Shown piece after piece: positions 1 to 64,000 of a DNA stretch of 64,000 nucleotides. Every line of letters starts with the position of its first letter. The first letter of the stretch is position 1. The stretch is from NCBI RefSeq assembly GCF_016632335.1, contig NZ_JAEPBG010000012.1, positions 62,001 to 126,000 of the forward strand, read 5' to 3'. Source of the stretch: Noviherbaspirillum pedocola (GTDB lineage Bacteria > Pseudomonadota > Gammaproteobacteria > Burkholderiales > Burkholderiaceae_D). Under the pieces are notes generated by a model that saw only the letters and a list, made by a program, of their open reading frames with translations, made no database searches and was not told where the DNA came from. Made by a program: the position numbers and the translations under genes.

Positions 1-1486
1 ACAGGAAGGAGCCGATAGGCTTGTCGGTCTTGCCGAGACCGGCACGGGCCATCTTGATTGCCGCTGCCAGCGCTTCGATTGCCGGGTCCTGACCAAACAC
101 CACATTCTTCAGATCACGATCGATGGTTTGCAGCTTGGTCCGATCGTCCTGGTTGACCGATTGCGGTGGAATACGAGCGATCTTCGAGACGATTTCCTCG
201 ATATCCGACTTACCAATCGTTTTCTTCTGCTTCGACTTCGGCAGGATGCGTTGCGCCGCACCGGCTTCATCAATCACGTCAATTGCCTTGTCGGGCAGAT
301 GACGGTCATTGATATACCGCGCAGACAGCTCAGCCGCCGAGCTCAGTGCGGAAGCGGAATACTTCACGCCATGGTGCTCTTCGAAGCGCGACTTCAATCC
401 ACGCAGGATTTGAATGGTCTGCTCAATGGTCGGCTCGTTGACATCGATTTTCTGAAAGCGCCGCGACAATGCATGGTCTTTCTCGAACACGCCACGGAAC
501 TCCGTATAGGTAGTCGCACCGATGCACTTGAGCTGACCGCTGGACAGTGCCGGCTTCAACAGATTTGAAGCATCCAGCGTGCCGCCCGACGCGGAGCCCG
601 CGCCAATGATGGTGTGGATCTCATCGACGAACAGGATGCCGTTAGGACTGTCTTTCAACTGTTTCAGCACGGACTTCAGGCGCTGTTCAAAGTCGCCACG
701 ATATTTCGTTCCAGCCAGGAGCGCACCCATGTCCAGCGAGTAGACAACAGCGTTTTGCAGAATTTCGGGCACGTCGCCTTGGGTAACACGCCATGCCAAG
801 CCTTCGGCAATCGCCGTTTTACCCACGCCAGCCTCGCCAACGAGAAGCGGGTTGTTCTTGCGACGACGGCACAAGGTTTGGATCACCCGCTCGACTTCCG
901 CTTCGCGGCCGATAAGAGGATCAATCTTCCCTTCAGCAGCCAGCTTGTTCAGGTTTTGCGTGAACTGATCCAAGGGGCTCTCTTTCTGCTGAGCCTCGGT
1001 CTGCGTTTCTTCAGTGCCTTCAGAGGCTTTTTGCGGATCGGACTGATGGTCCTTGCGAACACCATGGGAAATGAAATTCACCACGTCAAGTCGCGTCACG
1101 CCCTGCTGATGCAGGTAGTACACCGCGTGGGAATCTTTTTCACCGAAGATCGCAACCAGCACATTGGCACCGGTGACTTCCTTCTTGCCGTTGGACGCGG
1201 ATTGCACATGCATGATCGCGCGCTGAATTACGCGCTGAAACCCAAGTGTGGGCTGCGTATCAACCTCATTCGAACCGGGCACGGTCGGCGTGTTGTCATT
1301 GATGAAGTTGGTCAGTGTCTTGCGCAGGTCTTCAATGTTGACAGCACATGCGCGCAGCACTTCGGCCGCCGACGGATTGTCGAGCAGCGCCAACAGCAGA
1401 TGCTCGACGGTGATGAACTCATGGCGTGCCTGTCGAGCCTCGACAAATGCCATGTGCAAACTGACTTCCAATTCCTGAGCAATCAT
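1..1486 (-). CDS. clpA: ClpA, ATPase and unfoldase subunit of the ClpAP protease (3' end outside window)
   Basis: ClpA is a cytoplasmic AAA+ ring that unfolds proteins and feeds them to ClpP. The first 495 codons are visible. They give an N-terminal double-helical repeat domain (about residues 1-145), an acidic, Gln-rich linker (about 146-172) and the first AAA+ module. That module has Walker A GEAGVGKT (217-224), Walker B in ILFVDEIHT and the following sensor region. The sequence stops just as the second AAA+ module begins, so about 260 residues of a typical 758-residue ClpA are missing. The ATG at 1486 overlaps the clpS stop as ATGA, so the two are probably translationally coupled. This order, adaptor then unfoldase, is the usual one in proteobacteria. 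Confidence 0.97.
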
Positions 1487-1797
1487 GCTTCCTCCATCAC
1501 GCATTGCAGGGGATGTCCCGCCTTGCGTGCATGCGTTAAAACCAATTCCACTTTTGTGCTGGCGATATCCTTAGGATATACACCACACATGCCTTTGCCA
1601 TCGCGATGCACCTTGAGCATGATTTGCGTCGCAGTTTCACGATCCTTGTTGAAGTATTCCTGGATAATGGAAACAACAAACTCCATTGGGGTATAGTCGT
1701 CGTTCAACAATAGTACTTGATACATGCGTGGCGGCTGGAGCTTCTGCTGCTGCTCCGTTCGCTCAATGACGGTATCGTTCTGGTCCTTGGTTGCCAT
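1483..1797 (-). CDS. clpS: ClpS, N-end-rule adaptor for ClpAP
   Basis: ClpS binds the N-domain of ClpA and delivers proteins with bulky hydrophobic N-terminal residues (Leu, Phe, Trp, Tyr). At 104 aa it has the family length. A flexible N-terminal tail (1-25) precedes the core. The substrate pocket motif [10 protein letters not shown] (residues 32-41) and the HRDGKG segment (64-69) are both present. It is the first gene of a clpS-clpA operon with a 4-bp overlap. The start at 1797 has no Shine-Dalgarno sequence, and a -10-like hexamer lies only 6 nt upstream (separate entry). Confidence 0.97.
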
Positions 1798-1803
1798 GGG
1801 TTT

Positions 1804-1831
1804 ATTCTACTGCGTTCATGTCGGTCCGCAA
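1804..1831 (-). promoter_or_regulatory. Candidate clpS promoter, possibly leaderless
   Basis: On the minus strand TTGCGG (1831-1826) is followed after 16 nt by TAGAAT (1809-1804). The clpS ATG begins 6 nt after the -10, about where transcription would start. There is no Shine-Dalgarno motif between them. This suggests a leaderless message, unless an upstream promoter is used instead. This is inference from sequence only. Confidence 0.4.
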
Positions 1832-1970
1832 CGCGGTAGGTATTGCGGTCTCTCTAATGTATGCATCGATATTACGCCCTTTCCTGTTGGTGCGCAGATG
1901 ACGCTTGAATGCTCGAAATCAAGGGACGTTGGACGGCCTTTCCACACTTTCGCGCAAAACCGCAAATTAC

Positions 1971-1999
1971 TTGACTTTTTTAAAATTTCCGCAAACAAT
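1971..1999 (+). promoter_or_regulatory. Candidate promoter of the cold-shock gene
   Basis: TTGACT (1971-1976) is a near-consensus -35 and is followed after 17 nt by AACAAT (1994-1999), which matches 4 of 6 positions of the -10. It would give a leader of about 125 nt before the ATG at 2130, fitting the long leaders of cold-shock mRNAs. The -10 is weak and an alternative start further downstream is possible. Confidence 0.4.
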
Positions 2000-2129
2000 G
2001 AAGACTATTAATTAATGCGGGTGAGCACTAATTGATAGGAAGTGAGCAAGTTATAAGAGGGGGCAGCGCGACGCAAAGCTTCTTGCTTTTACGGCTCGTG
2101 TGATTGTTTCATATTTGAAAGATGCTTTT

Positions 2130-2336
2130 ATGGCAACTGGTACCGTTAAGTGGTTCAATGATTCGAAAGGTTTTGGCTTCATCACTCCGGATGACGGTGG
2201 CGAAGACCTCTTCGCTCACTTCTCTGCAATCAACATGAGCGGCTTCAAGACCTTGAAAGAAGGTCAAAAAGTTAGCTTTGAAGTTACGCAGGGTCCAAAA
2301 GGCAAGCAAGCTTCTAATATCCAAGCAGCTTCCTGA
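2130..2336 (+). CDS. CspA-family cold-shock protein
   Basis: This is a 68-aa single cold-shock domain, a five-stranded OB-fold that binds single-stranded RNA or DNA and acts as an RNA chaperone. RNP1-like KGFGFI (residues 14-19) and RNP2-like LFAHFS (28-33) are intact. The ATG at 2130 gives the standard [10 protein letters not shown] start. An in-frame ATG at 2100 would add ten residues the family lacks. The gene is monocistronic and followed by a strong terminator at 2353. Bacteria of this group carry several csp paralogues, so I do not assign a specific symbol. Confidence 0.96.
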
Positions 2337-2352
2337 ATATCCGTGGCACTTC

Positions 2353-2390
2353 AATAAAAAATCCCCGATAAGGGGATTTTTTATTGCCTT
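2353..2390. terminator. Rho-independent terminator, likely bidirectional
   Basis: There is a perfect 14-bp inverted repeat (2353-2366 with 2372-2385) around a 5-nt loop. An A-tract on the left and a T-tract on the right let it work in both directions. It lies 16 bases after the cold-shock stop and beyond the end of icd on the other strand. Confidence 0.9.
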
Positions 2391-2495
2391 TTTGGTGGAG
2401 CCAGCCCAGTTTTGTGAGTAACTGCTATAGCGCTACCCTACCGCTCAGCTCCTGAAACAACAGGGGCATGGTATCGGAGGCTATGCTGAGCGCTA

Positions 2496-3749
2496 TTACA
2501 TGCATTCGATCATGACGTCTCCAAACCCAGAGCAGGACACCTGACTCGCGCCTTGCATCAGGCGAGCGAAGTCGTACGTTACCCGTTTCGAAGTGATCGC
2601 GCGCTCCATCGAATGAATGATGAGATCGGCTGCTTCCGTCCAACCCATGTGACGAAGCATCATTTCCGCAGACAGGATCAGCGAACCGGGATTCACATAG
2701 TCTTTACCAGCATACTTGGGCGCTGTCCCATGTGTTGCCTCGAACATCGCAACGGAATCAGACATATTCGCTCCAGGCGCTATCCCAATGCCGCCGACCT
2801 GAGCGGCAAGTGCATCCGAGATATAGTCGCCATTTAGGTTCAACGTAGCAATAACGCTGTATTCATTTGGTCTCAACAGAATTTGCTGCAAGAAAGCATC
2901 CGCTATCGAATCCTTGATAAGGATTTCCTTGCCGCTCCTCGGATTCTTTAATCTGCACCACGGGCCGCCGTCGATCAGTTCCGCGCCGAATTCCCGCTGA
3001 GCCAGGGCGTACCCCCAGTCCCGGAAGCCGCCTTCAGTGAATTTCATAATGTTACCTTTGTGCACCAAGGTAACTGACGGCTTATCGTTATCGATCGCGT
3101 ATTGAATTGCCTTCCGAACCAGACGCTCAGTACCTTCGCGCGATACTGGTTTGACACCAATGCCAGAGGTTTCCGGAAACCGAATTTTCTTTACGCCCAT
3201 TTCGTTGATCAGGAAGCCAATCAGCTTCTTCGCGCCCTCGGAACCTTCAGCCCATTCGATACCGGCATAGATGTCTTCCGAGTTTTCCCGGAAGATCACC
3301 ATGTCCGTCTTCTCGGGTTCGCGTAGCGGTGACGGGACGCCTTTGAAATAGCGGACCGGCCGCAAGCATACGTAAAGATCGAGCTCCTGGCGAAGAGCAA
3401 CATTGAGCGAGCGAATGCCGCCACCAACTGGCGTCGTCAATGGCCCCTTGATCGACACGACGTAATCCTTGACCGCTTGCAGCGTCTCTTCGGGAAGCCA
3501 GACGTCAGGACCGTAGATCGTGGTCGACTTCTCGCCGGCAAAGATTTCCATCCAGCTGATTTTGCGCTTTCCGTCGTACGCCTTCGCCACAGCGGCGTCC
3601 ACCACTTTGATCATGACTGGGGTGATATCGACACCGGTACCATCACCTTCGATGTAGGGAATGATCGGCGTATCGGGTACGGTCAGGGAAAAATCCGAAT
3701 TGACGCGAATCTTGCTGCCATCAGCAGGAACTTGAATATGTTGGTACAT
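2496..3749 (-). CDS. icd: NADP-dependent isocitrate dehydrogenase
   Basis: Icd converts isocitrate to 2-oxoglutarate and CO2 in the citric acid cycle, producing NADPH. At 417 aa it matches the E. coli-type homodimer. It carries the substrate-binding segment [17 protein letters not shown], whose Ser is the phosphorylation site in E. coli, the metal-binding [10 protein letters not shown] region, and [11 protein letters not shown] near the cofactor site. The C-terminus ends in the family motif [11 protein letters not shown]. Two adjacent ATGs are possible. GGAGG at 3759-3755 is 5 nt from the ATG at 3749 but only 2 nt from the one at 3752, so I choose 3749. A perfect palindrome lies 65 bases upstream (separate entry). 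Confidence 0.97.
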
Positions 3750-3813
3750 CATTGCCTCCGGTAAGAAAATGGATGCGAAACGCGATGCTCGGCTGGCTGC
3801 TAGGACGCACCAA

Positions 3814-3827
3814 GTCTTATATAAGAC
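3814..3827. promoter_or_regulatory. 14-bp perfect palindrome upstream of icd, operator candidate
   Basis: GTCTTATATAAGAC is a perfect palindrome and is followed directly by a further half-site-like ATAAGAT (3828-3834). It sits between the divergent icd and rluE genes, 65 bases before the icd start. Its form suggests a dimeric repressor or activator site. I recall similar TCTTATATAAGA-type sites upstream of citric-acid-cycle genes in betaproteobacteria but cannot name the regulator with certainty. Confidence 0.6.
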
Positions 3828-3910
3828 ATAAGATAGCGTTTATTCACACGCGCTGCGATTTTACTCTAAGCCATTGACTATTTTCCAAGCTTGGACTTCC
3901 TTCGTGAGAG

Positions 3911-3916
3911 TACAAT
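3911..3916 (+). promoter_or_regulatory. Candidate -10 box of rluE
   Basis: TACAAT lies 26 bases before the ATG at 3942, predicting a leader of about 19 nt. No good -35 stands at the normal distance, although TTGACT occurs further upstream at 3874. Confidence 0.35.
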
Positions 3917-3941
3917 TCCCGCTCCCCATTCGCCTCTCATC

Positions 3942-4508
3942 ATGTCACTAATCCTCTTCAACAAGCCGTTCCAGGTAATGTGCCAGTTTTCAGCGCACCC
4001 ATCCCGTGCAACGCTTACGGATTATTTGACCATACCTGGCATTTACCCAGCAGGCAGGCTTGATGCCGACAGCGAAGGACTGGTCCTTTTGACGGATGAT
4101 GGCAGATTGCAGCATGAAATTAGTCATCCCGCACGCAAGCTGACGAAGACTTATCTGGCTCAAGTTGAGGGCATTCCATCAAGGAGCGCGATCGAAAAGC
4201 TGCAAGCGCCCATCGACCTTGGGGACTTTGTCACGCTGCCATGCAAGGCCAGCAGAATCGAAGATCCGGAATGGCTGTGGCCTCGAAATCCTCCGATCCG
4301 CCATAGGGAAAACGCGCCGGCGAGCTGGCTCGCATTGACGCTTATTGAGGGAAAGAACCGGCAGGTGCGGCGCATGACCGCATCAATTGGATTCCCAACC
4401 TTGAGACTCATTCGAATTGCAATCGGGCCGTATCGCCTGGAAGAGATTCCCTTGATGCCGGGAGAATGGCAGGAGGTATCTTCTTCCCAGTTAACGAATC
4501 GCATGTGA
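3942..4508 (+). CDS. rluE: RluE-type 23S rRNA pseudouridine synthase
   Basis: This is an RsuA/RluE-family enzyme that isomerises a uridine of 23S rRNA (U2457 in E. coli RluE). The 188-aa protein lacks the N-terminal S4 domain, as RluE does. The catalytic-loop motif GRLDADSEG has the active-site Asp at residue 41, and the C-terminal EGKNRQVRRM motif is intact. The ATG at 3942 gives the family start MSLILFNKP. The ATG at 3891 would add 17 unrelated residues and precede the likely -10. It is divergent from icd and monocistronic. Confidence 0.93.
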   Translation: MSLILFNKPFQVMCQFSAHPSRATLTDYLTIPGIYPAGRLDADSEGLVLLTDDGRLQHEISHPARKLTKTYLAQVEGIPSRSAIEKLQAPIDLGDFVTLPCKASRIEDPEWLWPRNPPIRHRENAPASWLALTLIEGKNRQVRRMTASIGFPTLRLIRIAIGPYRLEEIPLMPGEWQEVSSSQLTNRM

Positions 4509-4678
4509 GTCGACGTTCCGCATCCTTCGAACTTGAACTGAGGAAAATTTTTCAGCCATTTGTCAACGCGACATGTAAATAAGCGTTGATGGGCCAGATT
4601 CGAAAGAATCTGCCGCCTATCGTACATATGTGACTGGCGATAAGCGGCTCCAACTCAGCCAATTCAAGGATGGAAAAT

Positions 4679-4882
4679 ATGAACAAACTCATCGCTGCTG
4701 CTGTTGCTGGCCTGTTCTCGCTATCCGCTTTCGCTCAAGCCCCGGCCCCTGCCGCTCCAGGCGCCAACGCCGATGCGGCACCGCAAACCACCAAAGTCAC
4801 CAAGGCGAAGAAGCACAAGAAACACAAAGCCAAGAAGATGCACAATATGGACAATGCTTCGTCCGCTCCGGCTGCAAAATAA
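4679..4882 (+). CDS. Small exported Lys/His-rich protein, function unknown
   Basis: This is a 67-aa protein with a clear Sec signal peptide (MNKLIAAAVAGLFSLSAFA, cleavage likely before Gln20). An Ala/Pro-rich stretch follows, then a strongly basic segment AKKHKKHKAKKMHNM. The start at 4679 is preferred over 4670 because AAGGA at 4666-4670 is correctly spaced only for the later ATG. The mature peptide is about 48 residues and probably disordered. Its composition recalls acid-shock-type periplasmic peptides, but I see no homology I would rely on. A terminator follows at once. Confidence 0.75.
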   Translation: MNKLIAAAVAGLFSLSAFAQAPAPAAPGANADAAPQTTKVTKAKKHKKHKAKKMHNMDNASSAPAAK

Positions 4883-4902
4883 GCAGGAGCTACACAAAAC
4901 CG

Positions 4903-4927
4903 AAGGCAGGGCGACCTGCCTTTTTTA
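4903..4927 (+). terminator. Rho-independent terminator
   Basis: An 8-bp stem (4903-4910 with 4915-4922) with loop GCGA is followed by a run of six T. It closes the small exported gene 11 bases before the next start codon. Confidence 0.88.
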
Positions 4928-4937
4928 TTGGGACTTT

Positions 4938-5381
4938 ATGAAAATTTCGCTCTTGTCTCGTTTCGCCGCTGCGGCCTGCATGCTTGCATGCATCAGCGCG
5001 CAAGCCCAGGAAAAATTCCCTACCGTTCAACTGAATGCCGGCATGTACGTTATTCAGGCCGAGGTGGCAGCTACCGAAGCCCAGCGCGAACTAGGTCTAA
5101 TGAACCGCAAAACGATGCCGCCGAACGCCGGCATGGTGTTCCTGTTCCAGCGCCCAGCTCAGGTATGCATGTGGATGAAAAATACCTTGCTTCCCTTGTC
5201 GGTGGCATTCATGGATGAGACCGGGAAGATCATCAATATCGAAGACATGCAGCCGGAAACCACGAATTCACACTGCACTGCGGCTCCAGCCACGTATGCG
5301 CTGGAAATGAACCAGGGCTGGTTCAAGCAGAAACACATCAAGCCAGGAAACGTCATCAGCGGCTTACCGAAGCCGCGTTGA
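4938..5381 (+). CDS. DUF192 family exported protein
   Basis: This 147-aa protein has a Sec signal peptide ending near AQA (residues 20-22), followed by one DUF192 domain. The characteristic segment MWMKNTLLPLSVAFMD and the downstream conserved Cys-containing part are present. DUF192 proteins are small beta-rich proteins of unknown biochemical role, often periplasmic. The ATG at 4938 begins the signal peptide. A longer open frame from 4704 runs through the preceding gene and its terminator and is not the real start. Confidence 0.88.
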   Translation: MKISLLSRFAAAACMLACISAQAQEKFPTVQLNAGMYVIQAEVAATEAQRELGLMNRKTMPPNAGMVFLFQRPAQVCMWMKNTLLPLSVAFMDETGKIINIEDMQPETTNSHCTAAPATYALEMNQGWFKQKHIKPGNVISGLPKPR

Positions 5382-5392
5382 TCCTGCACACC

Positions 5393-5430
5393 AATACAAA
5401 AACCCGCCGCGATCACTACTCGGGCGGGTT
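5393..5430 (-). terminator. Terminator of rpsT
   Basis: The inverted repeat AACCCGCC / GGCGGGTT (5401-5408 and 5423-5430) is followed on the minus strand by TTTTTGT. It lies about 40 bases after the rpsT stop. A second, T-less hairpin ACCGAAAC/GTTTCGGT (5441-5460) stands between the stop codon and this terminator. Confidence 0.75.
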
Positions 5431-5472
5431 ATCTTCGCAGACCGAAACGATGGTTTCGGTCCGGGGAAACGA

Positions 5473-5736
5473 TTAGGCCAGTGCTTTCAGCGCTGAAGCC
5501 AGGCGGCTCTTGTGACGGGCAGCCTTGTTCTTGTGGATGATTTTCTTGTCGGCGATGCGGTCGATCGTGGAGATCGAGGACTGGAACACTTGGGTCGCTG
5601 CAGCCTTGTCGCCACCTTCGATTGCCTTGCGCACTGCCTTGATCGCGGTACGCAGCGCGGAACGCTGGCTGGAGTTGTGCGCGTTTTGCTTGACTGCTTG
5701 ACGAGCACGCTTGCGTGCCTGTGCGGTATTTGCCAT
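5473..5736 (-). CDS. rpsT: 30S ribosomal protein S20
   Basis: S20 is a three-helix protein of the small ribosomal subunit. The 87-aa sequence has the family length and the conserved basic start [13 protein letters not shown], the Ala/Lys-rich middle and the C-terminal [11 protein letters not shown] segment. It is monocistronic, with a good promoter at 5839-5811 and a terminator after the stop. It diverges from murJ, the common arrangement in betaproteobacteria. Confidence 0.98.
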
Positions 5737-5810
5737 GAAAGATTCCTAAACGTGGTCGGTTGCGTTCGCAACACTTACCAGTTGCGAAACAAAATTCAGT
5801 AAAGCGCGTG

Positions 5811-5839
5811 ATTATAAAGGCGTTTTACGCCGTAGGCAA
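5811..5839 (-). promoter_or_regulatory. Sigma-70 promoter of rpsT
   Basis: On the minus strand TTGCCT (5839-5834) is separated by exactly 17 nt from a consensus TATAAT (5816-5811). Transcription would start near 5804, giving a leader of about 68 nt. A small hairpin GTTGC-GTTC-GCAAC occurs in that leader. Confidence 0.82.
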
Positions 5840-5892
5840 ACTGGATTTCGTCCGCCTGGTCGCGGTGCGCGGGGCCTACAAGGGCTACCCGC

Positions 5893-5898
5893 TATAAT
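5893..5898 (+). promoter_or_regulatory. Consensus -10 box immediately before murJ
   Basis: TATAAT ends 7 bases before the ATG at 5906, so the expected transcription start coincides with the start codon. The other possible ATG (5897) lies inside the hexamer and could not be on this transcript. No clear -35 is seen at 17 bases. Confidence 0.5.
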
Positions 5899-5905
5899 GC
5901 CGCGC

Positions 5906-7456
5906 ATGAATTTGCACAGAACCCTCGCCGCTGTCTCGGGCATGACCATGGTGTCCCGAGTAACCGGCCTGATCAGGGAATTCCTGATCGCGCGCGCCTT
6001 TGGCGCCTCCGTGTACACCGACGCTTTCTTCGTCGCCTTCCGCATTCCAAACCTGTTGCGCCGCCTCTTCGCCGAGGGCGCTTTTTCACAAGCTTTCGTG
6101 CCGATTCTGGCCGAGTACAAAAACAAGCAGGGCGAGCAGGCCACACGCGGATTGGTCGATCACGTCGCCACCATTTTGATTTGGACGCTGCTGGCGACTT
6201 GCGTGCTCGGCATCCTCGGCGCGCCGGTCGTGGTGTACCTGATGGCAGCCGGACTGAAATCGGAAGCCGATGCCTTCGGTATCGCGGTGCAAATGACCCG
6301 CATCATGTTCCCCTACATCCTGTTCATGTCGCTGGTGGCCCTGGCGGGTGGAATATTGAACACCTGGCGCAAATTCCAGGTCGCGGCATTCACGCCGGTG
6401 CTGCTGAACCTGACCTTCATTGCCGCCGCGCTGTTTGTTGCGCCTCACATGCGCCAGCCCATCTACGCGCTGGCGCTTGCCGTGGTAGTCGGCGGCATCC
6501 TGCAACTGGTGATACAGGTTCCGCCGCTGCTGCGCATCGGCATGCTGCCGCGGCCTTCATGGCGTTTCAGGAAAGCGGTATCCGACCCTGGCGTTCGCCG
6601 CGTGTTGCGTCAGATGGTGCCGGCCACCTTCGCTGTCTCGGTGGCGCAGATCAGCCTGATCATCAACACCAACATCGCATCGCATTTGCAAAACGGCAGC
6701 GTGTCCTGGCTTTCCTATGCGGATCGCTTGATGGAATTACCCACAGGCCTACTCGGCGTGGCGCTCGGCACGATTCTGCTGCCGAGTCTGTCGAAAGCGC
6801 ATGCCGATGATGACAAGGTCGAGTACTCCGCCCTGCTCGACTGGGGCCTGCGCCTGACTTTCCTGCTCGCCCTTCCCGCCGCGGTGGCACTTGCCACGCT
6901 GTCCGAGCCGATCACCACGACGCTGTTTCACTACGGGAAATTCAACGATCAATCGGTGATCATGACAGGACGTGCGCTTGTGGCTTATGGCGTCGGGTTG
7001 ATCGGCCTGATCCTGGTGAAGATCCTCGCTCCCGGCTTTTATGCGCGGCAGGACATCCGCACGCCGGTGAAGATCGCCGTCGGTGTACTGATCGCAACGC
7101 AATTGATGAATCTGCTGTTCATTCCGGCGTTCGCCCATGCCGGACTGGCGCTGTCGATCGGACTTGGCGCCTGCCTGAACGCAAGCTTTCTCTTCCTCGG
7201 CCTGCGTCGCCGCGGCATTTATGTTGCCCGCCCCGGCTGGACGATTTTTCTCGTGCGACTGACCGGCGCGCTCTTTCTGCTGGCCGGCGTATCGATGTGG
7301 GTTGCCGGGCATTTCGACTGGCTCGGTATGCGTGCGCAGCCGCTATTGCGCATGGCAGCGCTTGCCCTAGTGATAGTCGTTGCCGGCGTCGTGTATTTCG
7401 GCGCCCTGTTCGCTACCGGATTTCGTCTCGGCGATTTCAAACGCGTAGCGAAATAA
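5906..7456 (+). CDS. murJ: MurJ, lipid II flippase
   Basis: MurJ (MviN) moves the lipid-linked peptidoglycan precursor lipid II across the cytoplasmic membrane and is normally essential. The 516-aa protein is almost entirely hydrophobic, with about 14 membrane segments. It starts with the conserved SGMTMVSRVTGLIRE and FGASVYTDAFFVAFRIPN motifs of transmembrane helices 1-2. The ATG at 5906 is chosen because it follows the -10 box at start-site distance and gives the usual MNLHRTLA start. It is divergent from rpsT and 52 bases before the SirB1-like gene. Confidence 0.96.
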   Translation: MNLHRTLAAVSGMTMVSRVTGLIREFLIARAFGASVYTDAFFVAFRIPNLLRRLFAEGAFSQAFVPILAEYKNKQGEQATRGLVDHVATILIWTLLATCVLGILGAPVVVYLMAAGLKSEADAFGIAVQMTRIMFPYILFMSLVALAGGILNTWRKFQVAAFTPVLLNLTFIAAALFVAPHMRQPIYALALAVVVGGILQLVIQVPPLLRIGMLPRPSWRFRKAVSDPGVRRVLRQMVPATFAVSVAQISLIINTNIASHLQNGSVSWLSYADRLMELPTGLLGVALGTILLPSLSKAHADDDKVEYSALLDWGLRLTFLLALPAAVALATLSEPITTTLFHYGKFNDQSVIMTGRALVAYGVGLIGLILVKILAPGFYARQDIRTPVKIAVGVLIATQLMNLLFIPAFAHAGLALSIGLGACLNASFLFLGLRRRGIYVARPGWTIFLVRLTGALFLLAGVSMWVAGHFDWLGMRAQPLLRMAALALVIVVAGVVYFGALFATGFRLGDFKRVAK

Positions 7457-7508
7457 GAAAATGTGCGCCCGGCTGCAACGCCACGCGTTGGCGATGGTCT
7501 GATTCGAC

Positions 7509-8342
7509 ATGGTCAAGCATCTCGATTACTTTGCCTCCCTGGTACAGCAGGATGAATCGATTCCTCTGTTCGAGGCCGCGCTTTCCATCGCGCAGGACGC
7601 CTATCCCAACCTGGACATGGCGGCCGCGCAGTTCGAAATCGATACCCTGGCCGCGCGCCTGCGGAAGCGACTGCCGCGCGATGCGTCCTACGTGCAGCGA
7701 CTGCGGCTGCTGAATCACTACTTCTATCAGGAGCTGGGATTCGGCGGGAATCTGAACAATTATTACGATCCCGACAACAGCTACCTGCAATGCGTTATCC
7801 AGACCCGCCGCGGCATTCCGATCTCGCTGGCGGTGGTCTACATGGAACTGGCGCATCAGATTGGCCTGGATATTCGCGGCATTTCCTTCCCGGGGCACTT
7901 CCTGATGAAGCTGTCGGTGCAGTCCGGGGAAATCATCCTGGACCCGTTCAACGGCGCGAGCCTGTCTCGCGAAGACCTGGAGGAGCGGCTGGAACCCTTC
8001 TCCAACCAGAGCGGCACTGGGGTAGCGCCTTTGTCGGCTCATCTGCGCGATGCACAGCCCAGGGAAATCCTGGTGCGCATGCTGCGCAATCTGAAAGCGC
8101 TGTACTTTGAACGTGCCGATTGGCGCCTGGCCCTGGCCGTGCAGCACCGCCTGGTGATTCTGCTTCCGGAGGACACAGTCGAGCGCCGCGATCGCGGCAT
8201 GGCATTTGCCAACCTGGAATGTCCACAGGCGGCCTTGCCGGACATAGAAGCCTATCTCGCCGAGCATGCGCATGCGCCGGATGCGGCGATGCTGCGCGAG
8301 CTGCTGCAAAAGCTGCAGCGGGCAACGAAACGCCTGAATTAG
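7509..8342 (+). CDS. SirB1 family protein (transglutaminase-like fold plus TPR)
   Basis: This is a 277-aa cytoplasmic protein of the SirB1 family. The N-terminal two thirds match the transglutaminase-like SirB1 domain, with the conserved segments YDPDNSYLQ, RRGIPISLAVVYMEL and FPGHFLMKL. The C-terminal 80 residues look like tetratricopeptide helices. There is no signal peptide and the biochemical role is unknown. It follows murJ by 52 bases on the same strand and may be co-transcribed. It converges with uup, and a 7-bp GC-rich hairpin lies in the 42 bases between them. Confidence 0.9.
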   Translation: MVKHLDYFASLVQQDESIPLFEAALSIAQDAYPNLDMAAAQFEIDTLAARLRKRLPRDASYVQRLRLLNHYFYQELGFGGNLNNYYDPDNSYLQCVIQTRRGIPISLAVVYMELAHQIGLDIRGISFPGHFLMKLSVQSGEIILDPFNGASLSREDLEERLEPFSNQSGTGVAPLSAHLRDAQPREILVRMLRNLKALYFERADWRLALAVQHRLVILLPEDTVERRDRGMAFANLECPQAALPDIEAYLAEHAHAPDAAMLRELLQKLQRATKRLN

Positions 8343-8384
8343 CGCGCAGGTCGCCAAGGCCTGCGCCGAGCACGCAAGGACGAT

Positions 8385-10289
8385 TCAGCGACTGCGCGAC
8401 TCGATCTCTTCCCAGCGCTCCAGGCTTTCCATCAGCTCGACATCGATCTGCGCGAAGCGCTCACCCAGGCGTCGCGCCTCCTCCGGCTCGCGCTGATAAA
8501 TCTGCGGATCGGCAAGACGTTCGGAGATGGTTTTCTGCTCGGCTTCCAGGTCCGCGATGCGCTGCGGCAGTTCCTCGAGTTCACGCTGTTCACGGTAGCT
8601 GAGCTTTTTCGGCTTGGCGCTCACGGCATCCTTGGGCGCTTCCTTCACCGGCTTTGGCTCGGTGCGCGCGGGCTTGGGCGCCGGAGCCGGGGCCGCCGGG
8701 CGCATCCGTTCCCAGTCGCTGTAGCCGCCGACGTATTCGCGCCAGTTGCCTTCGCCTTCAGCGACGATCACCTGCGTGACGACATTGTCGAGAAACATCC
8801 GATCGTGGCTGACCAGGAATACCGTGCCGCTGTAGTCCTCGAGCAGCTCTTCCAGCAACTCCAGCGTATCGATGTCCAGGTCGTTGGTCGGCTCGTCCAG
8901 CACCAGCACATTCGCTGGCCTGGCGAACAGACGCGCCAGCAGCAGCCGGTTGCGCTCACCGCCGGATAGCGATTTCACTGGCGAGCGAGCCCGCTCGGGC
9001 GCAAACAGGAAATCGCTCAGGTAGGTCATCACATGCTTGCGCTGGCCATTGATCTCGACCCAGTCGCTTCCCGGGCTGATCGTGTCGGCAAGGCTCGCCT
9101 CCTCGTTGAGCTGCGCGCGCATCTGATCGAAATAGGCAACCTGCAGCCGCGTACCTTCGCGCACGGTGCCGGCATCCGGCTTTTCCTCGCCGAGAATCAG
9201 CTTCAGGAGTGTGGTCTTGCCGGCGCCGTTCGGGCCGATCAGGCCAACCTTGTCGCCGCGCATGATCGTGGCGCTGAAATGGCGAACGATCTGTTTGCTG
9301 CCGAAAGCCTTGCTGACATCGGTGAGCTCGGCAACGATTTTCCCGGACCGGTCGCCGGTAGAGATATCCAGACGCACCTGACCCTGCTGGTCGCGCCGCT
9401 GGCTGCGCTGCACCCGCAAATCCTCCAGCCGCCTGACCCTGCCCTCGTTGCGGGTGCGGCGCGCTTCCACGCCCTTGCGTATCCACACCTCTTCCTGCGC
9501 CAGAAACTTGTCGAATTTCGCATTCTCGACCGCCTCGATTTCCAGCAATTCGGCCTTGCGCCGCTGATAGGCGCTGAAATTGCCGGGAAAGGACAGCAGG
9601 CGTCCGCGGTCCAGCTCGATGATGCGGGTGGCGACATTGTCGAGAAAACGGCGATCGTGGGTGATGAATAACACGCTGCCCTTGAATTCCTTGAGCAGGC
9701 CTTCCAGCCACTGGATCGAGGTGAAATCCAGGTGGTTGGTTGGCTCGTCCAGCAGCAGTACGTCCGGCGCGCTGACCAAAGCACAGGCCAGGGCCACCCG
9801 CTTCTGCATGCCGCCGGAGAGTGTGCCTATGCGGGCATTGCGGTCCAGGCCGAGGCGGTCGAGCGTGGTGTCGACCCGATTGCCCAGATTCCAGGCATCG
9901 GCGGCGTCGAGCTGCGTCTGGATGCGGTGCATGCGCTCCATGACGGCTTCATCATTGCCGCCTCCCAGCTCGGTGGTCAGGCTTTCATACTCGGTCAGCA
10001 AGGTCTGGAGTCCGCCGAGTCCGGAAGCGACCGCGTCGAACACCGAAGCTTCCGCATCGAATTGCGGCTCCTGTTCGACATAGGCAATTTTCACGCTTTG
10101 TTGCATCACCAGAAGGCCATCGTCCAGTCGCGATTTCCCGGCGATGACCTTCAGCAGCGACGACTTGCCGGTGCCATTGCGCCCGATCAGGCCGACACGT
10201 TCGCCGGCTTCAAGGGAAAACTCTGCATGGTCGAGCAACGCGACGTGCCCGAACGCCAGTTGCGCATTGGAAAGAGAGATGACTGCCAT
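8385..10289 (-). CDS. uup: Uup, ABC-F family ATPase
   Basis: This soluble protein has tandem ABC cassettes and no membrane domain. ABC-F proteins act on the ribosome, and Uup is also linked to suppression of transposon excision. The 634 aa match E. coli Uup. Cassette 1 has GRNGTGKSS, signature LSGGMQKRVALA and LLLDEPTNHLD. Cassette 2 has GPNGAGKTT, LSGGERNRLLLA and LVLDEPTNDLD. The linker between them is Arg-rich. After a Pro/Ala/Lys-rich spacer, the last 75 residues form the coiled-coil C-terminal domain typical of Uup. The ATG at 10289 starts the first cassette (MAVISLSNAQLAFG). The open frame continues upstream into non-homologous sequence. Confidence 0.93.
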   Translation of the reverse strand: MAVISLSNAQLAFGHVALLDHAEFSLEAGERVGLIGRNGTGKSSLLKVIAGKSRLDDGLLVMQQSVKIAYVEQEPQFDAEASVFDAVASGLGGLQTLLTEYESLTTELGGGNDEAVMERMHRIQTQLDAADAWNLGNRVDTTLDRLGLDRNARIGTLSGGMQKRVALACALVSAPDVLLLDEPTNHLDFTSIQWLEGLLKEFKGSVLFITHDRRFLDNVATRIIELDRGRLLSFPGNFSAYQRRKAELLEIEAVENAKFDKFLAQEEVWIRKGVEARRTRNEGRVRRLEDLRVQRSQRRDQQGQVRLDISTGDRSGKIVAELTDVSKAFGSKQIVRHFSATIMRGDKVGLIGPNGAGKTTLLKLILGEEKPDAGTVREGTRLQVAYFDQMRAQLNEEASLADTISPGSDWVEINGQRKHVMTYLSDFLFAPERARSPVKSLSGGERNRLLLARLFARPANVLVLDEPTNDLDIDTLELLEELLEDYSGTVFLVSHDRMFLDNVVTQVIVAEGEGNWREYVGGYSDWERMRPAAPAPAPKPARTEPKPVKEAPKDAVSAKPKKLSYREQRELEELPQRIADLEAEQKTISERLADPQIYQREPEEARRLGERFAQIDVELMESLERWEEIESRSR

Positions 10290-10395
10290 GATGATTCCGT
10301 AGTGGGATGAAGCGAAGACAAGCGCGCATTGTACCGGCCCGGCGCACCTCCATCCGGGCGCCACTGGCTTGAACGGCAATTCCATTTGCCACCTC

Positions 10396-10404
10396 TGATA
10401 CAAT
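10396..10404 (+). promoter_or_regulatory. Extended -10 promoter candidate for the tRNA gene
   Basis: TGATACAAT is an extended -10 (TGn plus TACAAT). Transcription would start about 97 bases before the tRNA, leaving a 5' leader for RNase P. It overlaps the region upstream of uup on the other strand. Confidence 0.4.
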
Positions 10405-10507
10405 TGCGCGTCGGTTTTGCCGGACCAGCTTGTCCGGCGCCAAGTTCCGGCGGCGCTGTGTACCACGCACGCCACCTCTGCCCGGAACAGCCGGCAAGCC
10501 AGTGCGT

Positions 10508-10582
10508 CTCGCCGTAGTTCAATGGATAGAACGAGTGCCTCCTAAGCGCTAGATCTGGGTTCGATTCCCGGCGGCGGGACCA
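10508..10582 (+). tRNA. tRNA-Arg (anticodon CCU)
   Basis: All arms can be folded by eye. The acceptor is CTCGCCG with CGGCGGG (one T-G pair), followed by discriminator A and an encoded CCA. The D-stem is GTTC/GAAC, the anticodon stem AGTGC/GCGCT with loop CTCCTAA, and the T-arm CTGGG-TTCGATT-CCCGG. The anticodon CCT reads the Arg codon AGG. Length is 75 nt with a 4-nt variable loop. Confidence 0.95.
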
Positions 10583-10903
10583 GTTGCTTTAGTCATGCCT
10601 TTGCACGGCTCCCGGTTGCGGTGCCATGCAAGCGCAGACAGGCTGCCCGATCAGTTCCCGTCCCTTTTCCCGCCCCCTTTTCCCGACCCCTTCTCCCCGC
10701 CCACTTCGCCCGGACACTGCACGCTGCGCCCCTTCATGCACAAGCGACATCCCTCCGTCGTAACGACTGTTGTGTAGCGCAGCAAAATACCGTTAAACGG
10801 ATAAATGGAACGAAATATTGCCTGTGTTCAATGATATATTGCCGCTCGTTATGATTTAACGTCGCTGCTTATCATAGACAAGCCGTTTATCGGAATCCCT
10901 CGC
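10583..10903. other. Intergenic region tRNA-Arg / fimV-like gene
   Basis: This 321-base region has two halves. The left half contains a pyrimidine-dominated tract (10655-10703) made of C-runs and T-runs and is almost free of G. The right half (about 10780-10900) is AT-rich and probably carries the promoter of the fimV-like gene, but I could not fix a -35/-10 pair. There is no credible ORF. Confidence 0.6.
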
Positions 10904-12718
10904 ATGGCGCATTCAGGAAGATTGTTCAGACCGGGAAAACTTATCGGCATTGCATTGGCCATGTCGTGCGCCAATGCGCATGCGCTCGGACTCGGCAATC
11001 TCGTCCTGCACTCCCATCTCGGCATGGCCCTGTCGGCTAGCGTCGAGGTCAATGGTGTCGATACGGAAAATCAGCCCAATCTCTGCCTGCGCAGCCGGCT
11101 GGAGTCGCTCGATGGCAGGCTTCTGACGGTGCCGCAGTCGACGATGGTCCGCAAAGGCGATGTCGGAGAACTCCGGATCCGCTCCAGGGAACCCGTCGAA
11201 GAGCCAGCGGCTACGCTGAGCATTGAAATTGGCTGTGGCGCCACGGTCCGGCGCGAGTTCGCGATTCTTCTCGACCCGGCGCCGGCCCAGGCCGCCATGC
11301 CAGCAATGCTTGCGCCAGCAGTCAGCGGCACGCAGGAATCCACGAATGCAAGCTCGGGCCGCAGCAAGGCAAAGCCGGCTGGGGCCCTAGCCTCTCCCAA
11401 GCGTTCTGTCTCCCCGATCATGAAGGAAAAGGAAGGCGCGGCAAGCGTATTGCACCTTTCGGCCCCGACGCAGCCCGAACCGCAGGTCATCATCGCGGCT
11501 GAACCGACGCGCCTGAAAATGACGGAAACCCTGTCGGAAGCGCAGCTTGCCGCCGATCCGGCGCGGCGGGAAGCCATGCGGGCAGACCAGAAACGCGTGG
11601 CCGCTCTGCTTCGCGGTGAAGATCCGTACCAGGCCATGGAATTCCGCCTGCGCGAAGCGCAGGTGCGTGAGAAAGCCATGCGCCAGGAAGCGACCCTGTC
11701 GAAACAGCAAAGTGCTGCCGATCACCAGGCGCTCGACAACGCAAAACGGCAGCGCTGGATCGATGCCTTGCTCGTCGGTTTGGCATCCGCGCTTCTGGCG
11801 CTTGGCGCCCGCGCGGCCTGGCTGCGCTGGGGCAGTGTTAGGGAACGGCAGGTGCAAGAGCCTTTTTCTCTGGAATCCGTCGGTACCGATTTGCATGACT
11901 CGCCGGCAAAGTCGCTACGGGCAAAAGACATATCGCCGCAAGCGCTTGAGACCGGTGAACCGGCACCATTGAAGGCCGATGCCGTCAATCCGAATCCCTC
12001 GGTTCCGGGTTTTCCCGCGGTCGCCGATTCTGCCACCGACTTGCTCGTGAGGCCCTCCTCCGAGGAACCGAGTCGGGAAAAGCCTGCCGCGCCGCTCGAT
12101 TTCGGCTTCGTCTGGCACGAGTCGAAGGAAACGGTCATGACTGCGGAACCGTTCGCACTGGCTGCCGACGAAGCCGGCAATGAACGTGATTGGCTCAGCG
12201 ATGCCGCCATCGACACGCCGCCACTGACGCTGCAACCTAGCGAATCCGCTGCGGAGATCGCCACCTTGCTGCTTGGCGTGGAAATCTGGATGACGGATCA
12301 CAATCCGCTGCGCGCCATCGGCATGCTGGAACCCGTTTGCGCACAGGAACCGCAATTGTCGCCAGCGCCGATGCGTTACCTGATCGAGCTGTATCGCATC
12401 GTTGGCAATGAGGAAAAACTGGCGGCCACGCAAACGCGATTTGCCTCCCATTTCCCACTTGCCCGCGCCCCGGAACATGCCGGCTGGCAGCACGACGCCG
12501 CTGCCTCTGGTCTGGTGGAGTTTCCGGAAATTCTTGCCGAAATCGAGCAGTTGCGCGACAGCGACGACTTCCTCGGCTACCTGCAGAGTTTGCTGCTGCG
12601 GGAACAAGGCTTCGACTTCCCGACCTACCGCGACATCATGCAGCGCATTGCCGAAGCCATGGAATTGCAGCAACAGCGCGACATGGCGGACATGAGCCTG
12701 GATTTCCAGCATGACTAA
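10904..12718 (+). CDS. FimV/HubP-like membrane protein
   Basis: This is a 604-aa protein with a signal peptide (cleavage probably after AHA, residue 27). The FimV-type N-terminal domain follows, starting LGLGNLVLHSHLGMALSASVEV. After a Pro/Ala-rich region and a charged coiled-coil stretch (about 205-280), one membrane helix lies at about 284-306. A long acidic cytoplasmic part follows, with TPR-like helices near residues 445-520 and a C-terminal helical segment. FimV proteins organise type IV pili, type II secretion and cell poles. No LysM motif is evident, and it is shorter than typical FimV (over 900 aa). The GspE-like ATPase downstream supports a pilus or secretion link. Confidence 0.75.
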   Translation: MAHSGRLFRPGKLIGIALAMSCANAHALGLGNLVLHSHLGMALSASVEVNGVDTENQPNLCLRSRLESLDGRLLTVPQSTMVRKGDVGELRIRSREPVEEPAATLSIEIGCGATVRREFAILLDPAPAQAAMPAMLAPAVSGTQESTNASSGRSKAKPAGALASPKRSVSPIMKEKEGAASVLHLSAPTQPEPQVIIAAEPTRLKMTETLSEAQLAADPARREAMRADQKRVAALLRGEDPYQAMEFRLREAQVREKAMRQEATLSKQQSAADHQALDNAKRQRWIDALLVGLASALLALGARAAWLRWGSVRERQVQEPFSLESVGTDLHDSPAKSLRAKDISPQALETGEPAPLKADAVNPNPSVPGFPAVADSATDLLVRPSSEEPSREKPAAPLDFGFVWHESKETVMTAEPFALAADEAGNERDWLSDAAIDTPPLTLQPSESAAEIATLLLGVEIWMTDHNPLRAIGMLEPVCAQEPQLSPAPMRYLIELYRIVGNEEKLAATQTRFASHFPLARAPEHAGWQHDAAASGLVEFPEILAEIEQLRDSDDFLGYLQSLLLREQGFDFPTYRDIMQRIAEAMELQQQRDMADMSLDFQHD

Positions 12719-12771
12719 TCCAGCAGCTCTCATGTAGAGTTGCGTTTTTTCATCTACCAATTTTTACAACC

Positions 12772-13767
12772 ATGTTTCCACACCGACTCGTGCGCTCGGC
12801 ACTGCTCGTATGCGCCTGCGTTGCCACTTCATGCTGGGCTGCGGCTGATGAAACCGCGGAAATCTCGAAATTGATGCGCAACGGGCAGTATGCGGAAGCG
12901 ATGAGCCGCATTGATGCCGCCCTGACAAGCAAGCCGAACGATCCGCGTCTGCGCTTTTCCAAGGGCATGCTGCTGGCGCAGCAGAACAAGTCGACCGAGG
13001 CCATTGCGGTGTTGCTGAAACTGACCGAAGACTTCCCCGACCTGCCTGAACCCTACAACAATCTCGCGGTGCTGTACGCCGCCAACGGTCAATATGAAAG
13101 CGCCCGCATCGCGCTCGACAAGGCGATTGCGAACAACCCTTCCTACGGCACCGCTTACGAGAACCTCGGCGACGTGTATGCCGAGTTGGCGCGCCAATCC
13201 TACGACAAGGCAGTAAAGATGGATGCCGCCAATACCACGGCGAAGACCAAGATGGCCCGCCTCGGCGGTGCGCCGGCGGTGACACAGGTAGCACACTCCG
13301 CACCGGCAGCCAAACCGGCCGCGGTCGCAGTGAACCCAGCGCCGACGCCAACGAGCGTCAAGCCGGTCGGGGAAAAGACCCCCATCGACAAGTCGGCGGA
13401 GAAAACACTGGCAGCCGACGCCGGAAAGCATGGGCAAGATGACGTGCTGGCGGCAGTCAGAACCTGGGCCCGTGCCTGGAGCGCGCGCGACATGAAAGCC
13501 TATCTAGGCGCCTACAGCGACGACTTCAAGACACCGCGCGGGCTGACACATGAGGCGTGGGTAAACGAGCGCACCGCGCGCATCACGGGCAAGAAGCAGA
13601 TCCGCGTGGATATCGAGGCGCCCGAAGTCAGGATGGACGGCGACAGCGCCACCGTGAGCTTCCGCCAGCTGTTCAAATCCGATCGCTTGACCGCTACCGA
13701 TCGGAAAACGCTGGTACTCGTCAAGCGCGACGGCCAGTGGCGCATACGCGAGGAACGCGCAAGCTGA
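12772..13767 (+). CDS. Exported TPR protein with NTF2-like C-terminal domain
   Basis: The 331-aa protein has a signal peptide (cleavage after WAA, about residue 23). Three to four tetratricopeptide repeats (about 30-145) follow, then a Pro/Ala-rich linker and a C-terminal 100-residue domain. That domain contains VRTWARAWSARDMKAYLGAYSDDF, typical of SnoaL/NTF2-like modules fused to periplasmic proteins. It probably acts in the periplasm as a protein-interaction factor. There is no clear Shine-Dalgarno sequence before the ATG. It lies 53 bases after the fimV-like gene and is probably co-transcribed with it. Confidence 0.75.
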   Translation: MFPHRLVRSALLVCACVATSCWAAADETAEISKLMRNGQYAEAMSRIDAALTSKPNDPRLRFSKGMLLAQQNKSTEAIAVLLKLTEDFPDLPEPYNNLAVLYAANGQYESARIALDKAIANNPSYGTAYENLGDVYAELARQSYDKAVKMDAANTTAKTKMARLGGAPAVTQVAHSAPAAKPAAVAVNPAPTPTSVKPVGEKTPIDKSAEKTLAADAGKHGQDDVLAAVRTWARAWSARDMKAYLGAYSDDFKTPRGLTHEAWVNERTARITGKKQIRVDIEAPEVRMDGDSATVSFRQLFKSDRLTATDRKTLVLVKRDGQWRIREERAS

Positions 13768-13789
13768 ATACGCTCTAGCAAACCATCCT

Positions 13790-13808
13790 TGGCGGGAACT
13801 CCCCGCCA
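13790..13808. terminator. Short hairpin between convergent genes
   Basis: TGGCGGG (13790-13796) pairs with CCCGCCA (13802-13808) over a 5-nt loop, just between the stop codons of the TPR gene and the GspE-like gene. No T-run follows on either strand, so termination here would be inefficient or need Rho. Confidence 0.3.
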
Positions 13809-13816
13809 CTCCCGGA

Positions 13817-16192
13817 TCAGATGGTGCGGATCTGATCCCAGTCGGTATGGCCCTGCAGGACTTTCTGTATGCCGTCCTGCCGCATGGTGATCATGCCTTC
13901 CGCCCTCGCCTGCCGGACGATCTCTTCAACATTGGCGCCGGCGAGGATCTTGCGCTTCACCGCGGGACTGTTTCTCAGCAGCTCGTGCACGCCCAGGCGT
14001 CCCTTGTAACCGCTGCCATCGCATTCCTCGCAGCCGCAGGCGCGGCGCAACACGATGGCGCCACTGCGGTCGCCATGCGCGCTGCGCCATTCGGACAATA
14101 CCTGCGCCGGATCGAGCTCGGTGTCGGCACAGTATTCCTGCGCCAGCATGTCCAGTTCCTCCCGGGTCGCGACCGAGCTTGTGCGGCAGGCGGTGCACAG
14201 GCGCCGCGCCAGCCGCTGGCCGACCACACCGAGCAGGGCGTCTGCGAAATTGAAAGGATCCAGCCCCAGGTCGAGCAGACGCACGACGCTTTCCGCGGCG
14301 CTGTTGGTGTGCATGGTCGACAGCACCAGATGGCCGGTCAGCGATGCTTCGATCACAGTCTGCGCGGTTTCCTTGTCGCGGGTTTCACCAACCATGATCA
14401 CATCCGGATCGGCGCGCAGGAAGCTGCGCAGCACCGTCGCGAAAGTCCAGTCGATGCGCGGCTGCACCTGCACCTGGCGCAGGCCTTCCTGGGTAATCTC
14501 GACCGGGTCTTCCACCGTCCAGATCTTGCGGTCCGGCGTGTTGATGTGAGACAGGATCGAATGCAGCGTCGTGGTCTTGCCTGAGCCGGTCGGGCCGCAC
14601 ACGAAGAACAGGCCGTGCGAGCTTTCGGCGATCTTGCGGATGCCGTCCAGCGCGTAGCCGGACAAACCCAGGTTGTCCATCGGCACCGCCTTGGGTTCGG
14701 CGAGGACACGCATCACCACGTCTTCGATGCCTTCGGTGGTCGGCATGGTCAGCACCCGCAACTCGATGCGAGCCGGGCCGAACTGGGAGAAATCGAGCTT
14801 GCCATCCTGAGCGCGGCGTTTTTCCGAGATGTCGAGCCGGCTCATGATCTTCAGCCGGGATACCAGCGCATTGCGGAAGTTGGCCGGAATCTCGGAATAC
14901 AGCTGCATGCGGCCATCCTTGCGAAAGCGCACCCGGGTCGGCCGATTGCCCTTCATGTTTTCAATGTGGATGTCCGAGGCGCCTTCATCATGCGCATCCA
15001 TGATGATCTTGTTGACCAGGCGCACCAGGGTATTGTCCGAGTCGGATACATCGTCGAACTGCGGCGCCGTGATGGCCGGCGTGAGATCGACGCTGCCGAG
15101 CTCGAACACCAGGTCTTCCATGGTCTCGCGCATGCCCTGGGTGCCGTAATACTTGCGGATGGCCGAGGCGAGGTCGTCGGAGGAGGACATGACCGGATCG
15201 ATCTTCAGCTTGGTCGCAAAGGCCAGCGACTGCACCGCTTCCGCATCCAGCGGATTTTCCATGGCCACCACCAGGCGCGATTCGGTCCGGTACAGGGGCA
15301 TCACCTGATGCTTGCGCACCAGGTCGGGTGGCACTGCCTTGATCAGATTGGGATCGAAATCGAACTTGCGCAGCACCACCATCGGGATGCCGAGCTTCTG
15401 CGCCAGCACGCGCCGCAATACATCGCGGCTGACCACGCGCATGTCGACCAGGATCTCGCCAAGATGGATCTTCCGGTCCTTCGCCTGCAGATCGAGCGCT
15501 GCCTGCAATTGCTCGCCGTTGATCAATCCTTCCTGCAGCAGCGCCTCGCCCAGCCGCATGTGCGGCATTTCCCGCTGCGCCTGCAACGCCTTTTCGATCT
15601 GCTCCTGAGTGACGATATGCTGCTTCTGCAGATAGTCACCCAGCCGCTGGGCACGTAATTCCTCCTGTCGCTTCAGGCCCTGCTCCAGCTTGTCCGGGGA
15701 TAGCAAGTTCTCATTGACGAGCAGGCTTCCAAGCTGGTCGCCGATGCGGTAGCTCACGATCGCGCCGCTGGGAATGAACCAGCGCTGGACATCGGCGCCG
15801 TAACTGCACAGGAACAGGAACAGCCCGACCTCCTGGTGCACGCAGCCCAGCGTTTCTGCGATCAAACTTTCGCCATTGCGGAATTCGATATTGCAGCGCT
15901 GACGCAGCGCTGCCGAGGTGGGCTGCATGCCGGCGGCATTCAATTCCAGGCGCTTCAGGACGATAGCTCTGGACAAGCGCAGGCTCTTGATCTCGGCGAA
16001 GGTGAACACGGCAGCCGCGGCAGCGCCCTTTTCCTGGAAATGCAGGCGTTGCTGCTCGGCATCGAAGGCAACCAGCGCACCCTGCTTGCGCCGTCCGTCT
16101 TCAAGCAGGAGTACACCAGGTTCAGCTTCTGCGTGCGGCAGGGAATCTGCATCGAAATGCGGCGGGATCGGCCAATCTATCGTGGAAGTCAT
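13817..16192 (-). CDS. GspE/PilB-family secretion ATPase with extended N-terminus
   Basis: This is a 791-aa member of the hexameric ATPases that power type II secretion and type IV pilus assembly. About 150 N-terminal residues form a beta-rich region that I cannot assign with confidence. Repeated MshEN/GspE-N modules follow, with motifs RLGDYLQKQ, RLGEALLQEG and HLGEILVDM. The C-terminal ATPase has Walker A GPTGSGKTTTLHS, an Asp-box/Walker B region ending in ADPDVIMVGETRD, and a four-Cys zinc-binding element. The ATG at 16192 is preferred. A TTG at 16237 would extend the frame by 15 non-conserved residues. It converges with the FimV-like/TPR pair. No other secretion genes are present. Confidence 0.88.
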   Translation of the reverse strand: MTSTIDWPIPPHFDADSLPHAEAEPGVLLLEDGRRKQGALVAFDAEQQRLHFQEKGAAAAAVFTFAEIKSLRLSRAIVLKRLELNAAGMQPTSAALRQRCNIEFRNGESLIAETLGCVHQEVGLFLFLCSYGADVQRWFIPSGAIVSYRIGDQLGSLLVNENLLSPDKLEQGLKRQEELRAQRLGDYLQKQHIVTQEQIEKALQAQREMPHMRLGEALLQEGLINGEQLQAALDLQAKDRKIHLGEILVDMRVVSRDVLRRVLAQKLGIPMVVLRKFDFDPNLIKAVPPDLVRKHQVMPLYRTESRLVVAMENPLDAEAVQSLAFATKLKIDPVMSSSDDLASAIRKYYGTQGMRETMEDLVFELGSVDLTPAITAPQFDDVSDSDNTLVRLVNKIIMDAHDEGASDIHIENMKGNRPTRVRFRKDGRMQLYSEIPANFRNALVSRLKIMSRLDISEKRRAQDGKLDFSQFGPARIELRVLTMPTTEGIEDVVMRVLAEPKAVPMDNLGLSGYALDGIRKIAESSHGLFFVCGPTGSGKTTTLHSILSHINTPDRKIWTVEDPVEITQEGLRQVQVQPRIDWTFATVLRSFLRADPDVIMVGETRDKETAQTVIEASLTGHLVLSTMHTNSAAESVVRLLDLGLDPFNFADALLGVVGQRLARRLCTACRTSSVATREELDMLAQEYCADTELDPAQVLSEWRSAHGDRSGAIVLRRACGCEECDGSGYKGRLGVHELLRNSPAVKRKILAGANVEEIVRQARAEGMITMRQDGIQKVLQGHTDWDQIRTI

Positions 16193-16509
16193 CGGGAAAG
16201 TCGCTGCGGCTGTGAGACTTGGGAAAAGCAGTGGCAAACTGGCTGTTACTTTACATCAAGTCCAATGGCACTGCGCCGATAGGCGAACAAATACGACTAA
16301 GAGAGAGCTGATCGAGCAGAAAACTGTTGCTGGTAAATGCATGTAACAAGGATCGCCTTACGGACCTTGCCAGTCTTACCATCCTCGAGTTGCATGCCAT
16401 TCACAACCCGACCCGTGTGTGTCCATGGAGCGGCGATGCCACGGTGCGATGGCGTACAGACAATATTCCGTGCCGCTCGTACGCTTATCGTATTGCCTCA
16501 GGAGGAACC
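16193..16509. other. Divergent intergenic region GspE-like ATPase / glycine-zipper lipoprotein
   Basis: The 317 bases must hold both promoters. AT-rich segments occur near 16240-16345. I see no clear -35/-10 pair, terminator or ORF. The only firm signal is GGAGGA at 16501-16506, the ribosome binding site of the lipoprotein gene. Confidence 0.5.
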
Positions 16510-16986
16510 ATGAACATCCAACGCTTCAGCATCGTTTCGCTGCTGGCCGCTTCCGCGCTCGTCGCGGGCTGCGCCGCGCAAGGCCCGGGCTACTATCCTG
16601 CACCCGCCACTTCGGCAACCTATCCGCCGCCTGCCAGCCAGGGACGCTACGCGGCCTATGGCGTCGTTGATTCGATCCAGGTGGTCAATACCGGCGGTGG
16701 CGGCGGCATCGGCGCGGGTGCGCTGATCGGCGGTGTGGTTGGCGGCATTCTTGGCAATCAAGTCGGCGCCGGAACCGGCCGCGGTGTCGCAACGGCAGCT
16801 GGTGTCGTTGGCGGCGCGGTTGCCGGAAATCAGATCGAGAAGAATGCAAAACCGCAGGGCACCGCATACCAGATCGGTGTGCGCATGGATAACGGTACTT
16901 ACCAGACCTTTACACAGGAATCGGTTGGCGACCTGAATATCGGCAATCGAGTACGGATTGATAACGGCAGGGTGTATCGCTACTGA
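16510..16986 (+). CDS. Outer-membrane lipoprotein with glycine-zipper domain (SlyB/Pcp-like)
   Basis: The 158-aa precursor has a lipoprotein signal peptide ending in the lipobox LVAGC (Cys at 20). A Tyr/Pro/Ala linker follows, then a glycine-zipper 2TM domain with repeated GGVVGGILGNQVG-type motifs (about 70-115). The C-terminal beta region ends VRIDNGRVYRY, like 17-kDa surface-antigen/SlyB proteins. GGAGGA 4 nt before the ATG at 16510 fixes the start, and the longer open frame from 16327 is not used. It is probably an envelope-stabilising lipoprotein. A strong terminator follows. Confidence 0.9.
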   Translation: MNIQRFSIVSLLAASALVAGCAAQGPGYYPAPATSATYPPPASQGRYAAYGVVDSIQVVNTGGGGGIGAGALIGGVVGGILGNQVGAGTGRGVATAAGVVGGAVAGNQIEKNAKPQGTAYQIGVRMDNGTYQTFTQESVGDLNIGNRVRIDNGRVYRY

Positions 16987-17009
16987 AATCGCTCGCCTGA
17001 TTCAGGCAG

Positions 17010-17054
17010 AAACGAAAAAGCCGCAGGCGCTCAACGCTTGCGGCTTTTTCGTTT
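17010..17054. terminator. Strong bidirectional terminator
   Basis: Twenty paired bases (17010-17029 with 17035-17054, one G-T) surround a 5-nt loop, with A-rich and T-rich ends. It separates the lipoprotein gene from the convergent isomerase gene. Confidence 0.93.
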
Positions 17055-17076
17055 CTACGACTCGACGAGCGCGCCG

Positions 17077-17745
17077 CTATTCCGCATCCGGCTGCTGCGC
17101 CGGCGTTGCCCGTTCAAAGGCTTCCAGCCGCATGCAGGCGTCGAAAATGCGCAGCACGGTAGGCATGCCGGACAGATCGCAATCGACGCGGCGCGCATTG
17201 AATATCTGCGGCACCAGACAGCAATCGGCCAGGGACGGCGCATCGCCATAGCAGAATTGCCCAGTGCGATGATCGCCCGACAAACGCGCTTCCAGGGCTG
17301 TCAGTCCCTGCATGCACCAATGCCGGTACCAATCGTTCCGGGCGGCTTCCTCGAGCTTCAGTTCACGCGACAGATAACGCAATACCCGCAAATTGTTGAG
17401 CGGATGAATGTCGCAGGCAATTGCCAGCGCCAATCCGCGCACATGGGCACGATCGACCGCAGAGGACGGCAGCAGCGGCGGCTGCGGCTGGGTTTCCTCC
17501 AGGTATTCGATGATCGCCAGCGACTGCGCCAGCGCCGCCTGGCCATCGTTGTCGGCGCCATCATCGATCAGTGTCGGCACCAGTTTTTCCGGGTTGAGCG
17601 CGCGATAGGACTCGCCATGCTGTTCGCCGCCGGAGCGCAGCAGGTGGACCGGGATGGTGTCGTAGTCCAGGCCCTTCAGATTCAGCGCGATGCGCACCCG
17701 AAAGGCGGCGGAGCTGCGGAAATAGGAATAGAGCTTCAGGCTCAT
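17077..17745 (-). CDS. maiA: Glutathione-dependent maleylacetoacetate or maleylpyruvate isomerase
   Basis: This is a zeta-class glutathione S-transferase of 222 aa. The N-terminal thioredoxin fold carries the family motif YSYFRSSAAFRVRIALN, whose SSxxxRVRIAL pattern binds glutathione. The C-terminal helical domain contains DIHPLNNLRVLRYL. The enzyme isomerises a cis ring-cleavage product to its fumaryl form in tyrosine/homogentisate or gentisate breakdown. Its ATG at 17745 shares one base with the stop of the upstream hydrolase (TGATG). Pairing with a short FAH-family hydrolase rather than full-length FahA makes the gentisate version (NagL type) as likely as MaiA. Confidence 0.88.
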   Translation of the reverse strand: MSLKLYSYFRSSAAFRVRIALNLKGLDYDTIPVHLLRSGGEQHGESYRALNPEKLVPTLIDDGADNDGQAALAQSLAIIEYLEETQPQPPLLPSSAVDRAHVRGLALAIACDIHPLNNLRVLRYLSRELKLEEAARNDWYRHWCMQGLTALEARLSGDHRTGQFCYGDAPSLADCCLVPQIFNARRVDCDLSGMPTVLRIFDACMRLEAFERATPAQQPDAE

Positions 17746-18440
17746 CACGCAACCTTCACGCGCAGGCTGCCGAGCTTGTCGACTGTGCCTTCGAGCAGGT
17801 CGCCCTTCTGCACCGCGCCGACACCCGCGGGCGTGCCGGTATAGATCAGGTCGCCGGGCTGCAGGACGAAGTAGCGGGACAGGTGTTCGATGATTTCCGG
17901 CACCTTCCAGATCAATTGGTTGATATCGCCGCTCTGGCGCCGCGCGCCGTTCACCTCGAGGCTGATGCTGCCCGACTCGATCAGGCCGGTCTGCGCGATC
18001 GGATGAATCGGGCCGATCGGCGCGGAATGCTCGAAACCCTTGCCGGTATCCCAGGGACGCCCCTGTTTCTTCGCTTCGCCCTGCAGATCGCGTCGCGTCA
18101 TGTCCAGGCCGATCGCATAGCCCCAGATATGCGCATTCGCATCGGCAGCCGCGATATCGCTGCCGCCCTTGCCGATGGCGACCACGAGCTCGATTTCATG
18201 GTGCAGGTCGGACGTCAGCGGCGGATACGGCATGTCGCCGGTTGCGCCGTCGGGCACAACGACTAGGGCGTCAGCTGGTTTCAGAAAGAAGAACGGCGCT
18301 TCACGGCCGGTATGGCCCATTTCCTTCGCATGCTCGACATAGTTGCGCCCGACCAGGTAGACCCGATGCACGGGGAAGAACTGCTGGCTGCCGACCACCG
18401 GGATCGCGGCTTGCGGAGGTGGCGTAAAGACATATTCCAT
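17745..18440 (-). CDS. Fumarylacetoacetate hydrolase family protein (fumarylpyruvate hydrolase type)
   Basis: The 231-aa protein is a single FAH C-terminal domain. Key features are the start of the fold VYLVGRNYVEHAKEMG, the metal-binding acidic residues in HHEIELVVAIG, and YTGTPAGVGAVQKGD at the end. Single-domain members cleave fumarylpyruvate or act as acylpyruvases or oxaloacetate decarboxylases. Coupled translation with a glutathione-dependent isomerase supports fumarylpyruvate hydrolase, the last step of the gentisate route. Gentisate dioxygenase is not in the window. Confidence 0.82.
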   Translation of the reverse strand: MEYVFTPPPQAAIPVVGSQQFFPVHRVYLVGRNYVEHAKEMGHTGREAPFFFLKPADALVVVPDGATGDMPYPPLTSDLHHEIELVVAIGKGGSDIAAADANAHIWGYAIGLDMTRRDLQGEAKKQGRPWDTGKGFEHSAPIGPIHPIAQTGLIESGSISLEVNGARRQSGDINQLIWKVPEIIEHLSRYFVLQPGDLIYTGTPAGVGAVQKGDLLEGTVDKLGSLRVKVA

Positions 18441-18606
18441 GTTCGCTCCTTGAAATAACCGCCCGATTATCGCAGCTCATCGGGATTGTTGCTTCGTCAT
18501 CGGTTTCGGTGCGTTACAAAAAACCCCGGGAGCTGCGCTTTAAATGCGCCGCTCGTCCCCAGATAGGGTGCATGCGCGGCCCAGCCGCATTCGCCAGGAG
18601 ACATTC

Positions 18607-18915
18607 ATGCTTACCCGCCTGCGCCGCATTGCCAGACTCGCTGGCAGCGAAATCACTGTGCTCTGGTTTGCCTGCCGTCACCCGGCTACGCCTGCGGCCG
18701 TGAAACTGGCGGCCCTGCTGCTGGGCTTGTACGTGATCAGTCCTATCGATCTGATTCCGGATGCGATTCCCGTTCTCGGCTGGCTCGACGACGCCACCCT
18801 GCTCGGCTTCGGCATTCCGGCGCTGCTGCGTTTTCTGCCGGCCGAGGCGCTTGCCGATTCGCGCATCGCCAGCGAACGCCTGCTGTCGCGCTTTGCGTTC
18901 TGGCGCCGCGCCTGA
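18607..18915 (+). CDS. DUF1232 (YkvA-like) small membrane protein
   Basis: A 102-aa protein with one DUF1232 domain centred on the hallmark YVISPIDLIPDAIPVLGWLDD (residues 41-61), with hydrophobic helices on both sides. AGGAGA at 18596-18601 places the start at 18607. The frame extends upstream to 18544 without family similarity. The function of the family is unknown. Its TGA directly abuts the stop of livF on the other strand, with no intergenic base. Confidence 0.85.
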   Translation: MLTRLRRIARLAGSEITVLWFACRHPATPAAVKLAALLLGLYVISPIDLIPDAIPVLGWLDDATLLGFGIPALLRFLPAEALADSRIASERLLSRFAFWRRA

Positions 18916-19640
18916 TCAGGCTTCTTCGCCGAGATAGGCTTGCCGCACGCGGGGATCGTCGAGCATCGCGCTCGCTTCCCCGCTCATGCTGATGGCGCCG
19001 GAGTCCATGACATAGCCGCGGTGCGCCGCCTGCAGCGCCATGCGCGCGTTCTGCTCCACCAGCAGGATGGTCACGCCCTGCGCCGACACCTCGCGCACGA
19101 CTTCAAAGATGCGCTCGACCATCAGCGGCGACAGGCCCATTGACGGCTCATCAAGCAGCAACAGCTTCGGATGGCTCATCAGTGCCCGGGCCATCGCCAG
19201 CATCTGCTGTTCGCCGCCGGACATGGTGCCGGCGAGCTGGTTGGCTCGTTCGCGCAGGCGCGGAAAAATGCCGAACCATTTGTCGATGTCCGCTTCGATT
19301 CCCGCCTTGTCATTGCGGCTGTAGGCGCCCATCAGCAGGTTTTCCCGTATCGTCATGCGCGCGAATACGCCCCTGCCCTCCGGCACCATCGCCAGGCCCC
19401 GCTTCACCAGCGCGAACGAGCTCAGGCCATGAATCGGCGCGCCGGCATAGTCCACATGGCCAGCAATGCGGCATTGCGGCAGGGTGCCGGTGATCGCTTT
19501 CAAGGTCGTCGTCTTGCCGGCGCCGTTCGCGCCGATCAGCGTCACCAGTTCGCCTTCGCGCACCTCGAGATCGATACCCTTGACGGCCTGGATGCCGCCG
19601 TAGGCAACCGAGAGTCCGCGTACCTGCAATATCGGCGTCG

Positions 19641-19644
<4 letters not shown>
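18916..19644 (-). CDS. livF: LivF, branched-chain amino-acid type ABC transporter ATPase
   Basis: A 242-aa nucleotide-binding subunit of the LivF type, which energises uptake of branched-chain amino acids or related substrates. It has Walker A GANGAGKTT, signature MSGGEQQMLAMARAL, Walker B LLLLDEPSMGLSPL and the LivF-type end MLDDPRVRQAYLG. The start at 19644 (MTTPILQVRGLSVAYGG) overlaps the livG stop as ATGA. It is the last gene of the livH-livM-livG-livF set. Confidence 0.94.
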
Positions 19645-20414
<770 letters not shown>

Positions 20415-20429
20415 TGCTGGCTCCTGTCG

Positions 20430-21635
20430 CTAGGCCGAGGCCACGCCGGTGGACGGCGCCGGCTTGTCAACATCGGCATCCGGACGGTCTTCCATGCGCG
20501 GTGCAGGCCACAGCCCGGCGGGACGATTCAGCATGATCAGCACCATCGCCAGGCCATACAGCAATTGGCGCAGCACTTCGGCTTCGATGAGCACCTTGCC
20601 GAACACGGCCATCTGCACCGGCTCGACCGTGTGCCGCAGCACTTCCGGCAGCGCTGCCAGGATGACGCCGCCGACGATCACGCCGGGGATGTGCCCGATG
20701 CCGCCGAGCACCACCATGGCCAGCACCGCGATCGACTCGGTCAGCGAAAACGATTCCGGCGACACGAAACCCTGGAACGCGGCGAACATCACGCCGGCGA
20801 TGCCGCCGAAGGAAGCGCCCATCGCAAAGGCCAGCAGCTTCACATTGCGGGTGTTGATGCCCATGGCCTTGGCGGCGATCTCATCTTCGCGAATTGCCAC
20901 CCAGGCGCGTCCCAGCCGCGAATGCTGCAGGCGGTAGGACACAAACACCGTCAGCAGGCACAGCAGCAGGAACAGGAAATAGTAGGCATTCACCGAAGGC
21001 ATGGACCAGGGCCCTATGCTGACCATCCCGGCATCGCCGGCCAGCGACACGCCGACGATGTGGATCGGGTCGATCATGTTGATGCCCTGCGGACCGTTGG
21101 TGATGTTGACCGGTGCATTCAGGTTGTTCATGAAGATGCGGATGATCTCGCCAAAGCCGAGCGTGACGATGGCGAGATAATCGCCGCGCAGCTTCAGCGT
21201 CGGCGCGCCGAGCAGTGCGCCGAACAACGCTGCCACCAGCGCCGCCAGCGGCAGGATCAGCCACAGCGACAGATGGATGCCCTGCTGCGCCACCTCCGGA
21301 CCGAAGGCGCTGATCAGCGCCTGCCCGAGCGCCGGATATTCATTGACGAAGGATTCCAGCACCGCAGCGAACTGCGGCGAGGCGAGCAAACCGGCGAGAT
21401 AGGCGCCGAGCGCATAGAACGCGATGTAGCCGAGATCGAGCAAACCGGCGAAGCCGACCACGATGTTCAGCCCCAGCGCCAGCATGATGTACAGCAGCGC
21501 CAGGTCCATGATGCGCACCCAGGAGTTGCCGTAATTGGCGGCCACAAAGGGAAACGCGAGGACGATGATGGCCAGAATCAGCAGCGACAGCCGGCGAGCT
21601 CCCGGCGAAGACGATTTTTTCATGCCGCGCCTCAT
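20430..21635 (-). CDS. livM: LivM, ABC transporter permease
   Basis: The 401-aa membrane subunit has about ten hydrophobic helices and the family segments YIMLALGLNIVVGFAGLLDLGY and GLGFGEIIRIF-like LVTLGFGEIIRIFMNN. An extended Pro-rich cytoplasmic tail of about 30 residues closes the protein. The ATG at 21635 overlaps the livH stop. A second in-frame ATG at 21623, with GAGG upstream, is also possible. Confidence 0.92.
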   Translation of the reverse strand: MRRGMKKSSSPGARRLSLLILAIIVLAFPFVAANYGNSWVRIMDLALLYIMLALGLNIVVGFAGLLDLGYIAFYALGAYLAGLLASPQFAAVLESFVNEYPALGQALISAFGPEVAQQGIHLSLWLILPLAALVAALFGALLGAPTLKLRGDYLAIVTLGFGEIIRIFMNNLNAPVNITNGPQGINMIDPIHIVGVSLAGDAGMVSIGPWSMPSVNAYYFLFLLLCLLTVFVSYRLQHSRLGRAWVAIREDEIAAKAMGINTRNVKLLAFAMGASFGGIAGVMFAAFQGFVSPESFSLTESIAVLAMVVLGGIGHIPGVIVGGVILAALPEVLRHTVEPVQMAVFGKVLIEAEVLRQLLYGLAMVLIMLNRPAGLWPAPRMEDRPDADVDKPAPSTGVASA

Positions 21636-22561
21636 GCCCGGTCAGCGACGCGCTCGCCCATGAGTCCGGAAGGACGCAGGGTCAGCACCAGAATCAGCAC
21701 GAGAAAAGCGAAGATATCCTGGTAGTTGCTGCCGAGGAATCCGTTCGTCACATCGCCGATGTAGCCAGCGCCCAGGCTTTCGATCAGCCCGAGCAAGATG
21801 CCGCCGAGCATCGCGCCGTAGATATTGCCGATACCGCCCAGCACCGCGGCAGAAAATGCCTTCAGACCGGGAACGAAACCCATCGCAAACTGCGCCGAGG
21901 CATAATTCGCCCCCCACATCACCCCGGCCACCGCTGCGAGCGCCGCGCCGACAGCAAAGGTGAAGACGATCACCCGGTCGGCATTCACGCCCATCAAGCC
22001 GGCGATACGCGGATTTTCCGCGACGGCGCGCATCGCGCGGCCCATGCGGGTGCGTTCCACCAGGAGTACCAGCAGGATCATTGCCGTTGCCGCCAAGGCC
22101 AGCAGCAGGATTTGCGTTTGCGTGATCAGCGTGCCGAACAGATGCAGTGGCTCGGACGGCATCACCTGCGGAAACGGCAGCGGATTGCGGCCCCAGACGA
22201 TCATGGCCAGCGTCTGCAGCAGGATGGATACGCCAATGGCGGTAATCAGCGGCGCCAGACGCGGCGCATTGCGCAGCCGCCGGTAGGCAATGCGCTCCAC
22301 CAGCACATTGACGATTATGCAGACAGGGATCGCACCGACGATTGCAATGCCGAGCTTCAGGATGCCGGGCAATCCCGGCGCCCAGGACTCGACGGCTTTC
22401 AGGATGGTCAGGCCGGACATCGCCCCAATCATGAGAATTTCACCATGAGCGAAATTGATCAGGTTCAGTACGCCATAGACCATGGTGTAGCCAAGCGCAA
22501 TCAACGCATACATGCTGCCCAGAACCAGGCCGTTGACGATTTGCTGGAGAAATATTTCCAT
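21632..22561 (-). CDS. livH: LivH, ABC transporter permease
   Basis: The 309-aa membrane protein starts MEIFLQQIVNGLVLGSMYALIAL and carries YGVLNLINFAHGEILMIGA, the LivH hallmark, and a C-terminal SLGAGYIGDVTNGF segment. It is the first gene of the transporter operon, 80 bases downstream of ispH. No periplasmic binding-protein gene accompanies it. Confidence 0.94.
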   Translation of the reverse strand: MEIFLQQIVNGLVLGSMYALIALGYTMVYGVLNLINFAHGEILMIGAMSGLTILKAVESWAPGLPGILKLGIAIVGAIPVCIIVNVLVERIAYRRLRNAPRLAPLITAIGVSILLQTLAMIVWGRNPLPFPQVMPSEPLHLFGTLITQTQILLLALAATAMILLVLLVERTRMGRAMRAVAENPRIAGLMGVNADRVIVFTFAVGAALAAVAGVMWGANYASAQFAMGFVPGLKAFSAAVLGGIGNIYGAMLGGILLGLIESLGAGYIGDVTNGFLGSNYQDIFAFLVLILVLTLRPSGLMGERVADRA

Positions 22562-22641
22562 ATTTTTATCGCGAGGTCGGTGACATGCGGCGGCGCGCGT
22601 TTGGCAACGGTGCCGGTTCTGCTAAAGAAAACGCGAGCGGT

Positions 22642-23583
22642 TTATTCACCAGCCACGCCGCTGAGTCCCTTGGGCAGCGGGAAAGTAACGTTTTCTTCGA
22701 CGCCATCCAGTACACGCACGCTGCGTGCGCCGTAGCTTTTCAGCTGATCGATTACCGCCTCAACCAATACTTCAGGCGCGGACGCACCGGCGGTCACACC
22801 GATGCGACGCTTGCCGTTCAGCCACGCGGGGTCGATTTGCGCGGCATTATCGACCATGTAGGCGGCCGCGCCCTTCTTTTGCGCAACTTCCCGCAGCCGG
22901 TTGGAATTGGAACTGTTCGGACTGCCCACGACGATCACCACATCGACCTGCGGCGCCATGAACTTCACGGCTTCCTGGCGGTTCGTGGTGGCATAGCAGA
23001 TGTCGCCCTTCTTGGGCTCGGCGATATTCGGAAACCGCGCCTTGAGCGCCACGATGATTTCCGCCGTGTCGTCCACCGACAGCGTGGTTTGTGAGACATA
23101 GGCCAGCATGTCTGGATCCTTGACCTTCAGCCGATCGACGTCAGCAGCGGTTTCCACGAGATGCATGCCTTCATCCACCTGGCCCATGGTGCCTTCGACC
23201 TCGGGGTGCCCCTGGTGGCCGATCATGATGATTTCGCGACCTTCGCGGCGCATCTTGGCGACCTCGACATGTACTTTGGTGACCAGCGGGCAAGTCGCAT
23301 CAAAAATCTTCAGGCCACGTTCCTGCGCCTCCTGCTGCACCGCGCGCGATACGCCATGCGCCGAGAACACCACCGTATTTCCGGCCGGGACATCATGCAG
23401 TTCCTCGATGAAAATCGCGCCCTTGCTGCGCAGGTCATTGACGACGTAGGCGTTGTGAACGATTTCATGGCGCACGTAGATCGGCGCACCGAATTGGGCG
23501 AGCGCTCGCTCAACGATTTCGATCGCACGATCCACGCCGGCGCAGAAGCCACGCGGCTGCGCCAGCAGAATTTCTTGTTCCAT
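22642..23583 (-). CDS. ispH: IspH, HMBPP reductase
   Basis: IspH reduces (E)-4-hydroxy-3-methylbut-2-enyl diphosphate to IPP and DMAPP, the last step of the MEP isoprenoid pathway, using a [4Fe-4S] cluster. The 313-aa protein has the three cluster cysteines, in [23 protein letters not shown] and [11 protein letters not shown]. The conserved [11 protein letters not shown] and TAGASAPE motifs are intact. The start at 23583 ([12 protein letters not shown]) matches the family. The frame extends to 23703 without similarity. It follows the FKBP gene as in E. coli (fkpB-ispH). Confidence 0.96.
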
Positions 23584-23617
23584 ATTCGATTCCAGGGAGG
23601 AGTGCATGCGCTCTCGT

Positions 23618-24073
23618 TCAGAGAACGCTGATGATGCGAACTTCAAAGGTAATAGTCTGGCCGGCAAGCGGATGATTGAAATCGAACAACGCACTGTCTT
23701 CATTCATTTCAAGCAGTACACCGGCGAATTTGCCGCCGCCCGGCGCATTGAATTCCACCAGGTCACCTATGCGGTATTCCTCACCAAGCTGAGATTTTTC
23801 CCGCAGTGTGTCGAGCGACACGCGTTGTATCAGGTCCGGATTGCGTTCACCAAAGCCCTCTTCCGGCGACAGCGTGAAGGTTTGCTCAGTGCCTTCCGGC
23901 AGCGCAAGCAGCAGGCGCTCGAGGAAGGGAGCGAGTTGCCCGCTGCCCATTTGCAGCGTCGCGGGTGTGCCGTTGAAGGTAGTGACGATATCGTTGCCAT
24001 CCTGCGACGCCAAGCGGTAATGCAGCGTCAGGTAGGAAGAAGGCATCACGAGAGCTTGTGGTAGATTTTCCAT
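23618..24073 (-). CDS. fkpB: FKBP-type peptidyl-prolyl cis-trans isomerase (SlpA/FkpB-like)
   Basis: A 151-aa cytoplasmic FKBP with the insert-in-flap (chaperone) domain. It has the SlpA-like features [28 protein letters not shown] in the flap region, then [19 protein letters not shown]. The enzyme speeds prolyl isomerisation and has chaperone activity. The start at 24073 is followed by [19 protein letters not shown], and a later Met at residue 10 is a possible alternative. It is divergent from radC. Confidence 0.9.
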
Positions 24074-24191
24074 GAGAAAACAATACGCAAACGAATCCGT
24101 CATTCTAAGCTACCCAGCACCTTCGCGCCGAACTCTGGCGAGCATCCTTCCCCACTGCCTGTCCTGTCGTTCAATCTTTGAAAGAACCGCC

Positions 24192-24866
24192 ATGCGCATA
24201 TCAGACTGGCCGGAATCCATGCGTCCTCGTGAAAGACTCATCGGTAAAGGCGCTCATACCCTGTCCGATACGGAATTGCTAGCCATCTTCTTCAGAACCG
24301 GCCTTCCTGGCAAAAGCGCGATCGATCTGGCGCAGGAAGCGCTTTTACACTTTGGCTCACTGAACCGACTGTGTTCGGCATCGCTGGATGAGTTTTGCCG
24401 TATCGATGGCTTGGGACCGGCGAAATATTCGCAGTTGCATGCAGTGCTCGAGCTAGCACGGCGCACGATGCACGAGGACATGGAAAACCAACTTGAACTC
24501 TCCAGTTCATCGGCCGCGCGCGACTACCTGCGCATGCGCATGGCGCGGCTGCCGTATGAAACATTTACAGTGCTGTTCCTCGATGTGCGTAATCGCCTGA
24601 TCGCTCATGAAGAAATGTTCCGCGGCACGCTGACGCATACCAGCGTTCATCCTCGTGAAATCGTGCGCATGGCGTTGCGACACAATGCAGCATCCGTGAT
24701 TCTTGCGCACAATCATCCGTCAGGCTGCCCGCAGCCGAGCCAACATGATCGCGAACTGACGCGCATGCTGAGCAGCGTGCTAAGCCTGATGGATATCAAA
24801 GTCCTGGACCATTTCATCATTGCCGGCCGCCACTTCCATTCGTTCGCCGATCACGGTGAATTGTGA
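24192..24866 (+). CDS. radC: RadC family JAB1/MPN metalloprotein
   Basis: A 224-aa RadC protein with an N-terminal helix-hairpin-helix part (about 40-80, including FCRIDGLGPAKYSQL) and a C-terminal JAMM metal-binding motif HNHPSGCPQPSQHD. RadC was linked to DNA repair, but that role is disputed and its activity is unknown. The start at 24192 gives MRISDWPESMRPRERL, the family start. The open frame from 24072 lies inside the divergent region. It is upstream of rpmB-rpmG, the classic radC-rpmB-rpmG order. Confidence 0.95.
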   Translation: MRISDWPESMRPRERLIGKGAHTLSDTELLAIFFRTGLPGKSAIDLAQEALLHFGSLNRLCSASLDEFCRIDGLGPAKYSQLHAVLELARRTMHEDMENQLELSSSSAARDYLRMRMARLPYETFTVLFLDVRNRLIAHEEMFRGTLTHTSVHPREIVRMALRHNAASVILAHNHPSGCPQPSQHDRELTRMLSSVLSLMDIKVLDHFIIAGRHFHSFADHGEL

Positions 24867-24920
24867 ATTCAAATGTTAAATCCCAAGAATGAACATGACA
24901 CAATTATTTTTCGCAAGTAA

Positions 24921-24949
24921 TTGATACATCTACGGTTTTTCTATATACT
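24921..24949 (+). promoter_or_regulatory. Sigma-70 promoter of rpmB-rpmG
   Basis: TTGATA (24921-24926), a 17-nt spacer and TATACT (24944-24949) lie in an AT-rich stretch 43 bases before the rpmB start. Predicted leader is about 35 nt. A good Shine-Dalgarno AAGGAG follows. Confidence 0.85.
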
Positions 24950-24991
24950 CGCGGTTTTTCCAATTTCTGGAATATTCAAAGGAGTGTAGCC

Positions 24992-25228
24992 ATGGCACGT
25001 GTTTGCCAAGTCACCGGGAAAGGGCCGATGGTCGGCAATAACGTTTCCCATGCCAACAACAAGACCAAGCGTCGTTTCCTGCCGAACCTGCAGCGTCGTC
25101 GCATCTTCGTTGAATCCGAAAATCGCTGGGTAACCCTGCGTCTGACCAATGCCGGTCTGCGCGTCATCGACAAGATCGGCATCGACGCCGTGCTGGCCGA
25201 TATGCGCGCCCGCGGCGAGAAAATTTAA
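24992..25228 (+). CDS. rpmB: 50S ribosomal protein L28
   Basis: The 78-aa protein matches L28 from [32 protein letters not shown] to the end. It is a basic protein of the large subunit, co-transcribed with rpmG 21 bases downstream. The sequence is of full length with AAGGAG before the ATG. Confidence 0.98.
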
Positions 25229-25249
25229 TCCCCGAATAAAGGAAGCATC

Positions 25250-25420
25250 ATGGCGACGAGCAAAGGCCGCGACAAGATCAAGCTGGAATCGACTGCAGGT
25301 ACCGGTCACTTCTACACCACCACCAAGAACAAGCGCACGATGCCGGAAAAAATGGAGATCATTAAATTTGATCCCAAGGCACGTAAGCATGTTCCTTACA
25401 AGGAAACCAAGATCAAGTAA
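25250..25420 (+). CDS. rpmG: 50S ribosomal protein L33
   Basis: A 56-aa basic protein starting [20 protein letters not shown] and ending YKETKIK. The segment [21 protein letters not shown] is typical L33. It has no CxxC pairs, so it is the zinc-independent form. AAAGGA precedes the start. It forms an operon with rpmB and is followed by a hairpin and a terminator. Confidence 0.97.
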
Positions 25421-25429
25421 TTGATCGAA

Positions 25430-25452
25430 TTGATGATCAATTTGATCATCAA
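25430..25452. repeat. AT-rich perfect inverted repeat after rpmG
   Basis: TTGATGATCAA (25430-25440) and TTGATCATCAA (25442-25452) are exact reverse complements with one base between them. It may be an mRNA-stabilising or processing hairpin ahead of the true terminator, or a protein site. No T-run follows. Confidence 0.6.
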
Positions 25453-25467
25453 CTTGGTTTTCAATAG

Positions 25468-25490
25468 CCCGCCTCATGGCGGGTTTTTTA
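25468..25490 (+). terminator. Rho-independent terminator of rpmB-rpmG
   Basis: CCCGCC-TCAT-GGCGGG (25468-25483) followed by six T. Compact and canonical. Confidence 0.92.
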
Positions 25491-25525
25491 TTGTGCAGTT
25501 ATTTCCAAGTCGATATGCAGCTAAA

Positions 25526-25553
25526 CAAAAAGGCCCGGAGATCCGGGCCTTTT
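25526..25553 (-). terminator. Terminator of the desaturase gene
   Basis: AAAAGGCCCGG (25528-25538) and CCGGGCCTTTT (25543-25553) pair across AGAT. On the minus strand the stem ends in a T-run. It lies 23 bases after the desaturase stop. Confidence 0.85.
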
Positions 25554-25575
25554 GTCTGGCAACTTCTAGCTACGC

Positions 25576-26772
25576 TCAAGCATAGCTTCGCAGACGCGTC
25601 GCAAATTCCTGTAGGGAGCGAATTCCCGAGGATTCGGCACGATGGCACCAGTCTTGCAATTGATGCAGCAATTGTTCGCTGGTCGAATGAGACCGATCCC
25701 AAAGCACACTCAATTCCGCGCGCATTTCATGCATCGTCTTCAGAGCCTTGCTGTGCGCAAGAAATTCACTTAATTGCTGCTTTTGCGCACCAGCCAACTT
25801 GGCGGGCTCCTTCTGCAGCAACTTGCGCACTTTGCGCGGCGAATAGCCATGCGCGTTCAGTGGGTCGCGCAAATTGACAACTTCCTCGCGCCAAGCATGC
25901 TTAATCGATTTGGCATATTTCGCCATCACGTCGTAGCGGTTGGAAACAATCGAATGCAGCGTTTCAAGATCCGCCACCGACTTCTGACGATTGAATTTTG
26001 GCGCCGGAGCAATCTTCTTGACCTTCGCCAGTCCACAGCCTTCCAGAATACGGATATACATCCAACCAATATCAAACTCATACCATTTGGACGACAGCTT
26101 GGCCGAAGTGCCGAAAGTATGGTGATTGTTATGCAGCTCTTCACCACCGATCAGGATGCCAAGTGGGAAGATGTTTGTCGCTGCATCATTGCAATCGTAA
26201 TTGCGGTACCCCCAGTAATGACCAATGCCATTGATAATGCCCGCCGCTGTAACCGGGATCCACAGCATTTGCACGGCCCAGACAGAGAGTCCAAGAATGC
26301 CGAAAAGCGCCAGATTAATAATGAGCATCAACGAGATGCCGAGTGCGCTGTGCTTGGTATAAAGATTGTGTTCGAGCCAATCATCCGGCGTGCCATGACC
26401 ATACTTATCCATGGTCTGGGCATTTTTGGATTCCGCGCGATAAAGTTCAGCGCCTTCAAACAGCACTTTGGAAATTCCGCGGGTAATGGGGCTATGAGGA
26501 TCTTCTTCAGTCTCGCATTTCGCATGATGCTTGCGATGAATCGCGGCCCATTGCTTCGTCACCATGCCGGTGGTCATCCATAACCAGAAACGGAAGAAAT
26601 GACTGGGAATCGCATGAAGATCGAGGGCACGGTGCGCTTGGCAGCGATGCAGATAGATCGTCACCCCCGCAATGGTGATGTGCGTAACGACCAGGGTATA
26701 GATGACAATCTGCCATCCGGTCGCGCGGGTCAGCCCATTGGACAGAAAATCCAGAACTGCATTCAGAATCAT
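25576..26772 (-). CDS. Membrane fatty-acid (acyl) desaturase
   Basis: A 398-aa di-iron membrane desaturase that would introduce a double bond into membrane acyl chains, affecting fluidity. The three histidine boxes are present: HRCQAH (42-47), HRKHH (79-83) and HNNHH (214-218). Hydrophobic pairs of helices lie at about 20-70 and 145-185. The last 100 residues are a charged helical extension ending GIRSLQEFATRLRSYA, beyond the catalytic fold. I recall DesA-type proteins of pseudomonads having a similar tail. The start at 26772 begins the first hydrophobic segment. The frame runs upstream to 26967 without similarity. Confidence 0.9.
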   Translation of the reverse strand: MILNAVLDFLSNGLTRATGWQIVIYTLVVTHITIAGVTIYLHRCQAHRALDLHAIPSHFFRFWLWMTTGMVTKQWAAIHRKHHAKCETEEDPHSPITRGISKVLFEGAELYRAESKNAQTMDKYGHGTPDDWLEHNLYTKHSALGISLMLIINLALFGILGLSVWAVQMLWIPVTAAGIINGIGHYWGYRNYDCNDAATNIFPLGILIGGEELHNNHHTFGTSAKLSSKWYEFDIGWMYIRILEGCGLAKVKKIAPAPKFNRQKSVADLETLHSIVSNRYDVMAKYAKSIKHAWREEVVNLRDPLNAHGYSPRKVRKLLQKEPAKLAGAQKQQLSEFLAHSKALKTMHEMRAELSVLWDRSHSTSEQLLHQLQDWCHRAESSGIRSLQEFATRLRSYA

Positions 26773-26869
26773 CAAAACTCCAGAGTGAAAGGCCAAGGAC
26801 AGTGTTCCTTCGCGGCCATGATCATAAAACAGGATGCTGCATCGATGCGCACTACGGCGCATGAAAATT

Positions 26870-28207
26870 TTAAGCTGTTTGCTGCTCTGCCAGCTTCTTC
26901 CCGGGCGATAGTCGCTCGGACAAAGCTGCATGCGATACCCGAACCTCACGTTGTGGATAAGCGACATTCACACCGCGCAGTTGCAATTCCTTCCATATCG
27001 TCCGGTTCACTGTAGAAAGCAAATTACCCCTTCCATTCTCCGGATCCTGGATCCAGAAACCGAATTCCAGTTCGAGGCCGTCAGCGCCAAATTTCAACAA
27101 CAAACCGTGTGGCGGAGGCTCCGCACACACCCGCGGGATACGAGCCACGACGTCGACCAGCGCTGGAATGAGTTGTTCGACATCAGTGTCGTAACCCACT
27201 GTCACCTGCGTCGCAATACGCAAGCGTCGATCCGACAAGGAATAATTTTGGACCAGGCCAGATACCAGCATTTCGTTGGGTACGACCGATTCAATGCCAT
27301 CCAGACTACGCACTACGGTGTAACGGGTATTGATTTGGGTTACCTGCCCATAGGAGTTGCCCACATTCACCATATCCCCAACAGCAAGACTCCGCTCCAG
27401 GAGAATGACAAAGCCAGATATATAACTGCTGACGATTTTTTGTAAACCAAGGCCTATACCTACACCTAATGCGCCGCCAAAGACGGAAAGTACGGTTAGA
27501 TCAATACCGGCAAGGGATAAACTTACCAGAATCGCAAGAACAATCAGCGTTGCCCGTGCACTGCGCGCCAAGACTGTGCGAATGGAAGAGTGGACGCTAT
27601 CCATGCGCATCAGACGTTCTTCGAGCACCGCGCCAGACCAGAGCGCCATAATTAGCGTCGCGCCTATCGCCAGACCGGCTTGCAACATCAGCAACAGCGA
27701 AATTTCATGTCGTCCAACCGGAATGACGGTGTCATCGAGGTAGGCCAGCAGATTTGGCCACATGCCAGTGATATAAACCGCAAACCCCAGCCAAACGATG
27801 GTTGCAAATGCCCTTTCGAAGAGAAATAGGACATTGCCGGACTGGCCATTTCGCAAAAAGATGCGACGCAACGCGTAGAAGACAAGACGGATAAGTGCGA
27901 AGGCGCCGAGCAGAGGCAGCGCCAATTTGAATAGATTGACATGCTGCCATTTTGCAAGGACCGGCCGGACCAGTGCGATGATCGCTAAGGCCAGCAAGGG
28001 CCATGCGACTGGGCCAAAGCTGGCCAACACCGGTCCGGGACGACTCGACGGTTTGCTCTGAGGCTTCCACAGCTTGCCCACCGCATGCGTTAGCCCAAAA
28101 GCAATACCGATAGATCCGGCAATCACCAAGATTTGCCAAAGAACGTTCGGATTATGCAGATCTGCCCAAAGCTCCGGCCATGACAACGCATGCGCTCCGT
28201 GTCTCAT
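26870..28207 (-). CDS. MscS-family mechanosensitive ion channel
   Basis: A 445-aa inner-membrane protein with about six membrane helices before the MscS pore and beta domain. The pore-lining helix is glycine- and alanine-rich (SVFGGALGVGIGLGLQKI), followed by VILLERSLAVGDMVNVG, as in MscS-type channels. Such channels open under membrane tension to release solutes on osmotic downshock. The start at 28207 is chosen at the first Met after the upstream non-conserved segment. It follows the RsmB-like gene by 78 bases. Confidence 0.88.
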   Translation of the reverse strand: MRHGAHALSWPELWADLHNPNVLWQILVIAGSIGIAFGLTHAVGKLWKPQSKPSSRPGPVLASFGPVAWPLLALAIIALVRPVLAKWQHVNLFKLALPLLGAFALIRLVFYALRRIFLRNGQSGNVLFLFERAFATIVWLGFAVYITGMWPNLLAYLDDTVIPVGRHEISLLLMLQAGLAIGATLIMALWSGAVLEERLMRMDSVHSSIRTVLARSARATLIVLAILVSLSLAGIDLTVLSVFGGALGVGIGLGLQKIVSSYISGFVILLERSLAVGDMVNVGNSYGQVTQINTRYTVVRSLDGIESVVPNEMLVSGLVQNYSLSDRRLRIATQVTVGYDTDVEQLIPALVDVVARIPRVCAEPPPHGLLLKFGADGLELEFGFWIQDPENGRGNLLSTVNRTIWKELQLRGVNVAYPQREVRVSHAALSERLSPGKKLAEQQTA

Positions 28208-28285
28208 GTTTGCTTCCAGCAATGAATGAATCGCCGCCGGGTGACGAGCTCCGCGAAGACGCTCATCGCAATACATCCGCAGCGA

Positions 28286-29542
28286 TTACTGACGGCGTTC
28301 CAACACCGCTGCGAAAAAGCCGTCCGTATTATGAACCTGCGGCAACAGTTTCAAATAATTTTCCATTTCTAGCGGAATGCCCTGCTCTTCAAGCACCTGC
28401 TTCACCGGCACCAACTGGAACGCGGAGTGAGTGGCAAGAAAACGTTCGACGATCGCTTCGTTTTCTTCAGAAAGAATGCTGCAAGTCGCATAGACCAGTC
28501 TGCCGCCCGGCTTTACCAGACGGGATGCGCCGGAAAGTATCGAAAATTGCTTTTCATTCAGTTCGGCGATCGCTTGCGGCTGCATACGCCATTTCACATC
28601 AGGATTGCGGCGCAAGGTACCAAGTCCACTGCATGGCGCATCGACCAGCACACGGTCGATCTTGCCTGCCAGTCGTTTTACCTTTGCATCGTTTTCATGG
28701 GCAATCACCGTCGGATGTACATTCGACAAGCCGCTGCGCGCGAGTCGCGGCTTCAACTTGGCAAGCCGTTTCTCTGACACATCAAAAGCATATAGACGGC
28801 CGGTATTGCGCATGATTGCACCGAGCGCCAGCGTTTTGCCTCCAGCGCCGGCGCAAAAGTCCACAACCATTTCACCGCGTCTTGCGCCCACAAGCTGGGC
28901 CAGCACCTGACTGCCTTCGTCCTGCACTTCGATGCCGCCGCTCTTGAAAATGGGTAGGTTCTGCAGCGCGGGTTTCTTGTAGATGCGCAGCGCTGAAGCT
29001 GCGTAGGGGGGAAGTTCACATTGCAGCGGCACTTTTGCAAGCTCGGCAATGGCCTCTTCCCGGCTGACCTTTAGGATGTTGACCCGCAAATCGAGTGGCG
29101 CGGGAGAATTCAGCACGCGCGCCATCTTTATAACGCCATCTTCGCCGACATCCTGAGCCAGCTTCCGGTACAGCCATTCGGGCAGATTTGCCTTCAGCTG
29201 CGGCTGCAGCGCCTCTCTATCGACCCGGATCACGCGTTCCAGCCATGCGGTCTCCTCCGGCGACAAGCCGGATATCGCTTCCACGCCGGCCACATCGGCC
29301 AATCCAAGCAGAACCAGGCGGCGCATTGCCGGTCCTGTGCCGGATTCAGCGAAATTCGTATAGACGAGCTTGTTGCGCAACACAGCGTAGATCGATTCAG
29401 CGATCATGCCGCGCTCGCGGCCGCCCAGACGCGGATGTTCACGGAAATAACGGGAAAGCGTGCCATCCGCAGGACCAGTGAAACGCAATACTTCGCGCAA
29501 CACTTCTTCGGTATGACTTACAACAGCGGGGGGCAATCTCAT
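28286..29542 (-). CDS. RsmB/NOP2-family RNA (cytosine-C5)-methyltransferase
   Basis: A 418-aa SAM-dependent RNA methyltransferase. An N-terminal helical NusB-like region (1-135) precedes the catalytic fold with the SAM motif VVDFCAGAGGKTLALGA. The two conserved Cys motifs are VDAPCSGLGTLRRNPD and VYATCSILSEENE. It probably methylates a cytosine of 16S rRNA. The start overlaps the purN stop (ATGA). Because another Sun/RsmB homologue usually lies next to fmt, I do not assign the symbol rsmB. Confidence 0.88.
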   Translation of the reverse strand: MRLPPAVVSHTEEVLREVLRFTGPADGTLSRYFREHPRLGGRERGMIAESIYAVLRNKLVYTNFAESGTGPAMRRLVLLGLADVAGVEAISGLSPEETAWLERVIRVDREALQPQLKANLPEWLYRKLAQDVGEDGVIKMARVLNSPAPLDLRVNILKVSREEAIAELAKVPLQCELPPYAASALRIYKKPALQNLPIFKSGGIEVQDEGSQVLAQLVGARRGEMVVDFCAGAGGKTLALGAIMRNTGRLYAFDVSEKRLAKLKPRLARSGLSNVHPTVIAHENDAKVKRLAGKIDRVLVDAPCSGLGTLRRNPDVKWRMQPQAIAELNEKQFSILSGASRLVKPGGRLVYATCSILSEENEAIVERFLATHSAFQLVPVKQVLEEQGIPLEMENYLKLLPQVHNTDGFFAAVLERRQ

Positions 29543-30177
29543 GCGACTTCTTTCTTATCCAAATGTCTCGCCACATCGGCGAAGACGACACGGCCGTTCT
29601 CCATCCTGTATGTGCCGTCGATGAACTCGCGCACTGCCTGCGGATACAGGCGGTGCTCCTGCTCCAGCACGCGAGCGGACAGGACGTCCTCGGTATCGCC
29701 CGGCAAGACCGGTACAGTCGCCCGGGCTACTGTTGGGCCGTGATCGAGTTCAGCGGTCACGAAATGAACGGTGGCTCCATGCTCTTTCACTCCAGCATCG
29801 AGAGCGCGCTGATGCGTATGCAAGCCTGGAAAGTCGGGCAACAGCGAGGGATGAATATTGAGCATGCGTCCCTTGTAGTGAGCCACGAAATCGGGCGTCA
29901 GTATGCGCATGAATCCGGCCAGAACGACCAGATCGGGCGTGAATCGATCGATCGCTTCACGCAGATCGGCATCGAAGCTTTCACGCGTCGTGTACTGCTT
30001 GCTGGGGATGACTTCTGTGGCAATGCCATTGTTGCTGGCATATTCCAGGCCTGCAGCATCAGAGCGATTACTGATAACCGCGACAATCTGCGCCGGCCAT
30101 TGCTCTTCGCGGGCGGCGCGCACGATTGCTTGCATATTGCTGCCGCGCCCGGAAATCAGGATGACTATTCGTTTCAT
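29539..30177 (-). CDS. purN: PurN, phosphoribosylglycinamide formyltransferase
   Basis: PurN transfers a formyl group from 10-formyltetrahydrofolate to GAR in purine biosynthesis. The 212 aa have the substrate loop SGRGSNMQAI, the catalytic Asn/His in MLNIHPSLLPDFPGLHTHQRAL, and the downstream Asp in AELDHGP. The start at 30177 (MKRIVILISGRGS) is preferred over 30186. It is first in a purN-methyltransferase operon. Confidence 0.96.
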   Translation of the reverse strand: MKRIVILISGRGSNMQAIVRAAREEQWPAQIVAVISNRSDAAGLEYASNNGIATEVIPSKQYTTRESFDADLREAIDRFTPDLVVLAGFMRILTPDFVAHYKGRMLNIHPSLLPDFPGLHTHQRALDAGVKEHGATVHFVTAELDHGPTVARATVPVLPGDTEDVLSARVLEQEHRLYPQAVREFIDGTYRMENGRVVFADVARHLDKKEVA

Positions 30178-30248
30178 GGCGCGCATTGTACCGTACGCGT
30201 GCAGCCGCCTTTCCGAGCCCGGCGAAAGAACGGACAGTGGATGCGAAA

Positions 30249-30713
30249 TTACTGGAACGAATAAAACACACGAAACGGTACTTTTTTCTCCGCCCAGAAA
30301 TCCGCAGCATCCCTGAACACGTCGAGCAGTGTTTCGCGCGCTTCGCGGTCGAACTTCGGTGCATTTGGCAGTTGTTCGAGTACCACGAGGAAACCGAATT
30401 GCTTTCCGGACTGATACACCAGGCTTGTCAGACAGTCGGAAAGCGCATCGTAGTTCTTGCCGAAATGACGTGGGAAGTGAAATGCCTCAGCAATGGTCGT
30501 TAAGACTTGCTGCTTCGTTAAGGCATTGCCGCAGTAGGCGTAAAGGAAATGCTGGCCAAGACGTATCGCTTCGGCCTGGAGATCAGGTGTGCGAAACGCG
30601 CGTATCGATTGCACCACGTTAGGCGGCACGGTTCGAATAAGGCTGGAATCTCCGGGCGCTTCAAGCATCGGCGGCTGACCTTTTTCCTCGACTCTAAGAT
30701 GGTAGATATTCAC
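30249..30713 (-). CDS. Barstar-family ribonuclease inhibitor
   Basis: The 154-aa protein has a non-conserved N-terminal 60 residues and a barstar domain. The core FHFPRHFGKNYDALSDCLTSL includes the conserved aromatic and acidic residues that plug the RNase active site in barstar. There is no signal peptide, so it acts in the cytoplasm. Its start lies 3 bases after the stop of the exported RNase gene, which supports a cognate nuclease-inhibitor pair. Confidence 0.9.
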   Translation of the reverse strand: MNIYHLRVEEKGQPPMLEAPGDSSLIRTVPPNVVQSIRAFRTPDLQAEAIRLGQHFLYAYCGNALTKQQVLTTIAEAFHFPRHFGKNYDALSDCLTSLVYQSGKQFGFLVVLEQLPNAPKFDREARETLLDVFRDAADFWAEKKVPFRVFYSFQ

Positions 30714-30716
30714 GTC

Positions 30717-31091
30717 TTACTCTCTGATGCGCCGGAAGGACGCATAGTGGTCATCGGTGTAATAGTATTCCGTCGGCGCGGCCGGATCGCCGCCAGTAAT
30801 AATGCGCCTGGCACCGCGCCCCCTCTCACCCCGGGTCTCAACAGTGAACTCACGATAATACCCGCGCTTCCGTTCCGGTAAAAGCCTTTCATAATTGCCA
30901 AAAATTGCGCCGTCCTTGGGATAGGGATAAGGGCCGCCCTGTTTTATTAGCTTGACAGTACGTTGGGCTTCGAACGGCAGCGCATTGATATCTACACCTG
31001 GCAGGCGCGTGTTCTCCCTGGCGAGCGCGACAGAGCACAAAAGCCAAGTCAGCAATACCGCCAGGACTCGTTTAACAATATGAGCATCCAT
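30717..31091 (-). CDS. Exported guanyl-type ribonuclease (barnase / N1-T1 family)
   Basis: The 124-aa precursor has a signal peptide (cleavage after ALA, residue 24) and a mature RNase of about 100 residues. The barnase-like layout shows a catalytic Glu in YYREFTVET (81 or 85), Arg in ARRIITG (95) and His in DDHYASF (115). It would cut RNA after guanosine in the periplasm or outside the cell. The start at 31091 opens directly into the signal peptide, and the frame to 31166 adds non-signal residues. The downstream barstar-like gene is 3 bases away. Confidence 0.9.
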   Translation of the reverse strand: MDAHIVKRVLAVLLTWLLCSVALARENTRLPGVDINALPFEAQRTVKLIKQGGPYPYPKDGAIFGNYERLLPERKRGYYREFTVETRGERGRGARRIITGGDPAAPTEYYYTDDHYASFRRIRE

Positions 31092-31275
31092 AACGACGGG
31101 GAATTCTTGATGGAAAAGGTGAGAAACGAATGCTAGCGTATCGTTTCGTTTCCACGAATGCAACATTCGAGCGCAGATACATCCCGTTGCACTTTTTACC
31201 CAGCCTTTGCCGAGATTTTCTTAGCAAGCGAAGACGATTGCGGCTTTAATACAAGCATCAAACGAGGAGATCGCT

Positions 31276-31575
31276 ATGCGTACATTGTTTCTTTCTGGCA
31301 TTGCAGCATTAGCCTTCAGTGTCTACGCACCCATTGCCAGCGCGCATGACCATGGCGGAGTACGCTGGTCGGTAAACATCGGTGTGCCGGGCCCGGTGGC
31401 ATATGGTCCGCCTGCTGTGTATCAACCGGCACCGGTCTACGTTGCGCCACAGCCGGTGTACGTCGCTCCGCGTCCGGTCTATGTCGCGCCGGCCGCCCCG
31501 GTGTATTACTCGTATCCGTCGTACTATGGTCAGGGTCGATGGCATCACCACCATCACCATCACTATCGCTACTAA
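31276..31575 (+). CDS. Small exported Pro/Val/Tyr-repeat protein with natural poly-His end
   Basis: The 99-aa protein has a signal peptide (cleavage after ASA, residue 23). The mature part contains near-repeats of PVYVAP (residues 52-75) and ends GRWHHHHHHHYRY, with seven consecutive histidines. GAGGAG at 31265-31270 precedes the ATG. PVYVAP-rich small proteins are common in Burkholderiales and their role is unknown. The His run suggests metal binding in the periplasm. It is transcribed alone, divergent from the RNase-barstar pair. Confidence 0.8.
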   Translation: MRTLFLSGIAALAFSVYAPIASAHDHGGVRWSVNIGVPGPVAYGPPAVYQPAPVYVAPQPVYVAPRPVYVAPAAPVYYSYPSYYGQGRWHHHHHHHYRY

Positions 31576-31664
31576 GCAGCGTCGAAGCCGCCCGACGAGC
31601 TTTAGCACTTCGACAGGAACCATAAAGAGTTTGGCGGTACGGTCGTTGGCCATTGTGTTTTTAA

Positions 31665-33473
31665 CTAGTCACCGCGTACGCTGCCCTCTCGGCGTGGATC
31701 GGCGGCGCCAAACCACATGTCTCCTTCCTCGACATGAATACGCATGATGCCCTGGAGGCCCGAGGTTTGCTCGGACAAGCGGATGTCATGCCCCTTGCGC
31801 TTCAGCGCCTCCACCAAGTTCTCGGAAACACGACCGGCTTCCAGCTCGGTCGGGCCGTTGCGGCTTCCAAAGTTCGGCAAATTGATCGCCTTCTGCAAAT
31901 CGAGCCGCCACTCCAGTACGCCAACCAGGGTCTTCGCAACGTAGTTGATGATATAGCTGCCGCCAGGCGAACCAAGCGACATCACGAATTTTCCCGTATC
32001 CCGCTCGAATACCATGGTCGGCGCCATGCTGCTGCGTGGACGTTTTCCACCTTCCACGCGATTGGCCACCAAGCCATTTTCGTCGGCATAGGCATAAGAA
32101 AAATCGGTCAGTTCATTGTTCAGCAGGAAGCCGTCTACCATCTGGCGTGATCCGAACGCGCTTTCCACCGTCGTCGTCATTGCCACCGCATTGCCATCGG
32201 CGTCGACTATGGAAATATGCGAAGTCGATGGCAGTTCGGGCGACACGCCATCCGCCCAGGCGGACCGTACCCCTTCCGGAACCCCGGCCTTCGCCTTGCC
32301 CATCGACATCGGTCCAATCAACGCCGCTCGCTGCGCCAAGTACTCGGAATCCAGCAAGCTTGCGATCCCACCCGGCATCGGTGCGAAATCGGGGTCGGCG
32401 ACATAGCGGTTGCGATCCGCGAACGCCAGTCGGCCGGCTTCGGAAAACAGGTGCACCGCCTCGGGATCAAGTCCATCGGCGCGCGGCGGATGCTGCGCAA
32501 TGTCGGTGTGGGAAAGAATGGCCAGCATTTGTGCGACCGCCAGTCCGCCCGAAGATGGCGGTGGCATGCCGCAAATGCGCCAGACTCGGAAATCACTGCA
32601 CAACGCCTCGCGCTTGCGCGGTTTGTAGGCGGCAATGTCCGCAGCGCGGAGCAACCCAGGATTATCAGGATGGCTCCGTACCTTGGCTTCAATATCTTTC
32701 GCGATCCGACCCCGGTAGAACGCATCAGCCCCCCCCTGCGCCACCTCGCGCAGGGTTTGCGCCAGCGCCGGATTGCGCAGCACATGCCCGACCGGCCATG
32801 AATTGCCTTGCCGGTCGAAGAAATACGCGGCTGCCACCGGGTCCTGGCGCAGATACGGATCTTCGCGCACCAGCTTGGCCAGCCGCGGACTGACGGCAAA
32901 GCCGTTTTCAGCGAGCACTATCGCCGGCTGAAACAGCTCGCGCCAAGGCAGCCGCCCGTATTCCCGGTGCGCCATTTCGAGCATGCGCAGTACCCCCGGT
33001 GCGCCGACCGAACGCCCGCCAATCAATCCTCGATAAAAAGGCAGCGGCTTGCCACGCTCATCAAGGAACAGTTTTTCATTTGCGGCCGCCGGCGCGGTTT
33101 CCCGACCATCGTAGGCGATGAGCGACTTTCCATCATGGAGCATCAGGAAGGCGCCGCCGCCCAGCCCTGAAGACTGTGGCTCCGCCAGGCCCAGCACCAG
33201 CTGGGTGGCAATCGCCGCATCCACGGCTGATCCACCCCGCTTCAGGATCTGGTAGCCCGCTTCGCTGGCCAGCGGATTGGCCGCGGCCACCATGAATTTG
33301 CGCGCCAGCCATCCCGGCTTTTCGACGTAGCCTGAACCAGCTTCCGGCGCGGCGTCCGGGGTGATAACGGTCGCGTGTTCGACAGGCGGCGCCGCGCAAG
33401 CCGACAGCAGCAGCGCGGCGAGTCCGGCAAGCAGCCCGGTCGCGAGGCTGCGTGGCAAGGTCCTGCGTGTCAC
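31665..33473 (-). CDS. ggt: Gamma-glutamyltransferase (glutathione hydrolase), lipoprotein form
   Basis: The 602-aa precursor of an N-terminal-nucleophile hydrolase cleaves the gamma-glutamyl bond of glutathione. The signal peptide ends in lipobox LLSAC (Cys26), so the enzyme is probably membrane-anchored. [12 protein letters not shown] and [11 protein letters not shown] lie in the large subunit. The expected autocleavage and nucleophile Thr is T417 ([17 protein letters not shown]), and [12 protein letters not shown] lies in the small subunit. The start is GTG at 33473, overlapping the SDR stop as GTGA. Context gives no clear functional link to the dehydrogenase. Confidence 0.94.
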
Positions 33474-34228
33474 TTCGGCTGCATGCGGATGGCCCCGTCA
33501 AGGCGAATGGTTTCGCCGTTGAGCATGACGTTTTCGATAATGGTTTTCGCCAGGTGCGCGTATTCCTGCGGCTTGCCCAGCCGCGGCGGGAACGGCACCA
33601 TGCGGCCGAGCGCATCCTGGACTTCCTGAGGCATACCGAGCAGCATCGGTGTCTCGAAAATGCCCGGCGCGATCGTCATCACGCGAATGCCATTGCGCGA
33701 CAGATCGCGCGCCATCGGCAGCGTCATGCCGACCACGCCGGCCTTGGATGCCGCATACGCCGCCTGGCCGATCTGCCCGTCATAGGCGGCAACCGAAGCG
33801 GTATTGATGATCACACCGCGCTCGCCTTGCTCACTGGGTTCGGTCTTCGACATCGCGTCGGCGGCAAGCCGAGCCATGTTGAACGTCCCGATCAGATTGA
33901 TGTTGATTGCACGCTGAAAGGCGTCAAGCGGATGCGGCCCGTCCTTGCCGACTGTCTTGACCGCCGGCGCGATGCCAGCGCAGTTGATAAGGCCGCGCAC
34001 GCTGCCCAGGGCCAGCGCCGCATCGACAACGGCCTTGGCGTCTGCCTCGGAGGTCACATCGCAGCGTTGAAATTTGCCGCCGAGTTCAGCAGCCAGCTTC
34101 TCGCCCGGTTCCGCCTGCACATCCGCAAGCACGACTTTGCCGCCATTTTCCGAGATCATGCGCGCGGTCGCCGCACCGAGTCCGGAAGCACCACCGGTGA
34201 TGATGAAAACATTGCCCTGGATTTGCAT
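33470..34228 (-). CDS. Short-chain dehydrogenase (3-hydroxyacyl-CoA dehydrogenase type)
   Basis: A 252-aa SDR resembling type-II 3-hydroxyacyl-CoA dehydrogenase (HSD17B10-like). The NAD-binding motif is [12 protein letters not shown] (residues 11-22). The catalytic Ser lies in [14 protein letters not shown], and Tyr/Lys in YAASKAGV. The end [21 protein letters not shown] is typical of this subgroup, which oxidises 3-hydroxyacyl-CoA in fatty-acid or branched-chain breakdown. GAGGAGA precedes the start. It is translationally coupled to ggt. Confidence 0.9.
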
Positions 34229-34346
34229 CTTGCCGTCTCCTCATGAGGAAAATCGTTCGATTTACGTTTACGTCAACCAGCCGCGATTGTAGCGATTTTT
34301 TTGCGCGCTCAATTCAGCACGCTCATACGCCCACGCCGCGGGCGCC

Positions 34347-34352
34347 TATAAT
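34347..34352 (+). promoter_or_regulatory. Candidate -10 box of the TRIC-like gene
   Basis: Consensus TATAAT lies 65 bases before the ATG at 34417. No convincing -35 is seen. An ATG overlapping this box (34351) is ruled out as a start on the same transcript. Confidence 0.4.
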
Positions 34353-34416
34353 GCCGGCCCAAACTTTTTTGGCTTTACGTCCACTCAACGAACAACTTCC
34401 CCAACCGGCCAAACGC

Positions 34417-35043
34417 ATGCACCTGCCCCTGAATCTGAACACCCTGCTGGAAATCATCGAAGTCTTCGGCATCCTGGCTTTCGCCTGCTCGGGCTTCATC
34501 GAGGCGCACCGCCGGGAAATGGACATGGTCGGCACTTTCACCGTCGGCTTCATCACAGCCTTCGGCGGCGGCACACTGCGTGACCTGCTATTGGACCGCC
34601 GGCCGCTGTTCTGGGTGGAGCGCCAGGACTATGTGATCCTGATCTTCGTGCTGGCATTGGCATTGACGCCGGTGATGCGGCACCTGAGTTCACGACTGTC
34701 GGAAAAGGTGATTGTCTTCGCCGATGCGCTGGGGCTCGGCCTGTTCAGCGTGCTGGGCACCTCCATCGCGCAGGAGGCGCACATGCCGCTGTTCGTCGCC
34801 GTGATGATGGGTGTCATCACCGGCATCTTCGGCGGCGTGCTGCGCGATGTGCTGTGCAACGAGATCCCGCTGGTACTTAAACGCGGCCACCTGTATGCCA
34901 CCTGTGCCTTCTTCGGCTGCTGGGTCTTTCTGGGCCTGGACCGATTGGGCCTGCCGGACAGCATTACGCTGCCCGCCGGCATCGCCGTCACGTTCGTGAT
35001 GCGGATGCTGGCGGTGCGCTTCAATCTGCGTCTTCCGGGCTGA
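34417..35043 (+). CDS. TRIC / UPF0126 family cation-channel protein
   Basis: A 208-aa inner-membrane protein with seven predicted helices in two three-helix repeats plus one. Each repeat carries the family motif: GFITAFGGGTLRDLL and GVITGIFGGVLRDVL. Prokaryotic TRIC homologues form trimeric K+-permeable channels. The start at 34417 (MHLPLNLNTLLEII) begins the membrane part. Earlier in-frame Met residues lie upstream of or within the -10 box. It converges with hppA 11 bases away. Confidence 0.9.
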   Translation: MHLPLNLNTLLEIIEVFGILAFACSGFIEAHRREMDMVGTFTVGFITAFGGGTLRDLLLDRRPLFWVERQDYVILIFVLALALTPVMRHLSSRLSEKVIVFADALGLGLFSVLGTSIAQEAHMPLFVAVMMGVITGIFGGVLRDVLCNEIPLVLKRGHLYATCAFFGCWVFLGLDRLGLPDSITLPAGIAVTFVMRMLAVRFNLRLPG

Positions 35044-35054
35044 GACTTTCCGAT

Positions 35055-37166
35055 CTAACGATGTGGCGCGGACGCGTTCATCGCCGTAGTCGGCGCCTTA
35101 TGTACGGCGGACGACTCCATCACTGTCACTGGCAACAGCGGAACGATCAGCAACGCGACGATATTGATGATCTTGATCAGCGGGTTGACCGCCGGCCCGG
35201 CGGTGTCCTTGTACGGGTCGCCAACGGTATCTCCAGTCACCGCCGCCTTGTGCGCATCCGACCCTTTGCCGCCGTAATGGCCGTCCTCGATGTATTTCTT
35301 TGCGTTGTCCCAGGCGCCGCCGCCTGTGGTCATCGAGATTGCGACGAAGATGCCAGTGACGATCGCGCCCATCAGCAAGCCGCCAAGCGCGGCCGGTCCG
35401 AGCAGCAGGCCGACCAGGATGGGCACGATCACCGGCAACAGCGAGGGCAGCACCATTTCCTTGATCGCCGCCGTGGTCAGCATGTCGACGGCGCGATCGT
35501 ATTCCGGCCGGCCGCTGCCATCCATGATGCCGGCGATGTCGTGAAACTGCCGCCTCACCTCGACAACCACCGCACCGGCGGCGCGACCAACCGCTTCCAT
35601 GGCCATGGCGCCGAACAGATACGGAATCAGCCCGCCGATGAACAAGCCGATGATGACCATCGGATCCGAAAGGTCGAACGCGATCTGCATGCCGACGCTG
35701 TCCAGCGCATGGGTGTAATCGGCGAACAGCACCAGCGCCGCCAGCCCGGCCGACCCGATCGCATAGCCCTTGGTCACCGCCTTCGTGGTGTTGCCGACCG
35801 CATCGAGCGGGTCAGTCACCGCGCGCACTGATTCTGGCATGCCGGACATTTCGGCGATGCCGCCGGCGTTGTCGGTCACCGGACCGTAGGCATCGAGCGC
35901 CACGATGATGCCGGCCATCGACAGCATCGCCGTCGCCGCCACCGCAATGCCATACAGTCCGCCAAGCCAGTAGGAAACGAAGATCGCCACGCATACCGCC
36001 AGCACCGGGTACGCGGTCGACTTCATCGATACGCCCAGGCCGGCGATGATGTTGGTGCCATGGCCGGTGGTCGAGGCCTTTGCCACATGCTGCACCGGCT
36101 TGTAATCGGTGCCGGTGTAGTACTCGGTGATGTAGACCATCAGCCCGGTCAGTACGATGCCAACGACGGATGAAGCGAACATCCTTGCCCGGTATTCGGG
36201 CGGCATGATCATCCAGGTGACGATGGCAAAGCCGACCAGTGACAACACCGCCGACCACCAGAGTCCGACATACAGCGCCGACATGATCTTCTTGCCCTGG
36301 CGATATTTGACGCGCGAACAGCCGACGATCGAAGCCAGGATCGACACGCCGCCGAGCAGCAGCGGATAAAGCGCCGCCTCGGTTTCGAAGCCGGTGAGGG
36401 TCAGCGTGCCGAGCAGCATGGTGGCGATCAAGGTGACGACATAGGTCTCGAACAGATCGGCTGCCATGCCGGCACAGTCGCCGACGTTATCGCCAACGTT
36501 ATCGGCGATCACCGCCGGATTGCGCGGATCGTCTTCGGGAATGCCGGCTTCGACCTTGCCGACCAGGTCCGCGCCGACATCCGCACCCTTGGTGAAAATG
36601 CCGCCGCCGAGCCGGGCAAAGATGGAGATGAGCGATGCACCAAACGCCAAGCCGACCAGCGGCTTGATCACATCATGCTGCGACACCGTGATACCCAGTC
36701 CATGCGGCGCACTGCTGACCAGCACGAAATAAAACACCGACACGCCGATCAGGCCAAGACCGACGACCAGCATGCCGGTAATCGCACCGCTGCGAAAAGC
36801 CACATGCAGACCGGCGTCGATACCCTTGCTGGCGGCCTGCGCGGTGCGCACATTCGCGCGCACCGACACATTCATGCCGATGAAGCCGCAGGCGCCCGAC
36901 AGCAGCGCGCCGACCAGGAAACCGATTGCCGTGGCCAGGCCAAGACCGGGAACGAAAGCAATCAACAGAAAGAGGATGACGCCGACGATGCCGATGGTGC
37001 GGTACTGCCGTGCGAGATAGGCAGCGGCGCCCTGCTGTATCGCGCCCGAGATTTCCTGCATTCGGGCGTTGCCCGGATCCTGACGCAATACCCAGTTTCG
37101 GGACACCAGGCCGTAAGCCACCGCAATGAGACCGCATGCGACCGCAAACCATAGAGCTGCTGTCAT
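35055..37166 (-). CDS. hppA: K+-independent proton-translocating pyrophosphatase
   Basis: A 703-aa membrane-integral enzyme with about 16 helices that couples pyrophosphate hydrolysis to proton export. Catalytic-site motifs are [11 protein letters not shown] (196-206) and [20 protein letters not shown] (221-240). The K+-dependence position reads GNTTKAVTK. Lys462 and Thr465 are the pair typical of K+-independent enzymes; K+-dependent ones have Ala at the first site. Its start has a strong AAGGAGGAG ribosome site. Monocistronic, convergent with the TRIC gene. Confidence 0.96.
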
Positions 37167-37314
37167 GTCGACTCCTCCTTGTTATGCCACGAGAAAGCTG
37201 CAATGAAAAAACGCTGCCAGGACCTAACGACAAACGCGTGTCGATAAACTGAAGCTGCCCTTATTCATTCGAAGCGCCTGGGCTGGCTGGATGACAACAT
37301 GCAGGCCAGAAACG

Positions 37315-37346
37315 ACAAGGCGGACATTCGTCCGCCTTGTTTTCTT
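37315..37346. terminator. Terminator-like hairpin between adk and hppA
   Basis: ACAAGGCGGA (37315-37324) pairs with TCCGCCTTGT (37331-37340) over six bases. The T-rich side is on the plus strand. For adk, transcribed on the minus strand, the tail after the stem is only TGTCGTTTC, so efficiency there is doubtful. Confidence 0.55.
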
Positions 37347-37351
37347 CTTAC

Positions 37352-38017
<666 letters not shown>

Positions 38018-38166
38018 CTAGATGAGTTTTGTTTTGAAATTTGTCGCGGTGGCTGTTGACCGATCGGGACGCGAGGCCCGCCGTGCCTGATTGTTTTTAT
38101 CAGCTAAACATTGCGTGAAACTTACCACAGAATGTCAACAGTACGGCACTTTCCCTTGTGCGTTTG

Positions 38167-38925
38167 CTACGAGTCATGACCAAAGTGTCGGCGCACCCGA
38201 TCGAGGTCTTCCGGCGTATCGACGCCGGCCGATGGCGCGTGTTCGGTCTGATGCACGGCAATCGGGTAACCATGCCAAAGCACTCTTAGCTGTTCAAGCG
38301 CTTCGATTCGCTCCAGCGGCGAGGCCGCCAGGGTCGGATACGCCTGCAGAAACGCCTGGGAAAACGCATACAGGCCGATATGGCGCAGCGGCGCCGGACC
38401 CGGCGGCAAGGCATCCCTGGTCTGCGCGTAGGCATCCCGGTTCCATGGAATCGGCGCGCGCGAGAAATACATCGCCCGACCAACCTTATCCAGTACCACT
38501 TTCACCACATTCGGGTCGAACAGATCGGCGACATCGTGAATCGGATGCGCCGCGGTGGCCGTCGTCACACCCGGCGCGATCAGCGCCGCCGTCGCGGCAA
38601 TCAGATTCGGGTCGATCAGCGGTTCGTCACCCTGCACATTGACGACGACCGCGTCGTCCGGCAATCCGAGCGCCGCGGCAACTTCAGCAATGCGATCGGT
38701 GCCTGAAAGATGGTCGGCGCGCGTCATGCGCGCATCGATGCCATGCATGCGGCAGGCGGCGAGAATGTCCGGATGATCGGTGGCAACCAGTACGTGCTCG
38801 GCGCCCGAGCTTGCCGCGCGCTCGGCCACGCGCACGACCATCGGCTTGCCGGCAATGTCAGCCAGTGGCTTGTTCGGCAAACGGGTGGACGCCAGTCGGG
38901 CAGGGATGATGACGGAAAAGCGCAT
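38167..38925 (-). CDS. kdsB: KdsB, CMP-KDO synthetase
   Basis: KdsB activates KDO with CTP for lipopolysaccharide core synthesis. The 252 aa show the nucleotide-binding start [17 protein letters not shown], the metal-binding NVQGDEPLI, and a conserved C-terminal [20 protein letters not shown]. It starts 9 bases after the Trm112-like gene, within the envelope operon. Confidence 0.97.
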
Positions 38926-38934
38926 CGGTGCGGC

Positions 38935-39141
38935 TCAGTCGCGCGCAGCGTCGGGTTCTGCGGGAAGGACCGTGGCCGCGTTCAGGTCGCGCGCTTCGTC
39001 GGGCCACATGATCGGAATGCCGTCGCGGATCGGGTAAGCGAGCTTGTCGGGCTGGCAGATCAACTCCTGGGCTTTCTTGTCGTAGTCGAGCGCGCGCTTG
39101 CAAATCGGGCAAACCAGGATGTCAATCAGTCGGGAATCCAC
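38935..39141 (-). CDS. Trm112/YcaR family small protein
   Basis: A 68-aa protein of the Trm112p (YcaR, UPF0434) family, encoded between lpxK and kdsB as in E. coli. The first zinc-knuckle pair is [10 protein letters not shown], and only one further Cys is seen ([18 protein letters not shown]). The start is GTG at 39141, inside the end of lpxK (20-bp overlap), with GGAG 8 nt upstream. Bacterial members are small accessory proteins without a firm function. Confidence 0.92.
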
Positions 39142-40201
39142 GTAATTTCTCCACTAGGTATTTGGCCAGTGCGGCATCGATGGCGGCCTCCACCGGCACA
39201 TACCACAGCCTTTCGTCCTGCCTCGCCGTCTCGGCGAGGCGACATTTTACTGCATCCTTCTCCGTGATCAGAATGACATCGGCATCGCATGCAGCGAAGG
39301 GATCATCGGCAAAATCATGATGATCCGGCAGAGGCAGTCGCTCGAAGCGCAGGCCGAAGCCTTCGAGCATGCGGAAAAAGCGCTCGGGATTGCCGATGCC
39401 GGCCGCGGCGAGCAGGCGGCGCGGCGGCGCGGCGGCCAGGTCCGCAAGACGCAGGCGCTGCGCGGGATCGCATAGCCGCACCGCGATGTCGCCGCGCAAA
39501 TCCATGCGGACCGACCCCGCCGGCACTCCCGGCGCGGTTGAGGCGCCGTTGATCACCGTGACATCGCGACGGCGCGACACGGGTTCGCGCAAGGGGCCAG
39601 CTGGCAGCATCCAGCCATTGCCAGCGCCGCGGCCGTCGAACAGCATGATTTCCACGTCGCGCGCCAGCGCATAGTGCTGCAGGCCGTCGTCCAGCAGCAG
39701 CACATCGATTTCGGGATGGGATTGGAGCAGCAGATGCGCGGCGGCGGCGCGGTCGCGTCCCACGGCCATCGGACATTGCGCGCGCTCGGCGATCAGCACC
39801 GGTTCGTCGCCGACTTCGGCCGGCGTCGATGCCGCCGTCACCAGCCGTGGCGTCGCGGTGTTAGCGCCATAACCACGGGAAACCACGGCTGGTGAACGGC
39901 CTGCTTCCCGCAGACGCTGCACCAGCCAGATCGTCAGCGGCGTCTTGCCGGTGCCGCCGACGAAGATGTTGCCGACCACTACTACCGGCACCGGCAGCCG
40001 TTCCGACTTCAGCCATCCCGCGCGATACAGCAGGCGCCGCAACCGCACCAGCGCGCCGAAAAGTTTGGACAGCGGCAACAGCAGCCAGGCCGCCGGGCCG
40101 CGTGTCTGCCAGATCCGTTCCAGCGCAAGTTGCAGCCTGGATGGCCCGGAGGACCGCGATGGCGAGCCGGTCCGTGCGCCGGCAGGTGCGCGCTGCTCCA
40201 A
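39122..40201 (-). CDS. lpxK: LpxK, lipid A 4'-kinase
   Basis: LpxK phosphorylates the 4' position of the tetraacyl-disaccharide lipid A precursor at the inner membrane. The P-loop is [14 protein letters not shown] and a membrane-associated N-terminal helix ([16 protein letters not shown]) is present. Later motifs [22 protein letters not shown] and [10 protein letters not shown] fit the family. The open frame starts with TTG at 40201. There is no ATG near the conserved start and no clear Shine-Dalgarno sequence, so the exact N-terminus is uncertain. It lies 8 bases after exbD. Confidence 0.93.
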
Positions 40202-40209
40202 CGGAAGCG

Positions 40210-40647
40210 CTATTTGCCGCCGCTCGACTTGGCGGCGAAGGTCAGCTGCGGCAGACCAGCGATGCGCGCCGCTTCGAGGATATTGATGACGGTCTGGTGC
40301 GTGGCCAGCGCATCGGCATTGACAATCAGCACCGGATCGACCTTGCCCTGCCCGGCGGTTGCGGCTGCCGCCTTGCGCAGATCCTCGGCCAGACCAGCGA
40401 CGTCGCGGAACGGCACCTGGGTGTTATTGATGGCATAACGGCCCTGCGCATCCACCGTGACGTAAATCTCGGGCGGGTGCTGCACGGCCTTTTCCGCATC
40501 CGCGGTCGGCAGCGTGACCTGCAGCGCGGTGTAGCGGTTGTAGGTGGTGGTGATCATGAGGAAGATCAGGATCACCAGCAGCACGTCGATGAACGGAATC
40601 AGGTTGATTTCCGGGTCCTCGCGACCCTTGCCTCTGCGGAAATTCAT
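40210..40647 (-). CDS. exbD: ExbD/TolR family energy-transducing protein
   Basis: A 145-aa inner-membrane protein with a short cytoplasmic start, one membrane helix (about 17-38) containing the essential Asp in NLIPFIDVLLVILIFLMI, and a periplasmic domain. With ExbB it forms a proton channel that powers TonB-dependent transport. GAGGAG precedes the ATG. It lies 17 bases after exbB and just before lpxK. No tonB gene is nearby, so the partner could also be a Tol-like or other system. Confidence 0.93.
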   Translation of the reverse strand: MNFRRGKGREDPEINLIPFIDVLLVILIFLMITTTYNRYTALQVTLPTADAEKAVQHPPEIYVTVDAQGRYAINNTQVPFRDVAGLAEDLRKAAAATAGQGKVDPVLIVNADALATHQTVINILEAARIAGLPQLTFAAKSSGGK

Positions 40648-40664
40648 GCGCGATGCTCCTCGAC

Positions 40665-41270
40665 CTACTTGCGGCCGTCGTGCACGGTATCGACGAACTT
40701 CACCGCCTGCTGTTCCATCTCGACGACGAAACTGTCCACCAGCGCCCGGAAATGCCGGTAGAACACCAAGGTCGGCATCGCAATCGCCAGGCCAAATCCG
40801 GTGTTGTACAGCGCCACCGAAATGCCGTGCGCCAGCTGGGCGGGATTCGAGCCGCTCGCGTCCTGGACGCCAAAGATTTCGATCATGCCGACGACGGTGC
40901 CGAACAGGCCCATCAGCGGCGCCAAGCTGGCGATGGTGCCCAACGTGGTCAGAAAACGTTCGAGTTCATGCGCGGCGCCGCGACCGGCTTCCTCGATCGA
41001 TTCCTTCATCACGTCGCGCGGCGCGTTGACATTGCGCAGTCCCGCGGCCAAAACCCGGCCCAGCGGTGAATTCTGCGCCAGCTTGTCGATCACATCGCGG
41101 TTGACCTTGCCGCTTTGCTGTACGCGCAGCACTTCCTGCAGCAGGTTCGGCGGAAGGATGCGATTGCGGCGCAGGTACAATGTGCGCTCGACGATGAGGG
41201 TAAGTGCGATCAGCGAAGCGATGAGCAGGAACCAGATCGGCCAACCGGCGGCCTGAAAAATGGCAAACAA
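40665..41270 (-). CDS. exbB: ExbB/TolQ/MotA family proton-channel protein (TTG start)
   Basis: A 201-aa membrane protein with three helices and the family core LGTIASLAPLMGLFGTVVGMIEIF. It forms the pentameric proton channel with ExbD. The start is taken as TTG at 41270. A perfectly placed AAGGAG (41282-41277) lies 6 nt upstream, and the product then starts (M)FAIFQAAGWPIWFLL as in relatives. The open frame extends to 41450 without a suitable start. It is first in the exbB-exbD-lpxK-trm112-kdsB operon. Confidence 0.92.
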   Translation of the reverse strand: MFAIFQAAGWPIWFLLIASLIALTLIVERTLYLRRNRILPPNLLQEVLRVQQSGKVNRDVIDKLAQNSPLGRVLAAGLRNVNAPRDVMKESIEEAGRGAAHELERFLTTLGTIASLAPLMGLFGTVVGMIEIFGVQDASGSNPAQLAHGISVALYNTGFGLAIAMPTLVFYRHFRALVDSFVVEMEQQAVKFVDTVHDGRK

Positions 41271-41588
41271 AAAAGACTCCTTGGTGGGATGGGGAAAGGC
41301 AGGATGCAGAATGTAGCGTCTCAGCGCGCCCCGGGCAAGCTCGACAGCCATTGTTGTCAGGAAATAAACACCGATACCGAGTTCTTCACAGCGCCTGTGG
41401 ACAACATTGTGAACAAGCGCTTGGCATACGCAAAAAGTGCTTGATTTCAAATGGTTTTTTTCCTCTGCTCATGAAAAGCGCAAAGACACAAATCGTTTTA
41501 AATCAAACACTTACGAGAAAATCTGGATTTTTCCCATGATTCATGTAACGAAATGTTTTGCAGCCCGTGACTGTGGAAAGGTGCGCGG

Positions 41589-42950
41589 ATGATGGAGCAG
41601 CGTCAGGCCGCCTCCCTCGAAACCGCCCCGGCGGTACTGCCTGTTTCCGCGCTCAACACCGCGGTGGCGCGCCTGCTGGAGCGCAGTTTCCCGCTCGCAT
41701 GGGTATCCGGCGAAATCTCGAATTTCACCCGCGCCGCCTCCGGCCACTGGTATTTCACGTTGAAGGATGATGCGGCCCAGGTGCGCGCCGTAATGTTTCG
41801 TGGCCGCGCGCAATATGCCGGATTCACGCCGCGCGACGGCGATCGGGTCGAAGTGCGTGCACTGGTCACGCTGTACGCGGCACGCGGTGATTATCAGCTC
41901 AACGTCGAATCGATTCGCCGCAGCGGCACCGGCAGCCTGTACGAAGCCTTCCTGGAACTGAAAGCGCGGCTCGGCGCGGAAGGCCTGTTCGACCAGGAGC
42001 GGAAACGGCAGCTACCCGAATTCCCGCGCACCATCGGCATCGTCACCAGCCCGCAGGCGGCGGCGCTGCGCGATGTGCTGACCACGCTCAAGCGCCGTGC
42101 GCCGCATGTGCGGATCATTCTGTATCCAACACCGGTTCAGGGCGATGCCGCCGTACCGAAGATCGCCCAGGCGATTGCCACCGCCTCGCTGCGCGCCGAA
42201 TGCGATGTGCTGCTGGTCTGCCGTGGCGGCGGCAGCATGGAAGACTTGTGGTGCTTCAACCATGAAGCGGTGGCGCGTGCGATCGCCGGTTGCACGATGC
42301 CGGTGATTTCCGGCGTCGGCCATGAAACCGATTTCACGATCGCCGATTTCGCTGCCGACCTGCGCGCGCCGACGCCGACCGCCGCGGCGGAAATGGCGGT
42401 CACACCGCGCGCGGACTGGCTCGGCCGCCTGGAAATGCATGCCGACGATTTGCAGCGCGCCTGGCGCCGTCGCTACGCGAACGCAGCGCAGACCCTGGAC
42501 TGGCTGGCGCGGCGGCTGCAGAGCCCGGCGCAGCGGCTGGAGCGCGAGCGCCTGAAGCTGGGCGCAATGCAGCTGCGGCTGGCACATGCGACGCGCACGC
42601 CGCTGAATCTGTCGCGGCTGGCGATTGCACAGCTGGAAACGCGCCTGCGCGCGCAGTTGCCGGACATCGACGGGCAGCGCGAGCGGGTATCGCATCAGGC
42701 GCATCGCCTGCACAGCGGCATGTCCTGCCACCTGCGCGACCGCCGCGCCGCGCTTGCCACACTGGCGGCGCAACTGGAATTGCTGAATCCGCAGCGCACC
42801 CTGGAACGCGGCTATGCGATGGTGATCGACGCCAGGGGACGCACGGTGCGCGCACCCGGCAGCCTGCATGCGCGCGAGAGCATCACCCTGCACCTGGCCG
42901 AAGGCAGCGTCGAAGCGACGCTGGCGGCGGTGCAGCCCCGTCTGGATTGA
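41589..42950 (+). CDS. xseA: Exodeoxyribonuclease VII large subunit
   Basis: XseA is the catalytic subunit of exonuclease VII, which degrades single-stranded DNA bidirectionally. The 453 aa start with an OB-fold (about 20-115, including WVSGEISNF and GHWYFTLKD). The catalytic domain follows, with [19 protein letters not shown]-like [12 protein letters not shown] and [31 protein letters not shown] long coiled-coil and [11 protein letters not shown] end it. The start could be 41589 or the adjacent ATG at 41592. It is divergent from exbB. Confidence 0.96.
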
Positions 42951-43065
42951 AACACTATCCTTTCGGAAACCGCGTTTGCCGGGGCAAGATGCGTGCAAGG
43001 CTTATCCGCTTTACAATGCTGCCTCGGCAAATTTACGTTCAACACTGACAACCAAAGGACACATC

Positions 43066-43644
43066 ATGGAACACACTCTGCCACCCCTGCCCTATGCAAT
43101 GGATGCGCTGCAGCCGCACATGTCCAAGGAGACGCTGGAATACCACTACGGCAAGCATCACCAGGCCTACGTGACCAATCTGAACAACCTGATCAAGGGC
43201 ACCGAGTATGAAAACATGGGCCTGGAAGACATCATCAAGAAGTCGTCCGGCGGCGTGTTCAATAACTCCGCCCAGGTGTGGAACCATACCTTTTTCTGGA
43301 ACTGCCTGAAGCCGCAAGGCGGCGGCGCGCCGACCGGTGCGGTGGCCGATGCGATCAACAAGAAATGGGGTTCCTTCGACAAGTTCAAGGAAGAATTCAA
43401 CAAGTCCGGCGCCACCAACTTCGGCTCCGGCTGGACCTGGCTGGTGAAGAAGGCCGACGGCTCGGTTGACATCGTCAACACCTCCAACGCCGGCACCCCG
43501 CTGACCAGTAACGACAAGCCGCTCATGACCTGCGACGTGTGGGAGCATGCTTACTACATCGACTACCGTAACGCCCGTCCGAAATTCCTCGAGAATTTCT
43601 GGAACCTGGTCAACTGGGATTTCGTGAACCAGAACCTGGCGTAA
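43066..43644 (+). CDS. sodB: Iron superoxide dismutase
   Basis: SodB disproportionates superoxide in the cytoplasm. The 192-aa protein has the four metal ligands: His27 (YHYGKHH region), His74 (NHTFFWN), Asp157 and His161 ([11 protein letters not shown]). The residues around Gln70 ([10 protein letters not shown]) indicate an Fe- rather than Mn-type enzyme. AAAGGA before the ATG at 43066 supports this start. A possible -10 (TACAAT, 43012-43017) lies 48 bases upstream. Confidence 0.97.
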
Positions 43645-43667
43645 AGCTCACCGAGCTGACGCATCCG

Positions 43668-43706
43668 ACGCCGACCGGCAGCAATGCCGGTCGGCGTTTT
43701 CCTTTT
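43668..43706 (+). terminator. Rho-independent terminator of sodB
   Basis: The 12-bp perfect stem CGCCGACCGGCA / TGCCGGTCGGCG (43669-43680, 43685-43696) with loop GCAA is followed by TTTTCCTTTT. It ends close to the stop of the convergent LysR gene and may serve only sodB. Confidence 0.9.
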
Positions 43707-44692
43707 CAGGCTTGCCCGGGCTGCGCCTTCGCATTGTTCGCATCGTTGCCAATCTGGCGAAGCGTGTGATCCACCAGCGCCTGCTGCTCGCGGCAGCTCG
43801 GACCCGAGAATTCCTCGGCCAGGGCATCCAGGAACACCCGCGTGCGGCGCGGCATCAGGCGCCTTCCCGGAAACACCGCCCAGGCGATATGCGACGGTGC
43901 CGTCCAGTCCGGCAACACCCGCTGCAGGCGGCCATCCTCCAGAAAGGCTTGCGCGAAGTGATCTTCCACCATCGCGATGCCGGCATCGGCGCAGGCCAGG
44001 CGCAGCAGCACTTCCGGCGAATTGATCGTCGCGCGTCCGGGCAGCACCGCTTCCCAGCGCTCGGCGCCGCGGCTCAGCAGCCAGGGCACGGGTTCGCCAT
44101 GGCGTCCCAGGAGGCGCAGGATGTCATGCCCGAGCAGATCCTGCGGCGACTGCGGCATGCCGCGTCGGCGCAGATACGCGGGCGACGCCACCAGTCCGTT
44201 GGAAAACACTGCGAGCCGGCGTGCTGCCAGGCTGGCATCGTCGGGCAGATGGCCCATGCGGATCGCGACATCGAAGTTCTCGCCGATGAGGTCGACGCGG
44301 CGCGGTGACAAATCGATTTCCACCGTGATGGCCGGATAGCGCGCCATGAAACGCGCCAGCACCGGTCCGAACATCAGATTCGCCAGATCGTTCGGCATCG
44401 ATACCCGCAGCCGCCCGCTGGGCTCGGCCTGGCGTTGCTGCGCCAGCATTGCCGCAGCATCGACTTCAGCAATGACCTGCCGCGCATGCTCGAGCATGTC
44501 AGCGCCGAAATCGGTGACCGACAGTTTGCGCGTGGTGCGCAACAGCAGCCGCTCGCCAAGCTCGGCTTCCAGCAGCGCAATGCGGCGCGACACCGTGGAC
44601 TTCGGCAATCCCATGCGCAGCGCCGCCGCGCTGAAGCTGCCTGATTCCGCCACCCTGGCGAAGAGGATCAGATCATTCGGTTCGATGCTCAT
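43706..44692 (-). CDS. LysR-family transcriptional regulator
   Basis: A 328-aa regulator with an N-terminal winged helix-turn-helix ([39 protein letters not shown] region, about 10-55) and a substrate-binding domain. It resembles the AaeR/DsdC-like CrgA subgroup. The start at 44692 ([18 protein letters not shown]) is preferred over the frame start at 44737. It is divergent from azoR over 147 bases, so azoR is its likely target, but the inducer is unknown. Confidence 0.92.
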
Positions 44693-44839
44693 TATTGGCG
44701 CTCCGTTGGCGATGAACGTTTGACGATGCAAGCGCATTGTCTCACCAACAGGACAATGTTGTTCATTTTGATGCCTTTCAGGATCTTCTGGCGGCCTCTA
44801 TTATCCAATCACACCACCTCCTTCAAAGGGCAAGAGACC

Positions 44840-45439
44840 ATGAACATCCTGCAAATCAACTCCAGCGCCCGTGCGGGCAACTCGCATTCCACTCGCCTGG
44901 CCAATGCCATCGTCGAAAAACTGCGCGCCGCGCACCCCAATGCCGGCTTTGCGCTGCGCGACCTCGGCGCCCAACCGCATCCGGAACTGGATGAAAACAC
45001 GCTGGGCGCCCTGTTTACGCCTGCTGACAAGCGCACTCCGGAACAACAGGCCCGTGTCGCCCTGGACGATGCGCTGATCGCCGAAGTGCAGGCCGCCGAC
45101 GTTCTGGTGATTGGCGTGCCGATGTACAACTTCGGTGTGCCGGCGCAACTGAAGCACTGGATCGATGCGATCGCCCGCGCCAACGTGACATTCCGCTACA
45201 CCGCGAACGGCCCGGAAGGCTTGCTCAAAGGCAAGAAGGTGTATTTTGCAATGACGCGCGGCGGTGTTTACCGTGACACGCCGGCCGATATCCAGACGCA
45301 ATATCTGAAAACCTTCTTCGGCTTCCTCGGCATGACCGACGTGGAATTCATCTATGCCGAAGGCCTGGCCATGGGTCCGGATGCCGAGCGCCAGGGCCTG
45401 GATGCCGCCTTCGCGCAGATCGAAACCGCTGTCGCCTGA
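44840..45439 (+). CDS. azoR: AzoR, FMN-dependent NADH azo/quinone reductase
   Basis: A 199-aa flavodoxin-like reductase. It has the N-terminal FMN-binding [15 protein letters not shown], the middle motif [18 protein letters not shown], and ATRGG-like AMTRGGVY. Enzymes of this family reduce quinones and azo compounds with NADH and probably protect against electrophiles. The start at 44840 ([11 protein letters not shown]) fits the family. It is the likely target of the divergent LysR gene. Confidence 0.94.
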
Positions 45440-45444
45440 TCCGG

Positions 45445-45480
45445 CGCAAGCCGCGTCGCGGCCCGGCGCCGCGGCTTGCG
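45445..45480 (+). terminator. GC-rich hairpin after azoR
   Basis: CGCAAGCCGCG (45445-45455) pairs perfectly with CGCGGCTTGCG (45470-45480). There is no T-run, so it may be a Rho-assisted terminator or an mRNA 3' stabiliser. Confidence 0.5.
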
Positions 45481-45534
45481 GTGCGACTCCTAAGATGGGA
45501 ACACCGCATCACCTATCCTTCCGGGAGACGCGCG

Positions 45535-46014
45535 ATGGAACTCATACTCTGGCGCCACGCCGAAGCCGTGCCCGGCACACCCGACGCCGATCGCCCTCTG
45601 ACCGAAGCGGGAAAACGCCAGGCCGCCGCCATGGCTGCTTGGCTGCGGCCGCGGCTGCCGGCGGGCATACGCATCCTGGTCAGCCCTGCCACCCGCGCCC
45701 GGCAAACCGCCGACGCGCTGGGGCAGCCCTATGAATTGTGCGACGCGATCACCAAGGAGCAACCGGCGACCGAACTGATGAACGCCGCCGATTGGCCATC
45801 GAATCCGCGCCACGTAATGCTGGTCGGCCACCAGCCAGCCTTTGGTGAACTGGTGGCGATGATACTCGGCACTTCGGTCGGCAAATGGGACATGGCCAAG
45901 GGCGGCATCTGGTGGTTCAGCGACCGCCAGGAAACCGAGAAGACCGAGGTTTTCGTCAAGGCGGTGCTGGGGCCGGAAATGCTGTTGCAAGACGGGGAAG
46001 CCGCAACGAAATAG
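45535..46014 (+). CDS. sixA: SixA, phosphohistidine phosphatase
   Basis: A 159-aa histidine phosphatase (RHG superfamily). The catalytic motif LWRHAEA lies at residues 5-11 and the second active-site region is LVGHQPAFGELVA. SixA removes phosphate from phosphohistidine on Hpt or PTS-Ntr proteins. The start at 45535, just before the RH motif, follows CGGGAGAC. It converges with the asparaginase gene. Confidence 0.9.
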   Translation: MELILWRHAEAVPGTPDADRPLTEAGKRQAAAMAAWLRPRLPAGIRILVSPATRARQTADALGQPYELCDAITKEQPATELMNAADWPSNPRHVMLVGHQPAFGELVAMILGTSVGKWDMAKGGIWWFSDRQETEKTEVFVKAVLGPEMLLQDGEAATK

Positions 46015-46035
46015 CTGCAGATCCCGGCCGCACTC

Positions 46036-47121
46036 TCAGTAGTCGTAGAACATGCGCTGGATCTCGCGGGTATCCGTGGTTCTGGTCAGCGCCAGCATCA
46101 GCAGGATGCGCGCCTTCTGCGGATTCAGCGTATCCGACACCACGAAATCGAGTTCATCGTCATTCGCTTCGCCATTGCGGGCGACGATGCCCTGCCCCAC
46201 TCTTGAAGACCGCACGACGACGATGCCGCGCCGGCGCGCTTCCGACAGCGCCGGGCGCACCGCCGCAGCCAGGCTGCCGTCGCCGGGGCCGGCATACACC
46301 AGTCCCTGATCACCCGAAGCAGCATAGGCATCGATCGCGACCCGGTTCGCATTCGCATGGCCGTACACCACGTCCACCGCCGGCAGCTTCGTCAGCGCGG
46401 ACACGTCGAATTCACTCTCGGCCGTATGCCGGCGCGTCGAGGCGCGGTAAAAATGCGGCCGGTTGTCCTGCATGTAGCCCAGCAAGCCGAGCTCCGGCGC
46501 CTTGAAGGTGTCCAGCGTCGAGGTGTTGGTTTTCGTGACCTCGCGCGCGCCGTTGATCTGGTCGTTGAGCATCACCAGCACGCCCTTGCCGACCGCTTCG
46601 CGGCTTCCGGCCAGAATGACGGCGTTGTACAGATTGATCGGCCCGTCGGCGCTGATCGCCGTCGACGGCCGCATCGCGCCGACGATCACCACCGGCTTGC
46701 GGCTCTTCACTACCAGGTTCAGGAAGTACGCGGTTTCCTCGATGGTGTCGGTGCCGTGGGTAATCACGATGCCATCCACGTCCGGCTGCGCCAGCAGCGT
46801 GTTGATGCGCTTGGCCAGCGCCAGCCAGTGTTCGTTGCCCATGCTTTCACTGGCGATCTGGAACACCTGCTCGCCGCTGACATTGGCCACCTTCTTGAGT
46901 TCGGGCACGGCGGCAATCAGTGCATCGACGCCAACCTTCGCGGCCGTGTAGCCGACGGTCGTCGTCGATGTCGCGCCGGTGCCGGCGATGGTGCCGCCGG
47001 TGGCGAGGATGCGCACGTTCGGCAGCTTCGCCGACGCATTCGGCACATCGGCGGCGCAGGCCGACAGCAGCAGTAGCTGCATCAATACGAGAAACAGGGT
47101 TTGCAGTCGAGCCAGCTTCAT
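46036..47121 (-). CDS. ansB: Type II L-asparaginase, lipoprotein form
   Basis: A 361-aa precursor that hydrolyses asparagine (often also glutamine) to aspartate and ammonia outside the cytoplasm. The signal peptide ends in LLLLSAC (Cys22), so the enzyme is probably lipid-anchored. The catalytic Thr44 lies in ATGGTIAGTG and the second active-site triad segment is VITHGTDTIEETAYFL. Later AGPGDGS and SSRVGQGIV fit type II enzymes. It is monocistronic and convergent with sixA. Confidence 0.93.
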   Translation of the reverse strand: MKLARLQTLFLVLMQLLLLSACAADVPNASAKLPNVRILATGGTIAGTGATSTTTVGYTAAKVGVDALIAAVPELKKVANVSGEQVFQIASESMGNEHWLALAKRINTLLAQPDVDGIVITHGTDTIEETAYFLNLVVKSRKPVVIVGAMRPSTAISADGPINLYNAVILAGSREAVGKGVLVMLNDQINGAREVTKTNTSTLDTFKAPELGLLGYMQDNRPHFYRASTRRHTAESEFDVSALTKLPAVDVVYGHANANRVAIDAYAASGDQGLVYAGPGDGSLAAAVRPALSEARRRGIVVVRSSRVGQGIVARNGEANDDELDFVVSDTLNPQKARILLMLALTRTTDTREIQRMFYDY

Positions 47122-47349
47122 GGGATCTCCTATCGAATGGGAAAACCCGGATCATGCATGCCGCGACGAGGTCGCAGCAAGCGCCCGCGCATGGCGTCAA
47201 GTGGGGAAGTCGCCAGCCGATGGCTTAGGCGCCTGTTACAAGCGTTCACAGTTGATACAGGCTTTGGTCTAGAAGGAGACCGCCTCCATTCGCTAAGGTA
47301 GCGCCATGCCGATCAGCGGCAGAACATCACAACGACAAGGAAAGAGATC

Positions 47350-47916
47350 ATGCAAACCACCCAGTCCACCAATCGTATTCACCCGCTTGTCGCCGGCGCA
47401 GCCGCATCGGTGATGCTGGTCAGCTTGGTGGGCGTGGCCGCGCTCACCGGCCTGCTGCCGAATTCCCGCAGTGCCAATGCGCCGACGGCGCAGGCAGCAC
47501 CGGTAGCGCAAGTCGCCAGCGCCGCGCCCGCGACGACGGTTGCCGCGCCGCAGAAGCTCGTTGCCGACAGCGATGGTGAAGCGCCGGCCAAGGTTGCCCC
47601 GGTCAAGCATGCGGCGCCAAAGACCGTCCCGCACCGTACCGTGGCACGCGCCGAGCCGAACTACCGCGCGCCGAACTATGCACAGACCGCGTATCAGAAT
47701 CCCTCGTATGCGCAGCAGCCTGCCTATACCCAGCCAGCGCCGCAACCCGCACCGGCACGGCAGGCAAGCCCGGTCGGCATCGCAGCGGGCGCGGTGCTCG
47801 GCGGCGTGCTCGGCAACCAAGTTGGCGGAGGCAACGGACGTACGCTGGCGACGGTTGCCGGTGCAGTGGGTGGTGGTTTCCTTGGCAATGAAGTCGGCAA
47901 GCGTTACGGCTACTGA
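47350..47916 (+). CDS. Membrane protein with C-terminal glycine-zipper domain
   Basis: A 188-aa protein with an N-terminal hydrophobic segment (about 14-36) preceded by a short polar start, so it is a membrane anchor or uncleaved signal. An Ala/Pro-rich spacer and Tyr/Gln/Pro-rich low-complexity part follow. The glycine-zipper 2TM domain (about 140-185) includes GAVLGGVLGNQVGGGNGRTLATVAG. It shares this domain with the lipoprotein at 16510 but not the anchoring. AAGGAAAGA precedes the ATG. Probably an envelope protein. Confidence 0.8.
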   Translation: MQTTQSTNRIHPLVAGAAASVMLVSLVGVAALTGLLPNSRSANAPTAQAAPVAQVASAAPATTVAAPQKLVADSDGEAPAKVAPVKHAAPKTVPHRTVARAEPNYRAPNYAQTAYQNPSYAQQPAYTQPAPQPAPARQASPVGIAAGAVLGGVLGNQVGGGNGRTLATVAGAVGGGFLGNEVGKRYGY

Positions 47917-47946
47917 GCCGATTTGCATGAATGACCGAAGCCGCCG

Positions 47947-48300
47947 TCAATGCGGCGCCTTCGGATGCTCCAGATAAAAAATCACCGCCTTCACCACCGC
48001 ATACATCAGCGCATGCTGCAGGTCCGGATGGTCACAGACATGCACCGACACCGGCCCGGCATGCACGCAATGCGCATGGGCCGCGCCCGGTTCGCGGTCG
48101 AAGCGGATCGGGATTTCATGCTGGACGATCAGCGGCGCGCATGCGGCCCAGTCGCGCGTCCATTTCGGCATTGCCGTCGTGCCGTCCCAGAGCGTGCCGG
48201 CATCCTCGTAAAACTCTTCCACGTTGTGGCCGAGCAGATGGGCCAGGTGCCGCTCCCTGGCCACGCAGCTGCGGAAATATTCCTGGTCGCTCATGCGCAT
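47947..48300 (-). CDS. Conserved hypothetical protein, function unknown
   Basis: A 117-aa soluble protein without signal peptide or membrane helix. It is rich in His and Cys (CVARERHLAHLLGHNVEEF, then HAHCVHAGPVSVHVCDHPD), which could bind metal. GGAG at 48311-48308 is well spaced for the ATG at 48300, less so for the second in-frame Met. It lies 141 bases downstream of egtB on the same strand. I do not recognise the family. Confidence 0.6.
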   Translation of the reverse strand: MRMSDQEYFRSCVARERHLAHLLGHNVEEFYEDAGTLWDGTTAMPKWTRDWAACAPLIVQHEIPIRFDREPGAAHAHCVHAGPVSVHVCDHPDLQHALMYAVVKAVIFYLEHPKAPH

Positions 48301-48441
48301 GAGATTGCTCCTCCCGAAATCTTCCGATGACGGCGGATGCGCGCCATCTTCCTCATTCTAGGAAAGCGACTTGCGGGAAAGCTTGCGCGAAGCCGAGGAC
48401 TATGGATTTTCTGCACCGATTGCGGGCACAGCGCCTGTCGG

Positions 48442-49689
<1,248 letters not shown>

Positions 49690-49705
49690 TGCCAACTCCT
49701 TCGAT

Positions 49706-50647
49706 TCAGTCGCGCCGCGCATGGCACACCAGGAACGGATTGCGCTCGTCCGTCCAGCGCTGCGCCGGCTCGAAGCCCGCCTGCCGCAGCAGGTCGCAGA
49801 AGCCATCGGCGCTGTACTTGTAGCTGTTCTCGGTATGAATGCGCTCGCCCTCGGCAAAGCGACGCTCGCCGCCGCGCCAGCGCACGACGATGTCGCGCCG
49901 CGCTTCCAAATGCATTTCCACCCGGCTGCGCTCGGCATGGAAAAAGCCGCGATGCCGCCATTCGCGCAGCTGGAAATCGGCGCCGAGCAAGGCATTCAAA
50001 TGGTTCAGCAGGTTCAGGTTGAAGGCGGCGGTCACGCCCAGCGCATCGTCGTAGGCGGCATCGAGCACCGCCTTGTCCTTGATCAGATCCACGCCGATGA
50101 GCAGGTCGCCGTTCGCCTCGCGCAGGCGCCGCAGAAAGGACAGTGCCGTTTCCGGATCGAAATTACCGATCGACGAACCGGGGTAGAAGAACAGCCGCCG
50201 TTCGCGCCGCACAGCGTCCGGCAGCACCAGGCTGCTCGAAAAATCCATGCCGAGCGCGGTCATGGCTATGTCCGGAAACCGACGCTGCAGGCTGTCGACC
50301 GCACCGCGCAGGAAGTCGGCGGAAATGTCGATCGGCACATATTGCGCCGGTTTGAGCAAGGGAAAGAGACGAGCAGCCTTGGCGCAATTGCCGGCGCCGA
50401 GATCGATCAGCGTAGCGCCGTGGCCGACCGCTTCGGCAATGTCGGCGCCATGCGCGTCGAAGATGGCCGCTTCAGTGCGGGTCGGATAGTACTCGGGCAG
50501 CTCGCAAATCGCCTCGAACAGTCGCGAGCCGAGCGGGTCGTAGAGATACTTCGGGGAAATCGTCGCCTGCCGCGCCAGCAGGCCCTGCGTCAGTTCATCG
50601 ATGATGCCCTGCGAACCGGAATCTGCGCGCTCGAGGAAGTCGGCCAA
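49706..50647 (-). CDS. egtD: EgtD, histidine N-alpha-methyltransferase
   Basis: EgtD trimethylates histidine to hercynine with SAM, the first step of ergothioneine synthesis. The 313-aa protein shows the start of the family (YLYDPLGSRLFEAICELPEYYPTRTE), SAM-binding LIDLGAGNCAKA, and FYPGSSIGNFDPETA. Later VEMHLEARR and TENSYKYSADGF are EgtD hallmarks near the substrate site. The start appears to be TTG at 50647, with AGGA 9 nt upstream. It is 15 bases after the TlpA-like gene. Confidence 0.94.
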   Translation of the reverse strand: MADFLERADSGSQGIIDELTQGLLARQATISPKYLYDPLGSRLFEAICELPEYYPTRTEAAIFDAHGADIAEAVGHGATLIDLGAGNCAKAARLFPLLKPAQYVPIDISADFLRGAVDSLQRRFPDIAMTALGMDFSSSLVLPDAVRRERRLFFYPGSSIGNFDPETALSFLRRLREANGDLLIGVDLIKDKAVLDAAYDDALGVTAAFNLNLLNHLNALLGADFQLREWRHRGFFHAERSRVEMHLEARRDIVVRWRGGERRFAEGERIHTENSYKYSADGFCDLLRQAGFEPAQRWTDERNPFLVCHARRD

Positions 50648-50662
50648 TGGAAAGGTTCCTGT

Positions 50663-51220
50663 TCATTTCAAGAGTTCCATGATCGGAGCCTGCTGCGCCG
50701 CATCCTCCCAATTGGTTTCGCCAACGAGTTGATAGCGCAACATGCCATTCTTGTCGACCAGGAAGCTGGCCGGAAGTACCCGCACCCTCCAGGCTTTCAT
50801 TGTTTCCATCGCCGAATCGCGCAGGATCGGAAAGCCTACGGGGACACGTTCGAGAAACTGCCGGATTTTCGGCTCGCCATCGCCGGCGTTCACGCCAACG
50901 ACGCGGAAATGCCGGCCCGCCAGCGTGCGCGACAGCTTGTCCAGCCCCGGCATTTCATCGCGGCAGGGTTCGCACCAGGTAGCCCAGAAATTGACCAGCA
51001 CCACCTCGCCCTTCAGGTCTGCCAGGTCAACCGGCTTGCCGTTCAGGTCCTGCAAGGCCAGCGGCGCCGGCGCTTGACCGCCCGGCGCGGAAAACGCTTT
51101 CCAACTCCCGGCGGCCATCGCACTGCCGCCGGCAAGCATCCCGGTGAGGAGCACGCCGGCCAGCAGCGTCAGTCGGCGATGCTTTCCAGACGGCATAGGC
51201 GCCGATGATCGACGTGTCAT
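50663..51220 (-). CDS. TlpA/ResA-like exported thiol-disulfide oxidoreductase
   Basis: A 185-aa protein with an N-terminal signal or anchor (17-37, cleavage possible after AMA) and a thioredoxin-like domain with active site WCEPC (Cys83, Cys86) in VLVNFWATWCEPCRDEMP. The conserved cis-Pro region is VRVLPASFLVDKNG. Such proteins reduce disulfides in the periplasm. The ATG at 51220 with AGGAA upstream is preferred. It lies between the Tat transglutaminase (32-base gap) and egtD (15-base gap), suggesting one operon. Confidence 0.88.
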   Translation of the reverse strand: MTRRSSAPMPSGKHRRLTLLAGVLLTGMLAGGSAMAAGSWKAFSAPGGQAPAPLALQDLNGKPVDLADLKGEVVLVNFWATWCEPCRDEMPGLDKLSRTLAGRHFRVVGVNAGDGEPKIRQFLERVPVGFPILRDSAMETMKAWRVRVLPASFLVDKNGMLRYQLVGETNWEDAAQQAPIMELLK

Positions 51221-51252
51221 TTCAACATTCCTGCTGTTGAGCCGCCATGCGC

Positions 51253-52323
51253 TCAAACAAGCAATTCGCGCGCGGTGATGGTGTAACGGAAATTCTGCGG
51301 GTCAAGGCTGTCGACGCGCTGAATCTTTCCGGATTCGAACGCTTCGGCGTTCGGATACATCAGGAAACCGACGCTGCCGTAACGCGAGCCCGGCAACTGC
51401 ACATCGTGGCCGTAGTTGTAAGCCATCCAGTTCATTTCCCAGGAACCGAACAGCCGCTTGCGCGCCGCCTCGACCTTGGCATCGTTCAGCGGCAGTCCGC
51501 CGTTTTCTTCAAGAACGACCTTGCGCACATCGGCCGGATCCACCGGCACCCAGCCCGTTCCCGCCGCGTAGAACTCGGCGCGGCAATGCTGCGCCTTGGT
51601 GATGTCGCCGGACTTGCCGAGCGATTTGTAGCCCAGCCGGGAATCGGCCACGCGGATGCCATACACATCGCGCGCCGGCACGCCGACGGCGCGCATCAGG
51701 CCGACGAACAGCGCATTCAGGTCGGCACACTTGCCGCTCAGGTTCTTCGTTTCCAGCATGGTCTGGATGTCGCCGATGCCGCAGCCGCGGGTCTTCGGAT
51801 CGCGCTGGGTGTTGTCGACGATCCATTCATAGACCGCGCGCGCCTTCTCGACATCGGTCTTCGCGCCCTTGGTGATGTCTTCCGCGGTTTCCTTCACGAT
51901 GCCGTCAGTCGGCAGCAGCTCGGTCGAGCGCAGCCAGATGCGGCGTTCGGCATCGGCCATCGGCGCGCGTTTGCCGGCGTCGAGATCGACTGCACGGTCG
52001 CGCGTCGAAATGCGCGATACCAGTTCGATCGTCGGCTGCTTGTCTTTCGCAAATTCGGCGGCGAGGATGCCGACGCCATAGGTCGGGTCCTTGATCATGC
52101 GGGCATTGCCGCCATCGATGGTGTAACGGTTATCGAGCACTTTCTGGTAGTCGGTATTGACCGACGGCACCGGCAGCCAGATGCGCGCCGGCGAGCCGTC
52201 CTGCAGCTCCACCCGGGTCGTGACTTCGAAGCTGCGCCAGCCGCTTGCGGCGGCATGTGACAGGGGGGCGAGACCTGCCGCCGACAGGGCGGCCGTGGTT
52301 TTCAGAAAGCTGCGTCGATCCAT
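51253..52323 (-). CDS. Tat-exported transglutaminase-like protein
   Basis: The 356-aa precursor begins MDRRSFLKTTAALSAAG, a twin-arginine signal (RRSFLK), with cleavage near residue 25. A transglutaminase core follows, with the catalytic triad visible as Cys199 (SGKCADL), His246 (AQHCRAEFY) and Asp262 (VPVDPADV). Such papain-like domains are proteases or peptidases in bacteria, and the substrate is unknown. It heads a probable operon with the TlpA-like, egtD and egtB genes. Confidence 0.85.
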   Translation of the reverse strand: MDRRSFLKTTAALSAAGLAPLSHAAASGWRSFEVTTRVELQDGSPARIWLPVPSVNTDYQKVLDNRYTIDGGNARMIKDPTYGVGILAAEFAKDKQPTIELVSRISTRDRAVDLDAGKRAPMADAERRIWLRSTELLPTDGIVKETAEDITKGAKTDVEKARAVYEWIVDNTQRDPKTRGCGIGDIQTMLETKNLSGKCADLNALFVGLMRAVGVPARDVYGIRVADSRLGYKSLGKSGDITKAQHCRAEFYAAGTGWVPVDPADVRKVVLEENGGLPLNDAKVEAARKRLFGSWEMNWMAYNYGHDVQLPGSRYGSVGFLMYPNAEAFESGKIQRVDSLDPQNFRYTITARELLV

Positions 52324-52440
52324 GTTTTTCTCCCGGGATGTCGAATCTGGTTGCCGCAAACCGGCATAGGTGGTGTCGAACGCTCAAGTTGACCGTCCGT
52401 TAAACTGGCGCATCTTACTGGATTCACGGATACCCCGCTG

Positions 52441-53187
52441 ATGCCCTCCCTGCCCCTGCCGCAAACCGCCGGCCAGCGCGATGCTGCGCTGCGTTCCCCC
52501 GCCGTTGCCGCGACCACGCCCGCGCTCGAATGCCGCGGCCTGACCAAGTCCTACGGCAATGGCCGCATCGTTCTCGACCACCTCGATTTCCGGCTCGAAG
52601 CCGGCGAGTACGTCGCGGTGATGGGCGAGTCCGGCGTGGGCAAGTCGACCTTCCTGAACCTGATCGCCGGGCTCGATGCGCCCGATGGCGGCGAGCTGCT
52701 CATCGATGGTGTGGCGATGTCCGGCCTCGACGACGATGCCGCCACGCTGCTGCGCCGGCAAAAGCTCGGCTTCATCTTCCAGGCCTTCCATGTGCTGCCG
52801 CACCTGACGCTCGAGCAGAACGTGGCGCTGCCGCTGATGCTGAACGGCTTGCCGCTCGCGCGTGCCCGGCAGTTGCTCGACGCGGTCGGCCTGCCGGGGC
52901 GTGCCGGCGATTTCCCGCGCCAGCTCTCCGGCGGCGAATTGCAGCGGGTGGCGATCGCCCGCGCGCTGGCGCACCGGCCGCGGCTGCTGCTGGCCGATGA
53001 GCCGACCGGCAATCTCGATCCGGATACCGCCGCCGACATCCTGGCGCTGCTGCGCGATGAAATCCGTGCCTCGGGCGCCTCGGCCATCATGGTCACCCAT
53101 TCGCACGCCGCCGCGGCCAGTGCCGACCGGGTGCTGGTGCTGACCCGCGACGGCCTCTTTCCGGCGCGCGGGGGCGACTTCGCATGA
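52441..53187 (+). CDS. LolD-like ABC transporter ATP-binding protein
   Basis: A 248-aa MacB/LolD-type ATPase. A 28-residue non-conserved start precedes Walker A GESGVGKST (62-70). The signature is LSGGELQRVAIARALAHRP and Walker B LLLADEPTGNLDPDTA. Family members drive MacB- or LolCDE-like export with FtsX-type permeases. The next gene overlaps by 4 bases and is such a permease. It is the first gene of a four-gene coupled set. Confidence 0.92.
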   Translation: MPSLPLPQTAGQRDAALRSPAVAATTPALECRGLTKSYGNGRIVLDHLDFRLEAGEYVAVMGESGVGKSTFLNLIAGLDAPDGGELLIDGVAMSGLDDDAATLLRRQKLGFIFQAFHVLPHLTLEQNVALPLMLNGLPLARARQLLDAVGLPGRAGDFPRQLSGGELQRVAIARALAHRPRLLLADEPTGNLDPDTAADILALLRDEIRASGASAIMVTHSHAAAASADRVLVLTRDGLFPARGGDFA

Positions 53188-55709
53188 AGGCGCCGCTTGC
53201 GCGCTGGCTGCTGATCGGCGAATGGCGCGACCATCCGTTGCGCGCACTGATGGCGATCGCCGCGATCACGCTGGGCGTGGCGCTCGGTTTTGCGATCGAT
53301 CTGATCAATGCTGCCGCCTTCAATGAATTCTCGGCCGCCGCGCGCAGCCTGTCGGGCCAGTCCGATCTGCAGGTACGCGCGCCGCAGCCGAGCTTCGATG
53401 AAGCGCTGTACCCGGAACTGGCGCAGCGCGCCGGCGTGGCGGCGGCCAATCCGGTGCTGGAAATCGATGCGGCGCTGCCCGACCGGCAGGGCTCGTTGAA
53501 GATACTTGGCATCGACGTCTTCCGCGCCGCGCAGATTGCCCCGGATCTGCTCGGCGTGCCGGCAAAAGACCGCCCCTTCGACACCCTGATGGATGACGCG
53601 ATCTTCCTGTCGCCGGCGGCGATGACCTGGCTGAACCTGAAGGCGGGCGACACGATCACGCTGCGCGCCGGCGCGTCGCCGCTGCGGCTGCGCGTGGCCG
53701 GCGGCATCAATCGCGCCCGGCCCGGCCAGCGCATCGCGGTGATGGACCTCGGCGCGGCGCAATGGCGTTTCGGTCTGCTGGGCAGGCTGTCGCGCGTGGA
53801 ACTGAAGCTCGCGCCCGGCGTGGACCGCGCTGCCTTTCGCGCACAACTGGCGCGCGACTATGCCGGCCGGCTGATCGCCACCGAGCCCGAGGACAGCGAA
53901 ACCCGCACCGCCAACATGTCGCGCGCCTACCGGGTCAACCTGAATGTGCTGGCGCTGGTGGCGCTGTTCACCGGCGCCTTTCTGGTGTTTTCGACGCAGG
54001 CGCTGTCGGTGATCCGGCGCCGGCAGCAATTCGCGCTGCTGCGCGTGCTCGGCACCACAAGGCGCGGCGTGCTGGTGCAGGTGCTGCTCGAAGGCGCGGT
54101 GCTGGGCGTGATCGGTTCGGCGGTTGGCATCCTGGCCGGTTATGGCATCGCCGCGATCGCCTTGCGCGCCTTCGGCGGCGATCTCGGCGGCGGCTATTTT
54201 CCGGGCGTGCAGCCCAGCGTGCAGTTCCGCCCGCTGACCGCAGCCATCTTCTTTTGCGCCGGCAGCCTGGTGGCGATACTCGGCAGCGCCACCCCGGCCT
54301 GGGAAGCGGCGCGCGCCAGACCTGCGCCGGCGCTGAAGGCCGGCAGCGAGGACGTGGCGCTGGCTAAACTCGCGCGGCCGTGGCCGGCGCTGTTGTGCCT
54401 GCTGCTCGGCGCGACCCTGACCCGATTGCCGCCGGTGCATGGCTTGCCGGTGTTCGGCTATCTCGCGGTCGCGCTGCTGCTCATCGGCGGCATCGCGCTG
54501 ATGCCGCGCTTCGCCGCCATCGTGTTTTCCGCCGCCGGCCGGATCCCGCCGCAGCGCGTCGGCACGGTCGGCGCGCTGGCGCTGGCTCGGCTGGCGAATG
54601 CGCCGAACGCGGCATCGATCGCGCTCGGCGGCGTGCTGTCCAGCTTCGCGCTGATGGTGGCCATGGGCATCATGGTGTCGAGCTTTCGGGTGTCGGTGGA
54701 CGACTGGCTGGTGAAGCTGCTGCCGGCGGACCTGTATGTGCGCAGCGCCGGCGTTGGCGATGTCGGCGCGCTCGATGCCGCCGCGCAGCGCGCGCTGGCC
54801 GCGGTGCCGGGCGTGGCGCGCGCCGACTTCCAGCGCTTCGTGCCGCTCACGCTAACTCCCGCCAGGCCGGCCGTGATGCTGATCGCGCGGAACATCGATG
54901 CCGACGATCCCGGCCGCGCCCTTCCGCTGACCGGCGAGCAGATCGGCCGCGCGCAATGGCGCGGGATGACACCGGTGTGGGTATCCGAAGCGATGGTCGA
55001 TCTGTATGGCGACGCCGTCGGCAAGACGATCACGCTGCCGTCGGCGGCCGGCGAACGGCGCTTCATCGTCGCCGGCGTGTGGCGCGACTATGCGCGCCAG
55101 ACCGGCGCCATCCAGATGCGCCTGGCCGATTACCAGGCCTGGACCGGCGACGCTACGGTGAACGATGCCGCGCTGCTGCTGGCCAAGGGCGCGACCGTGT
55201 CCGCAGTCAGCACGGCGATACGCGCCCTGCCCTTCGGCGCGACGCTGGAGCTGGCCGAGCCGGGGCAGATCCGCGCGATGAGCCTGAGGATCTTCGACCG
55301 CAGCTTCGCAGTGACCTACCTGCTCGAAGCGGTGGCGATCATCATCGGCCTGTTCGGCGTGGCCGCCACGTTTTCGGCGCAGACGCTGGCGCGGGCGAAG
55401 GAATTCGGCATGCTGCGCCATGTCGGCGTGACCCGATCCCAGGTGCTGGCGATGCTGGCCGCGGAAGGCGGCCTCTTGGCCTTGTCCGGCATCGCGGTCG
55501 GCTTCGCGCTGGGCTGGTGCATCAGCCTGATCCTGGTGTTCATCGTCAATCCGCAGTCCTTCCACTGGACGATGCAGCTGCACATGCCCTGGGGCCTGCT
55601 GGCATCGGTGGCGACGGCGCTGCTGGTATCGGCGGCCGGCACCGCGCTCGTCGCCGGGCGGCAGGCGGTGGCGGGCAATGCGGTGCGTTCGGTCAGGGAG
55701 GACTGGTGA
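53184..55709 (+). CDS. FtsX-family ABC transporter permease
   Basis: An 841-aa membrane protein with two FtsX-like permease modules. One membrane helix lies near the start (about 20-42), helices cluster around 255-420 and 470-500, and three more lie at the end (about 715-830). Large extracytoplasmic domains lie between. This AttF/AttG- or YbbP-like layout matches permeases that extract or move lipophilic substrates with a LolD-like ATPase. It is coupled upstream by ATGA and downstream by TGATG. Confidence 0.9.
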   Translation: MKAPLARWLLIGEWRDHPLRALMAIAAITLGVALGFAIDLINAAAFNEFSAAARSLSGQSDLQVRAPQPSFDEALYPELAQRAGVAAANPVLEIDAALPDRQGSLKILGIDVFRAAQIAPDLLGVPAKDRPFDTLMDDAIFLSPAAMTWLNLKAGDTITLRAGASPLRLRVAGGINRARPGQRIAVMDLGAAQWRFGLLGRLSRVELKLAPGVDRAAFRAQLARDYAGRLIATEPEDSETRTANMSRAYRVNLNVLALVALFTGAFLVFSTQALSVIRRRQQFALLRVLGTTRRGVLVQVLLEGAVLGVIGSAVGILAGYGIAAIALRAFGGDLGGGYFPGVQPSVQFRPLTAAIFFCAGSLVAILGSATPAWEAARARPAPALKAGSEDVALAKLARPWPALLCLLLGATLTRLPPVHGLPVFGYLAVALLLIGGIALMPRFAAIVFSAAGRIPPQRVGTVGALALARLANAPNAASIALGGVLSSFALMVAMGIMVSSFRVSVDDWLVKLLPADLYVRSAGVGDVGALDAAAQRALAAVPGVARADFQRFVPLTLTPARPAVMLIARNIDADDPGRALPLTGEQIGRAQWRGMTPVWVSEAMVDLYGDAVGKTITLPSAAGERRFIVAGVWRDYARQTGAIQMRLADYQAWTGDATVNDAALLLAKGATVSAVSTAIRALPFGATLELAEPGQIRAMSLRIFDRSFAVTYLLEAVAIIIGLFGVAATFSAQTLARAKEFGMLRHVGVTRSQVLAMLAAEGGLLALSGIAVGFALGWCISLILVFIVNPQSFHWTMQLHMPWGLLASVATALLVSAAGTALVAGRQAVAGNAVRSVREDW

Positions 55710-56785
55710 TGAGAAAACTGTTGTTGCTGCTGCTGGGTTGCGTTGCGCTGCTCGCCATCACGGCCACAGCCGCGCCGCCGCGCTTTGCCGAGGTCAAGCC
55801 GGAGGATGCGCTGGTCTTTCCGCGCGATTTCGGCGCACATCCTGATTACCGCACCGAGTGGTGGTATGCGACCGGCTGGCTGCAGACGCCGGATGGCAAG
55901 CAGCTCGGCTTTCAACTGACCTTCTTTCGCGCGGCGACCGAGCACGATCGCGACAACCCGAGCAGCTTCGCGCCCAAGCAATTGATCATCGCCCATGCGG
56001 CGCTTTCCGATCCCACGATTGGCCGCTTGCTGCATGACCAGAAGGCCGCGCGCTCAGGCTTCGACCTGGCTTATGCGAAGACCGACAACACCGATGTGAA
56101 GCTGCAGGACTGGCGCTTCGTGCGCGATGAAAAGGGCGTGTATCACGCCAACATCCCGGCCACGGATTTCACGCTGACGCTGGATCTCGCGCCGACGCAG
56201 CCGATCATGCCGCAGGGCGAAGGCGGCTATTCGCGCAAGGGCCCGCTGCCCGGCCAGGCCAGCCATTACTTCAGCGAGCCGCAGCTCAAGGTGTCCGGCA
56301 GCGTGAGCCGCAACGGCAAGCCGGTGGCGGTGACCGGCACGGCCTGGCTGGACCGCGAATGGTCGACCAGCTATCTCGCGCCCGGCGCTTCGGGCTGGGA
56401 CTGGATGGGCATCAATCTCGATGACGGCTCGGCGCTGATGGCCTTTCGCATCCGCGCCAAGGATGGCAGTACGCTGTGGTCGCATGCGACCCTGCGCGAC
56501 GCCGCCGGCCGCATGACCCAGTTCGCGCAGCAGGACATCCGCTTTACGCCGCTGCGCAACTGGCGCTCGCCGCATACCGATGCGAGCTATCCGGTGGCGA
56601 TTGCGCTCGATACCGGCGGCATCCGCTGGACGCTGGAGCCGCTGCAGGATGACCAGGAACTCGACTCGCGCGCCTCGACCGGCTCGGTCTACTGGGAAGG
56701 CGCGGTGCGCGTGACGCGCGACGGCAAGCCGGCCGGGCGCGGCTATCTCGAACTGACCGGCTATGTCTCGCCGCTGAAGCTATGA
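55709..56785 (+). CDS. AttH-like lipocalin-fold exported protein
   Basis: A 358-aa precursor with a Sec signal peptide (about 1-22) and an AttH/CrtC-type double lipocalin domain, with motifs [38 protein letters not shown] and [28 protein letters not shown]. AttH proteins are encoded with AttEFG ABC transporters. CrtC relatives hydrate carotenoids, but no carotenoid gene is here. Its ATG shares one base with the permease stop, and its own stop overlaps the next start, so it belongs to the transport set. Confidence 0.88.
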
Positions 56786-58596
56786 CGGATACCAAAGACG
56801 ATACGAAGCGCGATACCCGGAGCGATACACGGCGCGCGCGCGGCCGCCTTGCCGCGCTCACCGGCCTTCTGCCCTTTCTTGCGCCCTACCGGCAACGCTT
56901 TCTCGCGGCCGGCGTGGCGCTGCTGGTTGCGGCTGGCGCCACGCTGGCCATCCCGGTGGCCTTCCGGCAGCTGATCGACCTGGGCTTCGGCGCGGCGGGC
57001 GGCGCCGGCGACCGGCACATCAACCTGTATTTCCTGGCGCTGTTCGGCGTGGCCTGCGTGCTCGGCGCAGCAACCGCGGCGCGCTTTTATTTCGTGTCCT
57101 GGCTGGGCGAACGCGTCACCGCCGACATACGCGCCGCAGTTTATGCGCACGTGGTCACGCAAAGCCCGCAATTCTTCGAAACCGCGCGCGCAGGCGAAGT
57201 GCTGTCGCGCCTGACCACCGACACCACGCTGATTCAGTCGGTGGTCGGCACCAGCATCTCGATGGCGCTGCGCAATGCGTTGCTGTTTGCCGGCGGCATG
57301 GGCATGCTGTTCTATACCAGCGTGAGGTTGTCCTCGATCATCCTGGTCACGCTGCTGGCGGTAGTGCTGCCTATCGTGGCTTTCGGCAGGCAGGTGCGGC
57401 GGCTGTCACGCGATTCGCAGGACCGCATCGCCGATGCGTCGGCGCTGGCCGGCGAGATGCTCAACGCGATGCCGACGGTGCAGGCCTACACCCATGAAGC
57501 GATCGAGGCGCGCCGCTTCGGCGTGGCCGTGGAAGGCGCTTTCGACACCGCCCGGCGCCGCATCCGCGCTCGCGCGCTGCTGACGCTGGTGGCGATCCTG
57601 ATGGTGTTCGGCGCGATCGTCTTCGTGCTGTGGCTGGGCGCGCACGCGGTGCTGGCCGGCACGATGAGCGCCGGGCAGCTCGGCCAGTTCATCCTGTACG
57701 CCACCATTGTCGCCGGCGCGATCGCTGCGCTCTCGGAGGTGATCGGTGAAGCGCAGCGTGCCGCCGGCGCGACCGAGCGGTTGATGGAATTGCTGGCGCT
57801 CGAGTCGCCGGTGCAATCGCCCGCACACCCGTTGCCGCCGGGTGCGCGCAGCAGCGGCGGCGCGGCGCTGAGCCTGGCTGATGTGCGCTTCTGCTATCCG
57901 TCGCGTCCGGGTGCGCCTTCGCTCGATGGCGTATCGCTCGAAGTGAAGCCGGGCGAGACGGTGGCCATCGTCGGCCCGTCCGGCGCCGGCAAGACCACGC
58001 TGTTCCAGCTGCTGCTGCGCTTTTACGATCCGCAGTCCGGCGCGGTGCTGCTCGACGGCGTCGACATTCGTCAACTTGATCTGCATGCCTTGCGCGAGGC
58101 GATCGGCATCGTGCCGCAGGACACGGTGATCTTTTCGGCCGATGCGATGGAGAACATCCGCTATGGCCGCGCCGACGCCAGCGATACCGATGTCATCGCC
58201 GCGGCGAAGCTCGCAGCCGCGCATGAATTCATCGAGCGACTGCCCGAGGGCTATCGCACTTTCCTCGGCGAGCGCGGCGTGCGGCTCTCGGGCGGACAGC
58301 GCCAGCGCATCGCCATCGCCCGCGCGCTGCTGAAGAATCCGCCGCTCTTGCTGCTCGATGAAGCCACCAGCGCGCTGGATGCAGAGTCGGAGCGGCTGGT
58401 GCAGGGCGCGCTGGAGACGGCAATGCTGAACCGCACGACGCTGGTCATCGCGCACCGGCTGGCGACGGTGCAGCGCGCGGATCGGATCCTGGTGATGGAG
58501 CATGGTCGCGTGGTGGAGAGCGGCACGCATGCGGAGCTGGTGGCCAGGGGTGGCTTGTATGCGAGCCTGGCGGCGCTGCAGTTCAATCTGGGTTGA
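56782..58596 (+). CDS. MsbA-like ABC exporter (fused membrane and ATPase domains)
   Basis: A 604-aa half-transporter. The six-helix membrane domain (about 30-330) includes a [23 protein letters not shown] coupling region. The ATPase has [32 protein letters not shown] and [15 protein letters not shown]. It resembles ABCB/MsbA-type lipid or drug exporters. Its start overlaps the AttH-like gene (ATGA), so it is co-translated with a LolD-like system, an unusual pairing. Confidence 0.93.
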
Positions 58597-58703
58597 TGAC
58601 AGTGAGCCTGTAGGCTGGGCGCAGCCAGCCCTTTCGAGGTGACGTCAAATTGTTTTTCGGGCCGCCGGTAGTCTGCATAAGGTTGGCAGGGCGAGATAAG
58701 GGT

Positions 58704-58750
58704 GCAGTTGCAGTTGCAGTTGCAGTTGCAGTTGCAGTTGCAGTTGCAGT
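58704..58750 (+). repeat. Hexanucleotide array (GCAGTT) x 7.8
   Basis: Seven exact units of GCAGTT plus five bases, uninterrupted, followed by degenerate TTGCCGTTGTAG-like units to about 58790. The unit is the reverse complement of the AACTGC array at 59337, so the two arrays are inverted with respect to each other. Confidence 0.97.
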
Positions 58751-58815
58751 GCCTTTGTCTTTGCCGTTGTAGTTGTAGTTGTTGTTGCCGTTACTTTTAA
58801 CCCCGTTGATTGCGC

Positions 58816-58915
58816 CGTGACGGCGATGCCCGGAGCGGATAAGGTGCGGCGTCTGTTTGAGCGCAGCGCAGCGTAGCGAGTTTAGCCGCGCCCCGCTCCG
58901 GGCATCGACGGCACG
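58816..58915 (+). repeat. Hairpin element, copy 1
   Basis: A 15-bp perfect stem (58824-58838 with 58893-58907) extends outward to 23 positions with two mismatches. The 54-nt loop contains a 4-nt bulge ATAA (58839-58842) and an inner 8-bp stem GGTGCGGC / GCCGCGCC (58843-58850 with 58885-58892, one T-G). Copy 2 shares 53 of the 54 loop bases but has a different stem. Confidence 0.92.
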
Positions 58916-58958
58916 GGACCCCGCGCAGCGGGGCGCAATCTCCGGGGCGCCTTTTCTT

Positions 58959-58991
58959 GCCTACTTCTTTTGGCGCCCAAAAGAAGTAGGC
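58959..58991. repeat. Perfect 15-bp inverted repeat in the centre of the locus
   Basis: GCCTACTTCTTTTGG (58959-58973) and CCAAAAGAAGTAGGC (58977-58991) pair exactly over a 3-nt loop. No T-run follows. I recall related CTTTTGG...CCAAAAG repeats as dispersed intergenic elements in Burkholderiales and Xanthomonadales. Confidence 0.9.
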
Positions 58992-59183
58992 CGGCTGCCG
59001 GGCCGGGACCCGGCTAGGTCGAGGGGGCGCTGAACGTTTTGCGTCACCGGAGTGAGGTGCTCACGGGTGCAGGCTCTTGCCTTGGTCGTCGCGTGATCGA
59101 GGCTTGGATTGAAAGGCCTGCCTGCTCGGAGGCCGACGCCCGATGACCCAATATGGACATCTTGCTTGGCGAGCAAGCCGGGT

Positions 59184-59269
59184 CCGGGCCCTGAAGCGGG
59201 GCGCGGCTAAACTCGCTACGCTGCGCTTCGCTCAAACAGACGCCGCACCTTATCCGCTTCAGGGCCCGG
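59184..59269 (-). repeat. Hairpin element, copy 2 (inverted)
   Basis: A 16-bp perfect stem CCGGGCCCTGAAGCGG / CCGCTTCAGGGCCCGG (59184-59199 with 59254-59269) encloses a 54-nt loop. Read on the minus strand the loop differs from copy 1 at one base only, while the stem differs at several positions with pairing kept on both sides. Confidence 0.92.
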
Positions 59270-59336
59270 CGCCACGGCGCGATCAACGGGATTAAAAGCA
59301 ACGGCAACGGCAACGGCAACGACAAAAGCCAGAACC

Positions 59337-59432
59337 AACTGCAACTGCAACTGCAACTGCAACTGCAACTGCAACTGCAACTGCAACTGCAACTGCAACT
59401 GCAACTGCAACTGCAACTGCAACTGCAACTGC
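59337..59432 (+). repeat. Hexanucleotide array (AACTGC) x 16
   Basis: Ninety-six bases, exactly 16 identical units with no interruption. It is preceded by degenerate AACGGC-like units (about 59297-59322). A 6-base unit cannot cause frameshifts, and no gene covers it. Confidence 0.98.
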
Positions 59433-59559
59433 GTAGCGTAGTGCTATTACAACCGATGCAGCAGTTACCGCGCGAACCTTGAAAGAGCTGGCTGGGCGCA
59501 GCCCACGCGGTTGTTCGATCACCGCCTTGGCTACCCATCCTACGAGACAAGGTTCCTCC

Positions 59560-60915
59560 TCAATGCCCCGCATGCATCCGTTTATGCATGCGCCGCAACC
59601 CCAGCCACACCGCGCCGGCGACCACCGGCACCAGCACGCCGGTGCTGATGTCGGCATTGATCGGCAAGCCGGCCGCCTTCAGCGCCTTCGCCGCATAACC
59701 GAGCAGGCCGATCATGTAGTACGAGATCGCCGCCACCGACAAGCCTTCCACCGCCTGCTGCAACTGCAGTTGCTGCGCTGCCCTGGCATTCATCGATTGC
59801 AGAATCTGCCGGTTCTGCTGTTCCTGCACGATGCCGACGCGGGTGCGCAGCAAATCGTTGGTCTGCGCGATGCGTCGCGCCAGCGCTTCCTGGCGGCTGG
59901 AGATGGCGGCGCAGGTGCTGGCCGCGGGCGTGAGGCGCCGGTCCATGAACTCCTCCACCGTCGGAAAGCCTTCGATACGCTCCTCGCGCAACTCCTCGAT
60001 GCGCGCAGCCACCAGCCGGAAATACGCCTGCGATGCCGAGAAGCGGTAGTTGTTGTCCACCGCGAGATTTTCCAGCCGCGCGGCCAGGCGCGTGATGTTG
60101 TCCAGCAGCCCCTGCTCCTGCACCGATTCAGCCGCGGACTGGTGATGCAGCGTGCCGCCGTTCATGCCATCGGTTTCGATCATGGCGGCAGTCAGTTCGG
60201 CCAGCTCATCCTCGATCGCATTCAGCACCGGCGTAGCACGCTGCGCATGCGGCAGGCCGAGCAGCGCCATCATGCGATAGGTCTCGATCTCCAGCATGCG
60301 CTGCACCAGGCGGCCGGCCTGCTGTTCGCGCAGGCCGACGTCGCGCACGACAATGCGGGAAAAGCCATCGGACTGCACCAGGAAGTCGGTCCAGATTTCC
60401 GCGCCGTGCAGCACCCGGCTGCCGACCAGCAGCTTGCCTTCGAACACCCGGCGCAGGCCGTGCGCGAAGTCCTGAGCCGCGCCGGAGGAAGCGTCGAGCA
60501 CGACGTGGGTGGCGACCATCAGCCGGCCCTGCAACGCCGACAGCCATTGCTGCGGAATCTGGTGCAGCGGCACGCGGCCGAAGGCTTCGTCCACCGGCAG
60601 CGCTTCCTCGTGGCGCTGGGCGAAGGTGTAGGTGGCGAACTCGGTATGGCTTTCCCATTTCAGGCGGAAGCGGCCGAAATCGTGGAAGAAGAACTTCGCC
60701 TCCTCGGCCGGCGCGGACACGCCGAAATGCCGGCACAGGTCGGTCAGCAAGCCATGCTGCAGCCGGGCATTCGTCGCGCCCGGCGCGAGGTCGTCGCGCA
60801 CATACACCGCCAGATGGGTGATGCTTTCCGGCGCATGCAGCTCGAGAAAGGGACGGGAATGGATTTCGGCGGCAAGCGGCACGCGCAGCGCGTGATTCAG
60901 GCTGGAATAAATCAT
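59560..60915 (-). CDS. DUF3422 family membrane protein
   Basis: A 451-aa protein of the DUF3422 family. A soluble N-terminal part has the conserved RVPLAAEIHSRPFLELHAPE. A middle helical region follows, then two C-terminal membrane helices (about 400-450, VEGLSVAAISYYMIGLLGY and VLVPVVAGAVWLGL) before a basic His-rich end. The membrane part resembles DUF3422 proteins of unknown role. The start at 60915 (MIYSSLNHALRVPL) fits the family, and the frame continues to 61122 through the thyA promoter region. It is divergent from thyA. Confidence 0.88.
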   Translation of the reverse strand: MIYSSLNHALRVPLAAEIHSRPFLELHAPESITHLAVYVRDDLAPGATNARLQHGLLTDLCRHFGVSAPAEEAKFFFHDFGRFRLKWESHTEFATYTFAQRHEEALPVDEAFGRVPLHQIPQQWLSALQGRLMVATHVVLDASSGAAQDFAHGLRRVFEGKLLVGSRVLHGAEIWTDFLVQSDGFSRIVVRDVGLREQQAGRLVQRMLEIETYRMMALLGLPHAQRATPVLNAIEDELAELTAAMIETDGMNGGTLHHQSAAESVQEQGLLDNITRLAARLENLAVDNNYRFSASQAYFRLVAARIEELREERIEGFPTVEEFMDRRLTPAASTCAAISSRQEALARRIAQTNDLLRTRVGIVQEQQNRQILQSMNARAAQQLQLQQAVEGLSVAAISYYMIGLLGYAAKALKAAGLPINADISTGVLVPVVAGAVWLGLRRMHKRMHAGH

Positions 60916-61038
60916 CAGGTTGGCAGGATGGAATGGCTGAACTGGCAAGGAAGCGGCATTGTAGCCGCTGCGAGCGGGGCGGCATCGCGGGCGAAACCGC
61001 AGCAAGACCGGCAGGCGGCGCCAACGGATGTCGTGCGT

Positions 61039-61044
61039 TAGAAT
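61039..61044 (+). promoter_or_regulatory. Candidate -10 box of thyA
   Basis: TAGAAT lies 24 bases before the thyA ATG, predicting a leader of about 18 nt. A -35 is not clear. Confidence 0.4.
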
Positions 61045-61068
61045 GGCGCGCTCATCAAGCGCACACTC

Positions 61069-62040
61069 ATGAAAGCCTACCTCGACCTCGTCCGCACCAT
61101 CCTCGACACCGGAAGCTGGCAAGACAACCGCACCGGTATACGAACAATCAGCATCCCCGGCGCGATGATGCGCTTTGACCTGAACGACGGTTTCCCGGCC
61201 GTGACCACGAAACGGCTTGCCTTCAAGTCAGTGGTCGGCGAATTGGTCGGCTTTTTGCGCGCCACGCGCAGCGCCGCCGATTTCCGTGCGCTCGGCTGCA
61301 AGGTTTGGGATCAGAACGCCAATGAAAACGCGGATTGGCTCGCCAACCCGTACCGCGCCGGCCCCGACGACCTCGGCCCGGTCTACGGCGCGCAATGGCG
61401 GCAATGGCCGGCATACAAGCTGATCGACGCCGACCAGGCCGCGCAGATCGACGACGCCGAGCGCCGCGGCTTTCGCTGCGTGTCGCGCCTCGAGGATGAA
61501 GGCCGTCCCAAGCTGCTGATGTATCGCGCGGTCGATCAGATCCGCGAATGCCTGGACACCATCATCAACAACCCGGGCAGCCGGCGCATCCTGTTCCACG
61601 GCTGGAATCCGGCGGTGCTGGATGCAGTCGCGCTGCCGGCCTGCCACCTGCTGTACCAGTTCATTCCGAACGCAAGCACCCGTGAAATCTCGCTGTGCCT
61701 GTACATCCGCAGCAACGACATCGGCCTGGGCGCGCCATTCAATCTCGCCGAGGGCGCGGCGCTGCTGCACCTGGTCGGCCGCCTCACCGGCTACAAGCCG
61801 CGCTGGTTCAGCTATTTCATCGGCGATGCGCACATCTATGAAAACCATCTCGACATGCTGCGCGAGCAGCTCGAGCGCGAGCCGTATCCGCTGCCGAAAC
61901 TGGTGATTGCCGATCGCGTGCCCGATCATGCGAAGACCGGGCGGTACGAGCCGGAATGGCTGGAGAAGATCGAGCCCGGCGATTTCTCGCTCGAAGGCTA
62001 CCGGCACCATCCGCCGCTGACCGCGCCCATGGCCGTCTGA
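61069..62040 (+). CDS. thyA: Thymidylate synthase (long form)
   Basis: ThyA methylates dUMP to dTMP with methylenetetrahydrofolate. The 323-aa enzyme has the start [20 protein letters not shown], the GPVYGAQWR motif (103-111) and the catalytic Cys192 in [27 protein letters not shown] and [15 protein letters not shown] follow. It is about 60 residues longer than E. coli ThyA (264 aa), chiefly because of an insertion after GAQWR (about 112-155). The Pro usually found before the Cys dipeptide is Ala. A terminator follows. Confidence 0.95.
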
Positions 62041-62065
62041 ATCCGGACGTTGAATCCATGCCCCG

Positions 62066-62089
62066 ACCCGCCTTCCCAGGCGGGTTTTT
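62066..62089 (+). terminator. Rho-independent terminator of thyA
   Basis: ACCCGCC (62066-62072) pairs with GGCGGGT (62079-62085) over six bases and is followed by a T-run. Confidence 0.85.
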
Positions 62090-62263
62090 CATGTGTGCCG
62101 CGCTTCGATGGCGCACCGGATTGTTCCGTTCACTCATCGATTAATTGTTCGATAAAAGCCATGTCGGATTGAACATTTTCCGATCAGGAATCACCCACCC
62201 CTTGCCGCATCGATTCGCCGGATGCCGGCATTTGCCGCCACAGCCATTGCGCAAGGGTTTTCC

Positions 62264-63940
62264 ATGCCGATTTTTCGTCTCGCTCGCCGATTCGCCGCCC
62301 TGCTCCTGCCGTTCGTGCTTGCCTCCTGTGGCGGCGGCGGCGAGGAGGAGGGCCGCGTCCAGCGCGACCTCCCCGAGGCCGCCGTCAGTTGTCCCGGCGC
62401 CGATCTGGCGCGCCTGCAGACCGTGGTCTACGTCGCGCCCGACGGCATCGCGGGCGACAACTGCGGCGCGACCGTCGCCACGGCGTGCAAATCGATCGCG
62501 AAAGGCATACGTCGCTGCACGCGGTCCGGCTGCGCGGTGGCGGTGCGATACGGCCTGTATGACAGCAGCGAGACCATAGCGCTCGTCGACGGCGTTTCGG
62601 TGTACGGCAGCTGCCGCTTCGGCGACGAACCGGACCTGCATTACCGCACCGTGATCGCCGCAAAGCCCGCCGCGGGCGAAGCCGCGATCGCCGCAGCCAA
62701 TCTCGGCACGACCACGGTGCTGTCGAACATCGTCGTGCTGGGCAAGAATGAAACGACGCCCGGCGAAGCGAGCGTGGGCATGCTGGTGCGTTCGAGCCGT
62801 GGCCTGAGCCTGTCGGGCGTCACGCTGGCCGCCGGGCGCGGCGGCGACGGCGCGGCGGGCAGCACGGTGAGCGCGGATCCGGGCGGGAATGGCACGCAAC
62901 CCGGCCCGAACGCCAATGCCGGCGGCGAGGGCGGCGCAAGCTGCCCGGGGAAACCGCAGCCGTGGCCGGGAAGCGGTGGCCCGGGAAGGGAATTGAATTT
63001 CCCCGAAATACAGACTTGCACATTCGATTGCGATTGCTCTCCCGCTCCAGCACGGCAGGCTCCCGACTTCTACGCCGGCAGGGACAGCGGCGCCGCACAC
63101 GGCGGCTCCGGCGGCGGCATCGGGGGGGCAGGTTTGCAATGCAATCCGCATGCGGCGACCGATCCTGGCGGCGGCCCCGCGGGCGCTCCGGGCGAACTCG
63201 GCGATTGCGGCATGCTTCCCGGCACGCCATCCACAGCGACTGTCGGCCTAGCGAAGTTCAATGCGGGCCGCTGGGTCGCGTCCCGCGGCAATCCGGGCGG
63301 CGAAGGCGGCAGCGGCAGCGGCGGCGGAGGCGGAGGCGCCGGCGGCTATGCGGTACAGCACAAGTTCCTCGGCGACACCTTTCGCTATCACGGATTGCCA
63401 GGCGGCGGCGGCGGCGGCGGTTGCGGCGGCCCGGGCGGACAAGGCGGTCAGCAGGGCGGCGCTTCAATTGCGCTGGTGCTGATCAACGCCGGCATGGCCG
63501 AGCTGTCCGATACGGCCAATCTGATTCCGGGCCCCGGCGGCCAGGGCGGAACTGGCGGCACAGGGGCTCCGGGCGGTCCTGGCGGCAAGGGGGCGAGCGG
63601 CGCCATTACGACGCAAATCCACTTTCAGGCAGGCAGCTTTCAGGTGGCTGCCCCCGCATTCGGCGGCCAGGGCGGCGACGGCGGCCCCGGCGGCGCGGGC
63701 GCGGGCGGCGCCGGCGGCAATGGCGGTCCCTCGATGGCCATCGCCGCCGTCGGCGCCGTGCCGGACCCTGGCAACTTCTTCCGCTATTCCACCCTCCCCG
63801 GCAGCGCCGGCCGGCGCGGCAGCGGCATCAACAATCCCGCCGTTGCCGGCAGCGCCAACAGCCAGTGCCGCAGCGCCGACGGCCAGGACGGCCTGGGCGG
63901 CGCCGGCGATGCAGTCGTGCGTTTCGAAGGAGAAGACTGA
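62264..63940 (+). CDS. Glycine-rich, cysteine-rich lipoprotein (PGRS-like)
   Basis: A 558-aa precursor with a lipoprotein signal ending LASC (Cys at about 21), then GGGGEEE. The N-terminal 180 residues form a compact region of beta-helix type (VVYVAPDGIAGDNCGATVATACKSI, typical of DUF1565 or right-handed beta-helix starts). The rest is Gly-rich with repeats of GGxGG type (residues about 190-540) and about ten pairs of Cys. Similar architectures are known as PGRS-family lipoproteins in myxobacteria. The start at 62264 gives the signal peptide directly. Its stop overlaps the next start by one base. Confidence 0.8.
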   Translation: MPIFRLARRFAALLLPFVLASCGGGGEEEGRVQRDLPEAAVSCPGADLARLQTVVYVAPDGIAGDNCGATVATACKSIAKGIRRCTRSGCAVAVRYGLYDSSETIALVDGVSVYGSCRFGDEPDLHYRTVIAAKPAAGEAAIAAANLGTTTVLSNIVVLGKNETTPGEASVGMLVRSSRGLSLSGVTLAAGRGGDGAAGSTVSADPGGNGTQPGPNANAGGEGGASCPGKPQPWPGSGGPGRELNFPEIQTCTFDCDCSPAPARQAPDFYAGRDSGAAHGGSGGGIGGAGLQCNPHAATDPGGGPAGAPGELGDCGMLPGTPSTATVGLAKFNAGRWVASRGNPGGEGGSGSGGGGGGAGGYAVQHKFLGDTFRYHGLPGGGGGGGCGGPGGQGGQQGGASIALVLINAGMAELSDTANLIPGPGGQGGTGGTGAPGGPGGKGASGAITTQIHFQAGSFQVAAPAFGGQGGDGGPGGAGAGGAGGNGGPSMAIAAVGAVPDPGNFFRYSTLPGSAGRRGSGINNPAVAGSANSQCRSADGQDGLGGAGDAVVRFEGED

Positions 63941-64000
63941 TGCGCCGCCCGATGCTCAAACCTTCGTCGGCGCGGTTGCCGGCACTGCTGCTGGCCATCG
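63940..64000 (+). CDS. Start of a coupled exported protein (runs off window)
   Basis: Twenty codons from ATG at 63940 (TGATG with the preceding stop) give MRRPMLKPSSARLPALLLAI, the basic and hydrophobic start of a signal peptide. AAGGAGAAG lies 6 nt upstream. Nothing more can be said of its function. Coupling suggests it works with the glycine-rich lipoprotein. Confidence 0.65.
   Translation, partial: MRRPMLKPSSARLPALLLAI

Follow-up and report, generated by a model that had tools for sequence, protein, structure and literature searches.

Two inverted hairpins at 58816-59269 of a 64,000-nt stretch of Noviherbaspirillum pedocola DNA (hereafter the window) raise the question of why their loops are kept almost letter for letter when the stems enclosing them have drifted and still pair perfectly. 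The first-pass annotation of this DNA took the pattern as a sign that the folded form matters, and left open whether the unit is a structured RNA, a bidirectional terminator or a hairpin substrate for a mobile-element recombinase. On balance it is probable that the locus is one copy of a dispersed mobile repeat, non-coding and non-autonomous, and that recognition acts on one strand in its folded form, most likely as RNA. Behind this reading stand the many copies of the element, gaps that lack it at two sites, a fold kept by compensatory change, a strand marked by wobble pairs and a hexamer tract at the 5' end.

The Element in the Window

The arms of copy 1 (58824-58838 and 58893-58907) are exact reverse complements of 15 bp, as are the outer 16 bases on each side of copy 2, which lies on the minus strand at 59184-59269. 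Both loops are 54 nt in length and differ at one position, and both contain an inner 8-bp stem and an ATAA bulge, so that the coordinates, the perfect stems, the 53/54 loop identity and the internal features first described were all exact on recheck. Folding z-scores on the two strands were -6.5 and -5.8 for copy 1 and -6.1 and -6.4 for copy 2, and in neither case was any of 200 dinucleotide shuffles as stable. Pairing in copy 1 runs on to 58815-58916 (24 nt per arm, 92%), and both copies are the ends of a larger inverted repeat, in which 58754-58902 pairs with 59190-59338 (84%) and outside both arms of which lie hexamer arrays. The element sits between two convergent genes, an upstream ABC transporter gene on the plus strand (56782-58596; PF00664, PF00005) and a downstream gene on the minus strand for a DUF3422 protein (PF11902; ORF 59560-61122), for which two named relatives were found, both from Noviherbaspirillum.

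The sense strand of a unit is taken as the strand that reads TGTYTGAG. On this strand, the 5' part of the unit consists of the hexamer tract, a leader with CCCC, the 5' strand of a closing stem (P0) and the main hairpin (P1), which comprises an asymmetric bulge (ATAA, or AAAA with an extra G), the inner stem, an internal loop TGTYTGA/GAGTT and an apical stem (P2). P1 is followed by GGGAACC or a similar sequence, a small hairpin (P3), the 3' strand of P0, GGG(G), a T-rich stretch and a further hairpin, here called the AAAAG hairpin. Each half of the element, on one strand, can be folded as a proposed three-way junction of P0, P1 (with P2) and P3. What was first said of the loop and stem, that the one is fixed and the other free, therefore stands, but the unit is larger than a hairpin, with the proposed junction, the further hairpin and the hexamer tail added to it.

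In the left unit of the window, which lies on the plus strand, a pattern search of the genome placed the 5' hexamer tail, (GCAGTT)n followed by diverged hexamers, at 58704-58793. The leader, TTTTAACCCCGTTGATTGCGC, occupies 58795-58815 and holds the putative 5' strand of P0 (58801-58804 and 58808-58815), and the P1 hairpin, which is copy 1 in widened form, spans 58816-58915. Within it, the fixed internal loop has its 5' side, TGTTTGAG, at 58854-58861 and its 3' side, GAGTT, at 58878-58882. The predicted P3, CCCCGCGCAGCGGGG, follows at 58919-58933 and the predicted 3' strand of P0, GCGCAATC-TCC-GGGG, at 58933-58947, its first G being common to P3; the AAAAG hairpin, CCTACTTCTTTTGGCGCCCAAAAGAAGTAGG, lies at 58960-58990. 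A spacer (59022-59177) separates this unit from the right one, in which, on the minus strand, the P1 hairpin (copy 2, widened) is found at 59178-59277, the leader at 59277-59296 and the 5' hexamer tail, (GTTGCN)n on the minus strand and diverged at 59317-59335, at 59297-59432.

The right half of the window element is truncated. It lacks P3, the 3' strand of P0 and the AAAAG hairpin, all of which are present in the left copy, and the pair is some 105 nt shorter than usual, its loops being spaced by 386 nt as compared with 468-502 nt in the other 19 pairs of the genome. Among 115 hairpins, the parts that follow P1 are visibly missing only in this copy and in three solo hairpins (L138, L157 and L158).

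The conserved unit from P0 to P3 measures ~150 nt, and ~280 nt in G326, a genome of another family in which 13 aligned copies define an asymmetric unit with a block from ~GTTGCYTTTGAC to ~GCGCYAACA and with further hairpin-like inverted repeats close to its 3' end. A small repeat like GTGGATTGTCGC...CCAAATCCACC often stands just behind the G326 unit (L231, L232, L236, L242 and others).

A scan for terminators returned six terminator-like sites as compared with 1.3 in shuffled sequence, four of them in hexamer arrays and two being 5-pair stems. Neither P1 nor the AAAAG hairpin provides the GC-rich stem directly followed by a T-run that an intrinsic terminator would have; with no T-run directly 3' of either stem, the bidirectional terminator considered in the first-pass annotation was dropped.

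Compensatory Change in the Stems

Selection on the folded form was examined in an alignment of 75 of the 131 available Noviherbaspirillum-like units (from the three genomes G000, G001 and G003), scored against a structure of 52 named pairs. The 75 units and 52 pairs give 3893 cells, 95.5% of which are paired. Both sides had changed in 15 of the 52 pairs, as compared with a shuffled mean of 11.5 (2 of 500 shuffles), and 211 cells showed two-sided change, as compared with a mean of 62.3 (0 of 500); the covariation score was 0.166 against 0.078 in shuffles (0 of 500). Since the kinship of the sequences inflates shuffle tests, controls in which the structure was slid along the alignment carry more weight, and these gave at most 7 pairs and 20 cells with two-sided change. 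Compensatory change of the kind expected of a structured RNA thus exceeds both sets of controls, with reservations on P0 and P3.

Two-sided change is distributed over P1 (11 of 23 pairs), P2 (2 of 5), the main stretch of P0 (1 of 5) and P3 (1 of 6); seven of the eight inner-stem pairs never vary. The weakest helix is P0, with 80.3% of its cells paired: one column pair is mismatched in 53 of the 75 units, and five rows with another P0 (CTGTG/CACAG) are misaligned and so counted against it. The RNAalifold consensus contains 44 pairs, 10 of them with two-sided change, and keeps P1 and the inner stem, but it pairs the strands of P0 and P3 otherwise and predicts neither helix as drawn here, so that the three-way junction is less secure than P1.

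The apical stems of other genera are highly diverse, and pairing is seen in the majority of those that are longer. An alignment of 30 of the 34 core sequences from these genera yielded 63 two-sided cells as compared with 31.9 in shuffles (0 of 500), but no excess of two-sided pairs (8 against 7.8), and the structure slid by -2 still gave 33 two-sided cells; owing to the roughness of this alignment, no more than 70% of its cells are paired. The low divergence of copies within a genome could stem from gene conversion.

Strand-Specific Wobble Pairs

If hairpin stems decay symmetrically, G.T and A.C mismatches are expected in equal number. Wobble pairs were counted on the sense strand over the 20 outer pairs of 121 of 127 parsed hairpins, the other six being left out because their innermost three pairs were unpaired in the fixed register. 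The count gave 2192 Watson-Crick, 109 G.T, 8 A.C and 111 other cells. Three positions account for 82 of the 109 G.T cells, and when each position and type is counted once, 15 G.T stand against 5 A.C. In the AAAAG hairpin, 51 distinct units gave 35 G.T and 2 A.C, a count that favours G.T, since A.C was taken from single in-stem mismatches only and G.T from anywhere in the stem.

The simplest reason for the bias is selection on the sense strand as RNA. Folded DNA of the sense strand could also be its source, and strand-biased or transcription-linked C-to-T mutation could mimic it. It is from this bias that an RNA form is preferred to one of single-stranded DNA. Together with the two-sided changes above shuffled and slid controls and the P1 and P2 covariation in other genera, the bias leaves the early proposal that the folded form is under selection well supported.

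Copies and Pairs Within Genomes

A 100-base hairpin query gave 44 matches in the N. pedocola genome (7.24 Mb in 80 contigs), some of them partial, and the loop word with up to three mismatches gave 62 (33 plus, 29 minus) as compared with 3 for the word read backwards. The same word was found 74 times in G001, 74 times in G003 and once in G002, all of the same genus, and a DNA search of 60 genomes returned matches in five, namely the home genome, G001, G003 and two with weak matches. The consensus sequence of the element differs between genomes. Stems that change without pairing, or copies that persist only as decayed remnants, either of which would have removed the case for selection on structure, were not what these searches and the stem alignment brought to light.

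In the home genome, 40 of the 62 matches form 20 pairs in which a plus loop precedes a minus loop at a spacing of 386 to 502 nt. The other 22 comprise 18 within 450 bases of a contig end, so that the element marks breaks in the draft assembly, and 4 single matches, three of which are the solo palindromic hairpins mentioned above. Inverted doublets of the REP/REPIN kind are thus found in the pairs of this genome, and likewise in those of G003 and G698.

Some pairs carry insertions of their own. All seven long pairs of G003 (L117-L123) carry a 1495-1496-bp IS66-family element (PF03050) within the AAAAG hairpin, whose 8-nt loop is the point of insertion. In five of the seven, copies of this loop, GGCGAAGC or GCTTCGCC, flank the insert at either end in the same orientation, and in L119 and L123 the flanking copies are in inverted orientation, which suggests that the IS66-family element targets the hairpin tip in both orientations. 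These 1.5-kb inserts were considered as an autonomous version of the repeat and rejected, being an IS66-family element with its own ends. In G698, an insertion that carries an integrase-core ORF (PF00665) interrupts the P1 of one pair (L324, 581900-584900), and two further pairs (L325 and L326) are about as long.

Spread Beyond the Genus

The core pattern TGTYTGAGCGN{0,25}GCGAGTT was found in 73 of 300 genomes of the order, the home genome included with 62 matches, and in up to 30 copies in another; the backwards control gave one match in each of five genomes. Single matches at L208, L214, L215, L223 and L224 are evidently due to chance, because their surroundings show no unit. A model built from the cores of other genera (R1) detected the element at E<=0.001 in 15 of 398 genomes of the phylum, again including the home genome, and seven of these belong to other orders of the class. 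The E-values are rough and the genomes partly draft, and since at most 12 candidates per genome were scored, the figure of 15 of 398 should be read as a minimum. G698, which belongs to another order, has 38 matches, in 16 inward pairs (32 matches) and 6 singles.

On plasmids, partial matches occurred in 13 of 72,556 records (11, 0, 2 and 0 for four variant queries), and those in the 11 records cover little more than the AAAAG hairpin. One query against phages and one exact pattern against viral contigs gave no match. This near-absence from plasmids and phages, as judged from few variants, is odd for a selfish element. In G700, many matches of ~80 nt to the AAAAG-hairpin part were observed where R1 finds no core, and the AAAAG hairpin may be a repeat of its own there. 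The orientation of the G700 matches relative to the replichores looked uneven among those listed; a replication-strand bias drawn from them was dropped, these matches being of the AAAAG-hairpin type. In G282, 17 units showed no such bias, 7 of them being oriented with the leading strand, 9 opposite to it and 1 lying at the boundary, the origin and terminus being judged by eye from a coarse GC skew.

Sites With and Without the Element

Two sites were found where a related genome lacks the element. At the first, G699 has 17 nt where its genus-mate G326 has 376; at this empty site, the sole one aligned, no clear target duplication was found and the borders are not sharp. The second is the window locus itself, since in Noviherbaspirillum soli the same two convergent genes are present with neither element nor hexamers between them and with a 149-aa ORF in the gap.

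Comparison of 25 loci of G000 with 40 of G003 revealed one pair of loci (L156/L167) in which both flanking genes are similar, and a few that share one similar neighbour gene. L156 and L167 occupy the same gap in two species, and each element has the consensus of its own species, which suggests concerted evolution or independent insertion.

The Hexamer Tail

The tract 5' of the units accompanies them widely. In the home genome, (GTTGCN)3GTTG matches at 289 positions, overlapping ones included (152 plus, 137 minus), as compared with 97 for the backwards control, which GTTGCC arrays can themselves match. The matches listed, 100 of the 289, form 19 runs on contigs C1 to C10. Every one of them is found no more than 200 bases from an element loop, 99 being 5' of it on the sense strand and the remaining one on the far side of a solo palindromic copy; hexamer and loop positions were compared by eye.

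Upstream of the units, mean autocorrelation was highest at period 6, with 0.48 in G000, 0.49 in G003, 0.37 in G326 (where it equals that at period 12) and 0.37 in G698, against 0.26 to 0.31 downstream in these four genomes. A strict period-6 test was passed by 28 of 56 units in G000, 25 of 69 in G003, 2 of 12 in G326 and 2 of 29 in G698. The signal is weak in G134 (0.35 as compared with 0.30, five units), and no period-6 tail was found in G282 (four units) or in other genus-mates of G326 (three units). The hexamer tail is common, not universal, and the element raises the question of why a period-6 tract travels along with it.

What May Move the Element

Under the reading favoured here, the unit would be copied by machinery that acts in trans and uses the fixed internal loop to recognise the strand in its folded form, most likely RNA; the stems could drift freely as long as pairing is kept. 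What is copied would apparently be two inverted units that face inward in Noviherbaspirillum-like genomes and G698, and a single unit or an outward pair in other genera. The one family searched for as a possible mover was Y1; neither a transposase, a reverse transcriptase nor any other mover came to light.

The search for Y1 bears on the idea that the element is REP-like, with a folded single DNA strand on which a Y1 (RAYT/IS200-type) transposase, or some other recombinase that reads structure, would act. Like REPs, the element forms inverted hairpin doublets in dozens of copies, often behind genes, and G.T pairs occur in folded DNA too. At E<=0.001, Y1 matches were present in 19 of 29 core-bearing genomes and in 17 of 25 that are core-poor or core-free (all hand-picked, some of them drafts), proportions that indicate no association. 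The home genome has three Y1 matches, none of them beside a loop match. The ten core-bearing genomes without a Y1 match include G326 with 30 core matches, G312 with 14, G282 with 11, G134 with 10 and G202 with 9, as well as G070, G272, G091, G208 and G033. Dependence on RAYT was rejected on these grounds: the element is independent of the Y1/RAYT system, and in G326 a REP system is not its engine. With the near-even division of G282 units between the replication strands also weighing against it, the REP-like reading appears unlikely.

Gene context bears on a different proposal, in which the repeat has become a host RNA element at mRNA 3' ends that acts in stability, processing or termination, its mobility being older. 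The RNA-like covariation and strand bias fit such a role, and so does placement: by a rough ORF caller, 38 of 65 loci lie between convergent genes, 21 between tandem genes and 5 between divergent genes, with 1 undetermined, and one of the empty sites falls between a stop codon and a terminator-like hairpin. Against it, single units between tandem genes in other genera lie 8 in sense and 7 in antisense, or 6 and 6 once a duplicate (L222, the same as L231) and two of the chance matches (L208 and L223) are removed. Sites are rarely common to both species, and the stems lack the T-run noted above. The frequent place behind genes looks like tolerance rather than a function on host mRNA, and we consider this proposal improbable.

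The mobile repeat recognised by its fold could be given a more specific form, as a bacterial counterpart of SINEs. A reverse transcriptase acting in trans would return its folded non-coding RNA to the chromosome as DNA copies, the hexamers would reflect slippage at the 5' end of the RNA, the internal loop would be the handle for the enzyme and the element would have spread within this order and to others of the class; in so much detail the idea is speculative and quite unlikely to hold as a whole. An ordinary MITE or decaying palindrome with compensatory changes due to gene conversion between its arms, which the inverted halves and the similarity of copies within a genome might recall, is very improbable, since arm conversion predicts no strand-specific excess of G.T over A.C, no fixed asymmetric internal loop and no common core with other stems in other orders, and there is no target duplication at the one aligned empty site.

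Relation to Known Systems

A multi-helix fold with covariation is what the element has in common with Rfam families. No family reached the gathering score over the element in the window, where only a tRNA elsewhere was recognised, or at 23 other loci; a more permissive search produced 43 matches below that score, 39 of which fall in hexamer tracts; they are mostly to microRNA models and were taken as chance. Neither a name nor a description of the element was found among the papers listed by searches of open-licence literature. If the present reading is true, Rfam 15 and those papers lack a structured, strand-specific repeat with a fixed internal-loop motif, yet its core pattern occurs in about a quarter of the sampled genomes of the order. 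Many new structured families in bordetellae and pseudomonads are reported in PMC2267715, and a relative may be among them. The element could be a mobile one, recognised by its shape, that has so far gone unnoticed.

REPs are imperfect palindromes of 20-40 nt that form inverted doublets with hairpins, in dozens of copies and often behind genes. REP, BIME and REPIN elements and their RAYT transposases are the subject of PMC3686654 and PMC8049555. The present element resembles them in being chromosomal, in its many copies, hairpins and inverted doublets and in its frequent place behind genes, but its unit is longer than a REP palindrome, at ~150-280 nt, and includes a hexamer tail as well as the proposed three-way junction. 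It offers a way to ask what recognises folded repeats in genomes where RAYT is missing.

The attC sites of integrons act as a single strand that folds, its stems free in sequence and certain of its unpaired bases fixed. All three features have their likeness here, but no GTTRRRY/RYYYAAC boxes were seen by eye, and the element is dispersed rather than arranged in cassette arrays. ERIC, NEMIS and YPAL elements are dispersed long stem-loops that may act in RNA, and the present element is likewise a dispersed folding repeat with possible action as RNA; it differs from them in that here the stem varies and the internal loop is fixed across orders.
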